From Clostridiales bacterium (GTDB lineage: Bacteria > Bacillota > Clostridia > Oscillospirales > Oscillospiraceae), in contig JALERU010000061.1 of NCBI GenBank assembly GCA_022764045.1, positions 1-64,000 on the forward strand: a DNA stretch of 64,000 nucleotides, read 5' to 3'. A program made the position numbers and the translations under genes. Below, in pieces: positions 1-64,000 of this stretch (within the stretch, counting starts at the first letter, position 1; every line of letters starts with the position of its first letter). The notes under the pieces were generated by a model, which saw nothing but the letters and a program-made list of their open reading frames with translations, made no database searches and was not told the origin of the DNA.

Positions 1-1
1 C

Positions 2-1540
2 GAGGTCAGCCGCTCGCTTGCCGCCTGTGAGGGCGCGGTGCTGGTGGTGGACGCCTCACAGGGCGTGGAGGCCCAGACCCTCTCCAATACCTATCTGGCT
101 CTGGACAACAATCTGGAGATACTGCCCGTGGTGAACAAGATCGACCTGCCCGCCGCGGACCCCCAGCGGGTGAAGGACGAGATCGAGGAGATCATCGGCA
201 TCCCGGCCCAGGACGCGCCGGAGATCAGCGCCAAGGCAGGCATCAACATCGACGCGGTGTTGGATGACATTGTGAAGAATGTCCCCGCCCCCTCCGGCGA
301 CCCCAACGCGCCTTTAAAGGCCCTGATTTTCGACAGTCAGTACGACAACTACCGGGGCGTCATTGTCTTCATGCGCCTTGTGGACGGCTCTATCCGCAAA
401 GACAGCGAGGTGCTGCTCATGTCCACCGGCGCCAAATACAAGGTGGTGGAGGTGGGACACCTGCGCCCCATCGGCCTTGACCCCTGCGAGGAGCTGTCTG
501 CCGGTGATGTGGGCTATTTCACCGCCAGCATCAAGAACGTGGCGGATACCCAGGTTGGTGATACCGTCACCGACGCCGCCCGGCCCACGGCCCAGCCCCT
601 GCCCGGCTACCGGCCTGCCCGGCCCATGGTCTACTGCGGTATCTATACCGAGGACGGCTCCAAATATCCCGACCTGCGGGACGCTTTGGAAAAGCTGACA
701 TTAAACGACGCCTCCCTGTCCTTCGAGCCGGAGAGCTCTGTGGCCCTGGGCTTCGGTTTCCGCTGCGGCTTTCTGGGCATGCTCCATCTGGAGGTCATTC
801 AGGAGCGGCTGGAGCGGGAGTTTGACCTGGATCTGGTCACCACTCTGCCCTCCGTCATCTATAAAATCACCAAGTCCGACGGCGGCACTCTCATGGTGGA
901 CAATCCCCACAATTACCCCGATCCCACGGTGATTGCCGAGGCGGAGGAGCCCTATGTGAAGGTCTCCATCATCACCCCCAACGAGTTTGTGGGCAATATC
1001 ATGCCCCTGTGCCAGGACCGGCGTGGCGAATATAAGAATATGCAGTATCTGGACACCCGGCTTGTGGAGCTGCATTATGAGATGCCCTTAAACGAGATCA
1101 TCTACGACTTTTTCGACACCCTCAAGGCCCGCACCAAGGGCTATGCCTCTCTGGACTATGAGTTCTGCGCGTATAAGACCAGCGACCTTGTAAAGGTGGA
1201 CATGCTCCTGAACGGCGACCAGGTGGACGCCCTCAGCTTTATCGCCCACCGGGACAAGGCCTACCCCAGAGCCAGAAAGCTCTGTGAAAAGCTGAAAGAC
1301 AATATTCCGAGGCAGCTTTTCGAGGTGCCCATCCAGGCTGCCATCGGCGGCAAGATCATCGCCCGGGAGACCGTGAAGGCCATGCGCAAGGACGTGCTGG
1401 CCAAGTGCTACGGCGGCGACATCAGCCGGAAGAAAAAACTGCTGGAAAAGCAGAAGGAAGGCAAGAAAAAGATGCGCACCCTGGGCACCGTCCAGCTCCC
1501 CACGGAGGCCTTTATGGCGGTGCTCAAGCTGGATGAATAA
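2..1540 (+). CDS. lepA: Elongation factor 4 (LepA), 5'-truncated by window edge
   Basis: Frame is open from base 2 ([26 protein letters not shown]); C-terminal LepA signature ...[42 protein letters not shown]. Confidence 0.97.
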
Positions 1541-1545
1541 CGGAC

Positions 1546-1575
1546 AAAAACCGGGCGGGTCCGCCCGGTTTTTTG
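1546..1575 (+). terminator. Rho-independent terminator of lepA
   Basis: AAAAACCGGGCGGGTCCGCCCGGTTTTTTG hairpin plus T-tract. Confidence 0.85.
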
Positions 1576-1679
1576 TGTCTGCGGCAAGAATTTTGGAAAA
1601 CGCCGCAACAAATCCCCGACAGTTCCGGTCTATCAGAGTAAGAAGACCCCAGCGTGGAACCGAAAGGAGAGATGGCAGG

Positions 1680-2246
1680 ATGGGATGGAAGGACCAGGAT
1701 ATTCTGGCCTTATGCCATGCACGGGAACCCCAGGCCATCGCGGCCATGGCCGAAACATACGGGGCCTATTGCCACCGGGTGGCCCATAATATCTTGGGGG
1801 ATACCTCAGACGCGGAGGAGTGCGTCAACGACGCCTATCTGGCGGTGTGGAACGCCATCCCCGGGGCCGGCCCGGAGCATCTGCTGCCCTATCTGGCCAA
1901 AACCACCCGGAACATCGCCCTCAAGCGTCTGGAGCACAACCAGGCCCAAAAGCGGGACAGCCGGCTGAACGTGCTGCTGGATGAACTGGCGGAGGTCCTC
2001 CCCAGCGAGGAATCGGTGGAGGACGCCATGCTCCAGCGGGAGCTCATGGGGGCCATCAACGACTTTTTGCGCCACAAAGCCAGCAGAACCGAGCGAACGC
2101 TCTTCCTGCGCCGGTATTTCTGGGGGGACTCCATTGGGGACCTGTGCACGGAATTCCGGTTTAGCGAGAGTAAGGTCAGGTCCCAGCTTTTCCGAACCCG
2201 CGGGCGGCTGCGGAGTTACCTGAAGGAAAGGGGGCTGCTGGAATGA
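1680..2246 (+). CDS. RNA polymerase sigma-70 family (ECF-like) sigma factor
   Basis: Region 2-like DTSDAEECVNDAYLAVWNAIP and region 4-like ERTLFLRRYFWGDSIGDLCTEFRFSESKVRSQLFRTRGRL; ATG at 1680 after AAAGGAGAG is preferred over the longer ORF. Confidence 0.85.
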   Translation: MGWKDQDILALCHAREPQAIAAMAETYGAYCHRVAHNILGDTSDAEECVNDAYLAVWNAIPGAGPEHLLPYLAKTTRNIALKRLEHNQAQKRDSRLNVLLDELAEVLPSEESVEDAMLQRELMGAINDFLRHKASRTERTLFLRRYFWGDSIGDLCTEFRFSESKVRSQLFRTRGRLRSYLKERGLLE

Positions 2247-3613
2247 AAGGCGAAAAGTTCTATGAAATGCTGGACATGCTGGACGACAGCCTGGTGCTGG
2301 AGTCGGCGGAGGTCAAGCGCAAGGTCTGGGGAAAACGGCTCAAGATCGTAGGGATCATTCTGGCGGCCGTTGTTGCCTATTGGCTGGTGAGCACCTATCC
2401 GGCGCGTCATCCACCAGACAGCATCGGCGGAGAGCCGGGCATCCTTCAAGACGAGGTGTATTATGCCTACGCTGGCAGCGGATTCCCCATTCCCGGTCAG
2501 GTGCTGGTGCCCCAGGGGATCTTCCGGTATGTGCCGGGGGAGGGGAAGGAACTGCTGGTGTCCCGGAAGGAATATCAGGTGGACGCCCTGTTCAGCGATT
2601 GGAGCTGGGGGGTCAATTCTCACAGCCTGTACTTTGTAGACAGCGCCACTGTCACCCTCTGGCGCATGGACCTGGAGACCCAGGAGAAAGAGGAACTCTA
2701 CAGGCCCGACGGAGCGGCCCCCACGGAGCAGTCCTCGTCGGATTGGAAGGGCTTGATGGAGGAAAAGGACTTTTGGACGGTGGTCCGGGACCTACTCACG
2801 GGAGAGCTTCCCGCAGAGGTATTGACCGGTGCCACGGAGGAGACATCGGGAGGGGACGTCATCCTGCGGTTGGACAACATCACAGAGGACACGGTGTGGG
2901 TGAGCTGCTATGGCGCCCAGGAACTCAATATGATCCTGGACAGCCGGACGGGAGAGGTCCTATCACAGCAGCCAGCGGACACCGAGACACCGGAGGGCGA
3001 GCCGATCTTGCGTACCTATGTTATCGGGGAGCGGGTCCTGGAAGCGGTCCGCATGGAACACCCCGAGGGATTCACCTATCGCAACTGGGAGCAGGAGGCG
3101 GAAGATGGCGGTTACTACTGGGTGGACCTGCGGGAAAACGGCCAGTCCATTCTGCCCGAGGGGACCCACATGTCCGAGGAGGGAGGATACTGGGGCGGCG
3201 ACGATTTGCTGGTGCACTATGGAAAACGAAACCAGCTGACCGAGGAAGGGGACTATGACCGCTGGGGATCTGACTACCTTCTGCTGACCGCGGAGGGGGA
3301 GACCGAGTTCCTGCCCGGTGAGATCAATGGGGTAGAGGTTACCTACCTGGCTTCCGCCCAAGGCTGGGCCTATTACACCGGAAAAGATTGGGAAAACCCC
3401 GACCCAGCCAAGCGCATGGCATTCCTGGGCGCGCGGAACCTGACCACGGGTGAAACCGTCTTGCTCAAGCAGCCCGTCGGGGAGTATTTCGAAGTGATAA
3501 CCGACGGCACCTGGTTTTACCGTTGTACTGGCAGCCAGACCAACTGCTACACCATCGACCACGACGCCCAGGGCAAGCCCTGCGGGCTGACCCTGGTGGA
3601 GGAGGATATCTGA
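2243..3613 (+). CDS. Membrane-anchored protein, probable cognate anti-sigma/sensor
   Basis: 4-bp overlap with the sigma gene; single N-terminal TM (IVGIILAAVVAYWLV) and a large extracellular C-terminal region. Confidence 0.7.
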   Translation: MKGEKFYEMLDMLDDSLVLESAEVKRKVWGKRLKIVGIILAAVVAYWLVSTYPARHPPDSIGGEPGILQDEVYYAYAGSGFPIPGQVLVPQGIFRYVPGEGKELLVSRKEYQVDALFSDWSWGVNSHSLYFVDSATVTLWRMDLETQEKEELYRPDGAAPTEQSSSDWKGLMEEKDFWTVVRDLLTGELPAEVLTGATEETSGGDVILRLDNITEDTVWVSCYGAQELNMILDSRTGEVLSQQPADTETPEGEPILRTYVIGERVLEAVRMEHPEGFTYRNWEQEAEDGGYYWVDLRENGQSILPEGTHMSEEGGYWGGDDLLVHYGKRNQLTEEGDYDRWGSDYLLLTAEGETEFLPGEINGVEVTYLASAQGWAYYTGKDWENPDPAKRMAFLGARNLTTGETVLLKQPVGEYFEVITDGTWFYRCTGSQTNCYTIDHDAQGKPCGLTLVEEDI

Positions 3614-3621
3614 ACAAATGG

Positions 3622-3660
3622 AAAAAGACGACCGGAGGCAACGCCTCCGGTCGTCTTTTT
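3622..3660 (+). terminator. Terminator of the sigma/anti-sigma pair (possibly bidirectional)
   Basis: AAAAAGACGACCGGAGGCAACGCCTCCGGTCGTCTTTTT. Confidence 0.85.
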
Positions 3661-3671
3661 TAGCTGTGGGG

Positions 3672-4370
3672 TTACGCTTTTGGGGAGCGGGGTGGGGAAG
3701 ACCGCGCCCTTTGGCGGGCCTGGATGGTTTTTCGCCATTCCTGTTCCTGGCTGGTTTGGACAATGCCCAGGTCATGTTCCGTGAGAAGGATTTTAGGCAG
3801 CAGATCGGCGGTGGAAAGGGCGCCTTGAGAGACGCGCAGAGACCGCAAAGCAGCCCGATAGCCCAGGTGGAAGGCCTCCAAGGCCAGCCCAAACTCCTGA
3901 TCGTCCCAGAATAGGTCCAAGGTGATCCAGTGGTCCTGGGCGGATTCCTCCAACTGGTCATGCACGGCTTCAAACAGCGCTTTTGCCTGCTGGTGGCTGG
4001 TGTCATAGTCCGGGTACGTGGGTGCTTTCTCCAAGACAGCGTGTTCCACCAGGCCCAAATAGGGCCCTTTTAGGGGATCTGTGGAAAGATACTGCTGAAA
4101 GCCGGTGTAAAGCCCGGTGTGGAAGGAAAAGACCATTAAGTGATGAAGGGAGAGCCGCCGGGCGGTTTCCATTTTGGCCAGGGTGTCTTTCTGCTGGGCG
4201 GTCAGGATGGGAGATAGGGCCTCCAAGGCCCCGTGGTAGTCCCAGTCATAGGCCCCGCCGTCCCGGGCGAGACTTTTCTCCCGATTGTTGTTCAAAAGTT
4301 TGTCCAGCAGCTCTTCCGTGAAGAGTTGTTGGGCCATGGCGCTGAGTTCGTTTTCAAGATGGAGTGACAA
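3672..4370 (-). CDS. Uncharacterised protein, paralogue of 4411..5019 (DUF6809-like)
   Basis: Shares QLFTEELLDKLL / FHTGLYTGFQQYL / DLFWDDQEFGLALEAFHLGYRAALR pattern with the neighbouring gene; family name is tentative. Confidence 0.65.
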   Translation of the reverse strand: MSLHLENELSAMAQQLFTEELLDKLLNNNREKSLARDGGAYDWDYHGALEALSPILTAQQKDTLAKMETARRLSLHHLMVFSFHTGLYTGFQQYLSTDPLKGPYLGLVEHAVLEKAPTYPDYDTSHQQAKALFEAVHDQLEESAQDHWITLDLFWDDQEFGLALEAFHLGYRAALRSLRVSQGALSTADLLPKILLTEHDLGIVQTSQEQEWRKTIQARQRARSSPPRSPKA

Positions 4371-4410
4371 GGGAAAGCGCTCCTTTCAATCAGGTGGTTT
4401 TGCAGGGGGA

Positions 4411-5019
4411 TCAGAACTGGGCCAGGTCGTCCTCCGCCCCGTGAAGGGCGGCCAGCCGCAGGCTGGAGAGTTCCTTGGGGCAGAGGGTTTCCAGAATCCG
4501 GACCGCCGCGTGAAAACCCAAGCGAAAGCCTTGGACCGCCACGCCATAGGCCCGGTCTTCCCAGGCGGTGTCCACGTTGACCAAAGCCGCCCGTTCCTCC
4601 TCTGACAGCGGTTCACGGATGCGCTGGAAGGCAGCCTCCGCCTGTAGCCACTTGTCAAAATAGGCCGGGCAGACCTGTGGCTTGTCCAAGGCGTCATGGG
4701 CCGCTGAATGATAAAAGAGGTCTTGGCTGGGCGTGTCTGTCAGGGCCTGTTGAAAGCCGGTGTAGAGACCGCTCAAGACGGAAAACCGGGAAAGCGCCTG
4801 GAGAGAGGACCGGCGGAGCCCCTCCAGAGCCGCCAGGTCCGCTTTCTGGGACTCGTTGAACACCAGCTTAAAGTGGTTTTTCCCCTCATAATACCGCCCC
4901 TCGTGGATGATGCTGTCTCTGGCGAGCATATTTCTTCGGTCCTCGACCAGGAGGGTTTCCAAGAGATCGTCGGTAAATATCGTTTCAGCGATGGAGTTGA
5001 GTGTGGTTTCGATACTCAT
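4411..5019 (-). CDS. Uncharacterised protein, paralogue of 3672..4370 (DUF6809-like)
   Basis: TIFTDDLLETLL / SVLSGLYTGFQQAL / DTAWEDRAYGVAVQGFRLGFHAAVR matches the neighbour's pattern. Confidence 0.65.
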   Translation of the reverse strand: MSIETTLNSIAETIFTDDLLETLLVEDRRNMLARDSIIHEGRYYEGKNHFKLVFNESQKADLAALEGLRRSSLQALSRFSVLSGLYTGFQQALTDTPSQDLFYHSAAHDALDKPQVCPAYFDKWLQAEAAFQRIREPLSEEERAALVNVDTAWEDRAYGVAVQGFRLGFHAAVRILETLCPKELSSLRLAALHGAEDDLAQF

Positions 5020-5063
5020 AATCCTTTCCTCCCTTCATTGCATCAAATGAACCAATGCACTGT

Positions 5064-5110
5064 ATGGCTAAATAATGGCCATATCATATGGCTATTATAG
5101 CAGCCATAAT
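5064..5110. promoter_or_regulatory. Putative operator array upstream of the first small HTH gene
   Basis: TATGGCTAAATAATGGCCATATCATATGGCTATTATAGCAGCCATAAT; same motif order and spacing recurs upstream of the second HTH gene. Confidence 0.55.
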
Positions 5111-5134
5111 AGAAGGTGTAAAGGGGGGAGCCGA

Positions 5135-5347
5135 TTGATTCAGTATGCTTCTTTATGGAAAACAATGAAAAAGAAAAAATTCACCACCTATACCTTGCGG
5201 GAGAAACATAAGATTGGGCATGCAACAGTACAAAGACTTCAGGATAATAAACCAGTTTCGACATATACTCTTGATCGACTTTGCAAAATTTTGAATTGTC
5301 GGCTGGATGAAGTAGCAGAATACATCCCTGATAAAGAGGAAGAATAA
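5135..5347 (+). CDS. Small HTH (Cro/C1-like) transcriptional regulator
   Basis: LIQYASLWKTMKKKKFTTYTLREKHKIGHATVQRLQDNKPVSTYTLDRLCKILNCRLDEVAEYIPD; TTG start at 5135 after GGGGGGAG aligns with the paralogue; the ORF track shows a longer version from 5075. Confidence 0.75.
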   Translation: MIQYASLWKTMKKKKFTTYTLREKHKIGHATVQRLQDNKPVSTYTLDRLCKILNCRLDEVAEYIPDKEEE

Positions 5348-5351
5348 CCTT

Positions 5352-5386
5352 TGAATGATATGGCCAAATAATGGCCATATCATTCA
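5352..5386. promoter_or_regulatory. Perfect 15-bp inverted repeat, putative autoregulatory operator
   Basis: TGAATGATATGGCCA-AATAA-TGGCCATATCATTCA between the two HTH genes. Confidence 0.65.
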
Positions 5387-5433
5387 GACCCTTATTCCAG
5401 CCATAATGAAAGGATAGAGGGGGCTGTGAGGTT

Positions 5434-5643
5434 ATGATTCGATATCGCCCGCTATGGGACACCATGTCACGGCAAAAGGCAACAACATACACCTTGCGGG
5501 TAAAGCATGGAATGAGCCACGCTACGGTTCAACGCCTGCAAGCGGATATGCCTGTGTCAACACATACGTTGAATAAACTGTGTGAAATTTTGAATTGCCG
5601 ATTAGAAGATGTTGCGGAGTATGTGCCGGATGACACACTCTGA
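5434..5643 (+). CDS. Small HTH (Cro/C1-like) regulator, tandem paralogue
   Basis: MIRYRPLWDTMSRQKATTYTLRVKHGMSHATVQRLQADMPVSTHTLNKLCEILNCRLEDVAEYVPD. Confidence 0.8.
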   Translation: MIRYRPLWDTMSRQKATTYTLRVKHGMSHATVQRLQADMPVSTHTLNKLCEILNCRLEDVAEYVPDDTL

Positions 5644-5723
5644 TCGAAATAATTCTGCTCTCATAAAAACGGTGCTAATACATTTGTAAGCACCGTTTTT
5701 CTATTGTAACGTCACTACGAAAT

Positions 5724-5897
5724 CGCCCCCTCATCAGTCAGCTGCGCTGACAGCTTCCCCCCGAGGGGAAGCCTACGCTACTTCGGTACGTTGGGGTGAT
5801 TACTACGGTATTTCTCTACATAAGCCATACAGGGTTTGCCAAAGCCTTCCCCTGGGGGGGAAGGTGGGCCGGCCAAAGGCCGGGTCGGATGAGGGCG
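5724..5897 (+). repeat. Dispersed TIR repeat, copy A1
   Basis: CGCCCCCTCATCAGTCAGC...GGCCGGGTCGGATGAGGGCG with internal hairpins. Confidence 0.9.
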
Positions 5898-5982
5898 GGC
5901 GTTGAGGGTTTCACAGCGTAGGTAATAGACCCACCGGCCCAAGGTGGCAACGAGATTCTTCTACCCTCCGTTACTACGAAAT

Positions 5983-6209
5983 CGCCCCCTCATCAGTCAC
6001 CTTCGGTGACAGCTATGGTTTAAGGTGGCTTCGCATTGGATTGAATCGAACTGTCCCCCGGACAGTTCGACCCCCGAGGGGAAGCCTACGTGCTTTGTTA
6101 CGTTGGAGTGATTGCTGCGGTATTTTTCTACATAAGCCATACAGGGCCTGCCAACGCCTTCCCCTGGGGGGGAAGGTGGGCCGGCCAAAGGCCGGGTCGG
6201 ATGAGGGCG
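5983..6209 (+). repeat. Dispersed TIR repeat, copy A2 (variant with ~60-nt module)
   Basis: As A1 but with TATGGTTTAAGGTGGCTTCGCATTGGATTGAATCGAACTGTCCCCCGGACAGTTCGACCCCC replacing the left arm of the GCTTCCCC hairpin. Confidence 0.9.
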
Positions 6210-6446
6210 AGCGTTGAGGGTTCCGCAGCGTAGGAATAAAAGCAACTGCCTGCCCAACTGGCCCCGACCCCCCGCGCCGTAAGGCCAAATTGGAAAGAAA
6301 ACGACGCCGGAGAGCAGTTGGTTTTGTGCCAGCCGCTCTTTTTTTCGCAATCCAAGAAAAACCCGTGAAAAACCTACGGGTTTGTGCTAAAATAAACTAT
6401 TCAGGTGCGGCGCTCCGCCGCCAATAGACAGAGGAGGCGCACAGCC

Positions 6447-7028
6447 ATGTCGGCAAAAGAAGAATTTTTAGAGATCTTTCGGGAAAATGTCCACCGGGAG
6501 GGGGCAGAGGCCCTGCTGGATTATTTGACCAACAAAAGCGACTTTTTCACCGCCCCGGCCTCGGCCCGGTATCACGGGGCCTATGCCGGCGGCCTGTGCG
6601 AGCACAGCCTGAATGTTTACCACTGTCTCACAGATTACTTGGCCCGGGAACGGGTCACGGACCTCTACGGCCTGGAGTACAGCCCGGAGTCCATCACCCT
6701 GGTCTCCCTGCTCCACGACGTGTGCAAGATCGGCTGCTACAAGCCCTCCACCCGAAACGTGAAGGGGGAGGACGGCAAGTGGACCCAGGTGCCCACCTTT
6801 CTCTATGAAGACCCTCTGCCCTATGGCCACGGGGAGAAGTCGGTCTATGTGGTCAACGGCTTTGTCCGCCTGACCCGGGAGGAGGCCATGGCCATCCGCT
6901 GGCACATGGGCTTTTCCGGCACCGAGGATAGCCGCCTGGTGGGGAAGGCCTTTGCCAAGTATCCCCTGGCCTTCGCCCTGTCCGTGGCCGACATGGAGGC
7001 CACCTATTTCCTCGAAGAGGAACCTTGA
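6447..7028 (+). CDS. HD-domain phosphohydrolase-like protein
   Basis: YAGGLCEHSLNVYHC...SLLHDVCKIG...YGHGEKSVYVVNGF...IRWHMGF: H/HD/H/H metal-ligand pattern of the HD superfamily. Confidence 0.8.
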   Translation: MSAKEEFLEIFRENVHREGAEALLDYLTNKSDFFTAPASARYHGAYAGGLCEHSLNVYHCLTDYLARERVTDLYGLEYSPESITLVSLLHDVCKIGCYKPSTRNVKGEDGKWTQVPTFLYEDPLPYGHGEKSVYVVNGFVRLTREEAMAIRWHMGFSGTEDSRLVGKAFAKYPLAFALSVADMEATYFLEEEP

Positions 7029-7141
7029 TTTTGATTGTCCGCCCACAGCGGCGGAACTCCGCGAGGCGTTTTGCCTTTGATACGAGAAACCACGTGGCCC
7101 TCCGGCGGAGGGAGGGCCCAGGAAAGGAAGCAGTTCTTTTT

Positions 7142-8923
7142 ATGACAAGCTTTACATCCCTTGGGATCACGCAACCTATTTTGCGGGCCCTGGCCGACTA
7201 TGGCTATGAGACCCCCACCGTGATCCAGGAAAAAGCCATCCCGGCAGGCATCGCAGGCCGGGATGTGCTGGGTAGCGCCCAAACAGGCACGGGCAAGACC
7301 TGTGCCTTTGGGGTGCCCATTTTGCAGCGGCTGGCCCAGGAGACGGGGAAGAAGGGCATCCGGGCCCTGATCCTCACCCCCACCCGGGAGCTGGCCATTC
7401 AGATTGACGACAACCTTCAGGCCTATGGCAAGTACCTGCCCCTCACCGAGACGGTGATCTTCGGCGGCGTGGGCCAGGCCCCCCAGGTGGAGAAGCTGAA
7501 GCGGGGGGTGGACATCCTCACCGCCACCCCCGGCCGCCTGCTGGACCTGGCGGGCCAGGGCCTGCTGGACCTGTCCGGGGTGGAGATCTTCGTCCTGGAC
7601 GAGGCCGACCGGATGCTGGACATGGGCTTTATCCACGACGTGCGGAAGGTGATTAAACTCCTGCCCCAGAAGAAACAGACCATGTTCTTCTCCGCCACCC
7701 TCCCCCCGGAGATCATGGACCTGGTGGACAGTCTCCTCCACGACCCGGTGAAGGCGGCCGCCGCCCCGGTGTCCTCCCCGGTGGAGATCATCCGCCAGGA
7801 GGTCTGCCTGGTGGACCGGAAGAACAAGACCACCCTCCTGCTGGAAATTTTAGAGCAGGAGCAGGTGAAAAACGCCCTGGTCTTCACCCGCACCAAGCAC
7901 GGGGCGGACAAGGTGGCCCGGGACCTCACCCGCAGGGGAGTGCCCGCCGCCGCCATCCACGGCAACAACTCCCAGACCGCCCGCCAGGAGAGCCTGCGGA
8001 ATTTTAAGGCCGGGGAAATCCCCGTCCTGGTGGCTACGGACATCGCCGCCCGGGGCCTGGATATCGAGGAGCTCTCCTACGTCTTTAACTACAACCTCTC
8101 CGAGGTCCCCGAGACCTACATCCACCGCATCGGCCGCACCGGCCGGGCCGGGCGGGGGGGCACCGCCATCTCCTTCTGCGACTACGGGGAGATGCCTATG
8201 CTGCGGGACATTGAACGGCTGCTGAAAAAGCCCATCCCCCGGCGGACGCACGATTACCCCATGGAGGTCTTTGAGGTCCCCCTGAAGGACGCCAAGGGCC
8301 GCCCGGTGAACCCCGAGGACGCCGAGGCCCGCCAGGCCGCCCGGGAGAAGAACGCCGCCCGGAAAAAGCAGGCGGCGGAAAAGGCCGCCCAGCAGCTGGA
8401 GGCCCCGGCCCAGCCCGCCGCCCCGGCCCTGAAAAAGGAAAAGACCCGGCGGGCCTTCCCCCACGGCAAGCAAAACCTGGGGAATTTGGAGGACTTCCTG
8501 GCCGCCCAGCCCACGGAAGAGGCGGCGGTCTCCTTCCAGCACCGGAACCCCCTGGAGGGGGAGGTCATCATGGACGCCACCGCCCGCCTGCTGGCGGCAA
8601 AGCCCGTCTATCACTACTATAAGCCCCACGCCGCCCACACCAAGGGCCACAAGGGCAAGCAGGAAAAGAAGAACCAGGGGGCCAAACCCCTCCCCGTGGA
8701 AAAGACCCCCAAGGCCGCCCAGGCGGCCCACCACCGGAAGGGCCCCAAAAAGGGCGCCCCCGCCCCGGTGAAGAAGGGGGACGCCCCCCAAAACCGCAAC
8801 CCCGCCCGATCCAACCGGAGCCGGGGCCGCATCCCGCCCCGGCCCGAGCCCCCTAAGAGCCGGCAGAAGGACTCCACCGAGCAAAACAGCCTCATGAAGC
8901 CCTTCTATATTAGCCATGATTAA
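7142..8923 (+). CDS. DEAD-box ATP-dependent RNA helicase
   Basis: Q motif, [54 protein letters not shown]; long basic Ala/Lys/Pro-rich tail. Confidence 0.95.
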
Positions 8924-9794
8924 GGAATCCGACTGGCACCAGAGATACCGCCAGCCGCCCCGGAAAAAGCGCCGCCGCCGGGGGTGCCTGAGCCGGCTGC
9001 TGTCTACGGTGCTGGTGCTGGCGGTGCTGGTGGGCTGGTTCTGGTGGCAGCAAAACGGCCTGTCCAGCGAGACCCTTTCGGTGCCGGCCGCCCCCGACGG
9101 CTTTGCCGGCTACCGGGTGGCCGTGATCTCCGACCTCCACGCCAAGGAGTTTGGCCAGGACAATGAACGGCTGCTGGATTATGTCCAGGATCTGGAGCCC
9201 GACCTCATCGCCGTGGTGGGGGATCTCATCCACGCGCCGGAGCAGATGGACATGGTCCCCCCGGTGGCCCGGGGCCTGGCGGCCATTGCCCCCACCTATT
9301 ACGTCACCGGCAACCACGAGTGGGCCGCCAAGGTGGTGGGGGAGCTGGAGCCCCTTTTGGAGGAATGCGGCGTCCGGGTCCTCTCCAACGACTATGTGAT
9401 GCTGGAGCAGGGAGGCGACGTCATCGCTCTGCTGGGGGCCGAGGACAGCAACGGCCGCGCCGACCAGAAAACGGTGGAAGAGCTGGCCGACCAGGTCCGC
9501 CGGGAGCAGGGGGAGGTCTACCAGCTCCTGCTCAGCCACCGGAATAACCATTACGAGGAATACGCCCAGGCCCGGGTGGACCTGACCCTGGCCGGTCACG
9601 CCCACGGGGGCCTCATCCGCCTGCCCGGCACCGACGGCCTGGTGGGCCCCAAGCGGGAGATTTTGCCCCACTACACGGCGGGGCTGTATGACCTGTCCTA
9701 TGGGCAGATGGTGGTCTCCCGGGGCCTGGGGAACCAGTTCCCCTGTTTCCGGCTGTTTAACCGGCCGGACGTCCCCTTGGTGGTGCTAAGCTGA
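8916..9794 (+). CDS. Membrane-anchored metallophosphoesterase
   Basis: ISDLHAKEFG, VVGDLIH, YVTGNHEWA, LAGHAHGG metallophosphoesterase motifs; N-terminal TM; overlaps the helicase end by 8 bp. Confidence 0.9.
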   Translation: MIKESDWHQRYRQPPRKKRRRRGCLSRLLSTVLVLAVLVGWFWWQQNGLSSETLSVPAAPDGFAGYRVAVISDLHAKEFGQDNERLLDYVQDLEPDLIAVVGDLIHAPEQMDMVPPVARGLAAIAPTYYVTGNHEWAAKVVGELEPLLEECGVRVLSNDYVMLEQGGDVIALLGAEDSNGRADQKTVEELADQVRREQGEVYQLLLSHRNNHYEEYAQARVDLTLAGHAHGGLIRLPGTDGLVGPKREILPHYTAGLYDLSYGQMVVSRGLGNQFPCFRLFNRPDVPLVVLS

Positions 9795-9864
9795 GGGACA
9801 TTTATACCAACGCCCAATTCGCTTTCGTGTTCCCGGTGTATAAAGCCGGTTTTCGGGTGAAGAT

Positions 9865-10026
9865 TCATCCGGCCCGAGCGGTCTGCTGGTGACTTGGCTT
9901 ATCATCAACCTGTAACTCTTTGCCTGCTTGCAGTCCAGTAATGAATGCAAGAACCTTCCATGCGTCTTGCTTAGATAGGTTAAGCGATGCTTGAATTGCA
10001 ACTGCTCTCAATTCCTGTTCACCCAT
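9865..10026 (-). CDS. Small 53-aa protein (below ORF-track cutoff), divergent from the XRE regulator
   Basis: Manual reverse-strand translation: MGEQELRAVAIQASLNLSKQDAWKVLAFITGLQAGKELQVDDKPSHQQTARAG*; upstream TTGACA-N17-TACTCT. Confidence 0.55.
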   Translation of the reverse strand: MGEQELRAVAIQASLNLSKQDAWKVLAFITGLQAGKELQVDDKPSHQQTARAG

Positions 10027-10047
10027 GTTCTCACCATCCTTCTGCTT

Positions 10048-10062
10048 CTTTGTTGAACAAAG
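10048..10062. promoter_or_regulatory. Palindromic operator between divergent promoters
   Basis: CTTTGTT-G-AACAAAG; a matching half-site GAACAAAG lies at 10107-10114 inside the XRE promoter spacer. Confidence 0.6.
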
Positions 10063-10100
10063 AGTAACATGATTTAGCTAAGTTGTCAAGATATTTTCTC

Positions 10101-10129
10101 TTGACTGAACAAAGTTTTTTTGTTATACT
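10101..10129 (+). promoter_or_regulatory. Sigma-A promoter of the XRE regulator
   Basis: TTGACT (10101-10106), 17-nt spacer, TATACT (10124-10129). Confidence 0.7.
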
Positions 10130-10155
10130 CTCCCCGTAAGAAAGGGGGTCTTGTA

Positions 10156-10521
10156 ATGGAACTTAAAGATCGCATCGCTACAATTATCAAAGAAAACCAA
10201 CTAAAGCAAAAGGAATTAGCTGCTTTAGTTGGTGTTACAGAAAGCTATGTATCCACATTGTTATCTGGACGTAATCGAAACGTATCTACGACCGTAGCGA
10301 ACCTGATCGAGGAAAAACTCGGATATAATGCACAATGGCTTTTATCTGGTGAAGAACCCAAGTATAAACAATTCAGCAAAAATCCGAATCTTTCTGATGC
10401 TCACAGGCAAGTGATTTTGCACTTGGAGAAAATGCCTGAAAGAGAAATCAAGGCTGTCCTTGTCTTTATCAACTCACTGGATGGATATAAAAAGGCTTTG
10501 GGAGTGCCTGATGAAGATTAA
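10156..10521 (+). CDS. XRE-family transcriptional regulator
   Basis: MELKDRIATIIKENQLKQKELAALVGVTESYVSTLLSGRNRNVSTTVANLIEEKLGYNAQWLLSGEEP. Confidence 0.85.
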   Translation: MELKDRIATIIKENQLKQKELAALVGVTESYVSTLLSGRNRNVSTTVANLIEEKLGYNAQWLLSGEEPKYKQFSKNPNLSDAHRQVILHLEKMPEREIKAVLVFINSLDGYKKALGVPDED

Positions 10522-10715
10522 ACTTCAAATATCCGTATTAGATGTATATTTTTAATAGCTTGCCTTGAGATACTGTCACTTGGACATGGAATGCAATATC
10601 CATATTTGAAGTATACCACTTGATATCAGCAAACCATTTGTTTCGCTATGCAGAGTGATTCACCGTATTCTACCAAAACCTTATAAAAATCTTTGGAAAA
10701 CTTTTTATAAGGAGT

Positions 10716-11471
10716 ATGAGAAACCAAGAGAGAAAGAAGTCACAGCCCATGAACCGCAAACAATTCAACCGGGGCCTTCGGGTGGGTATCCCCATCTCCC
10801 TGGGATACCTGGCGGTGTCCTTCACCCTGGGAATTACCGCGAAGAACGCCGGCCTGAGCGCCTTTCAGGCCACCCTCACCAGCCTGCTGGTGAACGCCTC
10901 GGCGGGACAGTATGCCGCCTTTACCATGATGGCCGCCCAGGGGGGCTATTTGGAGATCGCCATTTTAGAGGCGGTGACCAACGCCCGGTACATCCTCATG
11001 TCCTGCGCCCTGAGCCAAAAGCTCCCCCCCAACGCCAAGCTCTGGCACCGGCTGACCATCGGCTTTAACGTCAACGACGAGATCTTCGGCATGGCCATCG
11101 CCGAGGAGGGGAAGCTGAACCCCTTTTACTACTTCGGCATGATGACCATCGCCATGCCCGGCTGGGCCCTGGGGACCTTTTTGGGGACCTCCGTGGGCAA
11201 CGTCTTGCCCGCCAACGTGGTCAGCGCCCTCAGCGTGGGCCTGTACGGCATGTTTCTGGCGGTGATCATCCCGGCCTCCCGGAAGAGCAAGGTGATCCTG
11301 GGGGTGGTGGTGGTCTCCATGGCCGCCAGCTTCCTCATGGAGTGCATCCCCTTCTTTGCCCAGATCGCCTCGGGCACCCGGCTGATCATCCTGACCATTG
11401 TCATCTCCAGCGGGGCGGCCATCCTCTTCCCCGTGAAGGACGCGGAAAAGGAGGAAGCCCATGACGCATAA
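10716..11471 (+). CDS. azlC: AzlC family branched-chain amino acid exporter large subunit
   Basis: AzlC-like sequence FNRGLRVGIPISLGYLAVSFTLGITAKNAGLSAFQATLTSLLVNASAGQYAAF; followed by overlapping azlD. Start could be 10749. Confidence 0.85.
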   Translation: MRNQERKKSQPMNRKQFNRGLRVGIPISLGYLAVSFTLGITAKNAGLSAFQATLTSLLVNASAGQYAAFTMMAAQGGYLEIAILEAVTNARYILMSCALSQKLPPNAKLWHRLTIGFNVNDEIFGMAIAEEGKLNPFYYFGMMTIAMPGWALGTFLGTSVGNVLPANVVSALSVGLYGMFLAVIIPASRKSKVILGVVVVSMAASFLMECIPFFAQIASGTRLIILTIVISSGAAILFPVKDAEKEEAHDA

Positions 11472-11769
11472 CACCTATCTTTACATCGCCATTGTGGCCC
11501 TGGTGACCTATCTCATCCGGGTCCTCCCCCTGACCCTGATCCGGCGGGAGATTAAAAACCAATTCCTCCGCTCCTTCCTCTACTATGTGCCCTATGTGAC
11601 CCTGGCGGCCATGACCTTCCCCGCCATCATCCACGCCACCGGCAGCGTTTGGTCCGGCCTGGCGGCCCTGGTGGTGGGGGTGCTGGTGGCCTGGTTCAGC
11701 GGCAACCTCTTCCTGGTGGCCGCCTCGGGCTGCGTGGTGGTCTTTTTGGTGGAGCTATTGCTGCTGTAA
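11461..11769 (+). CDS. azlD: AzlD domain-containing protein
   Basis: ~100-aa hydrophobic AzlD-type protein overlapping azlC: YIAIVALVTYLIRVLPLTLIRREIKNQFLRSFLYYVPYVTLAAMTFPAI. Confidence 0.85.
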   Translation: MTHNTYLYIAIVALVTYLIRVLPLTLIRREIKNQFLRSFLYYVPYVTLAAMTFPAIIHATGSVWSGLAALVVGVLVAWFSGNLFLVAASGCVVVFLVELLLL

Positions 11770-11774
11770 TACGA

Positions 11775-11895
11775 ATTCCTGATGAAATGCTTTCATCAGG
11801 AATACGGCGCGGTGCGCGCCTGGAATCAGCCCTATGGGCTGATTCCCCGTCTCATCTATTTCAAATATTAAATTTTTTAATTGAGAAATAGGATA
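11775..11895 (+). repeat. Triloop-hairpin element X
   Basis: ATTCCTGATGAAA-TGC-TTTCATCAGGAAT / GGCGCG-GTG-CGCGCC / GGAATCAGCCC-TAT-GGGCTGATTCC then CCGTCTCAT and an AT-rich inverted repeat. Confidence 0.75.
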
Positions 11896-11908
11896 ACGGG
11901 AGGAAACC

Positions 11909-13828
11909 ATGGAAGAACACAACACCCAAGCACAGACGACCTATGAGGCCGGCTCCTACCACGTGGCCGTGGTGGGAGCCGGCCATGCGGGCATTGAGGC
12001 CGCCCTGGCCTGCGCCCGGCTGGGGCTGAGAACGGTGTGCTTTACCATCAACCTGGACGCTGTGGGAAACATGCCCTGCAACCCCGCCATCGGCGGCACC
12101 GGCAAGGGCCACCTGGTCCGGGAACTGGACGCCCTGGGGGGCGAGATGGGGAAGGCCGCCGACCAGGCCTGCATCCAGTACCGCCTGCTCAACCGGGGCA
12201 AGGGCCCCGCGGTCCACTCCCTCCGGGCCCAGGCCGACCGGCGGGAGTACCAAAAAATCATGAAACACACCCTGGAGCGCCAGGAGAACCTGTGGGTCAA
12301 GCAGGCCGAGGTCACAAAGCTCCTCACCCAGGACGGCCGCGTGGCCGGGGTGCAGACCCACACCGGGGCCATCTACCGGGCCCAGGCGGTGGTGATCTGC
12401 TCGGGAACCTATCTGGGGGGCAAGACCAGTGTGGGCCAGGTGACCAAGTGGAGCGGCCCCGACGGCATGTTTGGGGCCAACCAGCTCACCCAAAGCCTGC
12501 TGGAGGCCGGCCTCACCCTACGCCGGTTCAAAACGGGGACCCCGCCCCGGGTCAACGCCCGGTCCATCGACTTCTCCCGGCTGGAGTGCCAGGAGGGGGA
12601 CGAGGACGCCATCCCCTTCTCCTTTGAGAACGAGACGCCCGCCCCCAACCGGGTGTGCTGCCATATCACCTACACCAACGAAAAGACCCACGCCATCATC
12701 CGGGCCAACCTCCACCGCTCCCCCCTCTTCTCTGGGGTCATCGAGGGGGTGGGGCCCCGGTACTGCCCCTCCATTGAGGACAAGGTGGTCCGCTTTGCGG
12801 ACAAGCCCCGGCACCAGCTCTTCCTGGAGCCCATGGGGCTGGACACCGAGGAAATTTACATCCAGGGCTTTTCCTCCTCCCTCCCCGAGGACGTGCAGCT
12901 GGAAATGCTCCACACCCTGCCGGGGCTGGAGGAGGCCGAGATGACCCGCCCGGCCTACGCCATCGAGTACGACTGCGTGGACCCCACCCAGTTGCTGCCC
13001 ACTCTGGAGCACAAAAAAGTGGCCGGCCTTTACGGGGCGGGCCAGTTCAACGGTTCCTCGGGCTATGAGGAGGCCGCCGTCCAGGGTTTTGTGGCGGGGG
13101 TCAACGCGGCCTTGAAAATTTTGGGCCGTCCCCCCCTCGTCCTGGACCGGAGCCAGGGGTACATCGGGGTCCTCATCGACGACCTGGTGACCAAGGGCAC
13201 CAACGAGCCCTATCGGATGATGACCTCCCGCACGGAATACCGCCTGCTCCACCGCCAGGACAACGCCGACCAGCGTCTGTGCCCGGTGGGGTATGAGATC
13301 GGCCTGGTGAGCCGGGCCCGGTATGAACGGGTTTTGGAAAAATATGAACAAGTGAAACAAGAAATTCACCGCCTGGAGCACAGCGGCGTGGCGGCCACCC
13401 CGGCCCTCAACGCCCTGCTGGCAGCCAAGGGGGAGGCTCCGGCCAAAAACAGCCTGCGGCTGGCCGACCTGCTCCGCCGCCCTCGGCTGTGCTATGCCGA
13501 TCTGGCCTCCCTGGACCCTCACCGCCCGGCCCTGCCCAAGGTTGTCACCGAGCAGGTGGAGATTTCTCTGAAATACGAGGGCTACATCGCCCGGCAGCAG
13601 CGCCAGGTGGAGGAGATGCGCCGGTTGGAGGGGAAGGTCCTTCCCCCGGACCTGGACTACCAGACCCTGGCCGGCCTGCGCCTGGAGGCCCGGCAGAAGC
13701 TCAACGACATCCGCCCCCAAAACCTGGGCCAGGCCTCTCGGATTTCCGGGGTCTCCCCGGCGGACGTGGCCGCGCTGATGATCGCCCTGGAACGCAAGGA
13801 CCAATCAGGAGAACGCCCATGCAACTGA
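11909..13828 (+). CDS. mnmG: tRNA uridine-5-carboxymethylaminomethyl modification enzyme MnmG (GidA)
   Basis: [45 protein letters not shown], full-length GidA sequence. Confidence 0.97.
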
Positions 13829-14733
13829 CCAATGTAAAAGGAAACACCTGGGTTTGGGAGGGCCCCCAGTTGGTGGGGGTCTACCAGATCAGTGACAAAA
13901 CCTGCCTTCTGCTGGACCCCGGCAGCACCAAGCTGCGGGAAGGGGTGGAGGAGGCCCTGTCCGCCGCCGGACTCACCCCGGTGGGAGTGATCTGCACCCA
14001 CATGCACTACGACCACCACGAGACCAGCAAGTATTTCCGCCAGACCTACGGGGCCCAGGTCTGCCTGCCCCAGTTGGAGGCCGATATCGTCCGCAGTGAG
14101 GAGAGCTTGAAAAACCACCTTTTTAACTTCACCATGGGGATGATCCGCACCGTCCCAAGGCTCCAAAACCTGGTCTGCCCGGTGGACCGGGTCATTGGCC
14201 TGGGCGAGACCGAGATCGACTTCTGCGGGGTAACCCTGGGGATCGTCCACACCCCCGGCCACTCCCCGGACCATATCTGCGTGGTCACCCCCGACAACGT
14301 CTGCTTCGCCGGAGACGCCTTGATGACCGAGGACGTGCTCAAAGATGCTATGGTGCCCTTCGTCTTCGACATGGCCGACGACTTGAAGAGCAAGGAGATC
14401 CTGGCCGGGCTGGACTGCGACGCCTACATCTTCTGCCACAGGGGGGTCGTCTATGGCCCGGTGGCGGAGCTGGCGAAACAAAACGCCGACCACATCCGGG
14501 GCCAGCTGGCGGCCTGCGCCGCCCTGGTGACGGAGCCTATGACCTACAGCCAGTTTTACGCCGCCGTGGTCACCGCCATGGACCTCCCCGTGGGCCATCC
14601 CGCCCGGGGACTGCATTTGGAGCGGTACATCCGGCCCTATGTGGAATATCTCATTGACACCGGCGCGCTGGCGCTGATAGAACAGAACGGCGCCCCGGCG
14701 GTGGCTCCCAAGGAGGCGCGCCATGGGGAATAA
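13819..14733 (+). CDS. MBL-fold metallo-hydrolase (paralogue 1)
   Basis: CTHMHYDHH (HxHxDH) and [12 protein letters not shown] at 13819 overlaps mnmG by 10 bp. Confidence 0.85.
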
Positions 14734-15766
14734 GTCTGTGGTTCTGGGCCTTTCCGGCGGGGTGGACTCCGCCGTGGCCGCCCGGCTGCTCCAAGAGGCG
14801 GGTTACACGGTTTACGGCCACTGGCTGGACATCGGCCTGGGAGGACGGGAGGACGCCCAGCGGGTGGCCGAGACCTTTGGCATCCCCTTCTCCACGGGGG
14901 ACATCCGCCGGGCGCTGGAGGAGGAGGTTATGGGCCCCTTCCAGCGGGACTACCTGGCCGGGCGGACCCCCCTGCCCTGCGCCCGGTGCAACCCCACGGT
15001 GAAATTCCCCGCCCTCTTCCGCCGGGCCCAGGAGGTGGGGGCGGACTTTGTGGCCACGGGCCACTACGCCCGCATTGAGACCGGGGCGGACGGGGAGACC
15101 CGCCTCTGCCGGGGGGCCCACACCAACGACCAGGCCTACATGCTGGCCCGGCTGCCCAAGGCCTGGCTGCCCCGGATTCTCTTCCCCATCGGGGGCTATG
15201 AAAAGACCCAGGTCCGCCAGCTGGCCCGGGACTTCGGCATCCCTGTGGCGGAAAAGCCCGACAGCATGGAGATCTGCTTCATCCCCGACGGAGACTACGC
15301 CGCCTGGCTGGACCGGCGGGGGACCACGCCGCCCCCCGGCGACTTTGTGGACAAGACGGGCAAGGTTTTGGGCCGGCACAAGGGCATCCACCACTATACC
15401 ATTGGCCAGCGGCGGGGTTTGACCATTTCCGCCGGGCACCGGCTGTTCGTATCGGCCATCTGCCCGGAAGACGATACCGTGGTCCTCTCTGACGGCACCG
15501 ACCTGATGGCCGATGTGGTCTGGGGAGAGGACTGGAACCCCTTGGCCCCTGTGGAAGAGGGGGAGGAGGTCACCGTCCGTCTGCGCCATTCCAAAAACGA
15601 GACCCCTGCCCGGTTTTCCCCCGCGGGCACGGGAGGACGTCTGGAACTGCTGGCCCCCGCCCGGGCCCCCACCCCCGGCCAGTTGGCGGTGCTCTACCGG
15701 GGGGACACCGTGCTGGGCAGCCTGTGGATCACCGGGGCCCGGCGGGTGAATGAGGAAAAGGAGTGA
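14723..15766 (+). CDS. mnmA: tRNA-specific 2-thiouridylase MnmA
   Basis: LGLSGGVDSAVAARLL PP-loop, CNPTVKF, ATGHYAR, DQAYML, ICFIPDGDY, HHYTIGQRRGL. Confidence 0.96.
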   Translation: MGNKSVVLGLSGGVDSAVAARLLQEAGYTVYGHWLDIGLGGREDAQRVAETFGIPFSTGDIRRALEEEVMGPFQRDYLAGRTPLPCARCNPTVKFPALFRRAQEVGADFVATGHYARIETGADGETRLCRGAHTNDQAYMLARLPKAWLPRILFPIGGYEKTQVRQLARDFGIPVAEKPDSMEICFIPDGDYAAWLDRRGTTPPPGDFVDKTGKVLGRHKGIHHYTIGQRRGLTISAGHRLFVSAICPEDDTVVLSDGTDLMADVVWGEDWNPLAPVEEGEEVTVRLRHSKNETPARFSPAGTGGRLELLAPARAPTPGQLAVLYRGDTVLGSLWITGARRVNEEKE

Positions 15767-15772
15767 AAGGCT

Positions 15773-16768
15773 GTGGAGCTGCGTCAGGTGAAAGGAAACA
15801 CCTGGGTGCTGGAGAGCTGGGAGCTCATCCCGCTGTACAAAGTGGACGACCACCGGTGCATCCTGCTGGACACGGGGACCTATGACCAGCGGGAGGAGAT
15901 CGAGGCCGCCCTGGCTCAGGCGGGCCTCACCCCGGTGGCCGTGCTGGGGAGCCACGCCCACATTGACCACATGGGCTCCTACGCCTATTTCCAGCGGGAG
16001 CGGGGGGCCCTTCTGGCCCTGACCCTGGGAGAGGCGGGGCAGATCTTCTCCCCCCTGGGGATTCAGTTACAGTATTACAACCTGAACTTGGGAGCCTTTG
16101 CCGACTACCCCGAGCTGGCAACCGCCCCCTGCCTGCCGGACCGGATCATTTTGCCCCAGGAGCGGGAGGTCACCCTTTGCGGGGTGACCTTCGGCCTGGT
16201 GCGCACCCCCGGCCACACGGTGGACCACATCTGCGTGCGCACCCCGGACAATGTCCTGTATCTGGCCGACGCCATGATGACCGGGCGGGTGCTCTACCAC
16301 GCCAAGTTCCCCTATGCCTTTTCCATGGAGGTCTATCTGGACTCCCTGGCAAAGCTCCGGGGGGAGAAGGCGGACAAGTATATCGTGGCCCACAAGGGGG
16401 TCTATGGAGAGATTTTACCCTTTATTGACCTGGAGCTCCAGTTTCTCCGCCAGCGGATGCTGGGCCTGCTGGAGCTCATCCAAGGGCCGATGACGGCCAA
16501 GGACCTCACCGCGGCCATCTGCCGGCGGGACCACGTCCCCGCCCGAAACCCCAGGCACCTGGCCTATTTTGAACAAGCCAGCCAGACCTACCTCACCTAC
16601 CTGGCCGACCGGGGCTACCTGACCCTGGCGGCGGAGGATAACCGGCTGGTTTACCGCAAGGCCCCCAATCTCCGGCCCTCGGCGGCTCCCATGCCCCCCA
16701 CCGGGCAAGTTTGGCCCCAGAGGAATCCAACCCAAGGGAGGAACCCATCATGGAACTGGAACAAGTGA
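15773..16768 (+). CDS. MBL-fold metallo-hydrolase (paralogue 2)
   Basis: GSHAHIDHMG and RTPGHTVDH; GTG start; shares the VKGNTWVLESWELIPLYKVDDH N-terminus with paralogue 3. Confidence 0.85.
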   Translation: MELRQVKGNTWVLESWELIPLYKVDDHRCILLDTGTYDQREEIEAALAQAGLTPVAVLGSHAHIDHMGSYAYFQRERGALLALTLGEAGQIFSPLGIQLQYYNLNLGAFADYPELATAPCLPDRIILPQEREVTLCGVTFGLVRTPGHTVDHICVRTPDNVLYLADAMMTGRVLYHAKFPYAFSMEVYLDSLAKLRGEKADKYIVAHKGVYGEILPFIDLELQFLRQRMLGLLELIQGPMTAKDLTAAICRRDHVPARNPRHLAYFEQASQTYLTYLADRGYLTLAAEDNRLVYRKAPNLRPSAAPMPPTGQVWPQRNPTQGRNPSWNWNK

Positions 16769-17709
16769 AAGGCAGCACCTGGGTGCTGAAAAGCTGGGAG
16801 CTCATCCCCTTTTACAAGGTGGATGACCACCACTGCGTCCTGCTGGACACGGGCCTTGCCGAGCAGCGGGAGGACCTGGAAACCAGCCTGACCCAGGCCG
16901 GCCTCACCCCAGTGGGGGTGATTTGCAGCCACGCCCACATCGACCACATGGGCAACATGGCCTACCTGAAAGAGACCTACGGCACCCAACTGGCCATGTC
17001 CCTGGGAGAGGCGGGCCACCAGATGAGCTACCTGGGCCTGAATGTCACCAATTATCTTATGTCCCCCGAAGACGTGGTGGCCTCCCCCTCCCTGGGGGGT
17101 ACTCCCTGCTTGGCCGACCGGATCATTCTGCCCGGGGAGGAGAGGATCACCTTCTGCGGGGCGGACTTCGACATCATCCGCACCCCCGGCCACACGGTGG
17201 ATCACATCTGCGTGGGCACCCCGGACAATGTGCTGTATCTGGGGGACGCCATGATGACGGGGCGGACCCTTCACCACTCCAAGTTCCCCTATGCCTTCTG
17301 CGTCCGGGACTATCTGGACTCCATGCGGAAACTGCGCACCCTGCCGGCGGACAAGTTCATCGTGGCCCACTTCGGGGTCTATGACGAGATCCTGCCCCTG
17401 GTGGACATGGAGGCCCGGTTCTTCGCCGAGCGGATGCTGGACCTGCTGGACCTGGTGGGGGACTACACCACCCCCAAGCTGCTGGCCTCGGCCATCTGCC
17501 GGCGATACCGCATCAACGCCGGGGACCTGCGGGACCTGTCTTATTTCGAGGCCTCAGCCCTGTCCTACATCAACTACCTGCGTGGCCTGGGCTATTTGGA
17601 GGCCTACATAGAGGACAACCAAATCCGCTACCGGCGAACCCCGGCCTCCTACCAGCGGAAAGAGGGAAAACGCCAGGCGGAGCTGCCCAAGACGGGGCAG
17701 TTTCGGTGA
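16750..17709 (+). CDS. MBL-fold metallo-hydrolase (paralogue 3)
   Basis: CSHAHIDHMG, RTPGHTVDH; MELEQVKGSTWVLKSWELIPFYKVDDH; overlaps paralogue 2 by 19 bp. Confidence 0.85.
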   Translation: MELEQVKGSTWVLKSWELIPFYKVDDHHCVLLDTGLAEQREDLETSLTQAGLTPVGVICSHAHIDHMGNMAYLKETYGTQLAMSLGEAGHQMSYLGLNVTNYLMSPEDVVASPSLGGTPCLADRIILPGEERITFCGADFDIIRTPGHTVDHICVGTPDNVLYLGDAMMTGRTLHHSKFPYAFCVRDYLDSMRKLRTLPADKFIVAHFGVYDEILPLVDMEARFFAERMLDLLDLVGDYTTPKLLASAICRRYRINAGDLRDLSYFEASALSYINYLRGLGYLEAYIEDNQIRYRRTPASYQRKEGKRQAELPKTGQFR

Positions 17710-17727
17710 GGGAGATCGTAACGCGTG

Positions 17728-17767
17728 AAAAAGCGCGGTCTGAGTGATGTGCTCAGACCGCGCTTTT
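17728..17767 (+). terminator. Terminator of the mnmG-mnmA-MBL operon
   Basis: AAAAAGCGCGGTCTGAG-TGATGTG-CTCAGACCGCGCTTTTT. Confidence 0.85.
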
Positions 17768-17840
17768 TGTTTGGGCGGGGAGACCTGCTGCCACCTTACG
17801 TCGGTGCGTCTATGACCCACGCTGAGGAATCCTCAACGCT

Positions 17841-18015
17841 CGCCCTCATCCGACCCGGCCTATGGCCGGCCCACCTTCCCCCCCAGGGGAAGGCGATTGG
17901 CAAGCCCTGTATGGCTTATGTAGAAAACTACCGTAGCAAAACCCCCAACGTAGCCTAATAGCGTAGGCTTCCCCTTGGGGGGAAGCTGTCAGCGGAGCTG
18001 ACTGATGAGGGGGCG
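17841..18015 (-). repeat. Dispersed TIR repeat, copy B1
   Basis: CGCCCTCATCCGACCCGGCC...GCTGACTGATGAGGGGGCG. Confidence 0.9.
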
Positions 18016-18099
18016 ATCTGGAGTATCGGCGGGTAGAAGAATCCCGTTGCCATCTTGGGCCGGTGGGTCTATTACCTACGCCGAGGAATCCTCGACGCA

Positions 18100-18275
18100 C
18101 GCCCTCATCCGACCCGGCCTGCGGCCGGCCCACCTTCCCCCCAGGGGAAGGCGATTGGCAAAGCCTGTGTGGCTTACTGTAGAAAACTACCATAGCAAAA
18201 ACCACAACGTAGCATAGCACGTAGGCTTCCCCTCGGGGGGGGAAGCTGTCAGCGCAGCTGACTGATGAGGGGGCG
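18100..18275 (-). repeat. Dispersed TIR repeat, copy B2
   Basis: Tandem with B1, conserved spacer between. Confidence 0.9.
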
Positions 18276-18308
18276 ATCCAGAATACCGCCGGAGCAGAAC
18301 ACACTCCG

Positions 18309-20441
18309 TTACACGCCGTCGTTCTCCCCTGCCAGCCGGACCACGTAGTCTGTGCTCTGGGGGTCGCCGGGGACGGTGGTGTGGGCGATGTAAAGGAATC
18401 GGTCAAGCTCGCAGTAATAGTAGTTGGTTTCGTTCCCCTGGCTGTCCAGAACCTGATAGAGGGAGCAATCGAGATAGTCATCCAGGGAAAGCTCCTTTAG
18501 GCCGGGAATTTCCTTTAGCGTGGACAAGGGCTTGCTGATGCAGACGGGGGTAGCATAGTCGTCTGAAACAGGCCAAGCAGAGGAGAGAACGTTGACCAGG
18601 GTGGCGGCAAAGCGATCCGACTGAACAACAAAGGAAGTGGAGGGGAGATAGGCCTCCGACGGCCCCAGGTCGTCTGCCCAGTAGAGGACTTCGGCAATTT
18701 GATACGTACCGCCTCCCTGAAAGGCGGTGAGAGGGCTGCCGTTCTCAAGCCAGAGATCCAGTGTCTTTTTCCAATAGGGCTGGAACTGCGTAAAGGAATC
18801 AAACACTGCCTTGGAGCCGGAGACAGAGGAGATACCCTGATCGTTATTGCTCTCCTGGGCAGGCAGATCCCAGCAAAATTCACCGGCGTTATCGACCAGG
18901 TTGCAGAAAATGAGCCCGCAGAACGCAAGATAGTATTCCACATACGGGTACGTATCTGGGGAAACAGCCTGCTCAAATTGCAGGGTAATGGAATAGGGCT
19001 CGGTCTCCGTCTGCAAAGAAATGGTATAGGGCCCCACCGCCTGGGAGACATGAAGGGCCTCCAAAAGAGCCTGGCAGGCGGGGGCGTCCCCAATGTAGGG
19101 CGTTTTGCAGGCATAGACCTCTTCCCCCCAGCCGGTGTTGAGGTAGGTATCCAGCGCAAGCACAAAGTCCCGCCACCGCTGGTCTTGGCAGAAGCTGGCG
19201 TCTAAAACCTGGAGTTTCCGGGTGGCGGAATAGCCGTCGTGGTTCACCCGGACCAGTTGGGCATAGTCCCCCGCCGTGGCGTCCAGATAAAACTGGGTGC
19301 CTCCGTTGGGATCAGAGAGGCAGAGGGAACCGTCTGCGGGGGTGTAGCTCTCCAGAGGGGTGTAGTCCTCCCGGTCATAGTCCCGGACCAGGGCCACCAG
19401 ATCCCGTTGCAGCTCCTCCGGCAGGGGAAGGGAGATGTGGCGCTGCTGCACAGCGCTCTCGGTGATGGATACCCCCTCCAACTGTGCCCCTTGCTTGCCG
19501 GGGTTGGCCAGCATGAGGACGGCGGCCACCACACAGACCACCAGGGCGGTGACCGCCACCCAGAGCCGGGGGTGCCGGTAGTCCAGCACGTGGCGGATGC
19601 GTCCCTTGGGGTCCTCCTCCCCAAAGGCCAGGGGGACGGCCTGGGGCAGGGAGGTCTTGTGGCCCAGACGGAGGAGGGTGGTGGCGTACTGGACGGTGTG
19701 GTCGGGGTCGAAGGACCGGATCACCGCCTGGTCGCAGGCGGTTTCAATGTCCCGGCAGAGGAGCCGGTAGGACAGCCACAGCAGGGGATTGCACCAGTGC
19801 AGGCACAGGGCCACCCAGGCCAGGGGCTTAGCCCAGTGATCCCGCCGGCGGATGTGGGCCTGCTCGTGGAGGAGAACGTATTGCCGGTCACCGGCGGCCA
19901 TGCCGGCGGGGAGATAGATCCGGGGACGGAAAAAACCGCAGACAAAGGGGCCGCCAATTTGGTCGCTCTCATAGATGTTATCCCGGAGGAGGACTGCCTC
20001 CGCCAGCTTCCGCCGGAGACGGAGGTAGGAGACCCCGCCCCAAAGGAGCATCCCCCCGGCCCCCAGCAGCCAAAGAGAAGTGACCAGGTCCGACCAGGAG
20101 AGGGCGGGGGATTCCTCTTGGGGTGCGGAAGGGAGCGCCGGCTCTGTGGCGGGCAGCACCGGCGACGGGGCCTCTTCCTGGATGGGAGACGGGACCACGG
20201 GGGCCTCCTCCCGGGCCGGGGCGGTTGCAAGGTAGGTTCCCTGGGCGATGGGGGCGGGGATGAGGCTCACCGGCAGGGAAAAGCTCACCGGGCAGACCAT
20301 CCGCAGGAAGACCACCGCCCACAGGCAGCAGAGAATCCACCGGGGGGCCTTTTTCAGCAGCAGCCGCAAAACCATCACGCACAGGGCGGCCACCGAGGCG
20401 GTGGCGGTCATGGTGAGCAGCGTTTGGAGGATGGGGTTCAT
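18309..20441 (-). CDS. M56 family (BlaR1/MecR1-like) membrane metallopeptidase 4
   Basis: PFVCGFFRPRIYLPAG, YVLLHEQAHIRRRDH (HExxH), LHWCNPLLW, ETACDQAVI. Confidence 0.9.
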   Translation of the reverse strand: MNPILQTLLTMTATASVAALCVMVLRLLLKKAPRWILCCLWAVVFLRMVCPVSFSLPVSLIPAPIAQGTYLATAPAREEAPVVPSPIQEEAPSPVLPATEPALPSAPQEESPALSWSDLVTSLWLLGAGGMLLWGGVSYLRLRRKLAEAVLLRDNIYESDQIGGPFVCGFFRPRIYLPAGMAAGDRQYVLLHEQAHIRRRDHWAKPLAWVALCLHWCNPLLWLSYRLLCRDIETACDQAVIRSFDPDHTVQYATTLLRLGHKTSLPQAVPLAFGEEDPKGRIRHVLDYRHPRLWVAVTALVVCVVAAVLMLANPGKQGAQLEGVSITESAVQQRHISLPLPEELQRDLVALVRDYDREDYTPLESYTPADGSLCLSDPNGGTQFYLDATAGDYAQLVRVNHDGYSATRKLQVLDASFCQDQRWRDFVLALDTYLNTGWGEEVYACKTPYIGDAPACQALLEALHVSQAVGPYTISLQTETEPYSITLQFEQAVSPDTYPYVEYYLAFCGLIFCNLVDNAGEFCWDLPAQESNNDQGISSVSGSKAVFDSFTQFQPYWKKTLDLWLENGSPLTAFQGGGTYQIAEVLYWADDLGPSEAYLPSTSFVVQSDRFAATLVNVLSSAWPVSDDYATPVCISKPLSTLKEIPGLKELSLDDYLDCSLYQVLDSQGNETNYYYCELDRFLYIAHTTVPGDPQSTDYVVRLAGENDGV

Positions 20442-22831
20442 GGCTGTTCTCCTTCCAATTCATAGATGGTGGGATGACTGTTGTCGTCTTCCGAAAAACG
20501 TAGGTAGACATCCTCTGTGGTGGAAATGAGCTGTTCTTCCAAACGGAAGAAATATTCCAGATACCATTGGTCGGTGCCCCAAATGTGGTACCAGTAGGCC
20601 AGATAGAGCCCGTCGTCCGCTTGATAGATCCGGTAGCCGGTATCGCTGTCAGACCAGAGACTGTGGTCCTCATATTCCTCGCCCGTGGCTGGTTCAGAGA
20701 GATGATAGAGATACCAGGCATTCAGGACGGTGTGTCCAGCCAGCAAATCCTCGGGATGGTGGGCCGGGTCGGCCACGGTGTAGTCTGTCAACGGAGCGTA
20801 GGCTTGCAGGAAGCTGTTTCGGATCTGATCCGGCATACCGGCCCGAGTGGAGGTGTAAAGGGGGGATAGGAAGGGGGAAAGAATAAACTCTCCCGGCTCC
20901 TGGGGGGTACCAAAGTAGGGGCAGTACCCCAAGACAAGCCCCTCAGAAGTGCTGTTGGAATACAAGGTCTCCCCAATGGTATACGCCGGGTGGAAGACAT
21001 AGTACACAATGCCGGAAACTGTGGTGTAGTTGGGCAAGGACATCACATTTTCCCACCACCACAGGTGCCGCTGGGGATAGAGGTACTGGAAGGCCTCCAG
21101 GGGCCACAGCCGCAGCCCGTCGCCGCTGGCGGGCAGGCCGCTTCGGTCCACCCGGAACCCCACCCCGTTGTCGGGGTGGTACCAGGCGAAGTCGTCCACC
21201 TCCGGGGTCACCGACAGGAAGAGCAGGCCCAGGGACCGCAGGGCCCGGTCTGCCCACTGCCGCTGCGCCGCGCTGGTGACAGAGGTTTCCGGGGCCAGTA
21301 CCAGGGTCTTGTGCTGGCCGGGGCGGGCTTGGAACTGGAGGGTGTAGTCCCCCACGGCCTTCCGGACCCCCAAGGCGTCCAGCAGAACCCGGGCGGCGTC
21401 CAGGTCGTCGGCACTGGCGGGGGCCAGGTCATAAAGTTCCTGGGCGGAGGGGTGGGGGAGCAGGGCGTCGGTCTGCTCCCACCAGTCCACCCAGCGGTGG
21501 TAAACGGTGTTGGAGGTGTATTTGGCGTAGTGGCTGTAATCCCCATCCAACTGGGCCATGCGGCAGGTGTCCCCCTGGGCCCCATGGCGCACCTGGACCA
21601 GCCAGGGTTGAGAGACCTGGGTGGTCAGCAGCCGGTATTCCACAGGGGAATCGGGCCGGGAGAGCAGGATGGTCCCCTCGGGCAGGCCGGGGTCCTCACA
21701 GGGGGTATAGCGGCTGTGATGGGTGTCGTCCAGCACCGAGACCAACTCCTGAAGCAGGGAATCGGGCAGGGGGATGGCTTCCCTCTGGCTGACCATGGCC
21801 CCTTGGGAGATGAAGTGCCCGCCCAGCCGGTAAGTGCCCTCTTCCGGGTCCGCTGCCAGACAAATGGTCACCAGCAGGCAGGCCGCCAGGGCAATGGAGA
21901 GCACCCAGGCCACCGGGCGCTTGTATTGGAGCAAAACCTCGATCCGCTCCTTGGCGTCCTCCTCTCCAAAGGCCAGGGGCACGGCGCTGGGGACCCCCGG
22001 TTCCCGGCTCAGGTGGAGGAGGGCGGCGGCATAATCCGCGGCGTCCCCCTCCTCCCCCTGGTCAAACTGCCGCAGCACCGCCTGGTCGCAGGCGGTCTCG
22101 ATGTCCAGGCAGAGCAGCCGGTAGGCCACCCACAGCACGGGGTTGAACCAGTGGAAGCAGAGGATGCAATAGGCCAGGGGCTTGGTCAGGTTGTCGCCCC
22201 GGCGGATGTGGGCCTCCTCGTGGAGGAGGACATAGCGGCGGTCCTGTCCCGCCAGCCCCAGGGGAAGGTAGATTTTTGGGTGAAGAATCCCCAGCACAAA
22301 GGGGGAGGGGATGAGGTCGGTTTCATAGAGGTTGCCCTCCACCTTCACCGCCTCGGCGGTGCGCCGGTGGAAGCGGCGGTAGCAGACCCCCGCCCAGGTC
22401 AGGGCCACCAGGGTCCCCGCCGCCCAGCCGCCAAAGACCACCTTGGGCCAAAGGGGCGGAGCAAGGGGAAGGGGATCGTAGGTGGGGGCGGCGGCCTGGG
22501 CTCCCGGCGCGGGAGCTTCCTGCCCGGCTGGGGAGGGGGATTGGTCCGGGGCCTCCGTGGGGGGAGCGCCCTGGGACGCTGGGTCGGCAGCGGGCGGGGA
22601 AGAGGAGAGGACAAACTGGGCCGCCGAGCCGTCGGCAATCCCCCGGGGCACCAGGCTCACAGGAAGCTGGAAGCTGGCGGGGCAGACCATGCGAAAGAAG
22701 ACCGCCAGCCACAGCAGGCAGACCAGGGCCCGGGGAAGCTTGGGCAGGAAGAACCGCACCGCCATGACCACCAGGGCCACCAGCCCGGCGGACAGGCTCA
22801 TGGTGAGCAGGGTGTAGAGAAATTGTTCCAT
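20438..22831 (-). CDS. M56 family (BlaR1/MecR1-like) membrane metallopeptidase 3
   Basis: PFVLGILHPKIYLPLG, YVLLHEEAHIRRGDN (HExxH), HWFNPVLW, ETACDQAVL; 4-bp overlap with the next gene. Confidence 0.9.
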   Translation of the reverse strand: MEQFLYTLLTMSLSAGLVALVVMAVRFFLPKLPRALVCLLWLAVFFRMVCPASFQLPVSLVPRGIADGSAAQFVLSSSPPAADPASQGAPPTEAPDQSPSPAGQEAPAPGAQAAAPTYDPLPLAPPLWPKVVFGGWAAGTLVALTWAGVCYRRFHRRTAEAVKVEGNLYETDLIPSPFVLGILHPKIYLPLGLAGQDRRYVLLHEEAHIRRGDNLTKPLAYCILCFHWFNPVLWVAYRLLCLDIETACDQAVLRQFDQGEEGDAADYAAALLHLSREPGVPSAVPLAFGEEDAKERIEVLLQYKRPVAWVLSIALAACLLVTICLAADPEEGTYRLGGHFISQGAMVSQREAIPLPDSLLQELVSVLDDTHHSRYTPCEDPGLPEGTILLSRPDSPVEYRLLTTQVSQPWLVQVRHGAQGDTCRMAQLDGDYSHYAKYTSNTVYHRWVDWWEQTDALLPHPSAQELYDLAPASADDLDAARVLLDALGVRKAVGDYTLQFQARPGQHKTLVLAPETSVTSAAQRQWADRALRSLGLLFLSVTPEVDDFAWYHPDNGVGFRVDRSGLPASGDGLRLWPLEAFQYLYPQRHLWWWENVMSLPNYTTVSGIVYYVFHPAYTIGETLYSNSTSEGLVLGYCPYFGTPQEPGEFILSPFLSPLYTSTRAGMPDQIRNSFLQAYAPLTDYTVADPAHHPEDLLAGHTVLNAWYLYHLSEPATGEEYEDHSLWSDSDTGYRIYQADDGLYLAYWYHIWGTDQWYLEYFFRLEEQLISTTEDVYLRFSEDDNSHPTIYELEGEQP

Positions 22832-22855
22832 GGAGGTCTCCTTTCTGAAAGGGGG

Positions 22856-25099
22856 TCAGGATGGGGCGAGGGTCAGCTCAGCCACATAGAGGGGGAGATC
22901 CGCCTGGCCTCCGTCGGGGTAGTAGGCCAGGAAAAGGGAGTCATCCTGAAAATAGTAACAGTATCCGGTAAAGTGGTCCTCTTGGTCCCAAACCTGGTAA
23001 GTCTCCGTGGCTCCCTCTGGGGCGACGGGGAAGGAGATGTCAGAGAGACCGCCGGGGGAGAAGTCGGGGCGGTGCAGCTCCACCTGGGTTTTTTCCAGGG
23101 AATCCGTGTTATTTATGGTGGTGTCGGGATAGCCAGTCTCGGAGCCATCTCCCAGCCGGATGGCAAAATAGTCACGGCGAAGGACGACCTTGAGCGTGCT
23201 GCGGTAGAGGTCCTCCATCTCCTGGGAGAATTCCGGAAAATCAGAGTCGGGAAGCACCGTAAATTCCTTCACCGCGTAGCACCGCCCGGTGGGCTTGCCG
23301 GGGAAATAGGGGGAGAGATCGTCGTGGTGGAGGGTGAAATAGGTTCGGAACGTCTCGAGCGAGTAGGAGTCTACCGGGGTCGAGTCCCTAACAGAGCTGT
23401 TGGAAAGGGTGTATGGAACGGAATCCGCCTCCACCTGGGTGTTGGGGGGATAGACATAGCGGAGCTCTTGGACGTTGTCGATCAGGGCCAGGATGGGGAG
23501 GCTGACGGACTTAAAATAGGATTCAATCCAATGCCATTCCAGCGCATTGGCGGGGGGCCGTTCCAGGTTGAGGACGATGCTGTAGGGCTCCTCCTCCGTC
23601 TGGAAAGAGAGGGTGTAGGGCCCCACGGCGTCTTCCACGCAAAAGGCATCTAAGATGGCCTCTATGTCAGCGGTCTTGCCCCTGTGGGAGACCTTCAGGG
23701 CGTAAAGATCCTCCGCCCGGCCAATGGCGAGGTAGTATTCCACCTTGGCTTTCCAGTCGGCATAGGCCTGGGAGCCGGCAAGCCCGTCCGCCAGCACCGC
23801 CCGCTGACAGGGGAAGGGAGCGGTGGGGAGGACCCGGTAGAGGACCAGCTCCCCACCTTCTTCCAGGAGATAGTAGGTGGCCGGCCCGTCGGGGCTGGAG
23901 AGGGTCACCGCCCGGTCGGGCAAATCCTCAGGGGCGGGACAGGAGACAAAGTTCCCAAAGTCGGCCTGGGCCAGCAGGTCGGTGAGATCCCGGGTCAGGT
24001 CCTGGGAGAGGGGTACGTTGGTGGGAACCTTGCACGGTTCGTTGGCAGGGACCTTGCGCTGTTCTGCCCAGGCCTTTCCGGAGAGGAGCGTTTCCACCAC
24101 CGTGGCCTGGGTGATTTCCCGCCCCTCCAACTGGGCCGGGGGCGCGGCCCGGTCGGCCAGCAGCAGGACCCCGGTCACCACGCAGGCGGCTACGGCGGTC
24201 ACAACCAGCCAAAAGGCGGGCTGTTTGTAAGAGAGCACCGAGCGGACCCGGCCCGTGGCGTCCTCCTCCCCACCGGCCAGGGGGACCACGGCGGGGAGGG
24301 ACGGGCCGTGACCCAGGTGGAGCAGGGCTTCGGCATATCGAACGGTGTCTTTGCCGTCGAAGGAGCGGATCACCGCCTGGTCGCAGGCGGTCTCAATGTC
24401 CCGGCAGAGGAGCCGGTAGGACAGCCACAAAATGGGGTTGAACCAGTGGGCACACAGGGCCAGGTAAGCCAGGGGTTTCATCAGGTGGTCGCCCCGGCGG
24501 ATGTGGGCCTGCTCATGGAGGAGAACGTAGCGGCGGTCCTCCCCTCCCAACCCCGCAGGCAGATAGATGCGAGGCCGGAAAAACCCGCAGACGAAAGGGG
24601 TGTCGATCTGGTCGGTCTCGTAGATGTTTTCCTCTATGCGGACCGCGTCCGCGATCCGCCGCCGGAGCCTGCCATAGGAAAGCACAGCCCAAAGGAGGGC
24701 GGCGGCCCCGCCCACAGCCCAGACACCAGTGAGGATGATGGGCCACACGGAGGCATTTTCGGTGGGGATCGCCGTGTGCACCACGGGGGCGGAGACTTCC
24801 CCGCTGGCAGTTGGGGTGGCCTCCGGCACGGCCTCTTCCGGGGCAGCGGAGGGGGCAGCCTGTTGGGCCGGGGGCAGGACCCGCTCCAGGGAGGCCCCGT
24901 TGGAAATGGCCTGGGGCATCAGGCTCACGGGCAGGGAAAGCCCTGTGGGGCAGACCATCCGCAGAAAGACCACCAGCCAGAGGCAGCAGGGAATCCACCG
25001 GGGGGCCCGTTTCAAAGGCAGCCGCAGGACCATCACGCATACCGCAGCCACAGAGGCCGTGGCGGTCATGGTGAGCAGGGTTTGGATCAGTTGTTCCAT
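22856..25099 (-). CDS. M56 family (BlaR1/MecR1-like) membrane metallopeptidase 2
   Basis: PFVCGFFRPRIYLPAG, YVLLHEQAHIRRGDH, HWFNPILW, ETACDQAVI. Confidence 0.9.
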   Translation of the reverse strand: MEQLIQTLLTMTATASVAAVCVMVLRLPLKRAPRWIPCCLWLVVFLRMVCPTGLSLPVSLMPQAISNGASLERVLPPAQQAAPSAAPEEAVPEATPTASGEVSAPVVHTAIPTENASVWPIILTGVWAVGGAAALLWAVLSYGRLRRRIADAVRIEENIYETDQIDTPFVCGFFRPRIYLPAGLGGEDRRYVLLHEQAHIRRGDHLMKPLAYLALCAHWFNPILWLSYRLLCRDIETACDQAVIRSFDGKDTVRYAEALLHLGHGPSLPAVVPLAGGEEDATGRVRSVLSYKQPAFWLVVTAVAACVVTGVLLLADRAAPPAQLEGREITQATVVETLLSGKAWAEQRKVPANEPCKVPTNVPLSQDLTRDLTDLLAQADFGNFVSCPAPEDLPDRAVTLSSPDGPATYYLLEEGGELVLYRVLPTAPFPCQRAVLADGLAGSQAYADWKAKVEYYLAIGRAEDLYALKVSHRGKTADIEAILDAFCVEDAVGPYTLSFQTEEEPYSIVLNLERPPANALEWHWIESYFKSVSLPILALIDNVQELRYVYPPNTQVEADSVPYTLSNSSVRDSTPVDSYSLETFRTYFTLHHDDLSPYFPGKPTGRCYAVKEFTVLPDSDFPEFSQEMEDLYRSTLKVVLRRDYFAIRLGDGSETGYPDTTINNTDSLEKTQVELHRPDFSPGGLSDISFPVAPEGATETYQVWDQEDHFTGYCYYFQDDSLFLAYYPDGGQADLPLYVAELTLAPS

Positions 25100-25134
25100 G
25101 GGTGCCTCCTTTCTGAAGGGGCGTGGGTACAGGG

Positions 25135-27228
25135 TCAGGTCCTCAACTGGACCAGGTATTCCAGGGTTTCCCCGCCGCCGGTGAGATCAAAGTGAGCCAG
25201 GAACACATTGCCGTCCCATTCGTAGATGCGGTAGCCGGTGTCCTGGGTGTGGGCATCCTGGATCACCGTGCAGATGGCCTGGCCCGGGTGCTGGGCCGGG
25301 TCTGCGCCGTAGGCGGCCAGGAAGTCGTTGGCGGGGGTCAGGTCTTGGGAGGGGAAGTAGTAGGGGTCACCGTAAGACCCCTCTGTGCCGCTGCCCAGGG
25401 CGGGGCTCTGAAAGCTGTAGGACCGGATGTCGTAGGAGGCCCTGGCCAGGGCGGCTTTCGGCACGTGGGGCGCGGCATAGAGCACCTGGCGTGTGGCGTA
25501 GGTGTGGGAAGGGTTACGGCTGAAATAGGCGCCCCCTGTCTGCTGCATCTGCCGGTACGCCAGACGGAAGGCCTCCGGGTCATCCGTGCCCGGCGCTGCT
25601 GCGGTGAAATAGGGGTGAAGGGTCCCGTGGGCGTCCTTGGCGGCCCAGGTAATGGTGTCGATGTTGCCGAGAAGGGAAAACAAGACGGCCTGTGTGCAGT
25701 GCAGGTAGGGGAAGAGGATTTCCTCCTGCTCGCTCAGAATGGGCGGCTGTTCCAATGCGATGGTCAGGCGGCAGGGCTGGGAACTCCGGTCCAGTTGGAG
25801 GGAATAGCCGCCGGATACCAAGGAGAAGTTGAGCTCAGCCAGCAGCGCGGAGAGTTCATCCTCGTCCTGGATCTCCCGGCCCCGGTTCGCAAAAAGCGTA
25901 TCCGGGCGAGTAGTCCACAGGTAGGTGTCGAGCTTTTCCTGCCAAGCGGCGTAGGCCGCGTGGCACGCCGGGGGCATGGGATACTTTCTCGAGGTAAACC
26001 GATCTCCGCCGACATAGTGATCCACAAGGAGATCGAGGGTATCCTGGGTGTACAGGAAGGTGTAGCCGCAGTCTTTGCCGTGTTGGAACTCCGGGGAGAG
26101 GGTTACCGTTCCCTCTGCCCAGATGGCCTGGGTGTCGAGGTCGGAAGGTTCGGTGGCTTCCGGCAGATCATATTGGGCCACCAGCTCGATCAGCTCGTTT
26201 TGCAGGTCTGTTGGGATGGTTACAGAGATGTGATTGACCCACACTTTGCCGGAGAGGATGTCATCTCCCTTAAACCGCTGGGTGGCATCCGCCAGCAGCA
26301 GCACCCCGGCCACCACGCAGGCGACCACGGTGGCCACCACCAACCAAAAGGCGGGCTTTTTATAAGAGAGCACCGAGCGGACCCGACCTTTCGCGTCCTC
26401 CTCCCCAAAGGCCAGGGGGACCACGGCGGGGAGGGACGGGCCGTGACCCAGGTGGAGCAGGGCTTCGGCATATTGAAGGGTGTCTTTGCCGTCAAAGGAG
26501 CGGATCACCGCCTGGTCACAGGCGGTCTCAATGTCCCGGCAGAGGAGCCGGTAGGACAGCCACAAAATGGGGTTGAACCAGTGGACACACAGGGCCAGGT
26601 AGGCCAGGGGCTTCATCAGATGGTCGCCCCGGCGGATGTGGGCCTGCTCATGGAGGAGAACGTAGCGGCGGTCCTCCCCTCCCAACCCCGCAGGCAGATA
26701 GATGCGGGGTCGGAAAAACCCGCAGACGAAAGGGGTGTCGATCTGGTCGGTTTCATAGACGTTTCCGTCCACGCGGATCGCGTCCGCGATCCGCCGCCGC
26801 AGCCTGCCGTAGGAGACCACAGCCCACAGCAGCGCAGCGGCCGTTCCCGCTGCCCAGATAACCGTAAGGGCTACGGGCCAAAGGGGTGCGCTTGCGTCAG
26901 GAGTCTCCGTTCGCGTGACGGGAGTCGCCGGCATGGAGACGCCCGTTTCCTGGATGGGAACCGTTGGGATGGGCTCTTCCGGTGCGGCCTGGGGCGCGGT
27001 GGGCAGGATGTCTTCCACATAGCTCCCGTTGGAGACGCCTTGGGGTACCAGGCTCACGGGCAGGGAAAGTCCTGTGGGGCAGACCATCCGCAGAAAGACC
27101 ACCAGCCAGAGGACGCAGGGAATCCACCGGGGGGCCCGTTTCAGGGGCAGGCGCAGGACCATCACACACACCGCAACCACGGAGGCGGTGGCGGTCATGG
27201 TCAGCAAAGTCTGAATTAAGTGTTCCAT
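25135..27228 (-). CDS. M56 family (BlaR1/MecR1-like) membrane metallopeptidase 1
   Basis: Same motifs; N-terminal half nearly identical in DNA and protein to peptidase 2. Confidence 0.9.
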   Translation of the reverse strand: MEHLIQTLLTMTATASVVAVCVMVLRLPLKRAPRWIPCVLWLVVFLRMVCPTGLSLPVSLVPQGVSNGSYVEDILPTAPQAAPEEPIPTVPIQETGVSMPATPVTRTETPDASAPLWPVALTVIWAAGTAAALLWAVVSYGRLRRRIADAIRVDGNVYETDQIDTPFVCGFFRPRIYLPAGLGGEDRRYVLLHEQAHIRRGDHLMKPLAYLALCVHWFNPILWLSYRLLCRDIETACDQAVIRSFDGKDTLQYAEALLHLGHGPSLPAVVPLAFGEEDAKGRVRSVLSYKKPAFWLVVATVVACVVAGVLLLADATQRFKGDDILSGKVWVNHISVTIPTDLQNELIELVAQYDLPEATEPSDLDTQAIWAEGTVTLSPEFQHGKDCGYTFLYTQDTLDLLVDHYVGGDRFTSRKYPMPPACHAAYAAWQEKLDTYLWTTRPDTLFANRGREIQDEDELSALLAELNFSLVSGGYSLQLDRSSQPCRLTIALEQPPILSEQEEILFPYLHCTQAVLFSLLGNIDTITWAAKDAHGTLHPYFTAAAPGTDDPEAFRLAYRQMQQTGGAYFSRNPSHTYATRQVLYAAPHVPKAALARASYDIRSYSFQSPALGSGTEGSYGDPYYFPSQDLTPANDFLAAYGADPAQHPGQAICTVIQDAHTQDTGYRIYEWDGNVFLAHFDLTGGGETLEYLVQLRT

Positions 27229-27261
27229 AAGGGCCTCCTTTCAGGGGGCAGGGGGCAAGGA

Positions 27262-27630
27262 TCAGTGGCTTTGCTTATACTCCTCCAGCATTTTTTCAAT
27301 TTCGGCGGCCTCCTGATCGCTGACGCTGCCGGCCCGGAGGAAGGCGGCCAGGAAGTTGGGCAGAGAGCCGCCGAAGGACCGCTGCAGGACCTCCTGCCCG
27401 TCAGCCTGCTGGACGGTGGCTTTGTCCACCAGGGAGGTGACAATGGTGGCCTCGTTTTTCAGGCAGCCCTTGTCGCACAGGCGCTTGATGACGGTGTAGG
27501 TGGTGGTGCGCTTCCAGCCCAGGGTTTCCTCGGCCAGCTTGCACAGATGGGGGGAGGAGATGGGCTCGGCCGACCAGACCAGGTCCAGCAGACGGTGGTC
27601 GGCTAAGGAGAGGGGTTGCTTCGGTTTCAT
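27262..27630 (-). CDS. BlaI/MecI/CopY-family transcriptional repressor
   Basis: LSLADHRLLDLVWSAEPISSPHLCKLAEETLGWKRTTTYTVIKRLCDKGCLKNE (BlaI winged helix); immediately upstream of the M56 array. Confidence 0.92.
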   Translation of the reverse strand: MKPKQPLSLADHRLLDLVWSAEPISSPHLCKLAEETLGWKRTTTYTVIKRLCDKGCLKNEATIVTSLVDKATVQQADGQEVLQRSFGGSLPNFLAAFLRAGSVSDQEAAEIEKMLEEYKQSH

Positions 27631-27654
27631 AGGACATACCTCCAGTCGAAGGGT

Positions 27655-27695
27655 TTAGACAACTGTAGTCTAACATGCTCGACTGACATTGTCAA
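27655..27695 (-). promoter_or_regulatory. Promoter and BlaI-type operator of the blaI-M56 operon
   Basis: Minus strand: TTGACA (27690-27695), 17-nt spacer, TAGACT (27667-27672); near-perfect 19-bp palindrome TTAGACTACAGTTGTCTAA (27655-27673) over the -10. Confidence 0.7.
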
Positions 27696-27730
27696 GGGAT
27701 TTCTCAGAAGAAGGCGAAGCCCGCCCCAAC

Positions 27731-27765
27731 AAAAAAGCCCCTCTGCCAAGCAGAAGGGCTTTTCC
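27731..27765. terminator. Imperfect hairpin flanked by A and T tracts, likely terminator
   Basis: AAAAAAGCCCCTCTGCCAAGCAGAAGGGCTTTT. Confidence 0.6.
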
Positions 27766-27768
27766 GGG

Positions 27769-27904
27769 CTCATACGAAAACTCGTTAAAAAACTTTCGTT
27801 TTTTATAGCGCGAAGCGCGTCGAGTTTTGTATGAGACGGGGCGGTGCGAAGCACCGCCAGCACGCGCAGCGTGCGTGTTTCAAATGAAAGAATTTCATTT
27901 GAAA
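27769..27904 (-). repeat. Triloop-hairpin element Y
   Basis: Minus strand: TTTCAAATGAAA-TTC-TTTCATTTGAAA / GCACGC-TGC-GCGTGC / GGCGGTGC-TTC-GCACCGCC then CCGTCTCAT and a long outer inverted repeat (27769-27784 with 27821-27835). Confidence 0.75.
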
Positions 27905-27910
27905 TTAGCA

Positions 27911-29134
27911 TCAAACGATCTGAAACAGATAAAATTTCAAATACTCCGTCTCCGGCACCCCCCAGAGGATGGGGTGATCGGGGGCCTGCCGCCGGTCCTC
28001 GATCTGCCGGAGGGAGACGGCGGCGTCCGCCGCGGCCTCCCGGAGCATCTGGCAGAAGAGGGTGGGGGTCATAAAGTGGGAGCAGGAGCAGGTGGCCAGG
28101 TAACCGCCCCGAGGCAGGAGCTTCATGGCCTTCCGATTAATTTCCTTATAGCCCCGGTAGGCATTCTTCACCGTGGCGCCGCTTTTGGTGAAGGCGGGCG
28201 GGTCCAGGATGATGTAATCGTAGGGGTGTTTTTTCTCTTTGGCCAGGTCGGTGAGCAGGTCAAAAACGTCGGCCTGGAGGACGTCCACGTTGTCCAACCC
28301 ATTCCGGGCGGCGTTGCGCCGGGTGAGCTCCACGGCGTCCTTGGAGATATCCACGGCGGTGACGTGGGCGGCCCCGGCCTTGGCGCAGTTGAGGGCGAAG
28401 GCCCCGGTGTGGGTGCAGCAGTCCAGGATATGGCGGCCGGGGGCCAGGGCGGCGGCCGCCCGGCGGTTATATTTCTGGTCCAGGAAGAAGCCGGTCTTCT
28501 GGCCGCCCATGTAGTCCACATCATAGGAGATACCGTTTTCTACCAAGGTCACGTGGCCGTCCAGGTCGGTAGCCAGGCCGGGGAGGGGATAGAAGCCTTT
28601 CTCCCGTGGGAGGCCCTCCTTGTCTCGCAGGGCGGCCTCGTTGCGCTCATAAATGGCCCGGACTGAGACCCCGAAGCCGGCCAGCAGCTCCACCAGCAGG
28701 GGGTAGAGCAGCCCCTTGCGGACCTCCATCCCCAGGGAGAGGACCTCGGTGACCACAATGTCCCCGAAGAGATCCACCGTCAGCCCGGGGAACTGGTCGG
28801 CCTCTCCGAAGATCAGCCGGGAGCAGGCGAAGTCCGGCCCCATGACGGTTTTGCGGTAGTCCAGAGCGTATTGAAGCCGCCGCCGCCAAAAGGCCTCGTC
28901 GAAGCGGTCGTTGGTGTTCCGGGAGAGCAGCCGCACCCGGATCTTGGAGTGGTCGTTGATGACCCCAGCCCCCAGCCAGCGGCCCTTTTGGGTGACCACG
29001 TCCACAATGTCCCCGTTTTCATAGGGCCGGTCGGGGCCGGTGGTCTCCTCCCCATAGACCCAGGGATGCCCCGCCCGCAGGGACCGGGCGGCCTTTTCGT
29101 TGACGGTGAGGATGGGATAGGGACGTTCGGCCAT
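27911..29134 (-). CDS. rlmI: Class I SAM-dependent rRNA (cytosine-C5) methyltransferase, RlmI-like
   Basis: PUA-like N-terminus (AARSLRAGHPWVYGEE), GRHILDCCTHTGAFALNCAKAGA, DYIILDPPAFTKS, LATCSCSHFM. Confidence 0.88.
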   Translation of the reverse strand: MAERPYPILTVNEKAARSLRAGHPWVYGEETTGPDRPYENGDIVDVVTQKGRWLGAGVINDHSKIRVRLLSRNTNDRFDEAFWRRRLQYALDYRKTVMGPDFACSRLIFGEADQFPGLTVDLFGDIVVTEVLSLGMEVRKGLLYPLLVELLAGFGVSVRAIYERNEAALRDKEGLPREKGFYPLPGLATDLDGHVTLVENGISYDVDYMGGQKTGFFLDQKYNRRAAAALAPGRHILDCCTHTGAFALNCAKAGAAHVTAVDISKDAVELTRRNAARNGLDNVDVLQADVFDLLTDLAKEKKHPYDYIILDPPAFTKSGATVKNAYRGYKEINRKAMKLLPRGGYLATCSCSHFMTPTLFCQMLREAAADAAVSLRQIEDRRQAPDHPILWGVPETEYLKFYLFQIV

Positions 29135-29288
29135 GGCGTGGCCCTCCTTTGTGTTGCAGAAATCAGGCGGCCGCCTGGGACCGCCTGGGAAGTATGGCGT
29201 TATTATAGCCTCTTTTCTGCCTCAACGCAAGGGCATTGGCGCGGGGGGTTCGTGCGTCTGTTACCTACGCTGAGGGACCCTCCAGACT

Positions 29289-29463
29289 CGCCCTCATCCG
29301 ACCCGGCCTGCGGCCGGCCCACCTTCCCCCCCAGGGGAAGGCGATTGGCATAACCTGTATGGCTTACTGTAGAAAACTACCGTAGCAAAAACCCCAACGC
29401 AGCATAGCACGTAGGCTTCCCCTCGGGGGGAAGCTGGCACCGAAGGTGACTGATGAGGGGGCG
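29289..29463 (-). repeat. Dispersed TIR repeat, copy C1
   Basis: CGCCCTCATCCGACCCGGCC...GGTGACTGATGAGGGGGCG. Confidence 0.9.
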
Positions 29464-29496
29464 ATATGGTAGTGACGGTGGGTAGAAGAATCTCGT

Positions 29497-29650
29497 TGCC
29501 ACCTTCCCCCCAGGGGAAGGCGATTATTGGCAAACCCTGTGTGGCTTATTGTAGAAAAATACCGTAGCAATCACTCCGACGTAGCATAGCACGTTGGCTT
29601 CCCCCCCGGGGGGGGGGAAGCTGTCAGCGCAGCTGACTGATGAGGGGGCG
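29497..29650 (-). repeat. Dispersed TIR repeat, copy C2 (lacks one terminal arm)
   Basis: Starts directly at CCACCTTCCCCCCAGGGGAAGGCG; left TIR and GGCCGGCC hairpin missing. Confidence 0.85.
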
Positions 29651-29817
29651 ATGCGGAATACCGGCGGGTAGAAGAACTCCGCCCCTCAAAACCCGAAGAC
29701 CCGGCGAGAAAGGGAGGGAAATCCAGGAAGAAAAGAATTGCATTTCCCTATAGCTTTTTGCGAGAAAAGATGATACAATGTATTACATATTAGATAGATA
29801 AAGAGGGAGGCGGTACC

Positions 29818-30651
29818 ATGGCGCCAATTCGCTTGGTGGCTCTGGACCTGGACGGAACCTTGCTCAATGAGGAAAAGATCATCACGGAGGGGAACCTGGA
29901 AGCCCTGGCTGGGCTGCGGGCGGCGGGGGTCCTGATGGTGCCCGTCACCGGCCGGCCGGCCCAGGGCCTGCCCCGGCAGGTGCTAGAGCTGCCCGGCCTG
30001 CGCTATACCATCACCTCCAACGGGGCCACCATCCGGGACCTGGTCACTGGGGAAACCTTATTGGAAAAACACCTGGCGGCGGAAAAGGGCCTGGAGGTCC
30101 TGGCGGCCTGCGCGGAGTTTCCCATGATCCGGGAGGCCTTCCGGGAGGGGGTGGGCTACCTCTCCCAGGCCGATTACGACGCCCTGTGCGCCCGGTACGC
30201 AGGGACGGCCCTGCTGGACTATGTGCTGGACACCCGGCAAATTCTCCCCGGCACCGTGGAGGACTTTTTGCGGACAGACCCCCGGCCCATTGAGGAGCTT
30301 TTCTTCCTCACCGACAGCGTAGAGGCCAAGCTCCGCCTCCGGGAGCGGCTGTCGAAGGTCCAGGACATCGGCTTTGCCGACCCTTTCCCCCGGGACCTGG
30401 AGGTCATCGCCGGGGGCATTGACAAGGGGGAGGGGCTCCGTTTCCTGCTGGACCGCCTGGGGATCTCCCCCGAAGAGGTGCTGGCCATGGGGGACGGCGG
30501 CAGTGATATCCCCCTGCTCCAGGCCGCCGGCATCGGCGTGGCCATGGAAAACGCCACCGACGGCGTGAAAGCGGCAGCCGATTTTGTGACCACTTCCTGC
30601 GATCACGACGGCGTCGCTGCGGCATTAAAAAAGTTTGTGCCGGGCCTGTGA
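29818..30651 (+). CDS. Cof-type HAD-IIB family hydrolase
   Basis: LVALDLDGTLLNEEK, VPVTGRPAQG, TSNGA, AMGDGGSDIPLLQAAGIGVAMENATDGVKAAADFVT. Confidence 0.93.
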   Translation: MAPIRLVALDLDGTLLNEEKIITEGNLEALAGLRAAGVLMVPVTGRPAQGLPRQVLELPGLRYTITSNGATIRDLVTGETLLEKHLAAEKGLEVLAACAEFPMIREAFREGVGYLSQADYDALCARYAGTALLDYVLDTRQILPGTVEDFLRTDPRPIEELFFLTDSVEAKLRLRERLSKVQDIGFADPFPRDLEVIAGGIDKGEGLRFLLDRLGISPEEVLAMGDGGSDIPLLQAAGIGVAMENATDGVKAAADFVTTSCDHDGVAAALKKFVPGL

Positions 30652-30688
30652 AGCAGGTTTAACAGCAGGAGAGAAAAGAGGAATCGTT

Positions 30689-31546
30689 ATGCAGAAGATT
30701 ATTCTGGTGGCAGAGACCGGGTCCGACATCCCGGCAGACCTTGCCCGGCGCGAGGGAATTTACCTGGTGCCCATGCACGTAACCATGGGGGAGAAAACCC
30801 TGGACGACGGCGCGTTCCCCTCAGATGAGATTTGTGCCCATTATGACCGGACGGGAGAGCTTCCCAAAACCAGCGGCAGCACGCCGGAGGATTTCACAAA
30901 AATCTTCACCCAGATCCGGGCGGAGCATCCCCAAGCCGAAATTCTTCACCTGGCCTATTCCGCCTCCACCACTATGTCCTACCAGAGCGCCAAAGTGGCG
31001 GCCAAGGGCATGGAGGGAATCGTCAGCCTGGATACCAAGCACGTCTCCGCCGGCCAGGCGGCCATCGTGACCACCCTGGCGGCCTTTTTACGGGAGCATC
31101 CCGAGACCACCCTGGACCAGGCGGTCCAGAAGGCCCAGGAGCTCTGCCGGCGGGCACGGATGTGCTTTGTGCCCGACGACCTGGAATACCTCCGGGCCGG
31201 CGGACGGATCAGCAATGTGGTCTATTACTTAGGCGGGCGGCTGCTCCACCTCCATCCCCAGGTGGAGGTGCTGGAGGGCAACCTGGTGGCCACAAAAAAA
31301 TACCGGGGGAAGCTCAGCAAGGTGGTGGTGGAGCTCATCCAGGACTACACCCGGGAAAACAACCTGGACAGGGCCTGCCTGTGGCTGCTGTACACCACGG
31401 GCCTGCCCCAGGAAATCCAGCGGCTGGCCGAGGACACCGCCAGAGCCTGTGGCTTCGCTGAGATCCGCTGGCTGAAGGCCCAGGGGGTCATCACCACCCA
31501 CGGCGGCCCCAGCGCCATCGCCGTGGCGGGGTTTGCCCAGGGGTAA
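30689..31546 (+). CDS. DegV family fatty-acid-binding protein
   Basis: ILVAETGSDIPADLARREGIYLVPMHVTMGEKTLDDG...KTSGSTPEDF...YLRAGGRIS. Confidence 0.92.
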   Translation: MQKIILVAETGSDIPADLARREGIYLVPMHVTMGEKTLDDGAFPSDEICAHYDRTGELPKTSGSTPEDFTKIFTQIRAEHPQAEILHLAYSASTTMSYQSAKVAAKGMEGIVSLDTKHVSAGQAAIVTTLAAFLREHPETTLDQAVQKAQELCRRARMCFVPDDLEYLRAGGRISNVVYYLGGRLLHLHPQVEVLEGNLVATKKYRGKLSKVVVELIQDYTRENNLDRACLWLLYTTGLPQEIQRLAEDTARACGFAEIRWLKAQGVITTHGGPSAIAVAGFAQG

Positions 31547-31559
31547 AACCCATCACAGA

Positions 31560-31603
31560 GACAAAAACCCGGCCCGGAGCTGCTGCTCCGGGCCGGGTTT
31601 TTG
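31560..31603 (+). terminator. Terminator downstream of degV
   Basis: CAAAAACCCGGCCCGGAGCTGCTGCTCCGGGCCGGGTTTTTG. Confidence 0.85.
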
Positions 31604-31606
31604 GGG

Positions 31607-32152
31607 TTATGGCGTAGGGTCGAGGGGGAGAACCGCTCCCTCCTCCGGCATAGGCTCCTGGGCCCGGTCTGCCAGGGTGGGGACGTCCTCCTCCAAAGAG
31701 AAGGGGAGAGGATAGAGTTCCGCCTCCGTGGGCAGACGCGCGGGCCCTTCCACCAGGCGGCCGTGGAAGGGGAGCTCAGCCCGGAGGGGCGTGACAGAGG
31801 AGGGGCCGATCCCCGCCAACTGATAGAGGACGGCGCGGGCCTGCTCCGGGGAGACGGCGGGTGCTGTTTGCTCTTGGGGGAGCAGGACGGCGGGCAGGAC
31901 GACCGCCAGAGCCAGACAGGCGGCTGCCATCCACCGGGCGGCCCGGTGGGGAAGCCCTGGGCGGAACGCCTCCGGGTGGGCCTGCCGGAACCGGGTCCAC
32001 TCCTGGGCCGGGGAGAAGGAGACGGGCGCGGGTTCCAGTTGATCCAAAAGGGCGGCCAGCCGTTGGGGGGTGGTCTCCTCCTGAAACAGGGTGGACTCCA
32101 AGATGAGCTGCCGCTCCAGGGGGGGCAGGGAAGCATGGGACATAACAATCAC
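31607..32152 (-). CDS. Small membrane protein, likely anti-sigma partner
   Basis: Overlaps the sigma gene by 4 bp; one central TM (AAACLALAVVLPAVLL). Confidence 0.6.
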   Translation of the reverse strand: MIVMSHASLPPLERQLILESTLFQEETTPQRLAALLDQLEPAPVSFSPAQEWTRFRQAHPEAFRPGLPHRAARWMAAACLALAVVLPAVLLPQEQTAPAVSPEQARAVLYQLAGIGPSSVTPLRAELPFHGRLVEGPARLPTEAELYPLPFSLEEDVPTLADRAQEPMPEEGAVLPLDPTP

Positions 32153-32655
32153 CTCGCAGTGGGAAAGCCGGGAGAGTTGGACAACAGGGCCCGGCAGCGT
32201 TGTTTGGCCCGGGCCAGCCAGGTGCCGCAGGTGGAGACGGGGACCCCCAGCCGGTCCGCCAGCTCCTGGTAGGACAGGCCCTCCTCATAATAAAGGAGGA
32301 GGACCTCCCGCTCCCGGGGGGAGAGCTGGGCGGGCAGGACCTCGGCCAGGCCCAGGGAGGGAGGCGGCTGGGGCAGGGGATGTTCCCTGAGTTCTTCCAG
32401 GGGAAGGGCCTTACGCTCCTTTTCCAGGCGGGCAAACTCGTGGCTCAGCTCGTAATTCAGGGCGCGCAGCAGCCAGGCCCAGGGGTTTTCATGGGTCCGG
32501 AGAAGGGAGACCTTCTCCGATGCGGCCAGGAAAACGCTGTGGACCAGATCCCTCGCCCGGTCTGGGTCGCCCAGCCGGTACCGGGCCACGCGGTAAAGGG
32601 TCTCCGCGTGGGTCATATATAAGGTATGAAGCCATTTGGCCTCGGATCGTTTCAC
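32149..32655 (-). CDS. ECF-type RNA polymerase sigma factor
   Basis: DRARDLVHSVFLAASEK region 2; LSPREREVLLLYYEEGLSYQELADRLGVPVSTCGTWLARAKQR region 4; GTG start (ORF track extends to 32685). Confidence 0.88.
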   Translation of the reverse strand: MKRSEAKWLHTLYMTHAETLYRVARYRLGDPDRARDLVHSVFLAASEKVSLLRTHENPWAWLLRALNYELSHEFARLEKERKALPLEELREHPLPQPPPSLGLAEVLPAQLSPREREVLLLYYEEGLSYQELADRLGVPVSTCGTWLARAKQRCRALLSNSPGFPTAR

Positions 32656-32757
32656 GGGGGACCCCCTTTCTGTTGACGGCGTCAAGACGCGCTCCTATGA
32701 AAGTAACACGAAAAAGGGGTAAAATTATTTCAGCTCCGGCAAATTTTTTATGGAAAG

Positions 32758-32793
32758 AGGCAAAGGCCCCAGAGCGACGCTCTGGGGCCTTCC
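32758..32793 (-). terminator. Terminator of the pyridoxamine kinase-like gene
   Basis: AAAGGCCCCAGAGCGACGCTCTGGGGCCTT hairpin. Confidence 0.65.
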
Positions 32794-32828
32794 CGCAGGA
32801 ATGAAAGGAAAAAGGGTAACGTACGAAA

Positions 32829-33668
32829 TTAACGGCCCAGGCTGTGCACCAGCATAGGGATAGCGGCCTCGAAGCTGACGCCGTACCAGCGGGCCTCGGG
32901 GTCCTTCTGGGTTTCCCGGATGCACTCCAGGGTGTAGTCCACGGCCACCTTCAGGGCGCCGGTGAGATCCTTGCCGTTCATGAGGGCCCCCACGCAGGCG
33001 GAGGCGAAGACGTCGCCGGTGCCGTGGAACTGAACGGGAAGTTTTTCGTTGAAGTAGCTGGCGTAGGTGTCGGTGACAGAGTCGTAAGCCATGGCGCCGA
33101 TCTTGCCCTCCTCAAAGCTCATGCCGGTGAGCACGGCGGTGCGGCAGCCCAGGCCGGTGAGCTTCTTGAGCACGTCCTGAATATAAGCCTCGTCATAGTT
33201 CTCGCCCACGTAGTCGATGCCCAGCATGAAGGAGGCCTCGGTGAGGTTGGGGACGATCACATCGGCCTTGCCGCAGAGCTTGCCCATCTCCAGGGCGAAC
33301 TCGGGGGTAAAGCCGGGGTAGAGGACGCCGTTGTCGGCCATGGCAGGGTCCACATAGACCAGGGTGCCGTCGCCGCCGAAGCGGTCGAAGAACTTGCCCA
33401 CCAGGTCGATCTGCTCAAAGGAGCCCAGGTAGCCGGTGTAGATGGCGTCGAAGGTGATGCCCTCCTTTTCCCAGTGGTCGGCGATGGGGTTCACCTCCTG
33501 GGTCAGGTCGTGGAAGGTAAAGCCCTTGAAACCGCCGGTGTGGGTGGAGAGCACCGCCGTGGGGACCACGCAGGTCTCCACGCCCATGGCGGAGATGATG
33601 GGCAGGGCAACGGTCAAGGAACACTTTCCCAGACAGGAAATATCTTGAATGGAAACGACACGCTTCAT
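32829..33668 (-). CDS. pdxY: Pyridoxal/pyridoxamine kinase family protein
   Basis: VVSIQDISCLGKCSLTVALPIISAMGVETCVVPTAVLSTHTGGF; FHGTGDVFASACVGALMNG ATP/anion-hole motif. Confidence 0.85.
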   Translation of the reverse strand: MKRVVSIQDISCLGKCSLTVALPIISAMGVETCVVPTAVLSTHTGGFKGFTFHDLTQEVNPIADHWEKEGITFDAIYTGYLGSFEQIDLVGKFFDRFGGDGTLVYVDPAMADNGVLYPGFTPEFALEMGKLCGKADVIVPNLTEASFMLGIDYVGENYDEAYIQDVLKKLTGLGCRTAVLTGMSFEEGKIGAMAYDSVTDTYASYFNEKLPVQFHGTGDVFASACVGALMNGKDLTGALKVAVDYTLECIRETQKDPEARWYGVSFEAAIPMLVHSLGR

Positions 33669-33819
33669 AGTAAAAAATCCTCCTTGTGTGGGGCGGGGCG
33701 CATCCGCCCGGTTCCGATGGGCGGTTTTCGCCGCCGATAGACATAGCCTACCACAGAACTGGCCTTGTGGCTATGACCAATCCTGTTTTATTTGGCATGG
33801 TCAGATCGAAAAAGGGACC

Positions 33820-33857
33820 AAAAAAGCCTTTCGGGGGTGACCCGAAAGGCTTTTTTG
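33820..33857. terminator. Bidirectional-looking terminator hairpin
   Basis: AAAAAAGCCTTTCGGGGGTGACCCGAAAGGCTTTTTT. Confidence 0.7.
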
Positions 33858-34279
33858 GTGAGTAATAATGGAAGGATTTATGTCAGTCGCGCTGTGGAAA
33901 AGAAGGAAGGAACCACAGGCGAACGGTCGCATAAGAAAATAGTTGCAAGAAATAGTGCAAATCAGGGGGGAACTCTTTGTAGACAAAGGAACATTCCCTC
34001 TCTTGAGGACGACGCTATTATCTAAGATTTTTTTTGAAACGTCAAGAGGTTTTTTGAATATAAAATGGAATAAAAAAGATACATGTGTTGTTTGATATGC
34101 TGCATACGACGGAAAAAATTACAGCAAAAAAAGGGGAAACTGTGGAAAAGCAACAGAAAAATCAGGGGAAAATGTGCAAGGGGGGAGGAGGGCGGATGCA
34201 AGAAATGGCAGGCAATCCATAAAAAATACCGCCGGCAGGCCTGGCCTGCCGGCGGCGGGGAGGAAGGTAAAAAACAAGG

Positions 34280-34612
34280 TTACGCAGGACGGACCACCAG
34301 ACGCTGGATTTCGCCGTCCTCGCTGAAATCCCGGATGGTCGCCACGGCCCGGATGTGGTAACCGTTGTACACGGCGTAGTAATAGGCCTGGGTGTCGCTG
34401 ACGATGAGGGGATCGGTGATCTCAAACTTGCGGAAGATGAAGCGGTTGCGGAAGAACATGTCGATGCCCTCGGGGCCGTAGGCCTGGAAGGGAGGCTGCC
34501 CGGCGTCCTTGGGGCAGTAGTCCACAAGAATGGCGGTGGGGGAGAAGAGCTTGCTCAGGGCCACGGAGTCCTGGTTGAGCATGGCCTGTACATACTGCTT
34601 AATCAAAGTCAT
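34280..34612 (-). CDS. NTF2/SnoaL-like small protein
   Basis: 110 aa, MTLIKQYVQAMLNQDSVALSKLFSPTAILVDYCPKDAG...YNGYHIRAVATIRDF: SnoaL-like cone-fold pattern; 11 nt downstream of the SDR gene. Confidence 0.6.
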   Translation of the reverse strand: MTLIKQYVQAMLNQDSVALSKLFSPTAILVDYCPKDAGQPPFQAYGPEGIDMFFRNRFIFRKFEITDPLIVSDTQAYYYAVYNGYHIRAVATIRDFSEDGEIQRLVVRPA

Positions 34613-34623
34613 GGGTGACCTCC

Positions 34624-35424
34624 TTAATAGACTTTCTCAGAGTTGAGAAGGGCGTCGGTGCCGCCGTCCACAAACATCACGTTGCCGTTGACCCCGTGGG
34701 CCAGGGGAGAGACCAGGAAGACGATGGCGTTGGCGATGTCTTCGGGGACCATCAGCTCGTCGGTGCCGTAGTTGATGGGGATGGGCAGAGCGGCCAGGGC
34801 GGCCTTGGCGCTGGAGCTCATGGTGGCGGTCATGGGGGTGGAGACGTTGCCGGGGGCCACGGCGTTGATGCGCACCCCGTTGGCGGCCCAGGAGGCCGAC
34901 ACCCGGCGGACCCAGCGGGCCAGGGCGTATTTGGTGGTAACATAAATGCTGTTGCCCACAGACAGATCGCTGTCGTCGAACTTCTCAATGATGTTCAGGA
35001 TGCGCTCCTCGTTGATGGGCCTGGTCTGACTGTAATTGAGCATGTCCACCAGGTCCATCCGGGCCGCGCCCTGGGAAATGGTGTTGGAGGAGGTGACCAC
35101 GCAGCTGCCTCCCTTTTTCTTCAGCAGGTCAAACAGACCGTGGGCCAGGTTGGTGGCGCCGAAATAGTTCAGGCTGATGATGAGCTTCAGGTTTCCACAG
35201 GCCCCGGAGACGCCGGCGTTGCAGCACAGGCCGTCGATCCCCTCGGGGTAGCGGGCGTGGATCTCCCGGATGACCTCATCCCGGCCCGCTCTGGTGGCCA
35301 GGTTGGCGCAAATGTCGCTGTCCTTCAAATCCACGTTAATGACCTCATGGCCTTGCTCCCGCAAAATCTCGACGGTTTTGCCGCCGATGCCGCCGGAGCC
35401 GCCGGTTACAACATAAACTCCCAT
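34624..35424 (-). CDS. SDR family oxidoreductase, 3-alpha-hydroxysteroid dehydrogenase-like
   Basis: [13 protein letters not shown] (TGxxxGxG), [11 protein letters not shown] (YxxxK), [27 protein letters not shown]; resembles Comamonas testosteroni 3-alpha-HSD as recalled. Confidence 0.85.
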
Positions 35425-35719
35425 AATCGTTTCCTCCTTATGGTAAGATAATTAAAACAGTATCCTAAAGTAAAGATTGCCACAATTATGGAGAAATTAT
35501 GCGAAAAGGTCAAGGCGGGAAATCCACAAAAATGGACGGGGTACGCCCGGAGAATTCTGGATGGGAACGCCAAAATCTGCCCGTGTCAAGAGGAAAAATG
35601 TCCGTTACAGACGGATTTTCTGCCGGAATTGTGGGAAAAGGCAATGGGCTTCCCGCCGTTGCAACGGCGGGGGGAGTGTGGTAAAATAGGAGCAAATTAA
35701 TCGGAAAGAAGGAATTTTT

Positions 35720-36076
35720 GTGGAACAAACCATTCTGGATTATGTGGTGGAAAAGACCCGCGCCCTGATGGCGGCGGAGACCTGCAGCAGCGAGGCCAAG
35801 CAGGCCGCCCAAGCCTGGCTGGACGCCGTAGGCACCGATAGAGAGCGGGAAGAGACCGGAACGTACCTCCAGGAGCTGGAGGAGGACGTTGTCACCATCG
35901 ACGAGCTCATTGCCTTTGCCGAGTCTGCGGCGGGCAAGGGCGTTTTCGGCGAAGGCGCGGCCAAGGTGTCCCAGCAGGCCCGTCAGGCCAAACAGGCGGG
36001 AGCGAAATACTGCTTCTGCCCGGCCTGCACCGCGGCGGCGGCCATTTTGGAGAAGAAGGACCTCCTGCTGAAGTAA
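35720..36076 (+). CDS. Small conserved protein with CFCPACTAA motif; homologues often carry a dubious 'Hsp90' label
   Basis: GTG start after GAAGGA; EQTILDYVVEKTRALMAAETCSSEAKQAAQAWLDAVGTDREREE...AKYCFCPACTAAAAILEKKDLLLK. Confidence 0.7.
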   Translation: MEQTILDYVVEKTRALMAAETCSSEAKQAAQAWLDAVGTDREREETGTYLQELEEDVVTIDELIAFAESAAGKGVFGEGAAKVSQQARQAKQAGAKYCFCPACTAAAAILEKKDLLLK

Positions 36077-36078
36077 GA

Positions 36079-36138
36079 TGAGCCGGCCGCGTGTGCGCAG
36101 CACACGGGTTTCTTGAGGAAAGGATTGCATCGAGAAAC
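36079..36138 (-). repeat. Degenerate triloop-hairpin element Z
   Basis: Minus strand: GTTTCTCGATGCAATCCTTTCCTCAAGAAAC / GTGTGC-TGC-GCACAC / GGCTCAT; hairpin 3 lost. Confidence 0.55.
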
Positions 36139-36167
36139 AGGATCAGAGGTCACGGAAGAGGAAGCGA

Positions 36168-36240
36168 CCCTGTGTGGCTTATGTAGAAAACTACCGTAGC
36201 AAAAACCCCAACGCAGCATAGCTGACTGATGAGGGGGCGA
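36168..36240 (-). repeat. Dispersed TIR repeat, copy D1 (internally deleted fragment)
   Basis: CCCTGTGTGGCTTATGTAGAAAACTACCGTAGCAAAAACCCCAACGCAGCATAGCTGACTGATGAGGGGGCG. Confidence 0.85.
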
Positions 36241-36324
36241 TTTCGGAGTGACGGCGGGTAGAGGAATCCCGTTGCCACTTTGGGCGGGTGCGTCTATTAC
36301 CAACGCCGAGGAATCCTCAAGGCT

Positions 36325-36502
36325 CGCCCTCATCCGACCCGGCCTGCGGCCGGCCCACCTTCCCCCCCAGGGGAAGGCGATTGGCAAGCCCTGCATGGCT
36401 CACTGTAGAAAACTACCGTAGTTAATAACTCCAACGTATCGTAGTAGCGTAGGCTTCCCCTCGGGGGGAAGCTGTCAGCGGAGCTGACTGATGAGGGGGC
36501 GA
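36325..36502 (-). repeat. Dispersed TIR repeat, copy D2
   Basis: CGCCCTCATCCGACCCGGCC...GAGCTGACTGATGAGGGGGCG. Confidence 0.9.
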
Positions 36503-36579
36503 TTTCGTAGTAACGGTGGGTAGAAAAATCCCGTTGCCACCTTGAACGATCCCCCTGTGCGCGAAGGAGGCGCAAACCA

Positions 36580-37128
36580 ATGATCGAAGAAATGTTAGCC
36601 TACAACAAAAAGTTCGTAGAAGAAAAGATGTATGAGCAGTACGCTACCAGCAAGTATCCCAACAAGAAGATCGCCATTCTCACCTGCATGGATACCCGGC
36701 TGGTGGAGCTGCTGCCCGCGGCCCTGGGCCTGAAAAACGGGGATGTGAAGATCATCAAAAACGCCGGGGGCGTGGTGACCAACCCCTTCGGCAGCGTCAT
36801 TCGCTCGCTGCTGGTGGCCATCATCGAGCTGGGAGTGGAGGAGATCATGGTCATCGGCCACACCGACTGCGGCGTGCAGCACATCGACAGCGAGATGATG
36901 ATCGGCCACATGAAGGCCCGGGGGATCTCCCAGGAGTCCATCGACCTGATGAAATACTGCGGCATCGACTTTGAAAGCTGGCTGGCGGGCTTCGACACCG
37001 TGGAGCAGTCGGTGACCGACACCGTGAACACCATCCGCAACCACCCCCTCATGCCCCAGGACATCCGCGTGGGCGGCTACGTCATCGACACGGAGACCGG
37101 CGCCCTGACCACCGTGTGCAAGGCGTAA
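36580..37128 (+). CDS. Beta-class carbonic anhydrase
   Basis: AILTCMDTRL (CxDxR), VIGHTDCG (HxxC), KNAGGVVTN. Confidence 0.93.
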   Translation: MIEEMLAYNKKFVEEKMYEQYATSKYPNKKIAILTCMDTRLVELLPAALGLKNGDVKIIKNAGGVVTNPFGSVIRSLLVAIIELGVEEIMVIGHTDCGVQHIDSEMMIGHMKARGISQESIDLMKYCGIDFESWLAGFDTVEQSVTDTVNTIRNHPLMPQDIRVGGYVIDTETGALTTVCKA

Positions 37129-37132
37129 CGAC

Positions 37133-37777
37133 ATGATTCAAGCCATCCCCTCTGGCGCCACCAACTGCTACCTCCTCCGCTCCGACGGGGGCGGGCCGGC
37201 CATTTTGGTGGACGCCGGCACGGCGGCGGACCAAACCTTTCTTTCAAAGCTGTCCGCCTGCCTCCCGCCCCAGGACCTTGCCCTGGTGATCCTCACCCAC
37301 GGCCACTACGACCATGTGGGCCACGCCGCCCGGCTCCAGGGGGAGTACGGGGTGCCCGTGGCCATCCACCCCGGCGACCGGGAGATGGTGACCCAGGGGT
37401 CTCTAACCTGCCCTCCCGGCCGGGGATTGCTGGGCGGGATCATCCGCCGGGCCACTTTGCGCACCGTGGAGAAGAGCCGCTACACCCCCTTCACCCCGGA
37501 CCGGTTGCTGGCCCCCGGTCCCTTGCCGGGGTTCCCCGGGGTGGAGGTCGTATCCCTGCCCGGCCACACCCCCGGCTCCATCGGGGTGGTGTTTGAAGGC
37601 TGCCTGCTGGCCGGGGACGTGGTGATGAACCTCCCCCTGCCCGCCCTGCCCTGGCTGGCGGAGGACTTCCTCACTGCCCGAAAGAGCCTGACGGCCCTGG
37701 CGGGGCGATCCTTTGTAAAAATTTATCCCGGCCACGGCCGGCCCATCCACGGGGCCTGGCTGGACCGGAAGAGATGA
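37133..37777 (+). CDS. MBL-fold metallo-hydrolase (glyoxalase II-like)
   Basis: LTHGHYDHVG, SLPGHTPGSIG, LLAGDVV, IYPGHGRP. Confidence 0.9.
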   Translation: MIQAIPSGATNCYLLRSDGGGPAILVDAGTAADQTFLSKLSACLPPQDLALVILTHGHYDHVGHAARLQGEYGVPVAIHPGDREMVTQGSLTCPPGRGLLGGIIRRATLRTVEKSRYTPFTPDRLLAPGPLPGFPGVEVVSLPGHTPGSIGVVFEGCLLAGDVVMNLPLPALPWLAEDFLTARKSLTALAGRSFVKIYPGHGRPIHGAWLDRKR

Positions 37778-37812
37778 AAACACCGCCTGCCAAACCGGCA
37801 GGCGGTGTTTCG
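37778..37812. terminator. Convergent terminator
   Basis: AAACACCGCCTGCCAAACCGGCAGGCGGTGTTT. Confidence 0.85.
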
Positions 37813-37818
37813 ATTGGG

Positions 37819-39207
37819 TTACGAGGGCTGCGCCATCACGCGGTCGGCGGAGCGGAGGGTTTTCCGCAGGAAGATGGAGCTCATCAGCAGGGACATGAGC
37901 TCTGCGATGGGGAAGGCCAGCCATACCAGGGTCAGGTTCCCCGTTTGGGACAGCAGCCAGGCGGCGGGGAGAAGGACCACCAACTGCCGGCACACCGAGA
38001 CCACCAGGCTGTACAGGGGGTTGCCGATGGCCTGGCACACCGAGCCGGACACGATACAGAAGCCGGCCAGCAGGAAGTGGGTGCCGATGATCCGCAGGGC
38101 GGGGATGCCAATGGAGAGCATGTGCTCCGAGGCGTCGAACAGGGAGAGCAGGGGGCCGGGGACCAGCTCAAAGACGGCCAAGCCAACGGCCATAATGGAC
38201 ACGGCGGTGGCGATGGACAGCTTGATGGTCTTCTTCACCCGGTCGGGCTTTTTGGCCCCGTAGTTGTAGGCGATGATGGGCACCATGCCGTTGTTCAGGC
38301 CGAAGACGGGCATGAAGATAAAACTTTGGAGCTTGAAATAGGCTCCGAACACCGCCGTGGCCGTGGTGGTGAAGGAGATGAGAATCCGGTTCAGGCCAAA
38401 GACCATGATCGAGCCGATACACTGCATGATGATGGAGGGGAAGCCGATGCGGTAAATATTCTTCACCGTGGGCCCGTGGAAGCGGATGTGCTTCAGGGAG
38501 AGGTGGATATCCGGGTTGCACTTCAGGTTCATCATCAGGGCGGCCACGGCGGCGGTGCACTGGCCGATGACGGTGGCCACGGCGGCGCCCGCTACCCCCA
38601 GCCGGGGGGCGCCGAAGAGCCCAAAGATAAAGATGGGGTCCAGGGCGATGTTCAGCAGAGCCCCCAGCAGTTGGGTGCACATGGACAGGTGGGTCCGCCC
38701 GGTGGACTGGAGCAGCCGCTCAAAGGTAAACTGGCAGCAGATGCCGATGGAGCAGCCCAGGCAGAGTTTGGCATAGATGGTGCCGGAGGTGACAATCTCC
38801 TCCACGTCGGTTTGCAGCAGGAAGAAGGTGTGAGAGAAGGTCAGGCCAATGACGCAGAACACCACGAAGGAGGCCAGGGCCAGAAAGATCCCTGTGTTGG
38901 CGGCCCGGTCGGCCTTCTCCTGCTCCTTGGCCCCCAAGGACCGGGAGAGTAGGGCGTTCATGCCCACGGTGGTGCCCGCGCAGACGGCGATCATCAGGTT
39001 CTGCAGAGGGAAGGCCAGAGAGACAGCGGTCAGGGCGTTTTCGCTGAGCCGGGAGACAAAGACGCTGTCCACAATGTTGTACATGGCCTGCACCAGCATG
39101 GAGATCATCATGGGCACCGCCATGCCGGCCAGAAGCTTTCCCACGGGCTGCACGCCCATCTTGTTTTCTGCGGGGGTGCCCGAAGCTGAAATCGGTTGGG
39201 ATGGCAT
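37819..39207 (-). CDS. MATE family efflux transporter
   Basis: 12-TM profile; VGKLLAGMAVPMMISMLVQAMYNIVDSVFVSRLSENALTAVSLAFPLQNL. Confidence 0.93.
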   Translation of the reverse strand: MPSQPISASGTPAENKMGVQPVGKLLAGMAVPMMISMLVQAMYNIVDSVFVSRLSENALTAVSLAFPLQNLMIAVCAGTTVGMNALLSRSLGAKEQEKADRAANTGIFLALASFVVFCVIGLTFSHTFFLLQTDVEEIVTSGTIYAKLCLGCSIGICCQFTFERLLQSTGRTHLSMCTQLLGALLNIALDPIFIFGLFGAPRLGVAGAAVATVIGQCTAAVAALMMNLKCNPDIHLSLKHIRFHGPTVKNIYRIGFPSIIMQCIGSIMVFGLNRILISFTTTATAVFGAYFKLQSFIFMPVFGLNNGMVPIIAYNYGAKKPDRVKKTIKLSIATAVSIMAVGLAVFELVPGPLLSLFDASEHMLSIGIPALRIIGTHFLLAGFCIVSGSVCQAIGNPLYSLVVSVCRQLVVLLPAAWLLSQTGNLTLVWLAFPIAELMSLLMSSIFLRKTLRSADRVMAQPS

Positions 39208-39465
39208 AGTCTCAGATCACACTCCTCTTCTGTAAACATCAAAAAAATATAGAATATAGCAAGAGCATATTGTATCACAATAGGGCCCGCTGTCAATGGG
39301 TGAAAAGGACAAAAGAGGGAGCTGTTTTGGGGAACCTGGTTTCTTTTGTAAAATGGTGGAAAAAACAGAGCCATGAAAGCTGGGAAAAGCTCTCGCAAAG
39401 GATCGAAAAAGAACCGCTGAGCAATTTGCTCAGCGGTTTCTTTTGCCATGTAAGGGAGGGGTGAA

Positions 39466-40302
39466 TTAGAACAGAGCCACAACAGCGCCGCCGTAGGTGG
39501 TTTCGATGTACTCACGGACTGCGTCGGACTGCAGAGCCTTCACCAGAGCCTGGATGGCGGGATCGTTCTCCTTGCCCTCCTTCACCACCAGCACGTTGGG
39601 ATAGGGGGTGTCTTCGGCGTCCTCGATGGCCAGGGAGTCCTTCACGGGGTTAAAGCCGGCTTCCAGGGCATAGTTGGAGTTGATGACGGAGATGTCCACC
39701 TCGTCCACGGTCTGGGGCAGCATGGCGGCTTCCAGCTCCTTGAACTGCAGGTTCTTGGGGTTCTCGGCAATGTCCTTGGCGGTGCACTCCAGGCCAGCGT
39801 CTTCCTTTAAGGTGATCAGGCCCTGGGCCTCCAGCAGCAGCAGAGCGCGGCCCTCGTTGGTGGGGTCGTTGGGCACGGCCACGGTGGCGCCGTCAGCCAG
39901 GGCGTCCAGGCTGTCGCACTTGCCGGCGTAGATGCCCATGGGCTCATTGTGGATCTTGGCCACAGGGACCAGATTGGTGCCGTTCTCCGCGTTGTAGTTG
40001 TCCAGATAGGGGGTATGCTGGAAGTAGTTGGCGTCGTCCTCGCCCTCGTCCACGGCCACGTTGGGCATGATGTAGTCGTTGTAGGTCACGATCTCCAGGG
40101 TGATGCCTTCCTCAGCCAGAACGCCCTTCACCTGCTCCAGGATCTCAGCGTGGGGAGAGGGGGAGGCGCCCACCCGCAGGGTGACGGCTTCGCCGGACTC
40201 GTTGGTGTTGGCGTCGTCGGCGGGCTCGGTGGTGTCATTGCCGCAGGCGGCCAGACCCAGGGCCATCACAAGGGCCAGGGTCAGTGCGAACAGTTTCTTC
40301 AT
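39466..40302 (-). CDS. metQ: MetQ/NlpA-family substrate-binding lipoprotein
   Basis: Lipobox LGLAACG; VGASPSPHAEILEQV, ANYFQHTPYLDNYN, VAVPNDPTNEGRALLLLEAQGLI. Confidence 0.93.
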   Translation of the reverse strand: MKKLFALTLALVMALGLAACGNDTTEPADDANTNESGEAVTLRVGASPSPHAEILEQVKGVLAEEGITLEIVTYNDYIMPNVAVDEGEDDANYFQHTPYLDNYNAENGTNLVPVAKIHNEPMGIYAGKCDSLDALADGATVAVPNDPTNEGRALLLLEAQGLITLKEDAGLECTAKDIAENPKNLQFKELEAAMLPQTVDEVDISVINSNYALEAGFNPVKDSLAIEDAEDTPYPNVLVVKEGKENDPAIQALVKALQSDAVREYIETTYGGAVVALF

Positions 40303-40338
40303 TTTTTAGTTCCTCCTTAAATTATTGTGAAGAATCAT

Positions 40339-41019
40339 TTATCTCAGGCGCTTGTCCATTTTAGCGGACAGCCAACTGAAAACGGATTGGATCACCTGGA
40401 CCAGGACCACGATAAAGACCACGGTGGCCCACATGACCGAGGGGGTGAAGCGCTGGTAGCCGTAGCTCACGGCCAGGTAGCCCAGGCCGCCGGCCCCGAT
40501 GGCCCCGGCGATGGCGGTGTAGCCCAGGATGGTGATGAGGGAGATGGAAGCGCCCAGGATCAGGGAGGGCTTTGCCTCGGGCAGATAGACCTTCCACACG
40601 ATCTGAAACCGGGTGGCCCCCATGGACTGGGCGGCCTCTACCACGCCGGCGTCCACCTCTGCCAAGGAGGTCTCCACCATCCGGGCGATGAAGGGGGCGG
40701 CGGAGATCACCAGGGGCGGGATGGCCCCCCGGACCCCCATCTTGGTGCCCACGATGAGCTTGGTGAACTCCAGCAGCATGACGATGAGAATGATAAAGGG
40801 GATGGACCGGCCGATGTTGACGATCCAGCCCAGGATGCGGTTGACCCACTTCTGGGGCCAGATGCCATGGGGCTGGGTGATGTTCAGCAGCACCCCGATG
40901 GGCAGGCCGATGAGGTAGGCGAAGAGGGTGGAGACCCCGGTCATCACCAGGGTGTCCCGGGTGCCGGTGATTAAAAGGTCGCCGTATTCCGCCCAAAAGC
41001 TTGTCAAGGTCTCAAGCAT
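40339..41019 (-). CDS. metI: Methionine ABC transporter permease
   Basis: IGRSIPFIILIVMLLEFTKLIVGTKMG, AIGAGGLGYLAVSYGYQRF. Confidence 0.93.
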   Translation of the reverse strand: MLETLTSFWAEYGDLLITGTRDTLVMTGVSTLFAYLIGLPIGVLLNITQPHGIWPQKWVNRILGWIVNIGRSIPFIILIVMLLEFTKLIVGTKMGVRGAIPPLVISAAPFIARMVETSLAEVDAGVVEAAQSMGATRFQIVWKVYLPEAKPSLILGASISLITILGYTAIAGAIGAGGLGYLAVSYGYQRFTPSVMWATVVFIVVLVQVIQSVFSWLSAKMDKRLR

Positions 41020-42025
41020 GGGAGTTCACCTCCTCCACAGAAATATCCGATTGCCGCTGGAGATATTGCAGGGCCTTGGCGGTCTCCACCGGGCTTTCCG
41101 GCAGGCCCAGGAGCATGGAGCCGAAGGCCTTGCCCTCAATGTTCCGGGTGTCGGCTCCCAGGATGTTGACCTTTACCCCGCAGTCGATGGCCAGGGAAGC
41201 GATGAGGGGCTCATAGGAGGAGCCGCCGTTGAAGACCACCCGGATCACCCGGCCCACCGGCAACTGGCTGATCTTGGCCCCGTCGGGGTAGACAAACTGG
41301 CGGCCGATGTCGCTCTGGGGATTGGCGAAGATGTCGGAGACCCGGCCCGCCTCGGCCACCACGCCCCCGTCCAGGATGGCCACCCGGTGGCAGATCTCTT
41401 CGATGACGTTCATCTGGTGGGTGATGACCACCACGGTGACCCCCAACTTCTGGTTGAGCTCCTTCAGCAGCTCCAGAATGGAGGCGGTGGTGGTGGGGTC
41501 TAGGGCGGAGGTGGCCTCGTCGCACAGCAGGACCTTGGGATCGGTGGCCAGGGCCCGGGCAATGGCTACCCGCTGCTTCTGGCCGCCGGACATCTGGGCG
41601 GGATAGGCTTTTTCCCGGGCCTCCAGGCCCACCAGCTTCAGCAGCTCCCGGGCTTTCTTCACGGCCTTGGCCCGGCCCACCCCCATGAGCTCCAGGGGGA
41701 AGCAGATGTTGTCCAGGGCGTTGCGCTGCATGAGCAGGTTAAAGCTTTGGAAGATCATGCTGATGGACTTCCGGGCCTTGTTCAGCTCCTTGGTGTTCAG
41801 CTTGGTCATGTCCTGGCCGTCTACAATCACCGAGCCGGAGGTGGGGCGCTCCAGCAGGTTCATGCACCGGACCAGGGTGGATTTGCCCGCCCCGGACAGA
41901 CCGATGATGCCGAAGATTTCGCCGGATCGGATGTCGAGATTGATATCCTCCAGGGCATGCACGGCGCTCTCGCCGGTGCCGAAGGTTTTGTTCAGATGCT
42001 GGATCTGAATAATCGATTGGCTCAA
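41012..42025 (-). CDS. metN: Methionine ABC transporter ATP-binding protein
   Basis: GLSGAGKSTLVRCMN, MSGGQKQRVAIARAL, LLCDEATSALDP, C-terminal NIL-type domain; TTG start at 42025 (ORF track runs into the T-box). Confidence 0.93.
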   Translation of the reverse strand: MSQSIIQIQHLNKTFGTGESAVHALEDINLDIRSGEIFGIIGLSGAGKSTLVRCMNLLERPTSGSVIVDGQDMTKLNTKELNKARKSISMIFQSFNLLMQRNALDNICFPLELMGVGRAKAVKKARELLKLVGLEAREKAYPAQMSGGQKQRVAIARALATDPKVLLCDEATSALDPTTTASILELLKELNQKLGVTVVVITHQMNVIEEICHRVAILDGGVVAEAGRVSDIFANPQSDIGRQFVYPDGAKISQLPVGRVIRVVFNGGSSYEPLIASLAIDCGVKVNILGADTRNIEGKAFGSMLLGLPESPVETAKALQYLQRQSDISVEEVNSHA

Positions 42026-42104
42026 TACAGTCCCCTCTTTTCTCTCTGATACTGTTTCCCGATGAAATGCTTTCCTTCTCCGCTCCGCCTGGGGGGAGGG
42101 GAAG

Positions 42105-42395
42105 GGTAAAAAAATAGCCGCCCTTGATCGAATATCAAGGACGACGTAAATCGCCGTGGTACCACCTTGGTTCGCGCGGCCTCTCGCGAGACCGGCCTTA
42201 GAGGGTGCCAGCACACCCCGGCGCGATGACGGGCGCTCCCGTCGCAGCCTAACGGGGAGGGCCCGCTCGGTGCGCGACTCCGAGACCATCTTCCACGGGG
42301 CATTCGGCGCCCCTTTCCACCTGCCGGGGCTCTCTGCGGCCTATCTCCGCGTGTACTCTTCTCTTCATTGTCTTTTTGGTGTTTGATTGTTGCAC
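42105..42395 (-). ncRNA. T-box riboswitch leader, probably methionine-specific
   Basis: Minus strand: T-box AAGGTGGTACCACGG (42154-42168), stem I GAAGAGA/GCAGAGAGCC...GGTGGAAA, likely specifier AUG in GAAGATGGTCTCGGAG, terminator CCTTGATATTCGATCAAGGGCGGCTATTTTTTT. Confidence 0.9.
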
Positions 42396-42536
42396 CTAAT
42401 CTACACCAAAAAAGTGGCGTTGTCAAGGACTTTTTGCGGGAAATTTCCCGCCTTTTTTGACAAAAAAGCCAAAGAGCGCGGGCCTGGGAAACCCCGGGCC
42501 CGCGTTTTCAGACTGGCGCTGGGGCGGCGAACCCCG

Positions 42537-42707
42537 TTAAATATTGTAGCGGAATTGCCGGATCAGATAGTCCACATCGTCATCCATGGGACCATACTGG
42601 GCGTACAGGGCGTCTCGGATCTGGCGCAGCAGCTCCTTGTTCCCGCTGTCGTTGGCCGCTTTGATGGCGGCCAGGTAACGGTTGTACTCACTGGACGGAA
42701 TTGACAT
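42537..42707 (-). CDS. Small 56-aa protein (below ORF-track cutoff)
   Basis: Manual translation: MSIPSSEYNRYLAAIKAANDSGNKELLRQIRDALYAQYGPMDDDVDYLIRQFRYNI*; strong SD AAAGGAGGT. Confidence 0.7.
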   Translation of the reverse strand: MSIPSSEYNRYLAAIKAANDSGNKELLRQIRDALYAQYGPMDDDVDYLIRQFRYNI

Positions 42708-42727
42708 GATGATACCTCCTTTGCAAG

Positions 42728-43435
42728 TTAGCCAATATAAATGCCGTACCCGGCGTCGTATACATTAAATCGATTCTGGGGAAACTCATTTCGCAGCATG
42801 GACACGACATATTCTAATGCGTAAGCACTGCCGGCACGTGGGATTTGTAATGTGCATGTGAGGTCGATGGTTCCATACGGATAGTCAGAGATTTCCAGCT
42901 CATAGGAATCGATCCATCCGCGGGGAAAGTAAAGTTTTACATCTGTGACGACTGTTTTGAATAATATGGTGTAAAACATCTGATAGCAGCATGTTTGAAG
43001 GATGTTTATCTTCGTGGTAGTGTCCCCGGCTTCATACTTTTCCCAGTCTTCCTTTGAAACCCACTCCGGCTTAAAACAGAGTGGGGCGGTATCTCCCGAT
43101 GTAATAGAAACGCTATGAGTGATATCGTGAAGAGGCGAGGTGTACGCCTCTTCGATTGCCATCTTAAGCTGATAGTTGCGATATTCATAAAAATCATCTT
43201 GATGAATTAAGGAAATGCTTGTTACGTATGTGTCGCTGTCTGCTTGGTTGATTTGATTCATAGACCGCACAAACCCTCTCAGTTCAGAGAGCATCCGGTT
43301 GACATCGCCGTTTGTCCTTACGCTCTGCTCTATTTGCTGCCGGCGTATTGCCGCAGCTTCTTTTTCTTTTTTCCTGTGATGATGATAACCCACGCCAATT
43401 ACAATAAGAATTATAACAAATACACCCATCTTCAA
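42728..43435 (-). CDS. Uncharacterised membrane-anchored protein
   Basis: N-terminal TM (GVFVIILIVIGVGYHH), 235 aa, immediately upstream of the 56-aa ORF. Confidence 0.7.
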   Translation of the reverse strand: MKMGVFVIILIVIGVGYHHHRKKEKEAAAIRRQQIEQSVRTNGDVNRMLSELRGFVRSMNQINQADSDTYVTSISLIHQDDFYEYRNYQLKMAIEEAYTSPLHDITHSVSITSGDTAPLCFKPEWVSKEDWEKYEAGDTTTKINILQTCCYQMFYTILFKTVVTDVKLYFPRGWIDSYELEISDYPYGTIDLTCTLQIPRAGSAYALEYVVSMLRNEFPQNRFNVYDAGYGIYIG

Positions 43436-43630
43436 ATACCCTTCTAATTGATTCCATCATGTATGGAAAAGGGGATTGACAAAAACCCCTTCCAATCGAC
43501 GATTTCTTTTATAATATACCATTATTTCAAAATATTTTCAATACCTAATATAACCTCTATGTTCCTCAGGAATTGATTTGCTGGGGGACGCCATTCCCGC
43601 GGCCCGGCTGATCGAGGTGATGAAACAGGA

Positions 43631-43676
43631 AACCCCTCCGTGTTCCAACGGGTAACCGTTGACACAGAGGGGTTTC
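43631..43676. terminator. Terminator hairpin
   Basis: AAACCCCTCCGTGTTCCAACGGGTAACCGTTGACACAGAGGGGTTT. Confidence 0.65.
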
Positions 43677-43719
43677 TTTGACCAAATCCGGCGGGATCGG
43701 CTCTGGCCGGCGGGGGGCG

Positions 43720-44337
43720 TCACCCCACCCGGCGCAGGAGCTGCCGCTGGGCCACGGGCACCGAGGCCAGGCACAGCCCCAGGGCCAGCAGGAGGGCCAC
43801 CGGCGCGGCAGGGATCAGAGAGGCGGAGGACAGGGAGAGGGCTTCTCCCAGCAGGGCGGTCAGCCCTGCGCCGAGGATCAGGATGAGGATGCAGAAGAAC
43901 ATCATATAGATCCGCCCCTTCTCCACGCCCACCCGGAAGAGATAGGGGAAAAAGAGGGCCTGGGCCACCAGGATCACGGCCAAGACGTACAGCAGCATGG
44001 CCAGGTCCTTTCCAGCGGGCAGGTGGCCGGGAGAGAACAGGAAGAGCCCGATGACGTTCATCAACGCCCCGAACAGGGCGGCGCCCCAACCAAAGACGTA
44101 CCGGCTGAAGACCACCGACCGGGTGGAGTAGGGGAGCATGGCGGCAAAGTCGTCCCACTTGGCCCGCTCGTCATAAGCCATGAGGCTCATGGGGATCATA
44201 ATCCCGGCGTAAATGACAAAGAACAGGCTCAGATTCAGGGCCTGGTTGGGGATCAGGCAGAACAGGGCCACCAGGAAGAGGATGTATTTCATCTGCTTCC
44301 ACAGCACGCAGAAGTCTTTATACAGTAAGGCTTTCAT
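43720..44337 (-). CDS. ABC-2 type transporter permease
   Basis: Multi-TM; MKALLYKDFCVLWKQMKYILFLVALFCL...MSLMAYDERAKWDDFAAMLPYSTRSVVFSRYV. Confidence 0.85.
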   Translation of the reverse strand: MKALLYKDFCVLWKQMKYILFLVALFCLIPNQALNLSLFFVIYAGIMIPMSLMAYDERAKWDDFAAMLPYSTRSVVFSRYVFGWGAALFGALMNVIGLFLFSPGHLPAGKDLAMLLYVLAVILVAQALFFPYLFRVGVEKGRIYMMFFCILILILGAGLTALLGEALSLSSASLIPAAPVALLLALGLCLASVPVAQRQLLRRVG

Positions 44338-44477
44338 AGAACAGGATTCCTTTCTGAGAATTTACCATTGGCATTTGTCATACCGCTTCACGGCCGTCGG
44401 GAAGGAGGCCGGGCACACCGGTTTTCCCGGTGCTCCATCTGAGCAGGAGCACTTTCATGGGCTCCTTTCGGGGGGCG

Positions 44478-45332
44478 TCACAGGTTCTGTTTGCCGTCCT
44501 TTGCCAGGAAGAGGATGATGTCCTCCAAGTTGGTATGCTCGGTGACGAAGTGGCCGGGGATCAGGCCCCGCTTCACCAGGGCCTCGGCCCCGTAGGGCCC
44601 CTCCTTCACCCCGACCACAGCGGCGGGGTCCAGCTCGGCCAGCTGGCTTTGGGAGAGCTTCACCAGGGCGTATTCCTCCAGCAGCAGGTCCTTTTCCTCA
44701 AAGAGCACCAGCTTGCCCTTGTGGAGGAAGGCGATGTAATCGCAAATTTTCTCCAGGTCGCTGACGATGTGGGAGGAGAGGACCACCGTGTGGGACTCGT
44801 CCCGGGTGAAGTCGTTGAAAACCTCCAGCACCTCGTCCCGGACCATGGGGTCCAGGCCGCTGGTGGCCTCGTCCAGCAGCAGGAGCTTGGGGTGGTGGGA
44901 GAGGGCGGCGGCGATGGCCAGCTTCATCTTCATGCCCCTGGAGAATTCTTTGAATTTCTTCTCCCGGGGGATGGAAAACTGGGCCAGATATTGGTCGTAC
45001 TGGGTCTGGTCCCAGCGGGTGTAGGTCAGGGACATGAGCTTGCCCAGCTCCCTGGGGGTGATGACCTCGGGGAGGCAGGCCTCGTCCAGCACCACGCCGA
45101 TGTCCTGTTTGGTCTGGAGAAAGTCCGGGCTCTGGTTGTCGGTGCCCAGCAGAGAGACCTGGCCGCCGTCCCGGGAAATGGCGTTCATCAGCAGGCGCAG
45201 GGTGGTGGATTTGCCCGCCCCGTTTTCTCCCACCAGGCCCAGGATACACCCGGCGGGCAGGGAAAAGGTGATGTGGTCCAGGGTGAAGCCCTGGTAAGTT
45301 TTGGTCAGGTCATGGCATTCAATGGCGTTCAT
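44478..45332 (-). CDS. ABC transporter ATP-binding protein
   Basis: GLVGENGAGKSTTLRLL, FSRGMKMKLAIAAAL, LLLLDEATSGLDP. Confidence 0.93.
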   Translation of the reverse strand: MNAIECHDLTKTYQGFTLDHITFSLPAGCILGLVGENGAGKSTTLRLLMNAISRDGGQVSLLGTDNQSPDFLQTKQDIGVVLDEACLPEVITPRELGKLMSLTYTRWDQTQYDQYLAQFSIPREKKFKEFSRGMKMKLAIAAALSHHPKLLLLDEATSGLDPMVRDEVLEVFNDFTRDESHTVVLSSHIVSDLEKICDYIAFLHKGKLVLFEEKDLLLEEYALVKLSQSQLAELDPAAVVGVKEGPYGAEALVKRGLIPGHFVTEHTNLEDIILFLAKDGKQNL

Positions 45333-45349
45333 AGCGAAGCTCCCTTCGG

Positions 45350-45727
45350 TCAGTGTTGGTCTTGATAGAGCAGGCGGAGCAGGTCGACCAGCTCTTCTTC
45401 CCCCAGGCCGCAGCTGGCGGCCAGCGCAAAAATCTGGTTCATATGCTCCTCGATCTGGGTTAAATAGGTTTCCCGGATGAGCTGGGTATTTTTCTCGGCC
45501 ACATAAGAGCCTTTGGCGGGAACGGTGTAGACATACCCGGCCTTTTCCAGCTCCTCATAGGCCCGCTTGGTGGTGATGACGCTCACCCGCAGGTCCTTGG
45601 CCAGGGACCGGATGGAGGGCAAGGGCTGCCCCGGCTGGAGCGCGCCGTGCAGAATCTGGTCCCGGAGCTGGGTGAAGATCTGCTCATAGATGGGCTTGTC
45701 GCTGGTGTTGGTGATGAGGATATTCAT
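45350..45727 (-). CDS. GntR family transcriptional regulator (YtrA-like)
   Basis: KPIYEQIFTQLRDQILHGALQPGQPLPSIRSLAKDLRVSVITTKRAYEELEKAGYVYTVPAKGSYVAEK; ATG at 45727. Confidence 0.9.
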   Translation of the reverse strand: MNILITNTSDKPIYEQIFTQLRDQILHGALQPGQPLPSIRSLAKDLRVSVITTKRAYEELEKAGYVYTVPAKGSYVAEKNTQLIRETYLTQIEEHMNQIFALAASCGLGEEELVDLLRLLYQDQH

Positions 45728-45745
45728 GGGAAAACCACCTATTCT

Positions 45746-45793
45746 GTACATGTACGGTATACACAGTATACCCAGTAAACAGCCCCCTGTCAA
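45746..45793 (-). promoter_or_regulatory. Promoter with overlapping palindromic operators for the gntR-ABC operon
   Basis: Minus strand TTGACA (45788-45793)-N17-TATACT (45765-45770); palindromes GTACATGTAC (45746-45755) and GGTATAC-ACA-GTATACC (45756-45772). Confidence 0.7.
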
Positions 45794-45823
45794 GGGGGGC
45801 TGCAAAATTTTTTTCAAGAGGGG

Positions 45824-47236
45824 CTAATCGGAAAGATCCTCCGGCAGGATGGCCATTAGGTCCTCCTTGGAGGGCTTCGCCAGCCCCGCTACCCGGTTGG
45901 CCTGGCGGGCCACGGCATCCTCAAAGGTGTTGCGGACCTCCCTGGCGTTGCCGAAGTTTTCGTCCCGGTGGTCATAGAGGGCCTGGAAGGTCTCCGCCGC
46001 CTTGGTTTCGGCGGCGGGGGAGAGGGTGTATCCATTCTTTTTGCACATGCTGTGGAAAATATCCAGGAGCTGGCCGGCGGTATAGTCGTCAAAGGTGAGG
46101 TATTTGTTGAACCGGCTCTCCAGGCCGGGGTTGCTGTGGATAAATTGCTCCATGGGCCCGGTGTAGCCGGCCACGATGACCACCAGGTCCTTCCGGTGGT
46201 CCTCCATGCCCTTCAGCAGGACCTCGATGGCCTCCCGGCCGAAGTCGGTGGGATTGTCGCCGGGGGCCAGGGAATAGGCCTCGTCGATGAAGAGGACCCC
46301 ACCCAGGGCGGACTGAAGGACCTGCTGGGTTTTCAAAGCGGTCTGGCCCACATACCCGGCCACCAGGCCCGAGCGGTCCACCTCCACCAGTTGGCCCTTT
46401 GAGAGGACGCCGATGGCCTGGTAGAGCTTGGCCACCAGCCGGGCCACGGTGGTTTTGCCCGTGCCGGGGTTGCCCAGAAAGACCATGTGGAGGGAGAGGG
46501 GCGGGGTGGGCAACCCGGCCTCCTCCCGCAGGCGGCGGACCTTGACCAGGTTGATGAGCCCCCGGACCTCCTTCTTGACGGTTTCCAGGCCGCACAGCTC
46601 GTCCAACTGGGACAGCAGGTCTTCCAGGGTGGGCTGGGGTTCTTCCGGGAGGGCTTCCTGGGGCTGGGGGATCGGTTGCACTTGGGCTTCAGGCGGGGGA
46701 GCCGAAGGGCGGTTGGGTGGGGAAGTGGGGGTGATAAACTGCCGGACGGAGGGGGGCGTCTTGTCCCCGGGCAGCGCCTGGACCGTCCACTGGGCGAAGA
46801 GCCCGTCCAGGTAGGCCTGAATGGCCTCGGCTTCCTGGGGGCTGATGCTGCCGTCGGCCCTGGCGAACAGGAGGAGGAAGGCAGACAGGGTGTCTAAAAA
46901 CCGCCGGGCGGTGGCGTGGCCGGTCTGGCGGTCATAGCGGCACAGGCGGTCAAAGAAAGGCGGGGTAGGGAGGGCGGCGGCCCGTTCCACCTGGTCGGTG
47001 AGAGCCCAGTAGAGCAGGGCCTCCCCACTGGCCCGGCCCAGGTAGATGCCATTGTACCAGTCGGCGTGCCGGGGGGTGACCGGCCCGCCGTCCGCCCGCC
47101 AGACCCCTAGGGCGCATTGGCGGAGATAGCCGTCGGCCTGCTGTCGCAGGGCCACCCGCAACCCCACGTCGGGGAGCTGCTGGAGAAAGGCGGTGAGCAG
47201 GGTTTCATATTGGGTGTGAAATGCAGCCGCGTCCAT
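45824..47236 (-). CDS. CbbX/SpoVK-like AAA+ ATPase with TerB-like N-terminal domain
   Basis: HMVFLGNPGTGKTTVARLVAKLYQAIGVLSKGQLVEVDRSGLVAGYVGQTA, GVLFIDEAYSL, NPGLESRFNKYLTF; N-terminal FARADGSISPQEAEAIQAYLDGLF. Confidence 0.88.
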   Translation of the reverse strand: MDAAAFHTQYETLLTAFLQQLPDVGLRVALRQQADGYLRQCALGVWRADGGPVTPRHADWYNGIYLGRASGEALLYWALTDQVERAAALPTPPFFDRLCRYDRQTGHATARRFLDTLSAFLLLFARADGSISPQEAEAIQAYLDGLFAQWTVQALPGDKTPPSVRQFITPTSPPNRPSAPPPEAQVQPIPQPQEALPEEPQPTLEDLLSQLDELCGLETVKKEVRGLINLVKVRRLREEAGLPTPPLSLHMVFLGNPGTGKTTVARLVAKLYQAIGVLSKGQLVEVDRSGLVAGYVGQTALKTQQVLQSALGGVLFIDEAYSLAPGDNPTDFGREAIEVLLKGMEDHRKDLVVIVAGYTGPMEQFIHSNPGLESRFNKYLTFDDYTAGQLLDIFHSMCKKNGYTLSPAAETKAAETFQALYDHRDENFGNAREVRNTFEDAVARQANRVAGLAKPSKEDLMAILPEDLSD

Positions 47237-47507
47237 GGCGTGGCCCCCTTTATCCTTGGAATAAAAACAACGGGGAAGTCCCCGGAAAATATCTGGAAAC
47301 ACCCGCCGAACATGGAGTAAAAAAAGGCGGATAAAAATTATTTTTGGAGAAAATGACGGACCTCTGTCCGCCAGGCCGGAGAGGAAACGGCAGACATAGT
47401 GGTCTCCCCTCCAACGGGCCACAAGAAGCCGGGCCCCAAGGTGGGTTTTCTTCACTATACTGGAAAAAACCTGCGCCGTCAAGGCGGGTTCTTTTCCCGG
47501 CAGAAGG

Positions 47508-47537
47508 TTGACGATGTTCTGGAAACTATGGTACAAT
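47508..47537 (+). promoter_or_regulatory. Candidate sigma-A promoter of the zinc-ribbon/BIG2 gene
   Basis: TTGACG-N18-TACAAT. Confidence 0.5.
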
Positions 47538-47611
47538 ACCGTAAATGGTGACGAATTCTTACAAAATGGTAAAGTTTTCCTTAGCATCGATCACATGAGG
47601 AGGAAACCCAC

Positions 47612-49882
47612 ATGGAAACCAAGAAAATTACCCTGAGAAGTCAGACGGTGCAGTGCCCCCACTGCGGGGAATACTACTCCGTGACCTATAAATATTGTCC
47701 CTTCTGCGACGTGGGCCGCCAGGAAGAGGAAAAACGCCTGGCGGAAAAGAAAAAAAAGAAGCAGGCCTTTTTCGGCGGCCTCTTCGGCGGCGCCGGGGAG
47801 GAGAAGAAAAAGTCCCGCCCCAAGAGCGCCGGCCAGCCCAAGGAAGAGCCGGAGGCCCCGGCGGAGTCCGCCGAGCGCCCCCGCCGGGAGCGGACGCCCA
47901 GGGAGACCCCCAAGGAGCGGGCCCCCAGAGAGCGGGCCCCCAAGGAGCCTGAGGTCAAGGAGCGCCCCCCCAAGGAGCACGGGGACAAGGAACCCCTGCT
48001 GAAGAAGGCCCCTGCCCGCCGCCACGGCCCCCGGAAGAAGACCAGCGAGATGACCGAGGAGGAGAAGGCCATCGCCCGGGCTGAGCGAGAGGCCCGTGCC
48101 GCCGCCCGGAAACGGGAACGGGACCGCCTGGCCCGGGAGGCTGCCTTGGCCGCCGCAGAGGAGGCCTCGGCCCAGCCCGCCCCGGCAGAGGAGGCCCCCG
48201 CCCAGGTGGAGGTCGCCCCGGACGGGGCCCCGGTGGTGGAGCCCGGCCCGGTGTTTGAAGAGGTGACTGTGCCCGAGACCTTCGGCTTCTCAGAAAGCCC
48301 CCTTGTGGAGACAGACCCCGCTGCCTTTGTCCAGGCCCCGGTTTCCGCCGAGGGCCCGGTTGTGGTAGCCGAACCGGCCCCCGCCCAGAGCCAGGAGAGC
48401 CCTGCCCCCGCCCCCACTCCCGTGGTCACCCCCGAGGAGGAGGCTGCCCGGAAACAGTGGGAGGCCATTCGTGCTCTGGACCCCATGGACGCCGCCCCCG
48501 CCATTCCCCATATGCCTCAAGCCACCGCCACCGAGATTCAGGTGGGCGAGGGGCCGATGATGGAAACCATTTCCCCGGCGGCCCCTGTGGCGCCTGAGGC
48601 GCCGGCAGCTCCGGTGACCCCGCCGCCTCAGCCCGCTGCCCCCACCGCCCCGAAGCAGGCTCCCGTCCAGGAAGCCCCGGCGGAGGAAAAGCCTGTGGAG
48701 ACCGAGGAGGACCTGGATGCCCTGCTCAGCGAGATCCGGGACCTGCTGTCGGAGAGCCCGGTGCCCAAGCTCAATCCCGACCAGCTCCAAAAGCCTCCCC
48801 AGCCCGTGCCGGAGGTCCAGTTGCAGCAGGAGCCCGCCGCCCCGGCGGAAGAGCCTCCCGCCCCGCCGGAGCCCGCGCCCGTCCAGCCGGAGACGGCGGC
48901 CCCGGAGGCCGTCCAGCCGGAGCCTGAGAGCCAGGCCCAGCCGGAGGGGGAGGAGCCCACCATCACCATCTCCACCCAGGAGGTCCGGCAGGCCCAGGAG
49001 CAGATTCCCGAAGAACCGGAGGCGGAGGAGGAGCCGGCAGACACCCAGCCCACCATCACCGTTCCCACCCGGGAGATTGCCCAGGAGCTTGAGAAGGAAG
49101 AGGAGCCGGAGGAGCTCGCCCTGAACCCCGCCGTGCTGCCCCCCCGGGAGAAAGCACCCGCAGAAACCAAGCAAGCCAGCCGGGAGAACCACCACCCGGC
49201 CAAGAAAGCCAAAAAGAAAAAGGGTGGCCCCAATGTGTTCCTGATTCTGCTTTCCCTGGTCATTGTGGTGGCCGCCGCCCTCATTGTGGTGCGCAACGTG
49301 GTGCCCGCCTTTGAGAATGGAATCTTTAGCTACTTCCAGCACAAGGACGCCGAGAGCGTGACCCTGGATAAAACCGAGCTGAGCCTCACCGAGGCCGGCG
49401 GCACAGCCACCCTGGCACCCACTTTCGCCCCGGAGGGCGCCACCGCCACCCTCACCTGGACCAGCAGCGACCCCGCCGTGGCCACCGTGGACGAGCAGGG
49501 TCTGGTCACCGCCGTGGCCCCCGGCACCGCCACCATCACCGCCGCCCTGGAAAACGGCCAAAAGGCTGAGTGCCAGGTGACCTGCGCCTGGGGTGACGCC
49601 GCTGCCGCCGATCCCAATGCCGACCCCAACGCCGGCGGAGAACCCGCCGCGCCGGCCAAGCCCGCCCTCAGCGCCGACGATATCACCCTGGACAGCGCCG
49701 GAGCCACCCGGCAGCTCACCGTGGAAAACGCCACCGGCCAGGTGACCTGGACCAGCAGCAACCCCGACATTGCCACCGTGGCCGAGGACGGCACCGTCAC
49801 CGCCGTAGCCCCTGGTCGGACCACCGTCACCGCCAAGCTGGGGGATGAGACCTTTAGCTGCGCCGTCCGGTGCGTCTGGTAA
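47612..49882 (+). CDS. Zinc-ribbon, low-complexity linker, TM and two BIG2 (Ig-like) domain protein
   Basis: CPHCGEYYSVTYKYCPFC N-terminus; Pro/Glu/Ala-rich middle; TM VFLILLSLVIVVAAALIVV; two repeats of the TWTSS(D/N)P..ATV...G.VTAVAPG pattern. Confidence 0.88.
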   Translation: METKKITLRSQTVQCPHCGEYYSVTYKYCPFCDVGRQEEEKRLAEKKKKKQAFFGGLFGGAGEEKKKSRPKSAGQPKEEPEAPAESAERPRRERTPRETPKERAPRERAPKEPEVKERPPKEHGDKEPLLKKAPARRHGPRKKTSEMTEEEKAIARAEREARAAARKRERDRLAREAALAAAEEASAQPAPAEEAPAQVEVAPDGAPVVEPGPVFEEVTVPETFGFSESPLVETDPAAFVQAPVSAEGPVVVAEPAPAQSQESPAPAPTPVVTPEEEAARKQWEAIRALDPMDAAPAIPHMPQATATEIQVGEGPMMETISPAAPVAPEAPAAPVTPPPQPAAPTAPKQAPVQEAPAEEKPVETEEDLDALLSEIRDLLSESPVPKLNPDQLQKPPQPVPEVQLQQEPAAPAEEPPAPPEPAPVQPETAAPEAVQPEPESQAQPEGEEPTITISTQEVRQAQEQIPEEPEAEEEPADTQPTITVPTREIAQELEKEEEPEELALNPAVLPPREKAPAETKQASRENHHPAKKAKKKKGGPNVFLILLSLVIVVAAALIVVRNVVPAFENGIFSYFQHKDAESVTLDKTELSLTEAGGTATLAPTFAPEGATATLTWTSSDPAVATVDEQGLVTAVAPGTATITAALENGQKAECQVTCAWGDAAAADPNADPNAGGEPAAPAKPALSADDITLDSAGATRQLTVENATGQVTWTSSNPDIATVAEDGTVTAVAPGRTTVTAKLGDETFSCAVRCVW

Positions 49883-49894
49883 GGAGGAATCTTG

Positions 49895-50413
49895 ATGAAT
49901 GAGGTACTTCGCGCCCTGAAGGAGCGCCGCAGTGTTCGGGCCTACCGGCCGGAACAGATCAAAGAGAGCGAGCTCCAGCAGATTTTGGAGGCAGGGGCTT
50001 ACGCCCCCAGCGGCATGGGCGCCCAGCCTGTGATTATGGTGGTGGTCCAGGACAAGGAGACCATCGCGGCCCTGTCCAAGCTCAACGCCGCCGTGATGGG
50101 GGCAGAGACCGACCCCTTTTACGGTGCGCCCACCGTCATCGTGGTCCTGGCCGACCGGAGCCGGGGGACCTGGCTGGAGGACGGCAGCCTGGCCATGGGA
50201 AACCTGATGAACGCTGCCCATTCCCTGGGCCTGGGCTCCTGCTGGGTCCACCGGGCCCGGGAGGTCTTCGCCAGCGACGCGGGCCGGGCCCTGCTGAAGA
50301 AGTGGGGGATTCAGGGAGACTATGCCGGGGTGGGCCACTGTATCCTGGGCTACCCCGCCGGCCCCCTGCCCCAGGCCAAGCCCCGGAGAGGGCATACGGT
50401 CTATCGGGTTTGA
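49895..50413 (+). CDS. Nitroreductase family protein
   Basis: MNEVLRALKERRSVRAYRPEQIKESELQQILEAGAYAPSGMGAQP...GLGSCWVHRAREVF. Confidence 0.92.
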   Translation: MNEVLRALKERRSVRAYRPEQIKESELQQILEAGAYAPSGMGAQPVIMVVVQDKETIAALSKLNAAVMGAETDPFYGAPTVIVVLADRSRGTWLEDGSLAMGNLMNAAHSLGLGSCWVHRAREVFASDAGRALLKKWGIQGDYAGVGHCILGYPAGPLPQAKPRRGHTVYRV

Positions 50414-50427
50414 CAAGTGAATGGAGG

Positions 50428-50463
50428 AAAACCGCAGTGAGCATTCCTCACTGCGGTTTTTTA
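50428..50463 (+). terminator. Terminator after the nitroreductase gene
   Basis: AAAACCGCAGTGAGCATTCCTCACTGCGGTTTTTT. Confidence 0.85.
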
Positions 50464-50596
50464 ATGGGGATAGGGGGATTCAGGAGGGCTGCGCTTACCT
50501 GACAATAGAGGAACCCTGGAAATCCCACCACCCCCGCTTCGCGGCGTGCCCTGGAGTGGGTGCGTCTATTACCAACGCCGTAAAACCCTCAAGGCT

Positions 50597-50813
50597 CGCC
50601 CTCATCCGACCCGGCTTCGCCGGCCCACCTTCCCCCCCAGGGGAAGGCGATGAAGACGCCGGTTGAAGGTACAACGGTAATTCTCTAACCAACGTACCGA
50701 AGCAGCGTAGGCTTCCCCTTGGGGGTCGAACTGTCCGGGGGACAGTTCGATTCAATCCAATGCGAAGCACCTTGAACCACAGCTGTCAGCGGAGCTGACT
50801 GATGAGGGGGGCG
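50597..50813 (-). repeat. Dispersed TIR repeat, copy E (with ~60-nt module)
   Basis: CGCCCTCATCCGACCCGGCTTCGCCGG...GGGGGTCGAACTGTCCGGGGGACAGTTCGATTCAATCCAATGCGAAGCACCTTGAACCACAGCTGTCAGC...CTGATGAGGGGGGCG. Confidence 0.88.
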
Positions 50814-50961
50814 ATATGGAAGATCGGCGGGCAGAAGAATCCCGTTCTTCAAAAACCGTAGATGCGGAAAGGGTATCTGTCCCTTCAGAACACAATCGCC
50901 ACCCTCACCCCCCACCCTCGCTTCGCGATGTGCCCTGTAGCGTAGGGACCGTCCCAGGGCG

Positions 50962-50991
50962 TTGACAGGGGGCCTGTCCATGGATTACAAT
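50962..50991 (+). promoter_or_regulatory. Candidate sigma-A promoter of proBA
   Basis: TTGACA-N18-TACAAT. Confidence 0.6.
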
Positions 50992-51025
50992 AGAGAAAAT
51001 CCCTCTGCGAAAAGGAGTTTGCGCC

Positions 51026-51805
51026 ATGACAAAGGAACGGATCGTGGTGAAGATCGGCACCTCCACCCTGGCCCATCCCTCGGGCCTGCTGAATATCCGG
51101 CGGGTGGAGGCACTGTGCAAGGTCCTCAGCGACCTGAAAAACGCCGGGTATGAGATCATTTTGGTCTCCTCGGGGGCCATCGGCATGGGCGTGGGAAAGC
51201 TCTCCCTGCCCCATCGGCCCGAGGACACCCCCACCAAGCAGGCTGCGGCCGCGGTGGGCCAATGTGAGCTCATGTACACTTATGACAAGGCCTTCACCGA
51301 GTACAACCACACCGTGGCCCAGATTCTGCTCACCGCCGCCGACGTAGACCACCCGGACCGGTTTGAGAATTTTCGCAACACCATGCACCGGCTTTTGGAG
51401 CTGAAAGCCCTGCCCATCATCAACGAAAACGACACCGTGGTCACCGACGAGCTGGTGATCGGAGACAACGACACCCTGGCCGCCCGGGTGGCGGTGAGCA
51501 TGGAGGCCGACCTTTTGGTCCTCCTGTCCGACATCGACGGCCTCTACACCGCCGACCCCCACACCCACCCTGAGGCCACCCTCATCTCTGAGATCCCCGC
51601 CCTGACCCAGGAGATCCTCTCTCTGGCCGGCGGCGCGGGCTCGGACCTGGGCACCGGGGGCATGTCTACCAAGCTCCACGCCGCCGCCATCTGCACCGAC
51701 GCTGGCTGTGATATGATCATCGCCAACGGGTCCACCCCCTCCATCCTCTACGACATTGCGGAAGGCAAGCCCGTGGGCAGCCGCTTCCGCGGAAAGAAAG
51801 GATAA
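51026..51805 (+). CDS. proB: Glutamate 5-kinase, short form without PUA domain
   Basis: [53 protein letters not shown]; 259 aa. Confidence 0.95.
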
Positions 51806-51810
51806 CAGCT

Positions 51811-53169
51811 ATGAATTTCCAACCTCCCTTTGACCCCACTGCCTGCTATCCCCCGCCCGCCTTTTCCGGCGGCGAGTTTCCCGGCGGCGGTCCCGACCCC
51901 GCCGAGCTGACCCTCACCCGTGGGCTGCTGGAAGAGGCCCTGGCGGCCAAGCCCGCCCTGGCGGCCCTGTCCACAGAGGAGAAAAAGGCCGTCCTCTGGT
52001 CTATGGCCGACGCCCTGGAGGCCGACGCCGAGGCCATCCTGGCCGCCAACGCCCAGGACCTGGAAGGGGCCAAGGACACCATCGCCCCGGTGATGCAGGA
52101 CCGCCTCCGGCTCACCCAGGGGCGAATCGCCGACATGGCCGCCGGCGTCCGCGCGGTGGCGGAGCTCCCCGACCCCGTGGGCCGGACCCTGAGCACCCAC
52201 GTTTTGCCCAACGGGCTGCAGGTGTGCAAGACGTCGGTCCCCCTGTGGGTCATCGCCATCATCTACGAATCCCGGCCCAACGTGACCTCCGACGCCGCCA
52301 GCCTGACCTTCCAGGCGGGGAGCGTCTGTGTGCTGCGGGGAGGCAAGGAGTCCATCCACTCCAACACCGCAATCGTGGCCGCCCTGCACAAGGCCCTGGC
52401 CCAGCACCACCTGCCCGCCGCCCTGGTGAGCCTGGTGTCCGACACCACCCGGGCCAGCGCCAACGAGCTCATGCAGGCCGTGGGCTACATCGACCTGCTC
52501 ATTCCCCGGGGGGGCGCCTCCCTGATCCAAACCTGTGTGAACCAGGCCAAGGTCCCCTGCATCCAGACAGGCACCGGCATCTGCCACATCTTCGTGGACG
52601 GGGACGCCGACCTGAACAAGGCCCTGACCATCGTGGAGAACGCCAAAACCAGCCGCCCCTCGGTGTGCAATGCCGCCGAGGTCTGCCTGGTCCACCGGGA
52701 CATTGCCGCCGACTTCTTGCCCCAGCTGTGGCAGCGGCTGGTGGTCCTGCGCCATCAGTCGGGCCAGCCCCCAGTGGAGCTCCGCCTGGACCCCAAGGCC
52801 ATGGAGATTCTGGGCAAGGGCATCCCCGCCGGCTACGACGACTTCGACACGGAGTTTCTGGATTACGTGCTGGCCGTCCGGGTGGTGGAGAGCGTGGAGG
52901 AGGCCATCGAGCACATCAACCAGCATTCCACCGGCCACAGTGAGGCCATCCTCACCCAGACCCAAGCCCACGCCGACCTCTTCACCCGCCTGGTGGACAG
53001 CGCGGCGGTGTATGTGAACGCCTCCACCCGCTTCACCGACGGCGGCCAGTTCGGGCTGGGGTGTGAGATGGGAATTTCCACCCAAAAGCTCCACGCCCGG
53101 GGCCCCATGGGGCTGGAGGAGCTGACCAGCTATAAATACATCATCACCGGCAGCGGACAGATTCGGTAA
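51811..53169 (+). CDS. proA: Gamma-glutamyl phosphate reductase
   Basis: [70 protein letters not shown]. Confidence 0.96.
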
Positions 53170-53195
53170 CCCCGTTTCCTTCCCTCCACAGACAC

Positions 53196-53239
53196 AACAA
53201 CCCCCGGACGCCAGAAGAAAACGGCGTCCGGGGGTTTTT
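53196..53239. terminator. Convergent terminator between proA and cinA
   Basis: ACAACCCCCGGACGCCAGAAGAAAACGGCGTCCGGGGGTTTTT. Confidence 0.85.
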
Positions 53240-53313
53240 ATGGTGGGTTTTCGTTTGTAGGGGCGCTTTGCGAAGCGCCCGACACGCGGCGAAATGGATA
53301 AGAGACCGGATCG

Positions 53314-54561
53314 TTACAGTAGCCCCGTCAGATACCGCCGCAGCAGATCCAGGGCCGTCTGGGCTGACTGCCGCCGGATGCGCTCCCGGGCCACCTTCCC
53401 GGCGTGGAACTCGGTGACGTAGCACTGATCCTGGTAGGCCAGCCCCAGATAGACCAGGCCGATGGGGTTGCCCCGGTCGTCGGGGTCCGGCCCGGCCACG
53501 CCCGTGGTGGACAGGGCGATGTCACACCCCAGGGCCGCCTTGGCGCCCCGGGCCATGGCCTCGGCCACTTGGGGGGAGACGGCGCCGTACTGATCCAGCA
53601 TGTCCTGAGGTACCCCCAGGACGCCGGCCTTTACCTCGTTGGTGTAGCTGACGATTCCCCCCCGGAACAGGGCGGAGGAGCCGGGCAGGTCGGTGATGAG
53701 CTTGGCGATGAGGCCGCCGGTGCAGGACTCGGCGGTCCCCACCGTGAGACCCTTTTCCTTCAGCAGGGCGTAGCAGACCTCCTCCAGGGAGCCCACATCC
53801 ACGCCGATGACCTTGTCCCCCAAAATCTCCTTCACCTGAGCCTCCACCGGGGCAATGAGGGCAAAGGCCTCGGCCTCGGTCTGGGCGTGGGCGGTGATGC
53901 GCAGCTCGGTGCCCGTGGGCTTGGCGTAGGGGGCCAGGGTGGGGTTTTGGAGGGAATTCATCAGATCCCGGAGCAGGGCCTCGGCGGCGGATTCCCCGAT
54001 GCCGAAGGTCTTCACCGTCCGGGAGGCGATGACCCCGTCAGACAGGGCCTTGAGATAGGGCACCGCCCGGTGGCGGAACATCATCTCGCACTCTTTTGGA
54101 GGGCCGGGGAGCATGATCACGTGGGTGCTCTCGGCCTCAAAGGCCACCCCGGGGGCGGTGCCCCAGTCGTTGTCCAGCACGGTGCAACCCTCAGGCAGCA
54201 TGGCCTGCTGGAAGTTGTTTTCGGTGACGGGCCGCTCCATGGCGGCGAACCGGTCCCGAATCCGCTGGGCGGAGGGCTCGTGGTAAACCAATTCCTTGCC
54301 GAAGGCCTGGGCGATGGCCACCTTGGTCAGGTCGTCGCAGGTGGGCCCCAGGCCGCCGGTGGTGATGAGGATATCCGCCCGGTGGCGGGCGATGTCCACC
54401 GCCTGGCGGACCCGCTCCGGGTTGTCCCCCACCACGGTGTGATAGTAGACGTTGATCCCCAGTTGGGACAGCCCCTCGGAGATCATCTGGGCGTCGGTGT
54501 TGGCGATGTTCCCCAGCAGCAGCTCGGTGCCCACGGCGATGAGTTCAGCGGTGTGGCTCAC
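53314..54561 (-). CDS. cinA: Competence/damage-inducible protein CinA
   Basis: AELIAVGTELLLGNIANTDAQMISEGL, TTGGLGPTCDDLT, TAESCTGGLIAKLITDLPGSS, STTGVAGPD. Confidence 0.95.
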   Translation of the reverse strand: MSHTAELIAVGTELLLGNIANTDAQMISEGLSQLGINVYYHTVVGDNPERVRQAVDIARHRADILITTGGLGPTCDDLTKVAIAQAFGKELVYHEPSAQRIRDRFAAMERPVTENNFQQAMLPEGCTVLDNDWGTAPGVAFEAESTHVIMLPGPPKECEMMFRHRAVPYLKALSDGVIASRTVKTFGIGESAAEALLRDLMNSLQNPTLAPYAKPTGTELRITAHAQTEAEAFALIAPVEAQVKEILGDKVIGVDVGSLEEVCYALLKEKGLTVGTAESCTGGLIAKLITDLPGSSALFRGGIVSYTNEVKAGVLGVPQDMLDQYGAVSPQVAEAMARGAKAALGCDIALSTTGVAGPDPDDRGNPIGLVYLGLAYQDQCYVTEFHAGKVARERIRRQSAQTALDLLRRYLTGLL

Positions 54562-55760
54562 GGGTTCAGCACCACCCTTTCGATGCCGGCTACAGCCTTT
54601 TCGATGAGGCCCTCAATGTCCAAGGCGGCCTCGGCCTCCTGGATCTCCTCCAGGGTGGGCCGGGTCTTGGGGTGGCGGGGGGTGAAGACGGTGCAGCAGT
54701 CCTCATAGGGGAGGATGGAGGTCTCAAAGGTGCCGATCTTCCGGGCGATGCGGATGATCTCCTCCTTGTCCATCCCCACCACGGGCCGGAAGACGGGGAG
54801 AGAAACCACCTGGCCAGTGACCGCCATGGCCTCCATGGTCTGGCTGGCCACCTGGCCCAGGGATTCCCCGGTGACCAGGCCATGGGCCCCCACCCGCTGG
54901 GCCACCCGCTGGGCAATGCGCATCATAAACCGGCGCATGAGCAGGGTGAACAGGGCCTCGGGACAGGACCGGCGGAGCTCCTCCTGGATCTCGGTAAAGG
55001 GCACCACGTGGACCGTCAGCCGCCCGCACCAGGGAGTGAGCAGCCGGGCCAGCTCCAGCACCTTTTCCTTGGCCTCGGGGGAGGTGTAGGGATAGCTGAA
55101 AAAGTGGACCATCTCCAGGGCCACCCCCCGTTTGGCCATCATCCAGGAGGCCACGGGGCTGTCGATGCCCCCGGAGAGGAGGGAGACAGCCAGGCCGCCC
55201 ACGCCCACCGGCAGGCCGCCGGCCCCGGGGGTGGGGTTGGCGTGGACATAGGCGGCGAAATCCCGCACCTCCACATGGACGACGACCTCAGGGGTGTGCA
55301 TGTCGGCCTGGATATGGGGGAAAGCCTCGTTGAGCTCCCCGCCCACAAACTGGGATAGCTGGATGGAGGTCATGGGGAAGGACTTGTCCGACCGCTTGGA
55401 CTCCACCTTAAAGGTGCTGGCGGCCATCAGGTCGTCGTGGAGGTAGGTCTTGGCGGTCTCCAAAATGGCCTCGGGGGTCTTCTCGCAGGCCTTGGCCCGG
55501 GAGAGCCCCACCACGCCGAAGAGGCGGCTGAGGGTTTCAAAGGCCCCCTCCATATCACAGCCGGCCTCTTTGGGCTCGATATAGGTGATGGACTGGCGGG
55601 AGTAAATGCGGAACTTGCCGTATTTCTGGAGCCGCCGCCGGGCGTTGCCCATGAGGCGCTCCTCAAAGGTCCGGCGATTGAGGCCCTTGAGGACCATTTC
55701 GCCCATTTTCAGGAGAAAAATCTCGTCCCCCACGGGGGGCGTGTTGGGTGTGTGAGACAT
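54558..55760 (-). CDS. thiI: tRNA 4-thiouridine synthase/sulfurtransferase ThiI
   Basis: LKMGEMVLKGLNRRTFEERL, THUMP-like region, SLLSGGIDSPVASWMMAKRG PP-loop; ATG at 55760. Confidence 0.95.
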   Translation of the reverse strand: MSHTPNTPPVGDEIFLLKMGEMVLKGLNRRTFEERLMGNARRRLQKYGKFRIYSRQSITYIEPKEAGCDMEGAFETLSRLFGVVGLSRAKACEKTPEAILETAKTYLHDDLMAASTFKVESKRSDKSFPMTSIQLSQFVGGELNEAFPHIQADMHTPEVVVHVEVRDFAAYVHANPTPGAGGLPVGVGGLAVSLLSGGIDSPVASWMMAKRGVALEMVHFFSYPYTSPEAKEKVLELARLLTPWCGRLTVHVVPFTEIQEELRRSCPEALFTLLMRRFMMRIAQRVAQRVGAHGLVTGESLGQVASQTMEAMAVTGQVVSLPVFRPVVGMDKEEIIRIARKIGTFETSILPYEDCCTVFTPRHPKTRPTLEEIQEAEAALDIEGLIEKAVAGIERVVLNP

Positions 55761-55883
55761 GGTGGTGGGTTCCTTTCGTTGGTGGTTTTGGGAGCGCCCT
55801 GTTGGGGGCGGTGTAGTGTGGAGAGATCGATGCACGGGCGTAAGGTGGCAACGGGAGTCTTCTGCCCACCGTCACTACGAGAT

Positions 55884-56111
55884 CGCCCCCTCATCAGTCA
55901 CCTTCGGTGCCAGCTATGGTTTAAGGTGGCTTCGCATTGGATTGCATCGAACTGTCCCCCGGACAGTTCGACCCCCAAGGGGAAGCCTACGCTATTATGC
56001 TACGTTGGGGTAATTGCTACGGTAGGTTTCTACAGTAAGCCCCCCGGGTTTTGCCAATCGCCTTCCCCTGGGGGGGAAGGTGGGCCGGCGAAGCCGGGTC
56101 GGATGAGGGCG
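55884..56111 (+). repeat. Dispersed TIR repeat, copy F (with ~60-nt module)
   Basis: CGCCCCCTCATCAGTCACC...CCGGGTCGGATGAGGGCG. Confidence 0.9.
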
Positions 56112-56199
56112 AGCGTTGAGGGTTCCACGGCGTGGGTAAGAGACGCACAGACGTAAAGTGGCAGCGGGATAGTTCTCCCCAGCGTGACCGCCATTCCCC

Positions 56200-57720
56200 C
56201 TATCCCTGAAAATAGACCGTCTCCCGGTACTGAATGGCCTCGGCCAGGTGGTGGGTCTGAATCTTCTCGTCCCCGTCCAAATCGGCGATGGTCCGGGCCA
56301 CCCGGAGGATGCGGTCATAGCTCCGGGCGGTGAGGCCCATGTGCTCATAGGCCCCCTTCATCAGGGCCTGGCTGTCCTCGTCCAGGACGCAGAATTGGCG
56401 GAGCTCTTTTTGGCCCATGGCGGCGTTGCAGTGGGGGCCGTCGGGGCCGAAACGCTGGCTTTGGATGGCCCGGGCTTGGGTGACCCGGGCCCGGATGGCG
56501 GCGGAGGGCTCCCCGGGGCTGCGGTCGGAGAGGTTTTCAAAGTCCAGGGGAGGGACCTCGGCGAAGAGGTCAATGCGGTCCAGCAGGGGGCCGGAGAGCT
56601 TGCCCAGGTATTTCTTCACCTGGGCCGGGGAGCACCGGCACCGGCCGGAGGGATGGCCATACCAGCCGCATTTGCAAGGGTTCATGGCGCACAGGAGCAT
56701 GAAGCGGCTGGGGTAGGTCTCGGAGGCCGCCGAGCGGACCACGGAGATCTTCCCCTCCTCCATGGGCTGGCGGAGGACCTCCAGCACATCCTTGTGAAAC
56801 TCCGGCAGCTCGTCCAGAAAGAGGACCCCGTGGTGGGCCAGGGAGATCTCCCCCGGCCTGGGATAGGGGTTGCCGCCCCCGGCCATGCCCCCGGCGGAGA
56901 TGGTGTGGTGGGGGGACCGGAAGGGCCGCTGGGTGAGCAGAGGGTGCTCCCTGCTGGTCAGGCCCATGACCGAGTGGATTTGAGTGGCCTCCAGGGCTTC
57001 CCGCCGGGTCATGGGGGGCAGGATGGAGGGCAGGCGCCGGGCCAGCATGCTTTTCCCCGACCCCGGCGGGCCGATCATGGCGGCGTTGTGGCCCCCGGCA
57101 GCGGCGATCTCCAGCACCCGCTTCACCTGCTCCTGGCCCCGGACCTCGGAGAAGTCGGGGCAGGGCAGCTCCTCCAGCTCTCCCGACCAGGGGGGCGCGG
57201 GGGAGATGGACTCCCGGCCGGTGAGGTGGTCGGCCAGCTGCGCCAGGGTTTCCACCGGGTAGACGGTGAGCCCCTGGGCCAGGGTGGCCTCCGGGGCGCT
57301 GTCGGCGGGGACATACAGCCGCTGGATGCCCGCCTCCCTGGCGGCCAGGGCCATGGGGAGCATCCCCACCACCGGCCGCAGGGTGCCCGACAGGGAGAGC
57401 TCCCCCACAAAGGCGCAGTGGGGGTCCGACCAAGTGAGCTGGCCGGCGGCGGCCAGAATCCCCACCAAAATGGGCAGGTCATACAGGGTGCCGGACTTGC
57501 GCCGGTTGGCGGGGGCCAGATTCACGGTGATCCGCCCCACGGGAAAGGGGTAGCCGTTGTTTTTCATGGCCGCCCGGACCCGCTCCCGGGCCTCCTTCAC
57601 GGCGGCGTCGGGCAGGCCCACGATCTCAAAGTTGGGCAGGCCCCCGGACAGGTCGCACTCGGCGGTGACCTCGTAGCCGGAGATCCCTTGCAGCCCAAGG
57701 GAGCGCACTTTTTGCAGCAT
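56200..57720 (-). CDS. comM: YifB/ComM family Mg-chelatase-like AAA ATPase
   Basis: GLPNFEIVGLPDAAVKEARERVRAAMKNNGY, MIGPPGSGKSMLARRLPSILPPM, FLDELPEF, CPC-type MNPCKCGWYGHPSGRCRC. Confidence 0.95.
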   Translation of the reverse strand: MLQKVRSLGLQGISGYEVTAECDLSGGLPNFEIVGLPDAAVKEARERVRAAMKNNGYPFPVGRITVNLAPANRRKSGTLYDLPILVGILAAAGQLTWSDPHCAFVGELSLSGTLRPVVGMLPMALAAREAGIQRLYVPADSAPEATLAQGLTVYPVETLAQLADHLTGRESISPAPPWSGELEELPCPDFSEVRGQEQVKRVLEIAAAGGHNAAMIGPPGSGKSMLARRLPSILPPMTRREALEATQIHSVMGLTSREHPLLTQRPFRSPHHTISAGGMAGGGNPYPRPGEISLAHHGVLFLDELPEFHKDVLEVLRQPMEEGKISVVRSAASETYPSRFMLLCAMNPCKCGWYGHPSGRCRCSPAQVKKYLGKLSGPLLDRIDLFAEVPPLDFENLSDRSPGEPSAAIRARVTQARAIQSQRFGPDGPHCNAAMGQKELRQFCVLDEDSQALMKGAYEHMGLTARSYDRILRVARTIADLDGDEKIQTHHLAEAIQYRETVYFQG

Positions 57721-57899
57721 GGCGGGCCTCCTTCCAGATAATATACCACGTTAACTATGCCACAAAACCACCGGGGATACAAGGGGGTAGGGGGCGTTTT
57801 TGGCAAAAAGAACGCCCTGCCGGCGGCGGCAGGGCGGGGGATGGCGGCGATGACGTAGATCCGGGTGCGAAGGGAGGGGAAGATTTGTGGGAAATGGAA

Positions 57900-58012
57900 A
57901 ACCGAGGGCAGAGGGAAGAGCCTCTGCCCTCGGTGCCGAAGGTGGGAAGGTTACAAGAAGTCTTCTGGGAGCTTGAGGGCGTCCAGCACAAAGGCGCGGA
58001 TGCCGTTGGGAG
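57900..58012 (-). pseudogene. 3'-end remnant duplicated from the 61856..62293 gene, with terminator
   Basis: Minus strand encodes NGIRAFVLDALKLPEDFL* followed by the ACCGAGGGCAGAGG...CCTCTGCCCTCGGT hairpin; parallels 61800-61913. Confidence 0.6.
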
Positions 58013-58043
58013 ATCTTTGACAGTAGGGCGGGAGAGGATGGGG

Positions 58044-58508
58044 CTACAAGGCATGTGGGCTAAGACCTACTCGAGCAGTCCAGCCGTCGAAAGCTGTGAC
58101 TTGACCTAAATCTGCGACTCCTGCTGGCAAAGAGGTGCCTGGCCTGTAGACGTACAAACACCATCCGTCCTCTGATAGGGGGATCCTTACGCTGGTGTCA
58201 AAGGAGACTTTAATAGAGTGATGCTCCAACTGATATCCTCCCTCTACTCTTTTAGATACGACGGCCATGAAATAGGCGATGTCCTCCTTGGTATGATAGA
58301 GCAAGGAAACGGAATTGGCATGGGGATCGCTACCCAAGGGTGCAGTCAAGAGGATTTCCGTGGGGGAATCCCCATTGGTGAGGTTGGGATCCTGACAAAG
58401 GGCCTCCAGAGTGTTGTAGACTACCGGCTGGATGGCAGCCGTAGGCTCCTCTCTCTGGCAGCCGATCAGGAGAAGGCAGAGGAGAAGGGAGATGAGGTGA
58501 TACTTCAT
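58044..58508 (-). CDS. Putative lipoprotein
   Basis: Lipobox MKYHLISLLLCLLLIGCQRE. Confidence 0.75.
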   Translation of the reverse strand: MKYHLISLLLCLLLIGCQREEPTAAIQPVVYNTLEALCQDPNLTNGDSPTEILLTAPLGSDPHANSVSLLYHTKEDIAYFMAVVSKRVEGGYQLEHHSIKVSFDTSVRIPLSEDGWCLYVYRPGTSLPAGVADLGQVTAFDGWTARVGLSPHAL

Positions 58509-58578
58509 TGGAGATATCCTTTCCAGAGAAGACGTTCAGGGAAGGTTTTCCGGACGAACTACTCCGCTAATTGATAAA

Positions 58579-59385
58579 TTAGATAATACTACCTAACCCG
58601 CCGAGAGCAGGAAAATCAGAAGAACTGTTGCTTTCCTTTAATGCATATATGCCGTCAAAAACACCTCCGCCAGAAACAGGATACTTTGCTTTGATCGGAA
58701 TGGAGGATATTAAAGAATCTTCGCCTCCAAAAAGCTGGCGTTGCTGAATTGATCCAGTGACGGTTAAAATACGTGGAGTAAATACAATAGCAGAATATGT
58801 ATACTTCCCGCTAGGAGCGAATGTACCTGTTATCTGAGCAGATGTACTAGAAGATGCGCTTGTTGTAACGTCGTAAGAAGCAGTAATGGATGCATCTACC
58901 AGGTCCTTCATATTTGCGGTTAATGAGAAACCAGAGGAGCTGGACTTCACGACTTCTCTAGTATATGACACAATGCTAGTCACATCAAGGGCAATTGCAT
59001 TTTGATAAAGAGCACTTACTCTGCGCGTGTGGCTGTAGTCATATTGTTTAGACGCAGAAGATTTTACAAATTTGTAATAGATACCTCTGGGAGTAATAGA
59101 AGATTCAGTGACAGGAGAGATGTCACTTTCAAAATCGGCATCTTTGGCAACTGCTGTAATCAGAGAATTGTATTCATCCTCAGTTAAGGGATAGGCAACG
59201 CCATCAGATACCAGTACGGCGGCTGTTGTATGAACGCCGTCATCATTGATGTCAAAAGTGGCTTCGTTTATACAAATGGGTACAGATTTTTCTGTGGACT
59301 CAAAGGTGAAAGCGGCGCTTGCGGGAATGACCAAGGAAAGGGCCAGGCAGAGCGCCAGTGCGATGGACATCAGTCTCTTTTTCAT
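58579..59385 (-). CDS. Secreted protein of unknown function
   Basis: Signal peptide MKKRLMSIALALCLALSLVIPASAA; Ser/Thr-rich body. Confidence 0.8.
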   Translation of the reverse strand: MKKRLMSIALALCLALSLVIPASAAFTFESTEKSVPICINEATFDINDDGVHTTAAVLVSDGVAYPLTEDEYNSLITAVAKDADFESDISPVTESSITPRGIYYKFVKSSASKQYDYSHTRRVSALYQNAIALDVTSIVSYTREVVKSSSSGFSLTANMKDLVDASITASYDVTTSASSSTSAQITGTFAPSGKYTYSAIVFTPRILTVTGSIQQRQLFGGEDSLISSIPIKAKYPVSGGGVFDGIYALKESNSSSDFPALGGLGSII

Positions 59386-59612
59386 GGTTGATTCTCCTTT
59401 TCTTTGTTTTTTGTTTTTGAGGGGGTGGGGTGAGCGTTTATCTTGCTGGGTATTACCTCCAGTCTGTTCTCCGCCAAGGAGGCGGGCGGGGCCGGTTACT
59501 TTGTCCCTTCACTATATACATGTCATGAGAAGGGGATTTGTTCACATGAAAACGCAAAAAAGTCAAAAAAATAGTTCGGGTGCGAAATTTCGCACCCGAA
59601 ATAGGGGGAACG

Positions 59613-60065
59613 TTAGGCTTTTACGGCTTTGGAACCGACCCAAGCAGTTTCCGATCCCGCAGCATTTTTACAGTAGCAAGCGGCGGTGACATAATAGTAT
59701 TTTCCGGCGGTGCCAGGATAGGTAATATTAACATCCGCAAATGCCTGTTTGGTCAGAATCATGCCGGGTTGGTTATAGCGGGTATAGGTATGAACTTCTT
59801 GATAACTGCCGTCTGACTGCTTTTGATACACACAGATTTGTGTGGCGCCAATTTCGGCCATAATGGATTTTGCTCTTACATTAACAGTAATGTTTAATTT
59901 TCCGCTGCCAGTGGGAATGACAGAGATGTTTTTATAGGAAAAGTAGTTGCTGTCTTGAATTTCTGCGTCGGGGGTAGGCATAGCGGCGAAAGCGGGACCG
60001 GCAGACCCAATGAGAAGAAACAGAAACAGACAGAGAGACAGGATACGAATAAACGGTCTTTTCAT
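59613..60065 (-). CDS. Secreted protein of unknown function
   Basis: Signal peptide MKRPFIRILSLCLFLFLLIGSAGPAFAA; beta-rich mature region. Confidence 0.8.
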   Translation of the reverse strand: MKRPFIRILSLCLFLFLLIGSAGPAFAAMPTPDAEIQDSNYFSYKNISVIPTGSGKLNITVNVRAKSIMAEIGATQICVYQKQSDGSYQEVHTYTRYNQPGMILTKQAFADVNITYPGTAGKYYYVTAACYCKNAAGSETAWVGSKAVKA

Positions 60066-60080
60066 TGGAAGGTTACCTCC

Positions 60081-60962
60081 TTAGTCATAAATCGAGTCAA
60101 TCATTGCTTTTAATTCATCCACAGAAAGATTGCCTTGGATGCAGCACTCCACGTTTTCGTTTCTCCAAACAGCAATATAGGCATCTATGTTTTTTGCAAT
60201 ATAATGGGGAATTCCGTTGGCGTAATATTCTTCTGGCGGGCCAGGGTCCTTTTCATATTGTCCTGTGGGCAGCTCAGATGCGTCATGGTATACTGTAATG
60301 TCGATGGTAAAACCACCTTTTGAAGAAGAGAAAACAAAATTGATACCATTGCCAAGGAAGCTGGAGCTATCTTCAGCTTGCGCCAGCTCTGCCCCCTCCG
60401 GATAGCGGGTGGGCAAAACAGGCAGATCGGTCAATTCATCTACCTTGTTTTTGAGCTGGTCATAGGTGGCGTCGTCCAAACGAAACGCTGCTGCGCCCCC
60501 TGGGGAGAACGAAAAGGTATGGGTGCTCCATTGGATCAGGGCGCCGATGGGGTCCGTTCCAGCTGCCGGAAGGATGAAAAAGCAAACGACCAAACAGAGA
60601 ACGGCGGCAAAAGAAAGATACCACCGCAATTTCCGGCGGGGCTTCTGTTCTCTTTTTGGGGGAAACGGGATGACTTCTGATGTGGTTACGGGCTCCGGTT
60701 CCGGAGCGGGGGGAGAATCCGGGGTGGCGGCGGGGGTTACGTTGCGGGATAGAAAGGTTTCCCAGGCGGTGTCCTCGTCAATGGGGGAAGGAATCTGGGC
60801 TTCCCTGGAACGGATCACCTCCATAATTTCTGTGAGGAATACCATGCTGGCCTCGTCGTCCTCGGAGGTGGCGAAATCCTGGCGAAGGAGCTCCTCCAGC
60901 TCTGGGGTAGAGAGCTGTTCTAAGCCGGGATATTTTTTTGAATTCTCCGTAGGATATTTCAT
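60081..60962 (-). CDS. Anti-sigma-like membrane protein with extracellular DUF4367-like domain
   Basis: Cytoplasmic N-terminus, TM WYLSFAAVLCLVVCFFIL, C-terminal region; overlaps the sigma gene by 4 bp. Confidence 0.75.
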   Translation of the reverse strand: MKYPTENSKKYPGLEQLSTPELEELLRQDFATSEDDEASMVFLTEIMEVIRSREAQIPSPIDEDTAWETFLSRNVTPAATPDSPPAPEPEPVTTSEVIPFPPKREQKPRRKLRWYLSFAAVLCLVVCFFILPAAGTDPIGALIQWSTHTFSFSPGGAAAFRLDDATYDQLKNKVDELTDLPVLPTRYPEGAELAQAEDSSSFLGNGINFVFSSSKGGFTIDITVYHDASELPTGQYEKDPGPPEEYYANGIPHYIAKNIDAYIAVWRNENVECCIQGNLSVDELKAMIDSIYD

Positions 60963-61531
60963 GTCTTAGAACCTCCTCTACTATTATCATGTCCGCCTGA
61001 GCCGGTTTGTTCACATTCCGGGGGGATATTTTTTTCAATTTCCGCATAATTTTTTCGGAATTGCGCTTTAATTCGGTTCACGCGCATGGCCAAAGCGGAT
61101 TTTTTGATCCCCAAGTCCTGGCAAATTTCCTCATAGGTCTCTTTGTGAAGATAGAGCCGTTTCAATAAGTCCAGGTCCTCTGGGGGGACAAAGCCTTCCA
61201 GCTCTAAATCAGCTCCGGGCGGGGACAGGACGGAATCGGGAGGAATTTGGAGCAACCGCTCTGCCCAGCGCTGGTCTGCGCGAACCATGTTTTTTACAAC
61301 ATTTTTCAACGTGATTGTGAGCCATCCCGCCGGATTTGGGTGATGATAAAATTCCTCTCTCTTTTCCCAGGCAATGGTAAAGGCTTCTTGCACGGCGTCC
61401 TCTGCCTGGCTGATGCTTCCTATGCTGCCCTTTTGGGACAAAAGAACCATTGCAAGCCGGTGAAGGGATTTGTGCTGGGTTCTTACAATGTGTTCATAGA
61501 ACAGCAAAACGTCTTTTGGCAGAGTAGCCAT
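60959..61531 (-). CDS. ECF-type RNA polymerase sigma factor
   Basis: SQAEDAVQEAFTIAWEKREEF region 2; region 4 LLKRLYLHKETYEEICQDLGIKKSALAMRVNRIKAQFR. Confidence 0.88.
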   Translation of the reverse strand: MATLPKDVLLFYEHIVRTQHKSLHRLAMVLLSQKGSIGSISQAEDAVQEAFTIAWEKREEFYHHPNPAGWLTITLKNVVKNMVRADQRWAERLLQIPPDSVLSPPGADLELEGFVPPEDLDLLKRLYLHKETYEEICQDLGIKKSALAMRVNRIKAQFRKNYAEIEKNIPPECEQTGSGGHDNSRGGSKT

Positions 61532-61809
61532 TTTCGCACCTTCTTTCTGCTTTTGAGTTTTATAAACCTATTATATCATAATAAGCGTTAAAAAGAAACA
61601 GGATATATTCTGGCTTACTCTGCTAATGAACAATGATTTTTAGGATTGGAAGAGATATAAAGGGAAAAGGTTTGATAATTACTCCGCCCTTGAGCGCTTT
61701 TTCAGCTTCTTTGGGGCCCTGCCGCCACCCGCGCACCGGAGGAAATCATGTCTGAGAAAAAATGAAAAGGAAACGGAATGGAGGCGCGTTTTTGTGGGAA
61801 ATAAAAAAA

Positions 61810-61845
61810 CCAAGGGCAGAGGGGACAATGCCTCTGCCCTTGGCG
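61810..61845 (-). terminator. Terminator hairpin of the 61856..62293 gene
   Basis: ACCAAGGGCAGAGGGGACAATGCCTCTGCCCTTGG; similar hairpins at 57901 and 62497. Confidence 0.7.
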
Positions 61846-61855
61846 GTTGGGAAGG

Positions 61856-62293
61856 TTACAAGAAGTCCTCTGGAAGCTCAAGGGCGTCCAGCACAAAGGC
61901 GCGGATGCCGTCGGGGTCCAGCAGGTTCCCCTGAGAGCGGTTCCAAAGGCCGGAACCCATGGAACAGAACGAAAGGTCCACGGCACTGCGGTATCTTCCC
62001 GGGTCCTCCGGCTCCTCAAAGTGGCCGGGACCTAAGACGATGCGGCGCTCCTGGCATTGGGACAGGTAGGCGAGGATCTCTTTGCCCACAGCCTGGTCTG
62101 CTTCCGTTTCCGGCTGCCAGACAAAGCAGTCAGCGTCCTCTTTTTGGTAGTACAGATTCCGCTGAATGATGATCTCCGTGATGGCGGCGGTTTCCGGATC
62201 TTGGACAACGGGGCGGGGGATCAGAAAATAGCAGGCCAATAGCGCGGCAAGGGCCAGGAGGAAAACACAAAGGAAACGTGTCTTTTTCGCCAT
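61856..62293 (-). CDS. Small membrane-anchored/secreted protein
   Basis: MAKKTRFLCVFLLALAALLACYFLIPRPV...DPDGIRAFVLDALELPEDFL; ATG at 62293 (ORF track gives a longer ORF). Confidence 0.7.
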   Translation of the reverse strand: MAKKTRFLCVFLLALAALLACYFLIPRPVVQDPETAAITEIIIQRNLYYQKEDADCFVWQPETEADQAVGKEILAYLSQCQERRIVLGPGHFEEPEDPGRYRSAVDLSFCSMGSGLWNRSQGNLLDPDGIRAFVLDALELPEDFL

Positions 62294-62496
62294 GGAAAAG
62301 CCCCCTTTCTCATGGTTTCTTTCGATGGAAAACCCGCGCCTGCGGCCGGGAAGCTGGCCCGGTGGGAGGGTTTTGGTGTGTTTGGGGTTGTGGGGCGCGC
62401 AGGTTTGGAAGCGAGGCGTCTGATTACAAATAGAATACCACGGAATAACAAAAAGGAAAAGGGGAGGGCGGGAAGATTTGTAGAAAATGGAAAAAC

Positions 62497-62526
62497 CGAG
62501 GGCAGAGGGAAGATCCTCTGCCCTCG
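62497..62526 (-). terminator. Terminator hairpin, third member of the family
   Basis: CCGAGGGCAGAGGGAAGATCCTCTGCCCTCGG. Confidence 0.65.
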
Positions 62527-62633
62527 GGATCAAAGGTGGGGTGGTTACAAAAGGATGCCGATTTCCATTTTTCAGGAGTCCTTCATGTGGGTTGCTATTA
62601 TAAATTCAGATTTTCAAAAGCTCCACGTAGCTC

Positions 62634-63284
62634 TTAGTCAATGTAATAAATGATATCATCCTTGTGTTCGTCTAACAGGCTCGACAGATATTCTTCTACT
62701 GCATCCAATGCTTCCTGGGGTGGATTAAGCCGATCATAGGTAAGTCCGTGGTTTTGACAATATTCCTTTGCGATGGCCTCTTTCAAATTCCACTTTGCCA
62801 AAATCTTAGGAGCCTGGGCGCGCTGGTCATCCACATATTCATCGTAGGTGATTCCTGCGTTGGCACAATAGGCATCAATCCCTTCTTTCCCCTCAGGTAG
62901 TTCATAAGCGGCGTAAACCGTTTCCTGGAGATACTGTTCCACCTCTTCTGTGGAGGGTGTTAATCCCCGGTTTTCTGCCTCTTCTAAAAGGATAACATTC
63001 TTTAAAATATCATCCACAATCTCTCGATCACTGACAGTTTCTCCTGATGCAGATCCAGCCAAGGCTGCTTGCGTCTGCTTTTGATATTCTACAACAGACA
63101 TCATAACCTTTTCTTCTTTATATGTGGCTGCTACCGTATCTGATGTAGAAGACTCGCGCTCTGTAGCTTCTTCATAGTATGTTCCGAGTTCAGCTTCTAC
63201 AGGGGAGCTATCTGAACTATATGCAACAACGCCGATAGATGTAACTATTAATAAAATAGCTAACAAAATACCTGCTTTCTTCAT
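62634..63284 (-). CDS. Secreted/membrane-anchored protein, weakly SurA-N-like
   Basis: N-terminal signal/TM MKKAGILLAILLIVTSIGVVAYS; VSDREIVDDILKNVILLEEAENRGLTPSTEEVEQYL resembles a SurA/PrsA N-domain. Confidence 0.65.
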   Translation of the reverse strand: MKKAGILLAILLIVTSIGVVAYSSDSSPVEAELGTYYEEATERESSTSDTVAATYKEEKVMMSVVEYQKQTQAALAGSASGETVSDREIVDDILKNVILLEEAENRGLTPSTEEVEQYLQETVYAAYELPEGKEGIDAYCANAGITYDEYVDDQRAQAPKILAKWNLKEAIAKEYCQNHGLTYDRLNPPQEALDAVEEYLSSLLDEHKDDIIYYID

Positions 63285-63311
63285 TTTAATTCCTCCTAAC
63301 TAGAAAACAGC

Positions 63312-64000
63312 TTATGTGAAGTAGGTTTTTACTGTGCCACTTTTGCTATGGGAACCTAAATTGCAAACTCCTGTTGCGATAGCATAAGATGGCATCGACT
63401 TTAACATGAAAAATGTTGTTTGAAACGAGGATGCATAGCTTGTATTTGTGGACCATTTGATACCTTGGTCTGCTAATTTACCATTCGAGCTATTATAATA
63501 GCTTACCGATAATGCTGGCGCTGTACCTACACTAAAGCCGCTTGGTACAGACACTGTAGTACAAGAAACTTGTGTATCCCACGATGAAAACGCTGTAGCT
63601 GGGAAAAAGTTTCCTGCAAACTTATTTGGCTGATTGTAGGTGTTTGTGTATGAAACTCTAAATTTTACCGGGACGCTCTGTAAAGTGCCAATGCCAAGGT
63701 CTCCATCCAGATTCAAAAACACTGCTGAAATATCTGACGAATTGGAAGCCCTTTTCGAATTTGCTCTGCACTGAGTGCAAGAGAACTTTAAGACATATAC
63801 TGTCTTTGTTTCACCACATGCACATTTTGCAACGCTAGCATGTGGATGGCTTGCTGCCGGTGTCCCACCAGTGTAAGAATGTGTCCCACACGACTTGCAA
63901 GTGCCGCTTCCCCAAGTCCCGGGGCCATGCTTCTTAACTTCCTGACCACCAATATATACTTTGCTTCCACACGAATTGCACACTTTGTAGTATCTGTGAG
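63312..64000 (-). CDS. Cysteine-rich zinc-ribbon protein, N-terminus beyond window
   Basis: Open frame continues upstream (..HRYYKVCNSCGSKVYIGG); CNSCG/CKSCG/CACG/CTQC motifs then a beta-rich C-terminus. Confidence 0.7.
   Translation of the reverse strand, partial: HRYYKVCNSCGSKVYIGGQEVKKHGPGTWGSGTCKSCGTHSYTGGTPAASHPHASVAKCACGETKTVYVLKFSCTQCRANSKRASNSSDISAVFLNLDGDLGIGTLQSVPVKFRVSYTNTYNQPNKFAGNFFPATAFSSWDTQVSCTTVSVPSGFSVGTAPALSVSYYNSSNGKLADQGIKWSTNTSYASSFQTTFFMLKSMPSYAIATGVCNLGSHSKSGTVKTYFT

Follow-up and report, generated by a model that had tools for sequence, protein, structure and literature searches.

We identified an operon in an Evtepia-lineage gut bacterium in which one gene for a BlaI-family repressor is followed by four genes for membrane sensor-proteases of the M56 family, all on the minus strand. 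This four-sensor array is real and intact, unusual, and conserved in its lineage. The textbook receptor that signals through repressor cleavage is BlaR1, and with moderate confidence we read the operon as a convergent transmembrane proteolytic switch of the same kind, in which signals from outside, probably several, converge on a single repressor; judged from sequence, this switch controls only its own operon. The protease halves of the four sensors have histories that conflict with those of their outer domains.

Layout of the array and its counterparts in relatives

The window (the whole stretch of DNA that was analysed, 64,000 nucleotides) belongs to an incomplete draft assembly of 94 contigs that is about 90% complete. 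The initial annotation placed one BlaI gene and four M56 genes here; their coordinates and lengths matched exactly on rechecking, and all five proteins scored above their Pfam cut-offs. We lettered the proteases A to D by operon order, equivalent to W_1 to W_4 in our trees:

27262..27630, minus strand: BlaI-family repressor, 122 aa, with a winged-helix N-terminus (PF03965, 65.8 bits; cut-off 22.6)
25135..27228, minus strand: M56-A, 697 aa (PF05569, 158.7 bits; cut-off 31), with a TM/protease module at 26287-27228 and an ectodomain at 25138-26286
22856..25099, minus strand: M56-B, 747 aa (PF05569, 158.2 bits; cut-off 31), with an ectodomain at 22859-24151 that contains DUF4825 at 23417-23707 (PF16107, 38.9 bits)
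20438..22831, minus strand: M56-C, 797 aa (PF05569, 131.1 bits; cut-off 31), with an ectodomain at 20441-21847 that has no DUF4825 match
18309..20441, minus strand: M56-D, 710 aa (PF05569, 156.6 bits; cut-off 31), with an ectodomain at 18312-19502 that contains DUF4825 at 18837-19115 (PF16107, 52.8 bits)

In operon order, successive genes are 33, 35, and 24 bp apart until M56-D, whose ATG lies in a 4-bp overlap with the end of M56-C. All five genes are intact, and internal stops are absent from the four M56 copies.

Within the genus of the window, which includes Evtepia gabavorous, the array locus is syntenic, with one to four M56 copies in the conserved order RlmI-like, BlaI-M56n, MBL-fold, MnmA-like: the RlmI-like methyltransferase flanks the blaI side, and the MBL-fold and MnmA-like genes flank the far side. 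Among loci that reach the flanking genes, there are four M56 copies in the window and in G194 (goat-rectum MAG RGIG3085), two in G240 (Evtepia gabavorous KLE1738), one in G398, two plus an SLH-domain gene in G278, and one plus an ectodomain-like lipoprotein gene in G345 (MAG S22M_St_14). G401 has two M56 copies, and the arrays of G404 and G402, which are split over contigs, are compatible with four copies in G404 and three or more in G402, in the order of G194. These relatives bear on whether the array was produced by draft assembly, with tandem copies collapsed or made chimeric. The genome is indeed a draft, and repeats are difficult to assemble; nevertheless we find such an artefact scarcely credible, as the complete four-copy array of G194 comes from an independent assembly and has the same flanks, the G404 and G402 fragments are consistent with its copy order, and E. 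gabavorous KLE1738 has its two copies at the syntenic place.

Beyond the genus, the initial premise that one sensor-protease per repressor is normal was borne out. In the rest of the family 60 of 62 sampled BlaI-M56 operons have a single M56 gene and the other two have a pair, in a partial sample ranked by similarity to the query; in a class survey of 59 genomes, also a partial sample, every M56 gene among the listed matches was single, apart from the window's genome, and no tandem M56 pair appeared elsewhere. The single-copy BlaI/M56-DUF4825 operons of Clostridia have the same repressor-protease pair as the array, with DUF4825 right behind the protease, but one M56 per BlaI.

Several loci have additional features. 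The window's own genome (G000) has a second multi-M56 locus on contig C1:20000-33000 (L096), where BlaI lies between two M56 genes (M56-BlaI-M56); G240 has a counterpart (L095). In G345 (L046:8796-9977, plus strand, equivalent to L081:7974-9155) a 393-aa protein with a lipobox (LLLAGC) is encoded between blaI and the only M56 gene; it is 25-29% identical to the M56 ectodomain over about 400 aa and is probably a free-standing, lipid-anchored sensor domain. In G278 (L053:8599-9885, plus strand, equivalent to L084:7704-8990, minus strand) an exported 428-aa S-layer homology protein (PF00395) is encoded between two M56 genes on the same strand.

Downstream, at 13489-17709 of the window, related MBL-fold genes, two recognised by Pfam (15773-16768 and 16711-17709) and one by similarity (13489-14733), lie around an MnmA-like gene at 14723-15766; this arrangement is partly conserved in relatives and is convergent to the M56 array. 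Between the array and the MBL gene lies a perfect 17-bp inverted repeat (17728-17768) with a 7-base loop and flanking A and T runs, likely a terminator acting in both directions. The window also contains, at 17789-18300, 29252-29677, 36169-36503, and 5722-6238, a dispersed repeat some 230-260 bp long. It often forms tandem pairs with GGGGAAGG-type inverted ends and has 81 matches in the genome, fragments included.

Catalytic residues, cleavage sites, and ectodomains

The key residues of Staphylococcus aureus BlaR1 are H201ExxH, Asp210, E242xxxD, and Tyr261; its autocleavage bond is Ser283-Phe284, and BlaI is cut at Asn101-Phe102 (PMC9834060). H193ExxH, D202, E234xxxD, and Y253 of M56-A align with this set at identical spacings, and alignment confirmed the early observation that catalytic residues are retained in all four window copies, with HExxH, the supporting Asp, ExxxD, and Tyr all kept at BlaR1 spacing. 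A motif aligned to the predicted autocleavage site, VPLAF, is present in M56-A, M56-C, and M56-D and, judging from the alignment, is the equivalent of that site. M56-B has VPLAG, with Gly replacing the Phe, the sole window copy so altered, and may be resistant to autocleavage; in 125 distinct family sequences aligned, this column holds Phe in 101, a gap in 12, and another residue in 12 (Gly in three). The window BlaI has LPN-F at the position of the S. aureus BlaI cleavage site, and SLP[NS]F, with the P1' Phe, is conserved in the BlaI orthologues of 10 genus members. From this homology we infer that each M56 copy could cleave BlaI. Against TIGR02698, the CopY/TcrY copper repressor family, the window BlaI scored 38.5 bits (cut-off 122).

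The array resembles the BlaI-BlaR1 and MecI-MecR1 systems of staphylococci and B. licheniformis in its winged-helix BlaI-family repressor, its M56 zinc protease with TM architecture and full active-site set, its repressor-cleavage and autocleavage motifs, and an operator over the promoter. It differs from them in having four proteases per repressor, an ectodomain fold without a solved structure, and no PBP-like sensor; neither a beta-lactamase nor a PBP2a gene under control of the repressor was found, and the genome yielded no second operator, although weak sites could escape the search.

These differences weigh against amplified ordinary BlaR1-type beta-lactam sensing that controls resistance, a reading suggested by the BlaI plus M56 architecture and by the MBL-fold genes downstream. 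We consider it very unlikely: a Pfam profile search found no transpeptidase or PBP family match in any of the four ectodomains, in agreement with the initial annotation, which had spotted no penicillin-binding pattern there; the four M56 proteins reached 68-75 bits against the NCBIfam blaR1_generic cut-off of 400; ectodomain models had no solved-structure match at E<=0.001; and the MBL genes, which lack the operator, run convergently to the array. PADLOC defence families were unmatched.

The ectodomains had been described as sharing only short patterns, but they do have a recognisable feature: DUF4825 (PF16107) is above its cut-off in M56-D and M56-B, weak in M56-A (19.7 bits, under the cut-off of 22.7), and undetected in M56-C. 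The AlphaFold model of the M56-D ectodomain is of fair quality (pLDDT 76.3). The low-confidence model of the M56-C ectodomain (mean pLDDT 57), whose input alignment included other window ectodomains, has the element order of M56-D in its first 250 residues, and neither this low-confidence model nor that of M56-D matched a solved structure in the PDB at E<=0.001. On the basis of these models, all four ectodomains likely share one fold without a solved relative. Elsewhere in Clostridia, DUF4825 is found in single-copy M56 proteins directly behind the protease (e.g., G411 and G444) and as stand-alone ORFs of 189 and 193 aa, which have an N-terminal hydrophobic segment that fits an extracytoplasmic domain, and of 335 aa. 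We found no paper on DUF4825 in the literature searched.

Histories of the protease halves and ectodomains

The four proteins had been divided into conserved N-terminal and divergent C-terminal halves. M56-A and M56-B indeed share 82% protein identity in the protease half versus 23-27% in the ectodomain, and M56-A and M56-D share 62% versus 22%; neighboring copies have protease halves that are 80-82% identical and ectodomains that are unrelated. The division is less clean than proposed, however, as the TM2-TM3 extracytoplasmic loop also diverges despite lying inside the “conserved” half (A/B identity 39%). We considered and rejected a coupling of this loop to the ectodomain: the partial Mantel r of 0.49 (p 0.0005) fell to -0.02 without close pairs. 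The dN/dS comparison of paralogues that had been proposed was saturated and uninformative for ectodomains, with dS values over 1 and just 22-27% identity in the alignments, and was replaced by orthologue comparisons and tree conflict. Orthologous ectodomains proved to be under purifying selection (dN/dS about 0.2-0.4), contrary to the view that they diversify freely.

The closest partner of each ectodomain is in another species: M56-A pairs with G240 copy 1 (then G194 copy 2), M56-B with G398, M56-C with G401 copy 1 (then G194 copy 1), and M56-D with G240 copy 2 (then G194 copy 4). The closest protease partners of M56-A and M56-B are one another. Correspondingly, the protease tree supports A+B (W_1+W_2) at 100/98, and the ectodomain tree supports A+G240_1 at 97/94 and their grouping with G194_2 and G404a_1 at 99/99. 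In AU tests of groupings picked after the trees were seen, such that p values are descriptive, protease data rejected A+G240_1 (p 2e-4), and ectodomain data rejected both A+B (p 6e-4) and a seven-member G194/G404 protease clade (p 2e-5). Protease data did not reject the ectodomain clade of the M56-C class (p 0.14), and ectodomain data did not reject a grouping of G194 copies 2 and 3 (p 0.25); we claim module conflict only for A/B and the larger G194/G404 protease clade.

Synonymous divergence in the protease half is 0.35 between M56-A and M56-B versus 0.82 between M56-A and G240_1, with flanking genes of the same two species at 0.53-0.70. Copies 2 and 3 of G194 share 81% identity in the protease half and no BLAST similarity in the ectodomain, while the copy 2 ectodomain is 81% identical to its G404 orthologue. 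The second locus on contig C1 has a milder form of the pattern, with protease halves 70% identical within the genome versus 51-59% to their G240 counterparts. Outside the genus, G268 (L138:5666-9213) has two tandem M56 genes after one BlaI, with dS 0 over 312 protease codons and ectodomains 45% identical, identity dropping at the ectodomain start; its DNA-identical protease halves represent either very recent conversion or repeat collapse in a draft assembly.

Could purifying selection on the protease, with fast ectodomain divergence after duplication and no recombination between copies, have produced this pattern? Protease halves have the slower dN in every comparison, as such selection would predict. 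We nevertheless think it very unlikely, as synonymous divergence of the A/B protease halves is also below between-species values, tree topologies conflict with reciprocal AU rejection, and dS in G268 is 0 up to the domain border. Furthermore, orthologous ectodomains remain 67-81% identical at protease dS of 0.36-0.48, and therefore unrelated ectodomains could not arise within dS of 0.35-0.42. The conflicting trees, the dS contrast, and the orthologous ectodomains instead indicate that protease and sensor modules recombine, and the conflict fits a history in which the protease half repeatedly recombined or underwent gene conversion; case by case, conversion of protease halves and swapping of sensor halves are indistinguishable routes. 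Each sensing half is old, distinct, and conserved in its own right. The initial proposal of a constant protease module and variable sensor modules acting on a single repressor is supported, with the addition that the two halves differ in history as well.

Operator, regulon, and the proposed switch

Upstream of blaI are a promoter-like site and a double operator:

27667..27695, minus strand: promoter-like site TTGACA-17-TAGACT, 10 of 12 consensus matches, position conserved in the genus
27645..27683, minus strand: operator, made up of a pair of 16-bp dyads (GTCKAA-n4-TTMGAC type) 23 bp apart, at 27668-27683 (one mismatch) and 27645-27660
27655-27673, minus strand: TTAGACTACAGTTGTCTAA, formed by the inner half-sites and covering the -10 box

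The promoter-like site is the sole one of the operon (one found in the operon region versus 1.6 expected by chance). TTAGAC-7-GTCTAA lies between the two dyads, over the -10 box. The initial annotation had put forward TTAGACTACAGTTGTCTAA as a candidate operator; this held, with a chance expectation of 0.07 in the window, and the element proved to belong to a more extended series of GTCKAA/TTMGAC half-sites. Eight genus members each have a single mismatch-free copy of TTAGACTAnnnTTGTCTAA, located upstream of blaI; the GTCKAAn4TTMGAC dyad is at the blaI promoter in those eight and in G313, G345, and G278; and an operator lies directly upstream of blaI in every array-carrying genome examined. The genome-wide operator scan called for earlier located sites at the blaI promoter and nearly none beyond it in carrier genomes. 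A pattern search, which weaker or differently spaced operators would escape, found no second operator elsewhere in the window's genome. Away from blaI promoters, the two patterns had two matches: a dyad in G278 and, in G044, a genome without the array, a site with two mismatches. The G278 site, a perfect GTCTAA-n4-TTAGAC dyad at contig C37:18743-18758 (L191), away from the array, is the sole second candidate target of the repressor seen with this pattern in the genus. With its operator nowhere else in the genome, the array presents itself as a self-switching switch without visible output.

The closest published precedent is the two-BlaR1 BlaI operon of Clostridium thermocellum. BlaI_0696 has sites composed of two pairs of GTCTAT inverted repeats, an operon of its own with two BlaR1 genes, and two further targets; BlaI_1845 regulates its own operon only (PMC8457756). 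The operator grammar of the array, two inverted-repeat pairs of GTCTAT-like half-sites, is very similar; unlike the BlaI_0696 operon with its two BlaR1 copies, the array has up to four, and shared protease halves or ectodomain classes are not reported in the accessible part of that study (PMC8457756). These systems provide precedents for the operator grammar, for regulation confined to a repressor's own operon, and for multiple BlaR1 genes with a single BlaI. An expansion to four copies and protease halves shared between copies are without precedent in the literature searched, which described no larger BlaI-M56 arrays, including in work on BlaI/BlaR of Mycobacterium tuberculosis and C. difficile.

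Self-only regulation also suggests that the array may be its own output, BlaI autoregulating the dose of envelope-acting ectodomain proteins that bind polymers, proteins, or peptides, with no separate response gene and possibly with other substrates for the proteases. We regard this as the main rival, possible if on balance unlikely. It is consistent with an operator that nearly all carrier genomes have at this operon alone and that marks no clear second target, with the free, lipobox-bearing ectodomain homologue encoded in the G345 operon (393 aa), with the exported SLH-domain protein between two M56 genes in G278, and with the single-operon BlaI regulon reported in C. thermocellum (PMC8457756). 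Yet four full protease catalytic sets and a BlaI cleavage motif fit sensing into the repressor, and the pattern search would miss weaker or differently spaced operators.

We favor the BlaR1-like switch. BlaI would repress its own operon via the double dyad over the promoter, and each M56 protein would expose its ectodomain, which in most copies has a DUF4825-type core, on the outside and hold its zinc protease within the cell. A signal, probably related to the cell envelope, would engage an ectodomain and free the protease to cut BlaI at the Asn-Phe bond. We infer OR logic, in which any one of the four sensors would derepress the operon, and sensors and repressor would rise together. Repeated recombination or gene conversion would keep the protease/TM halves alike across copies, which fits all copies having to match one repressor.

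BlaR1 dimerises by domain swapping, its subunits exchanging a cytosolic helix and the last TM helix, and near-identical TM/protease halves may thus preserve the ability to form mixed dimers. A doubtful extension of the switch is that it forms a combinatorial receptor array, in which paralogues with different outside domains make mixed dimers, and conversion separates constant signalling modules from inherited sensing modules. If true, four genes would yield up to 10 dimer types, and M56-B, without the autocleavage Phe, could be a stabilising or differently tuned dimer partner.

We know of BlaR1-type signalling almost only for beta-lactams. Here the BlaR1 engine is joined to outer domains that are not penicillin-binding, up to four-fold on one repressor; the shared engine has apparently been homogenised by recombination, and the sensors persist as separate lineages. 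Two questions become testable: what non-beta-lactam signals M56 proteases respond to, and whether paralogous receptors mix. In addition, the array offers a natural set of exchanged sensors on a common protease chassis.
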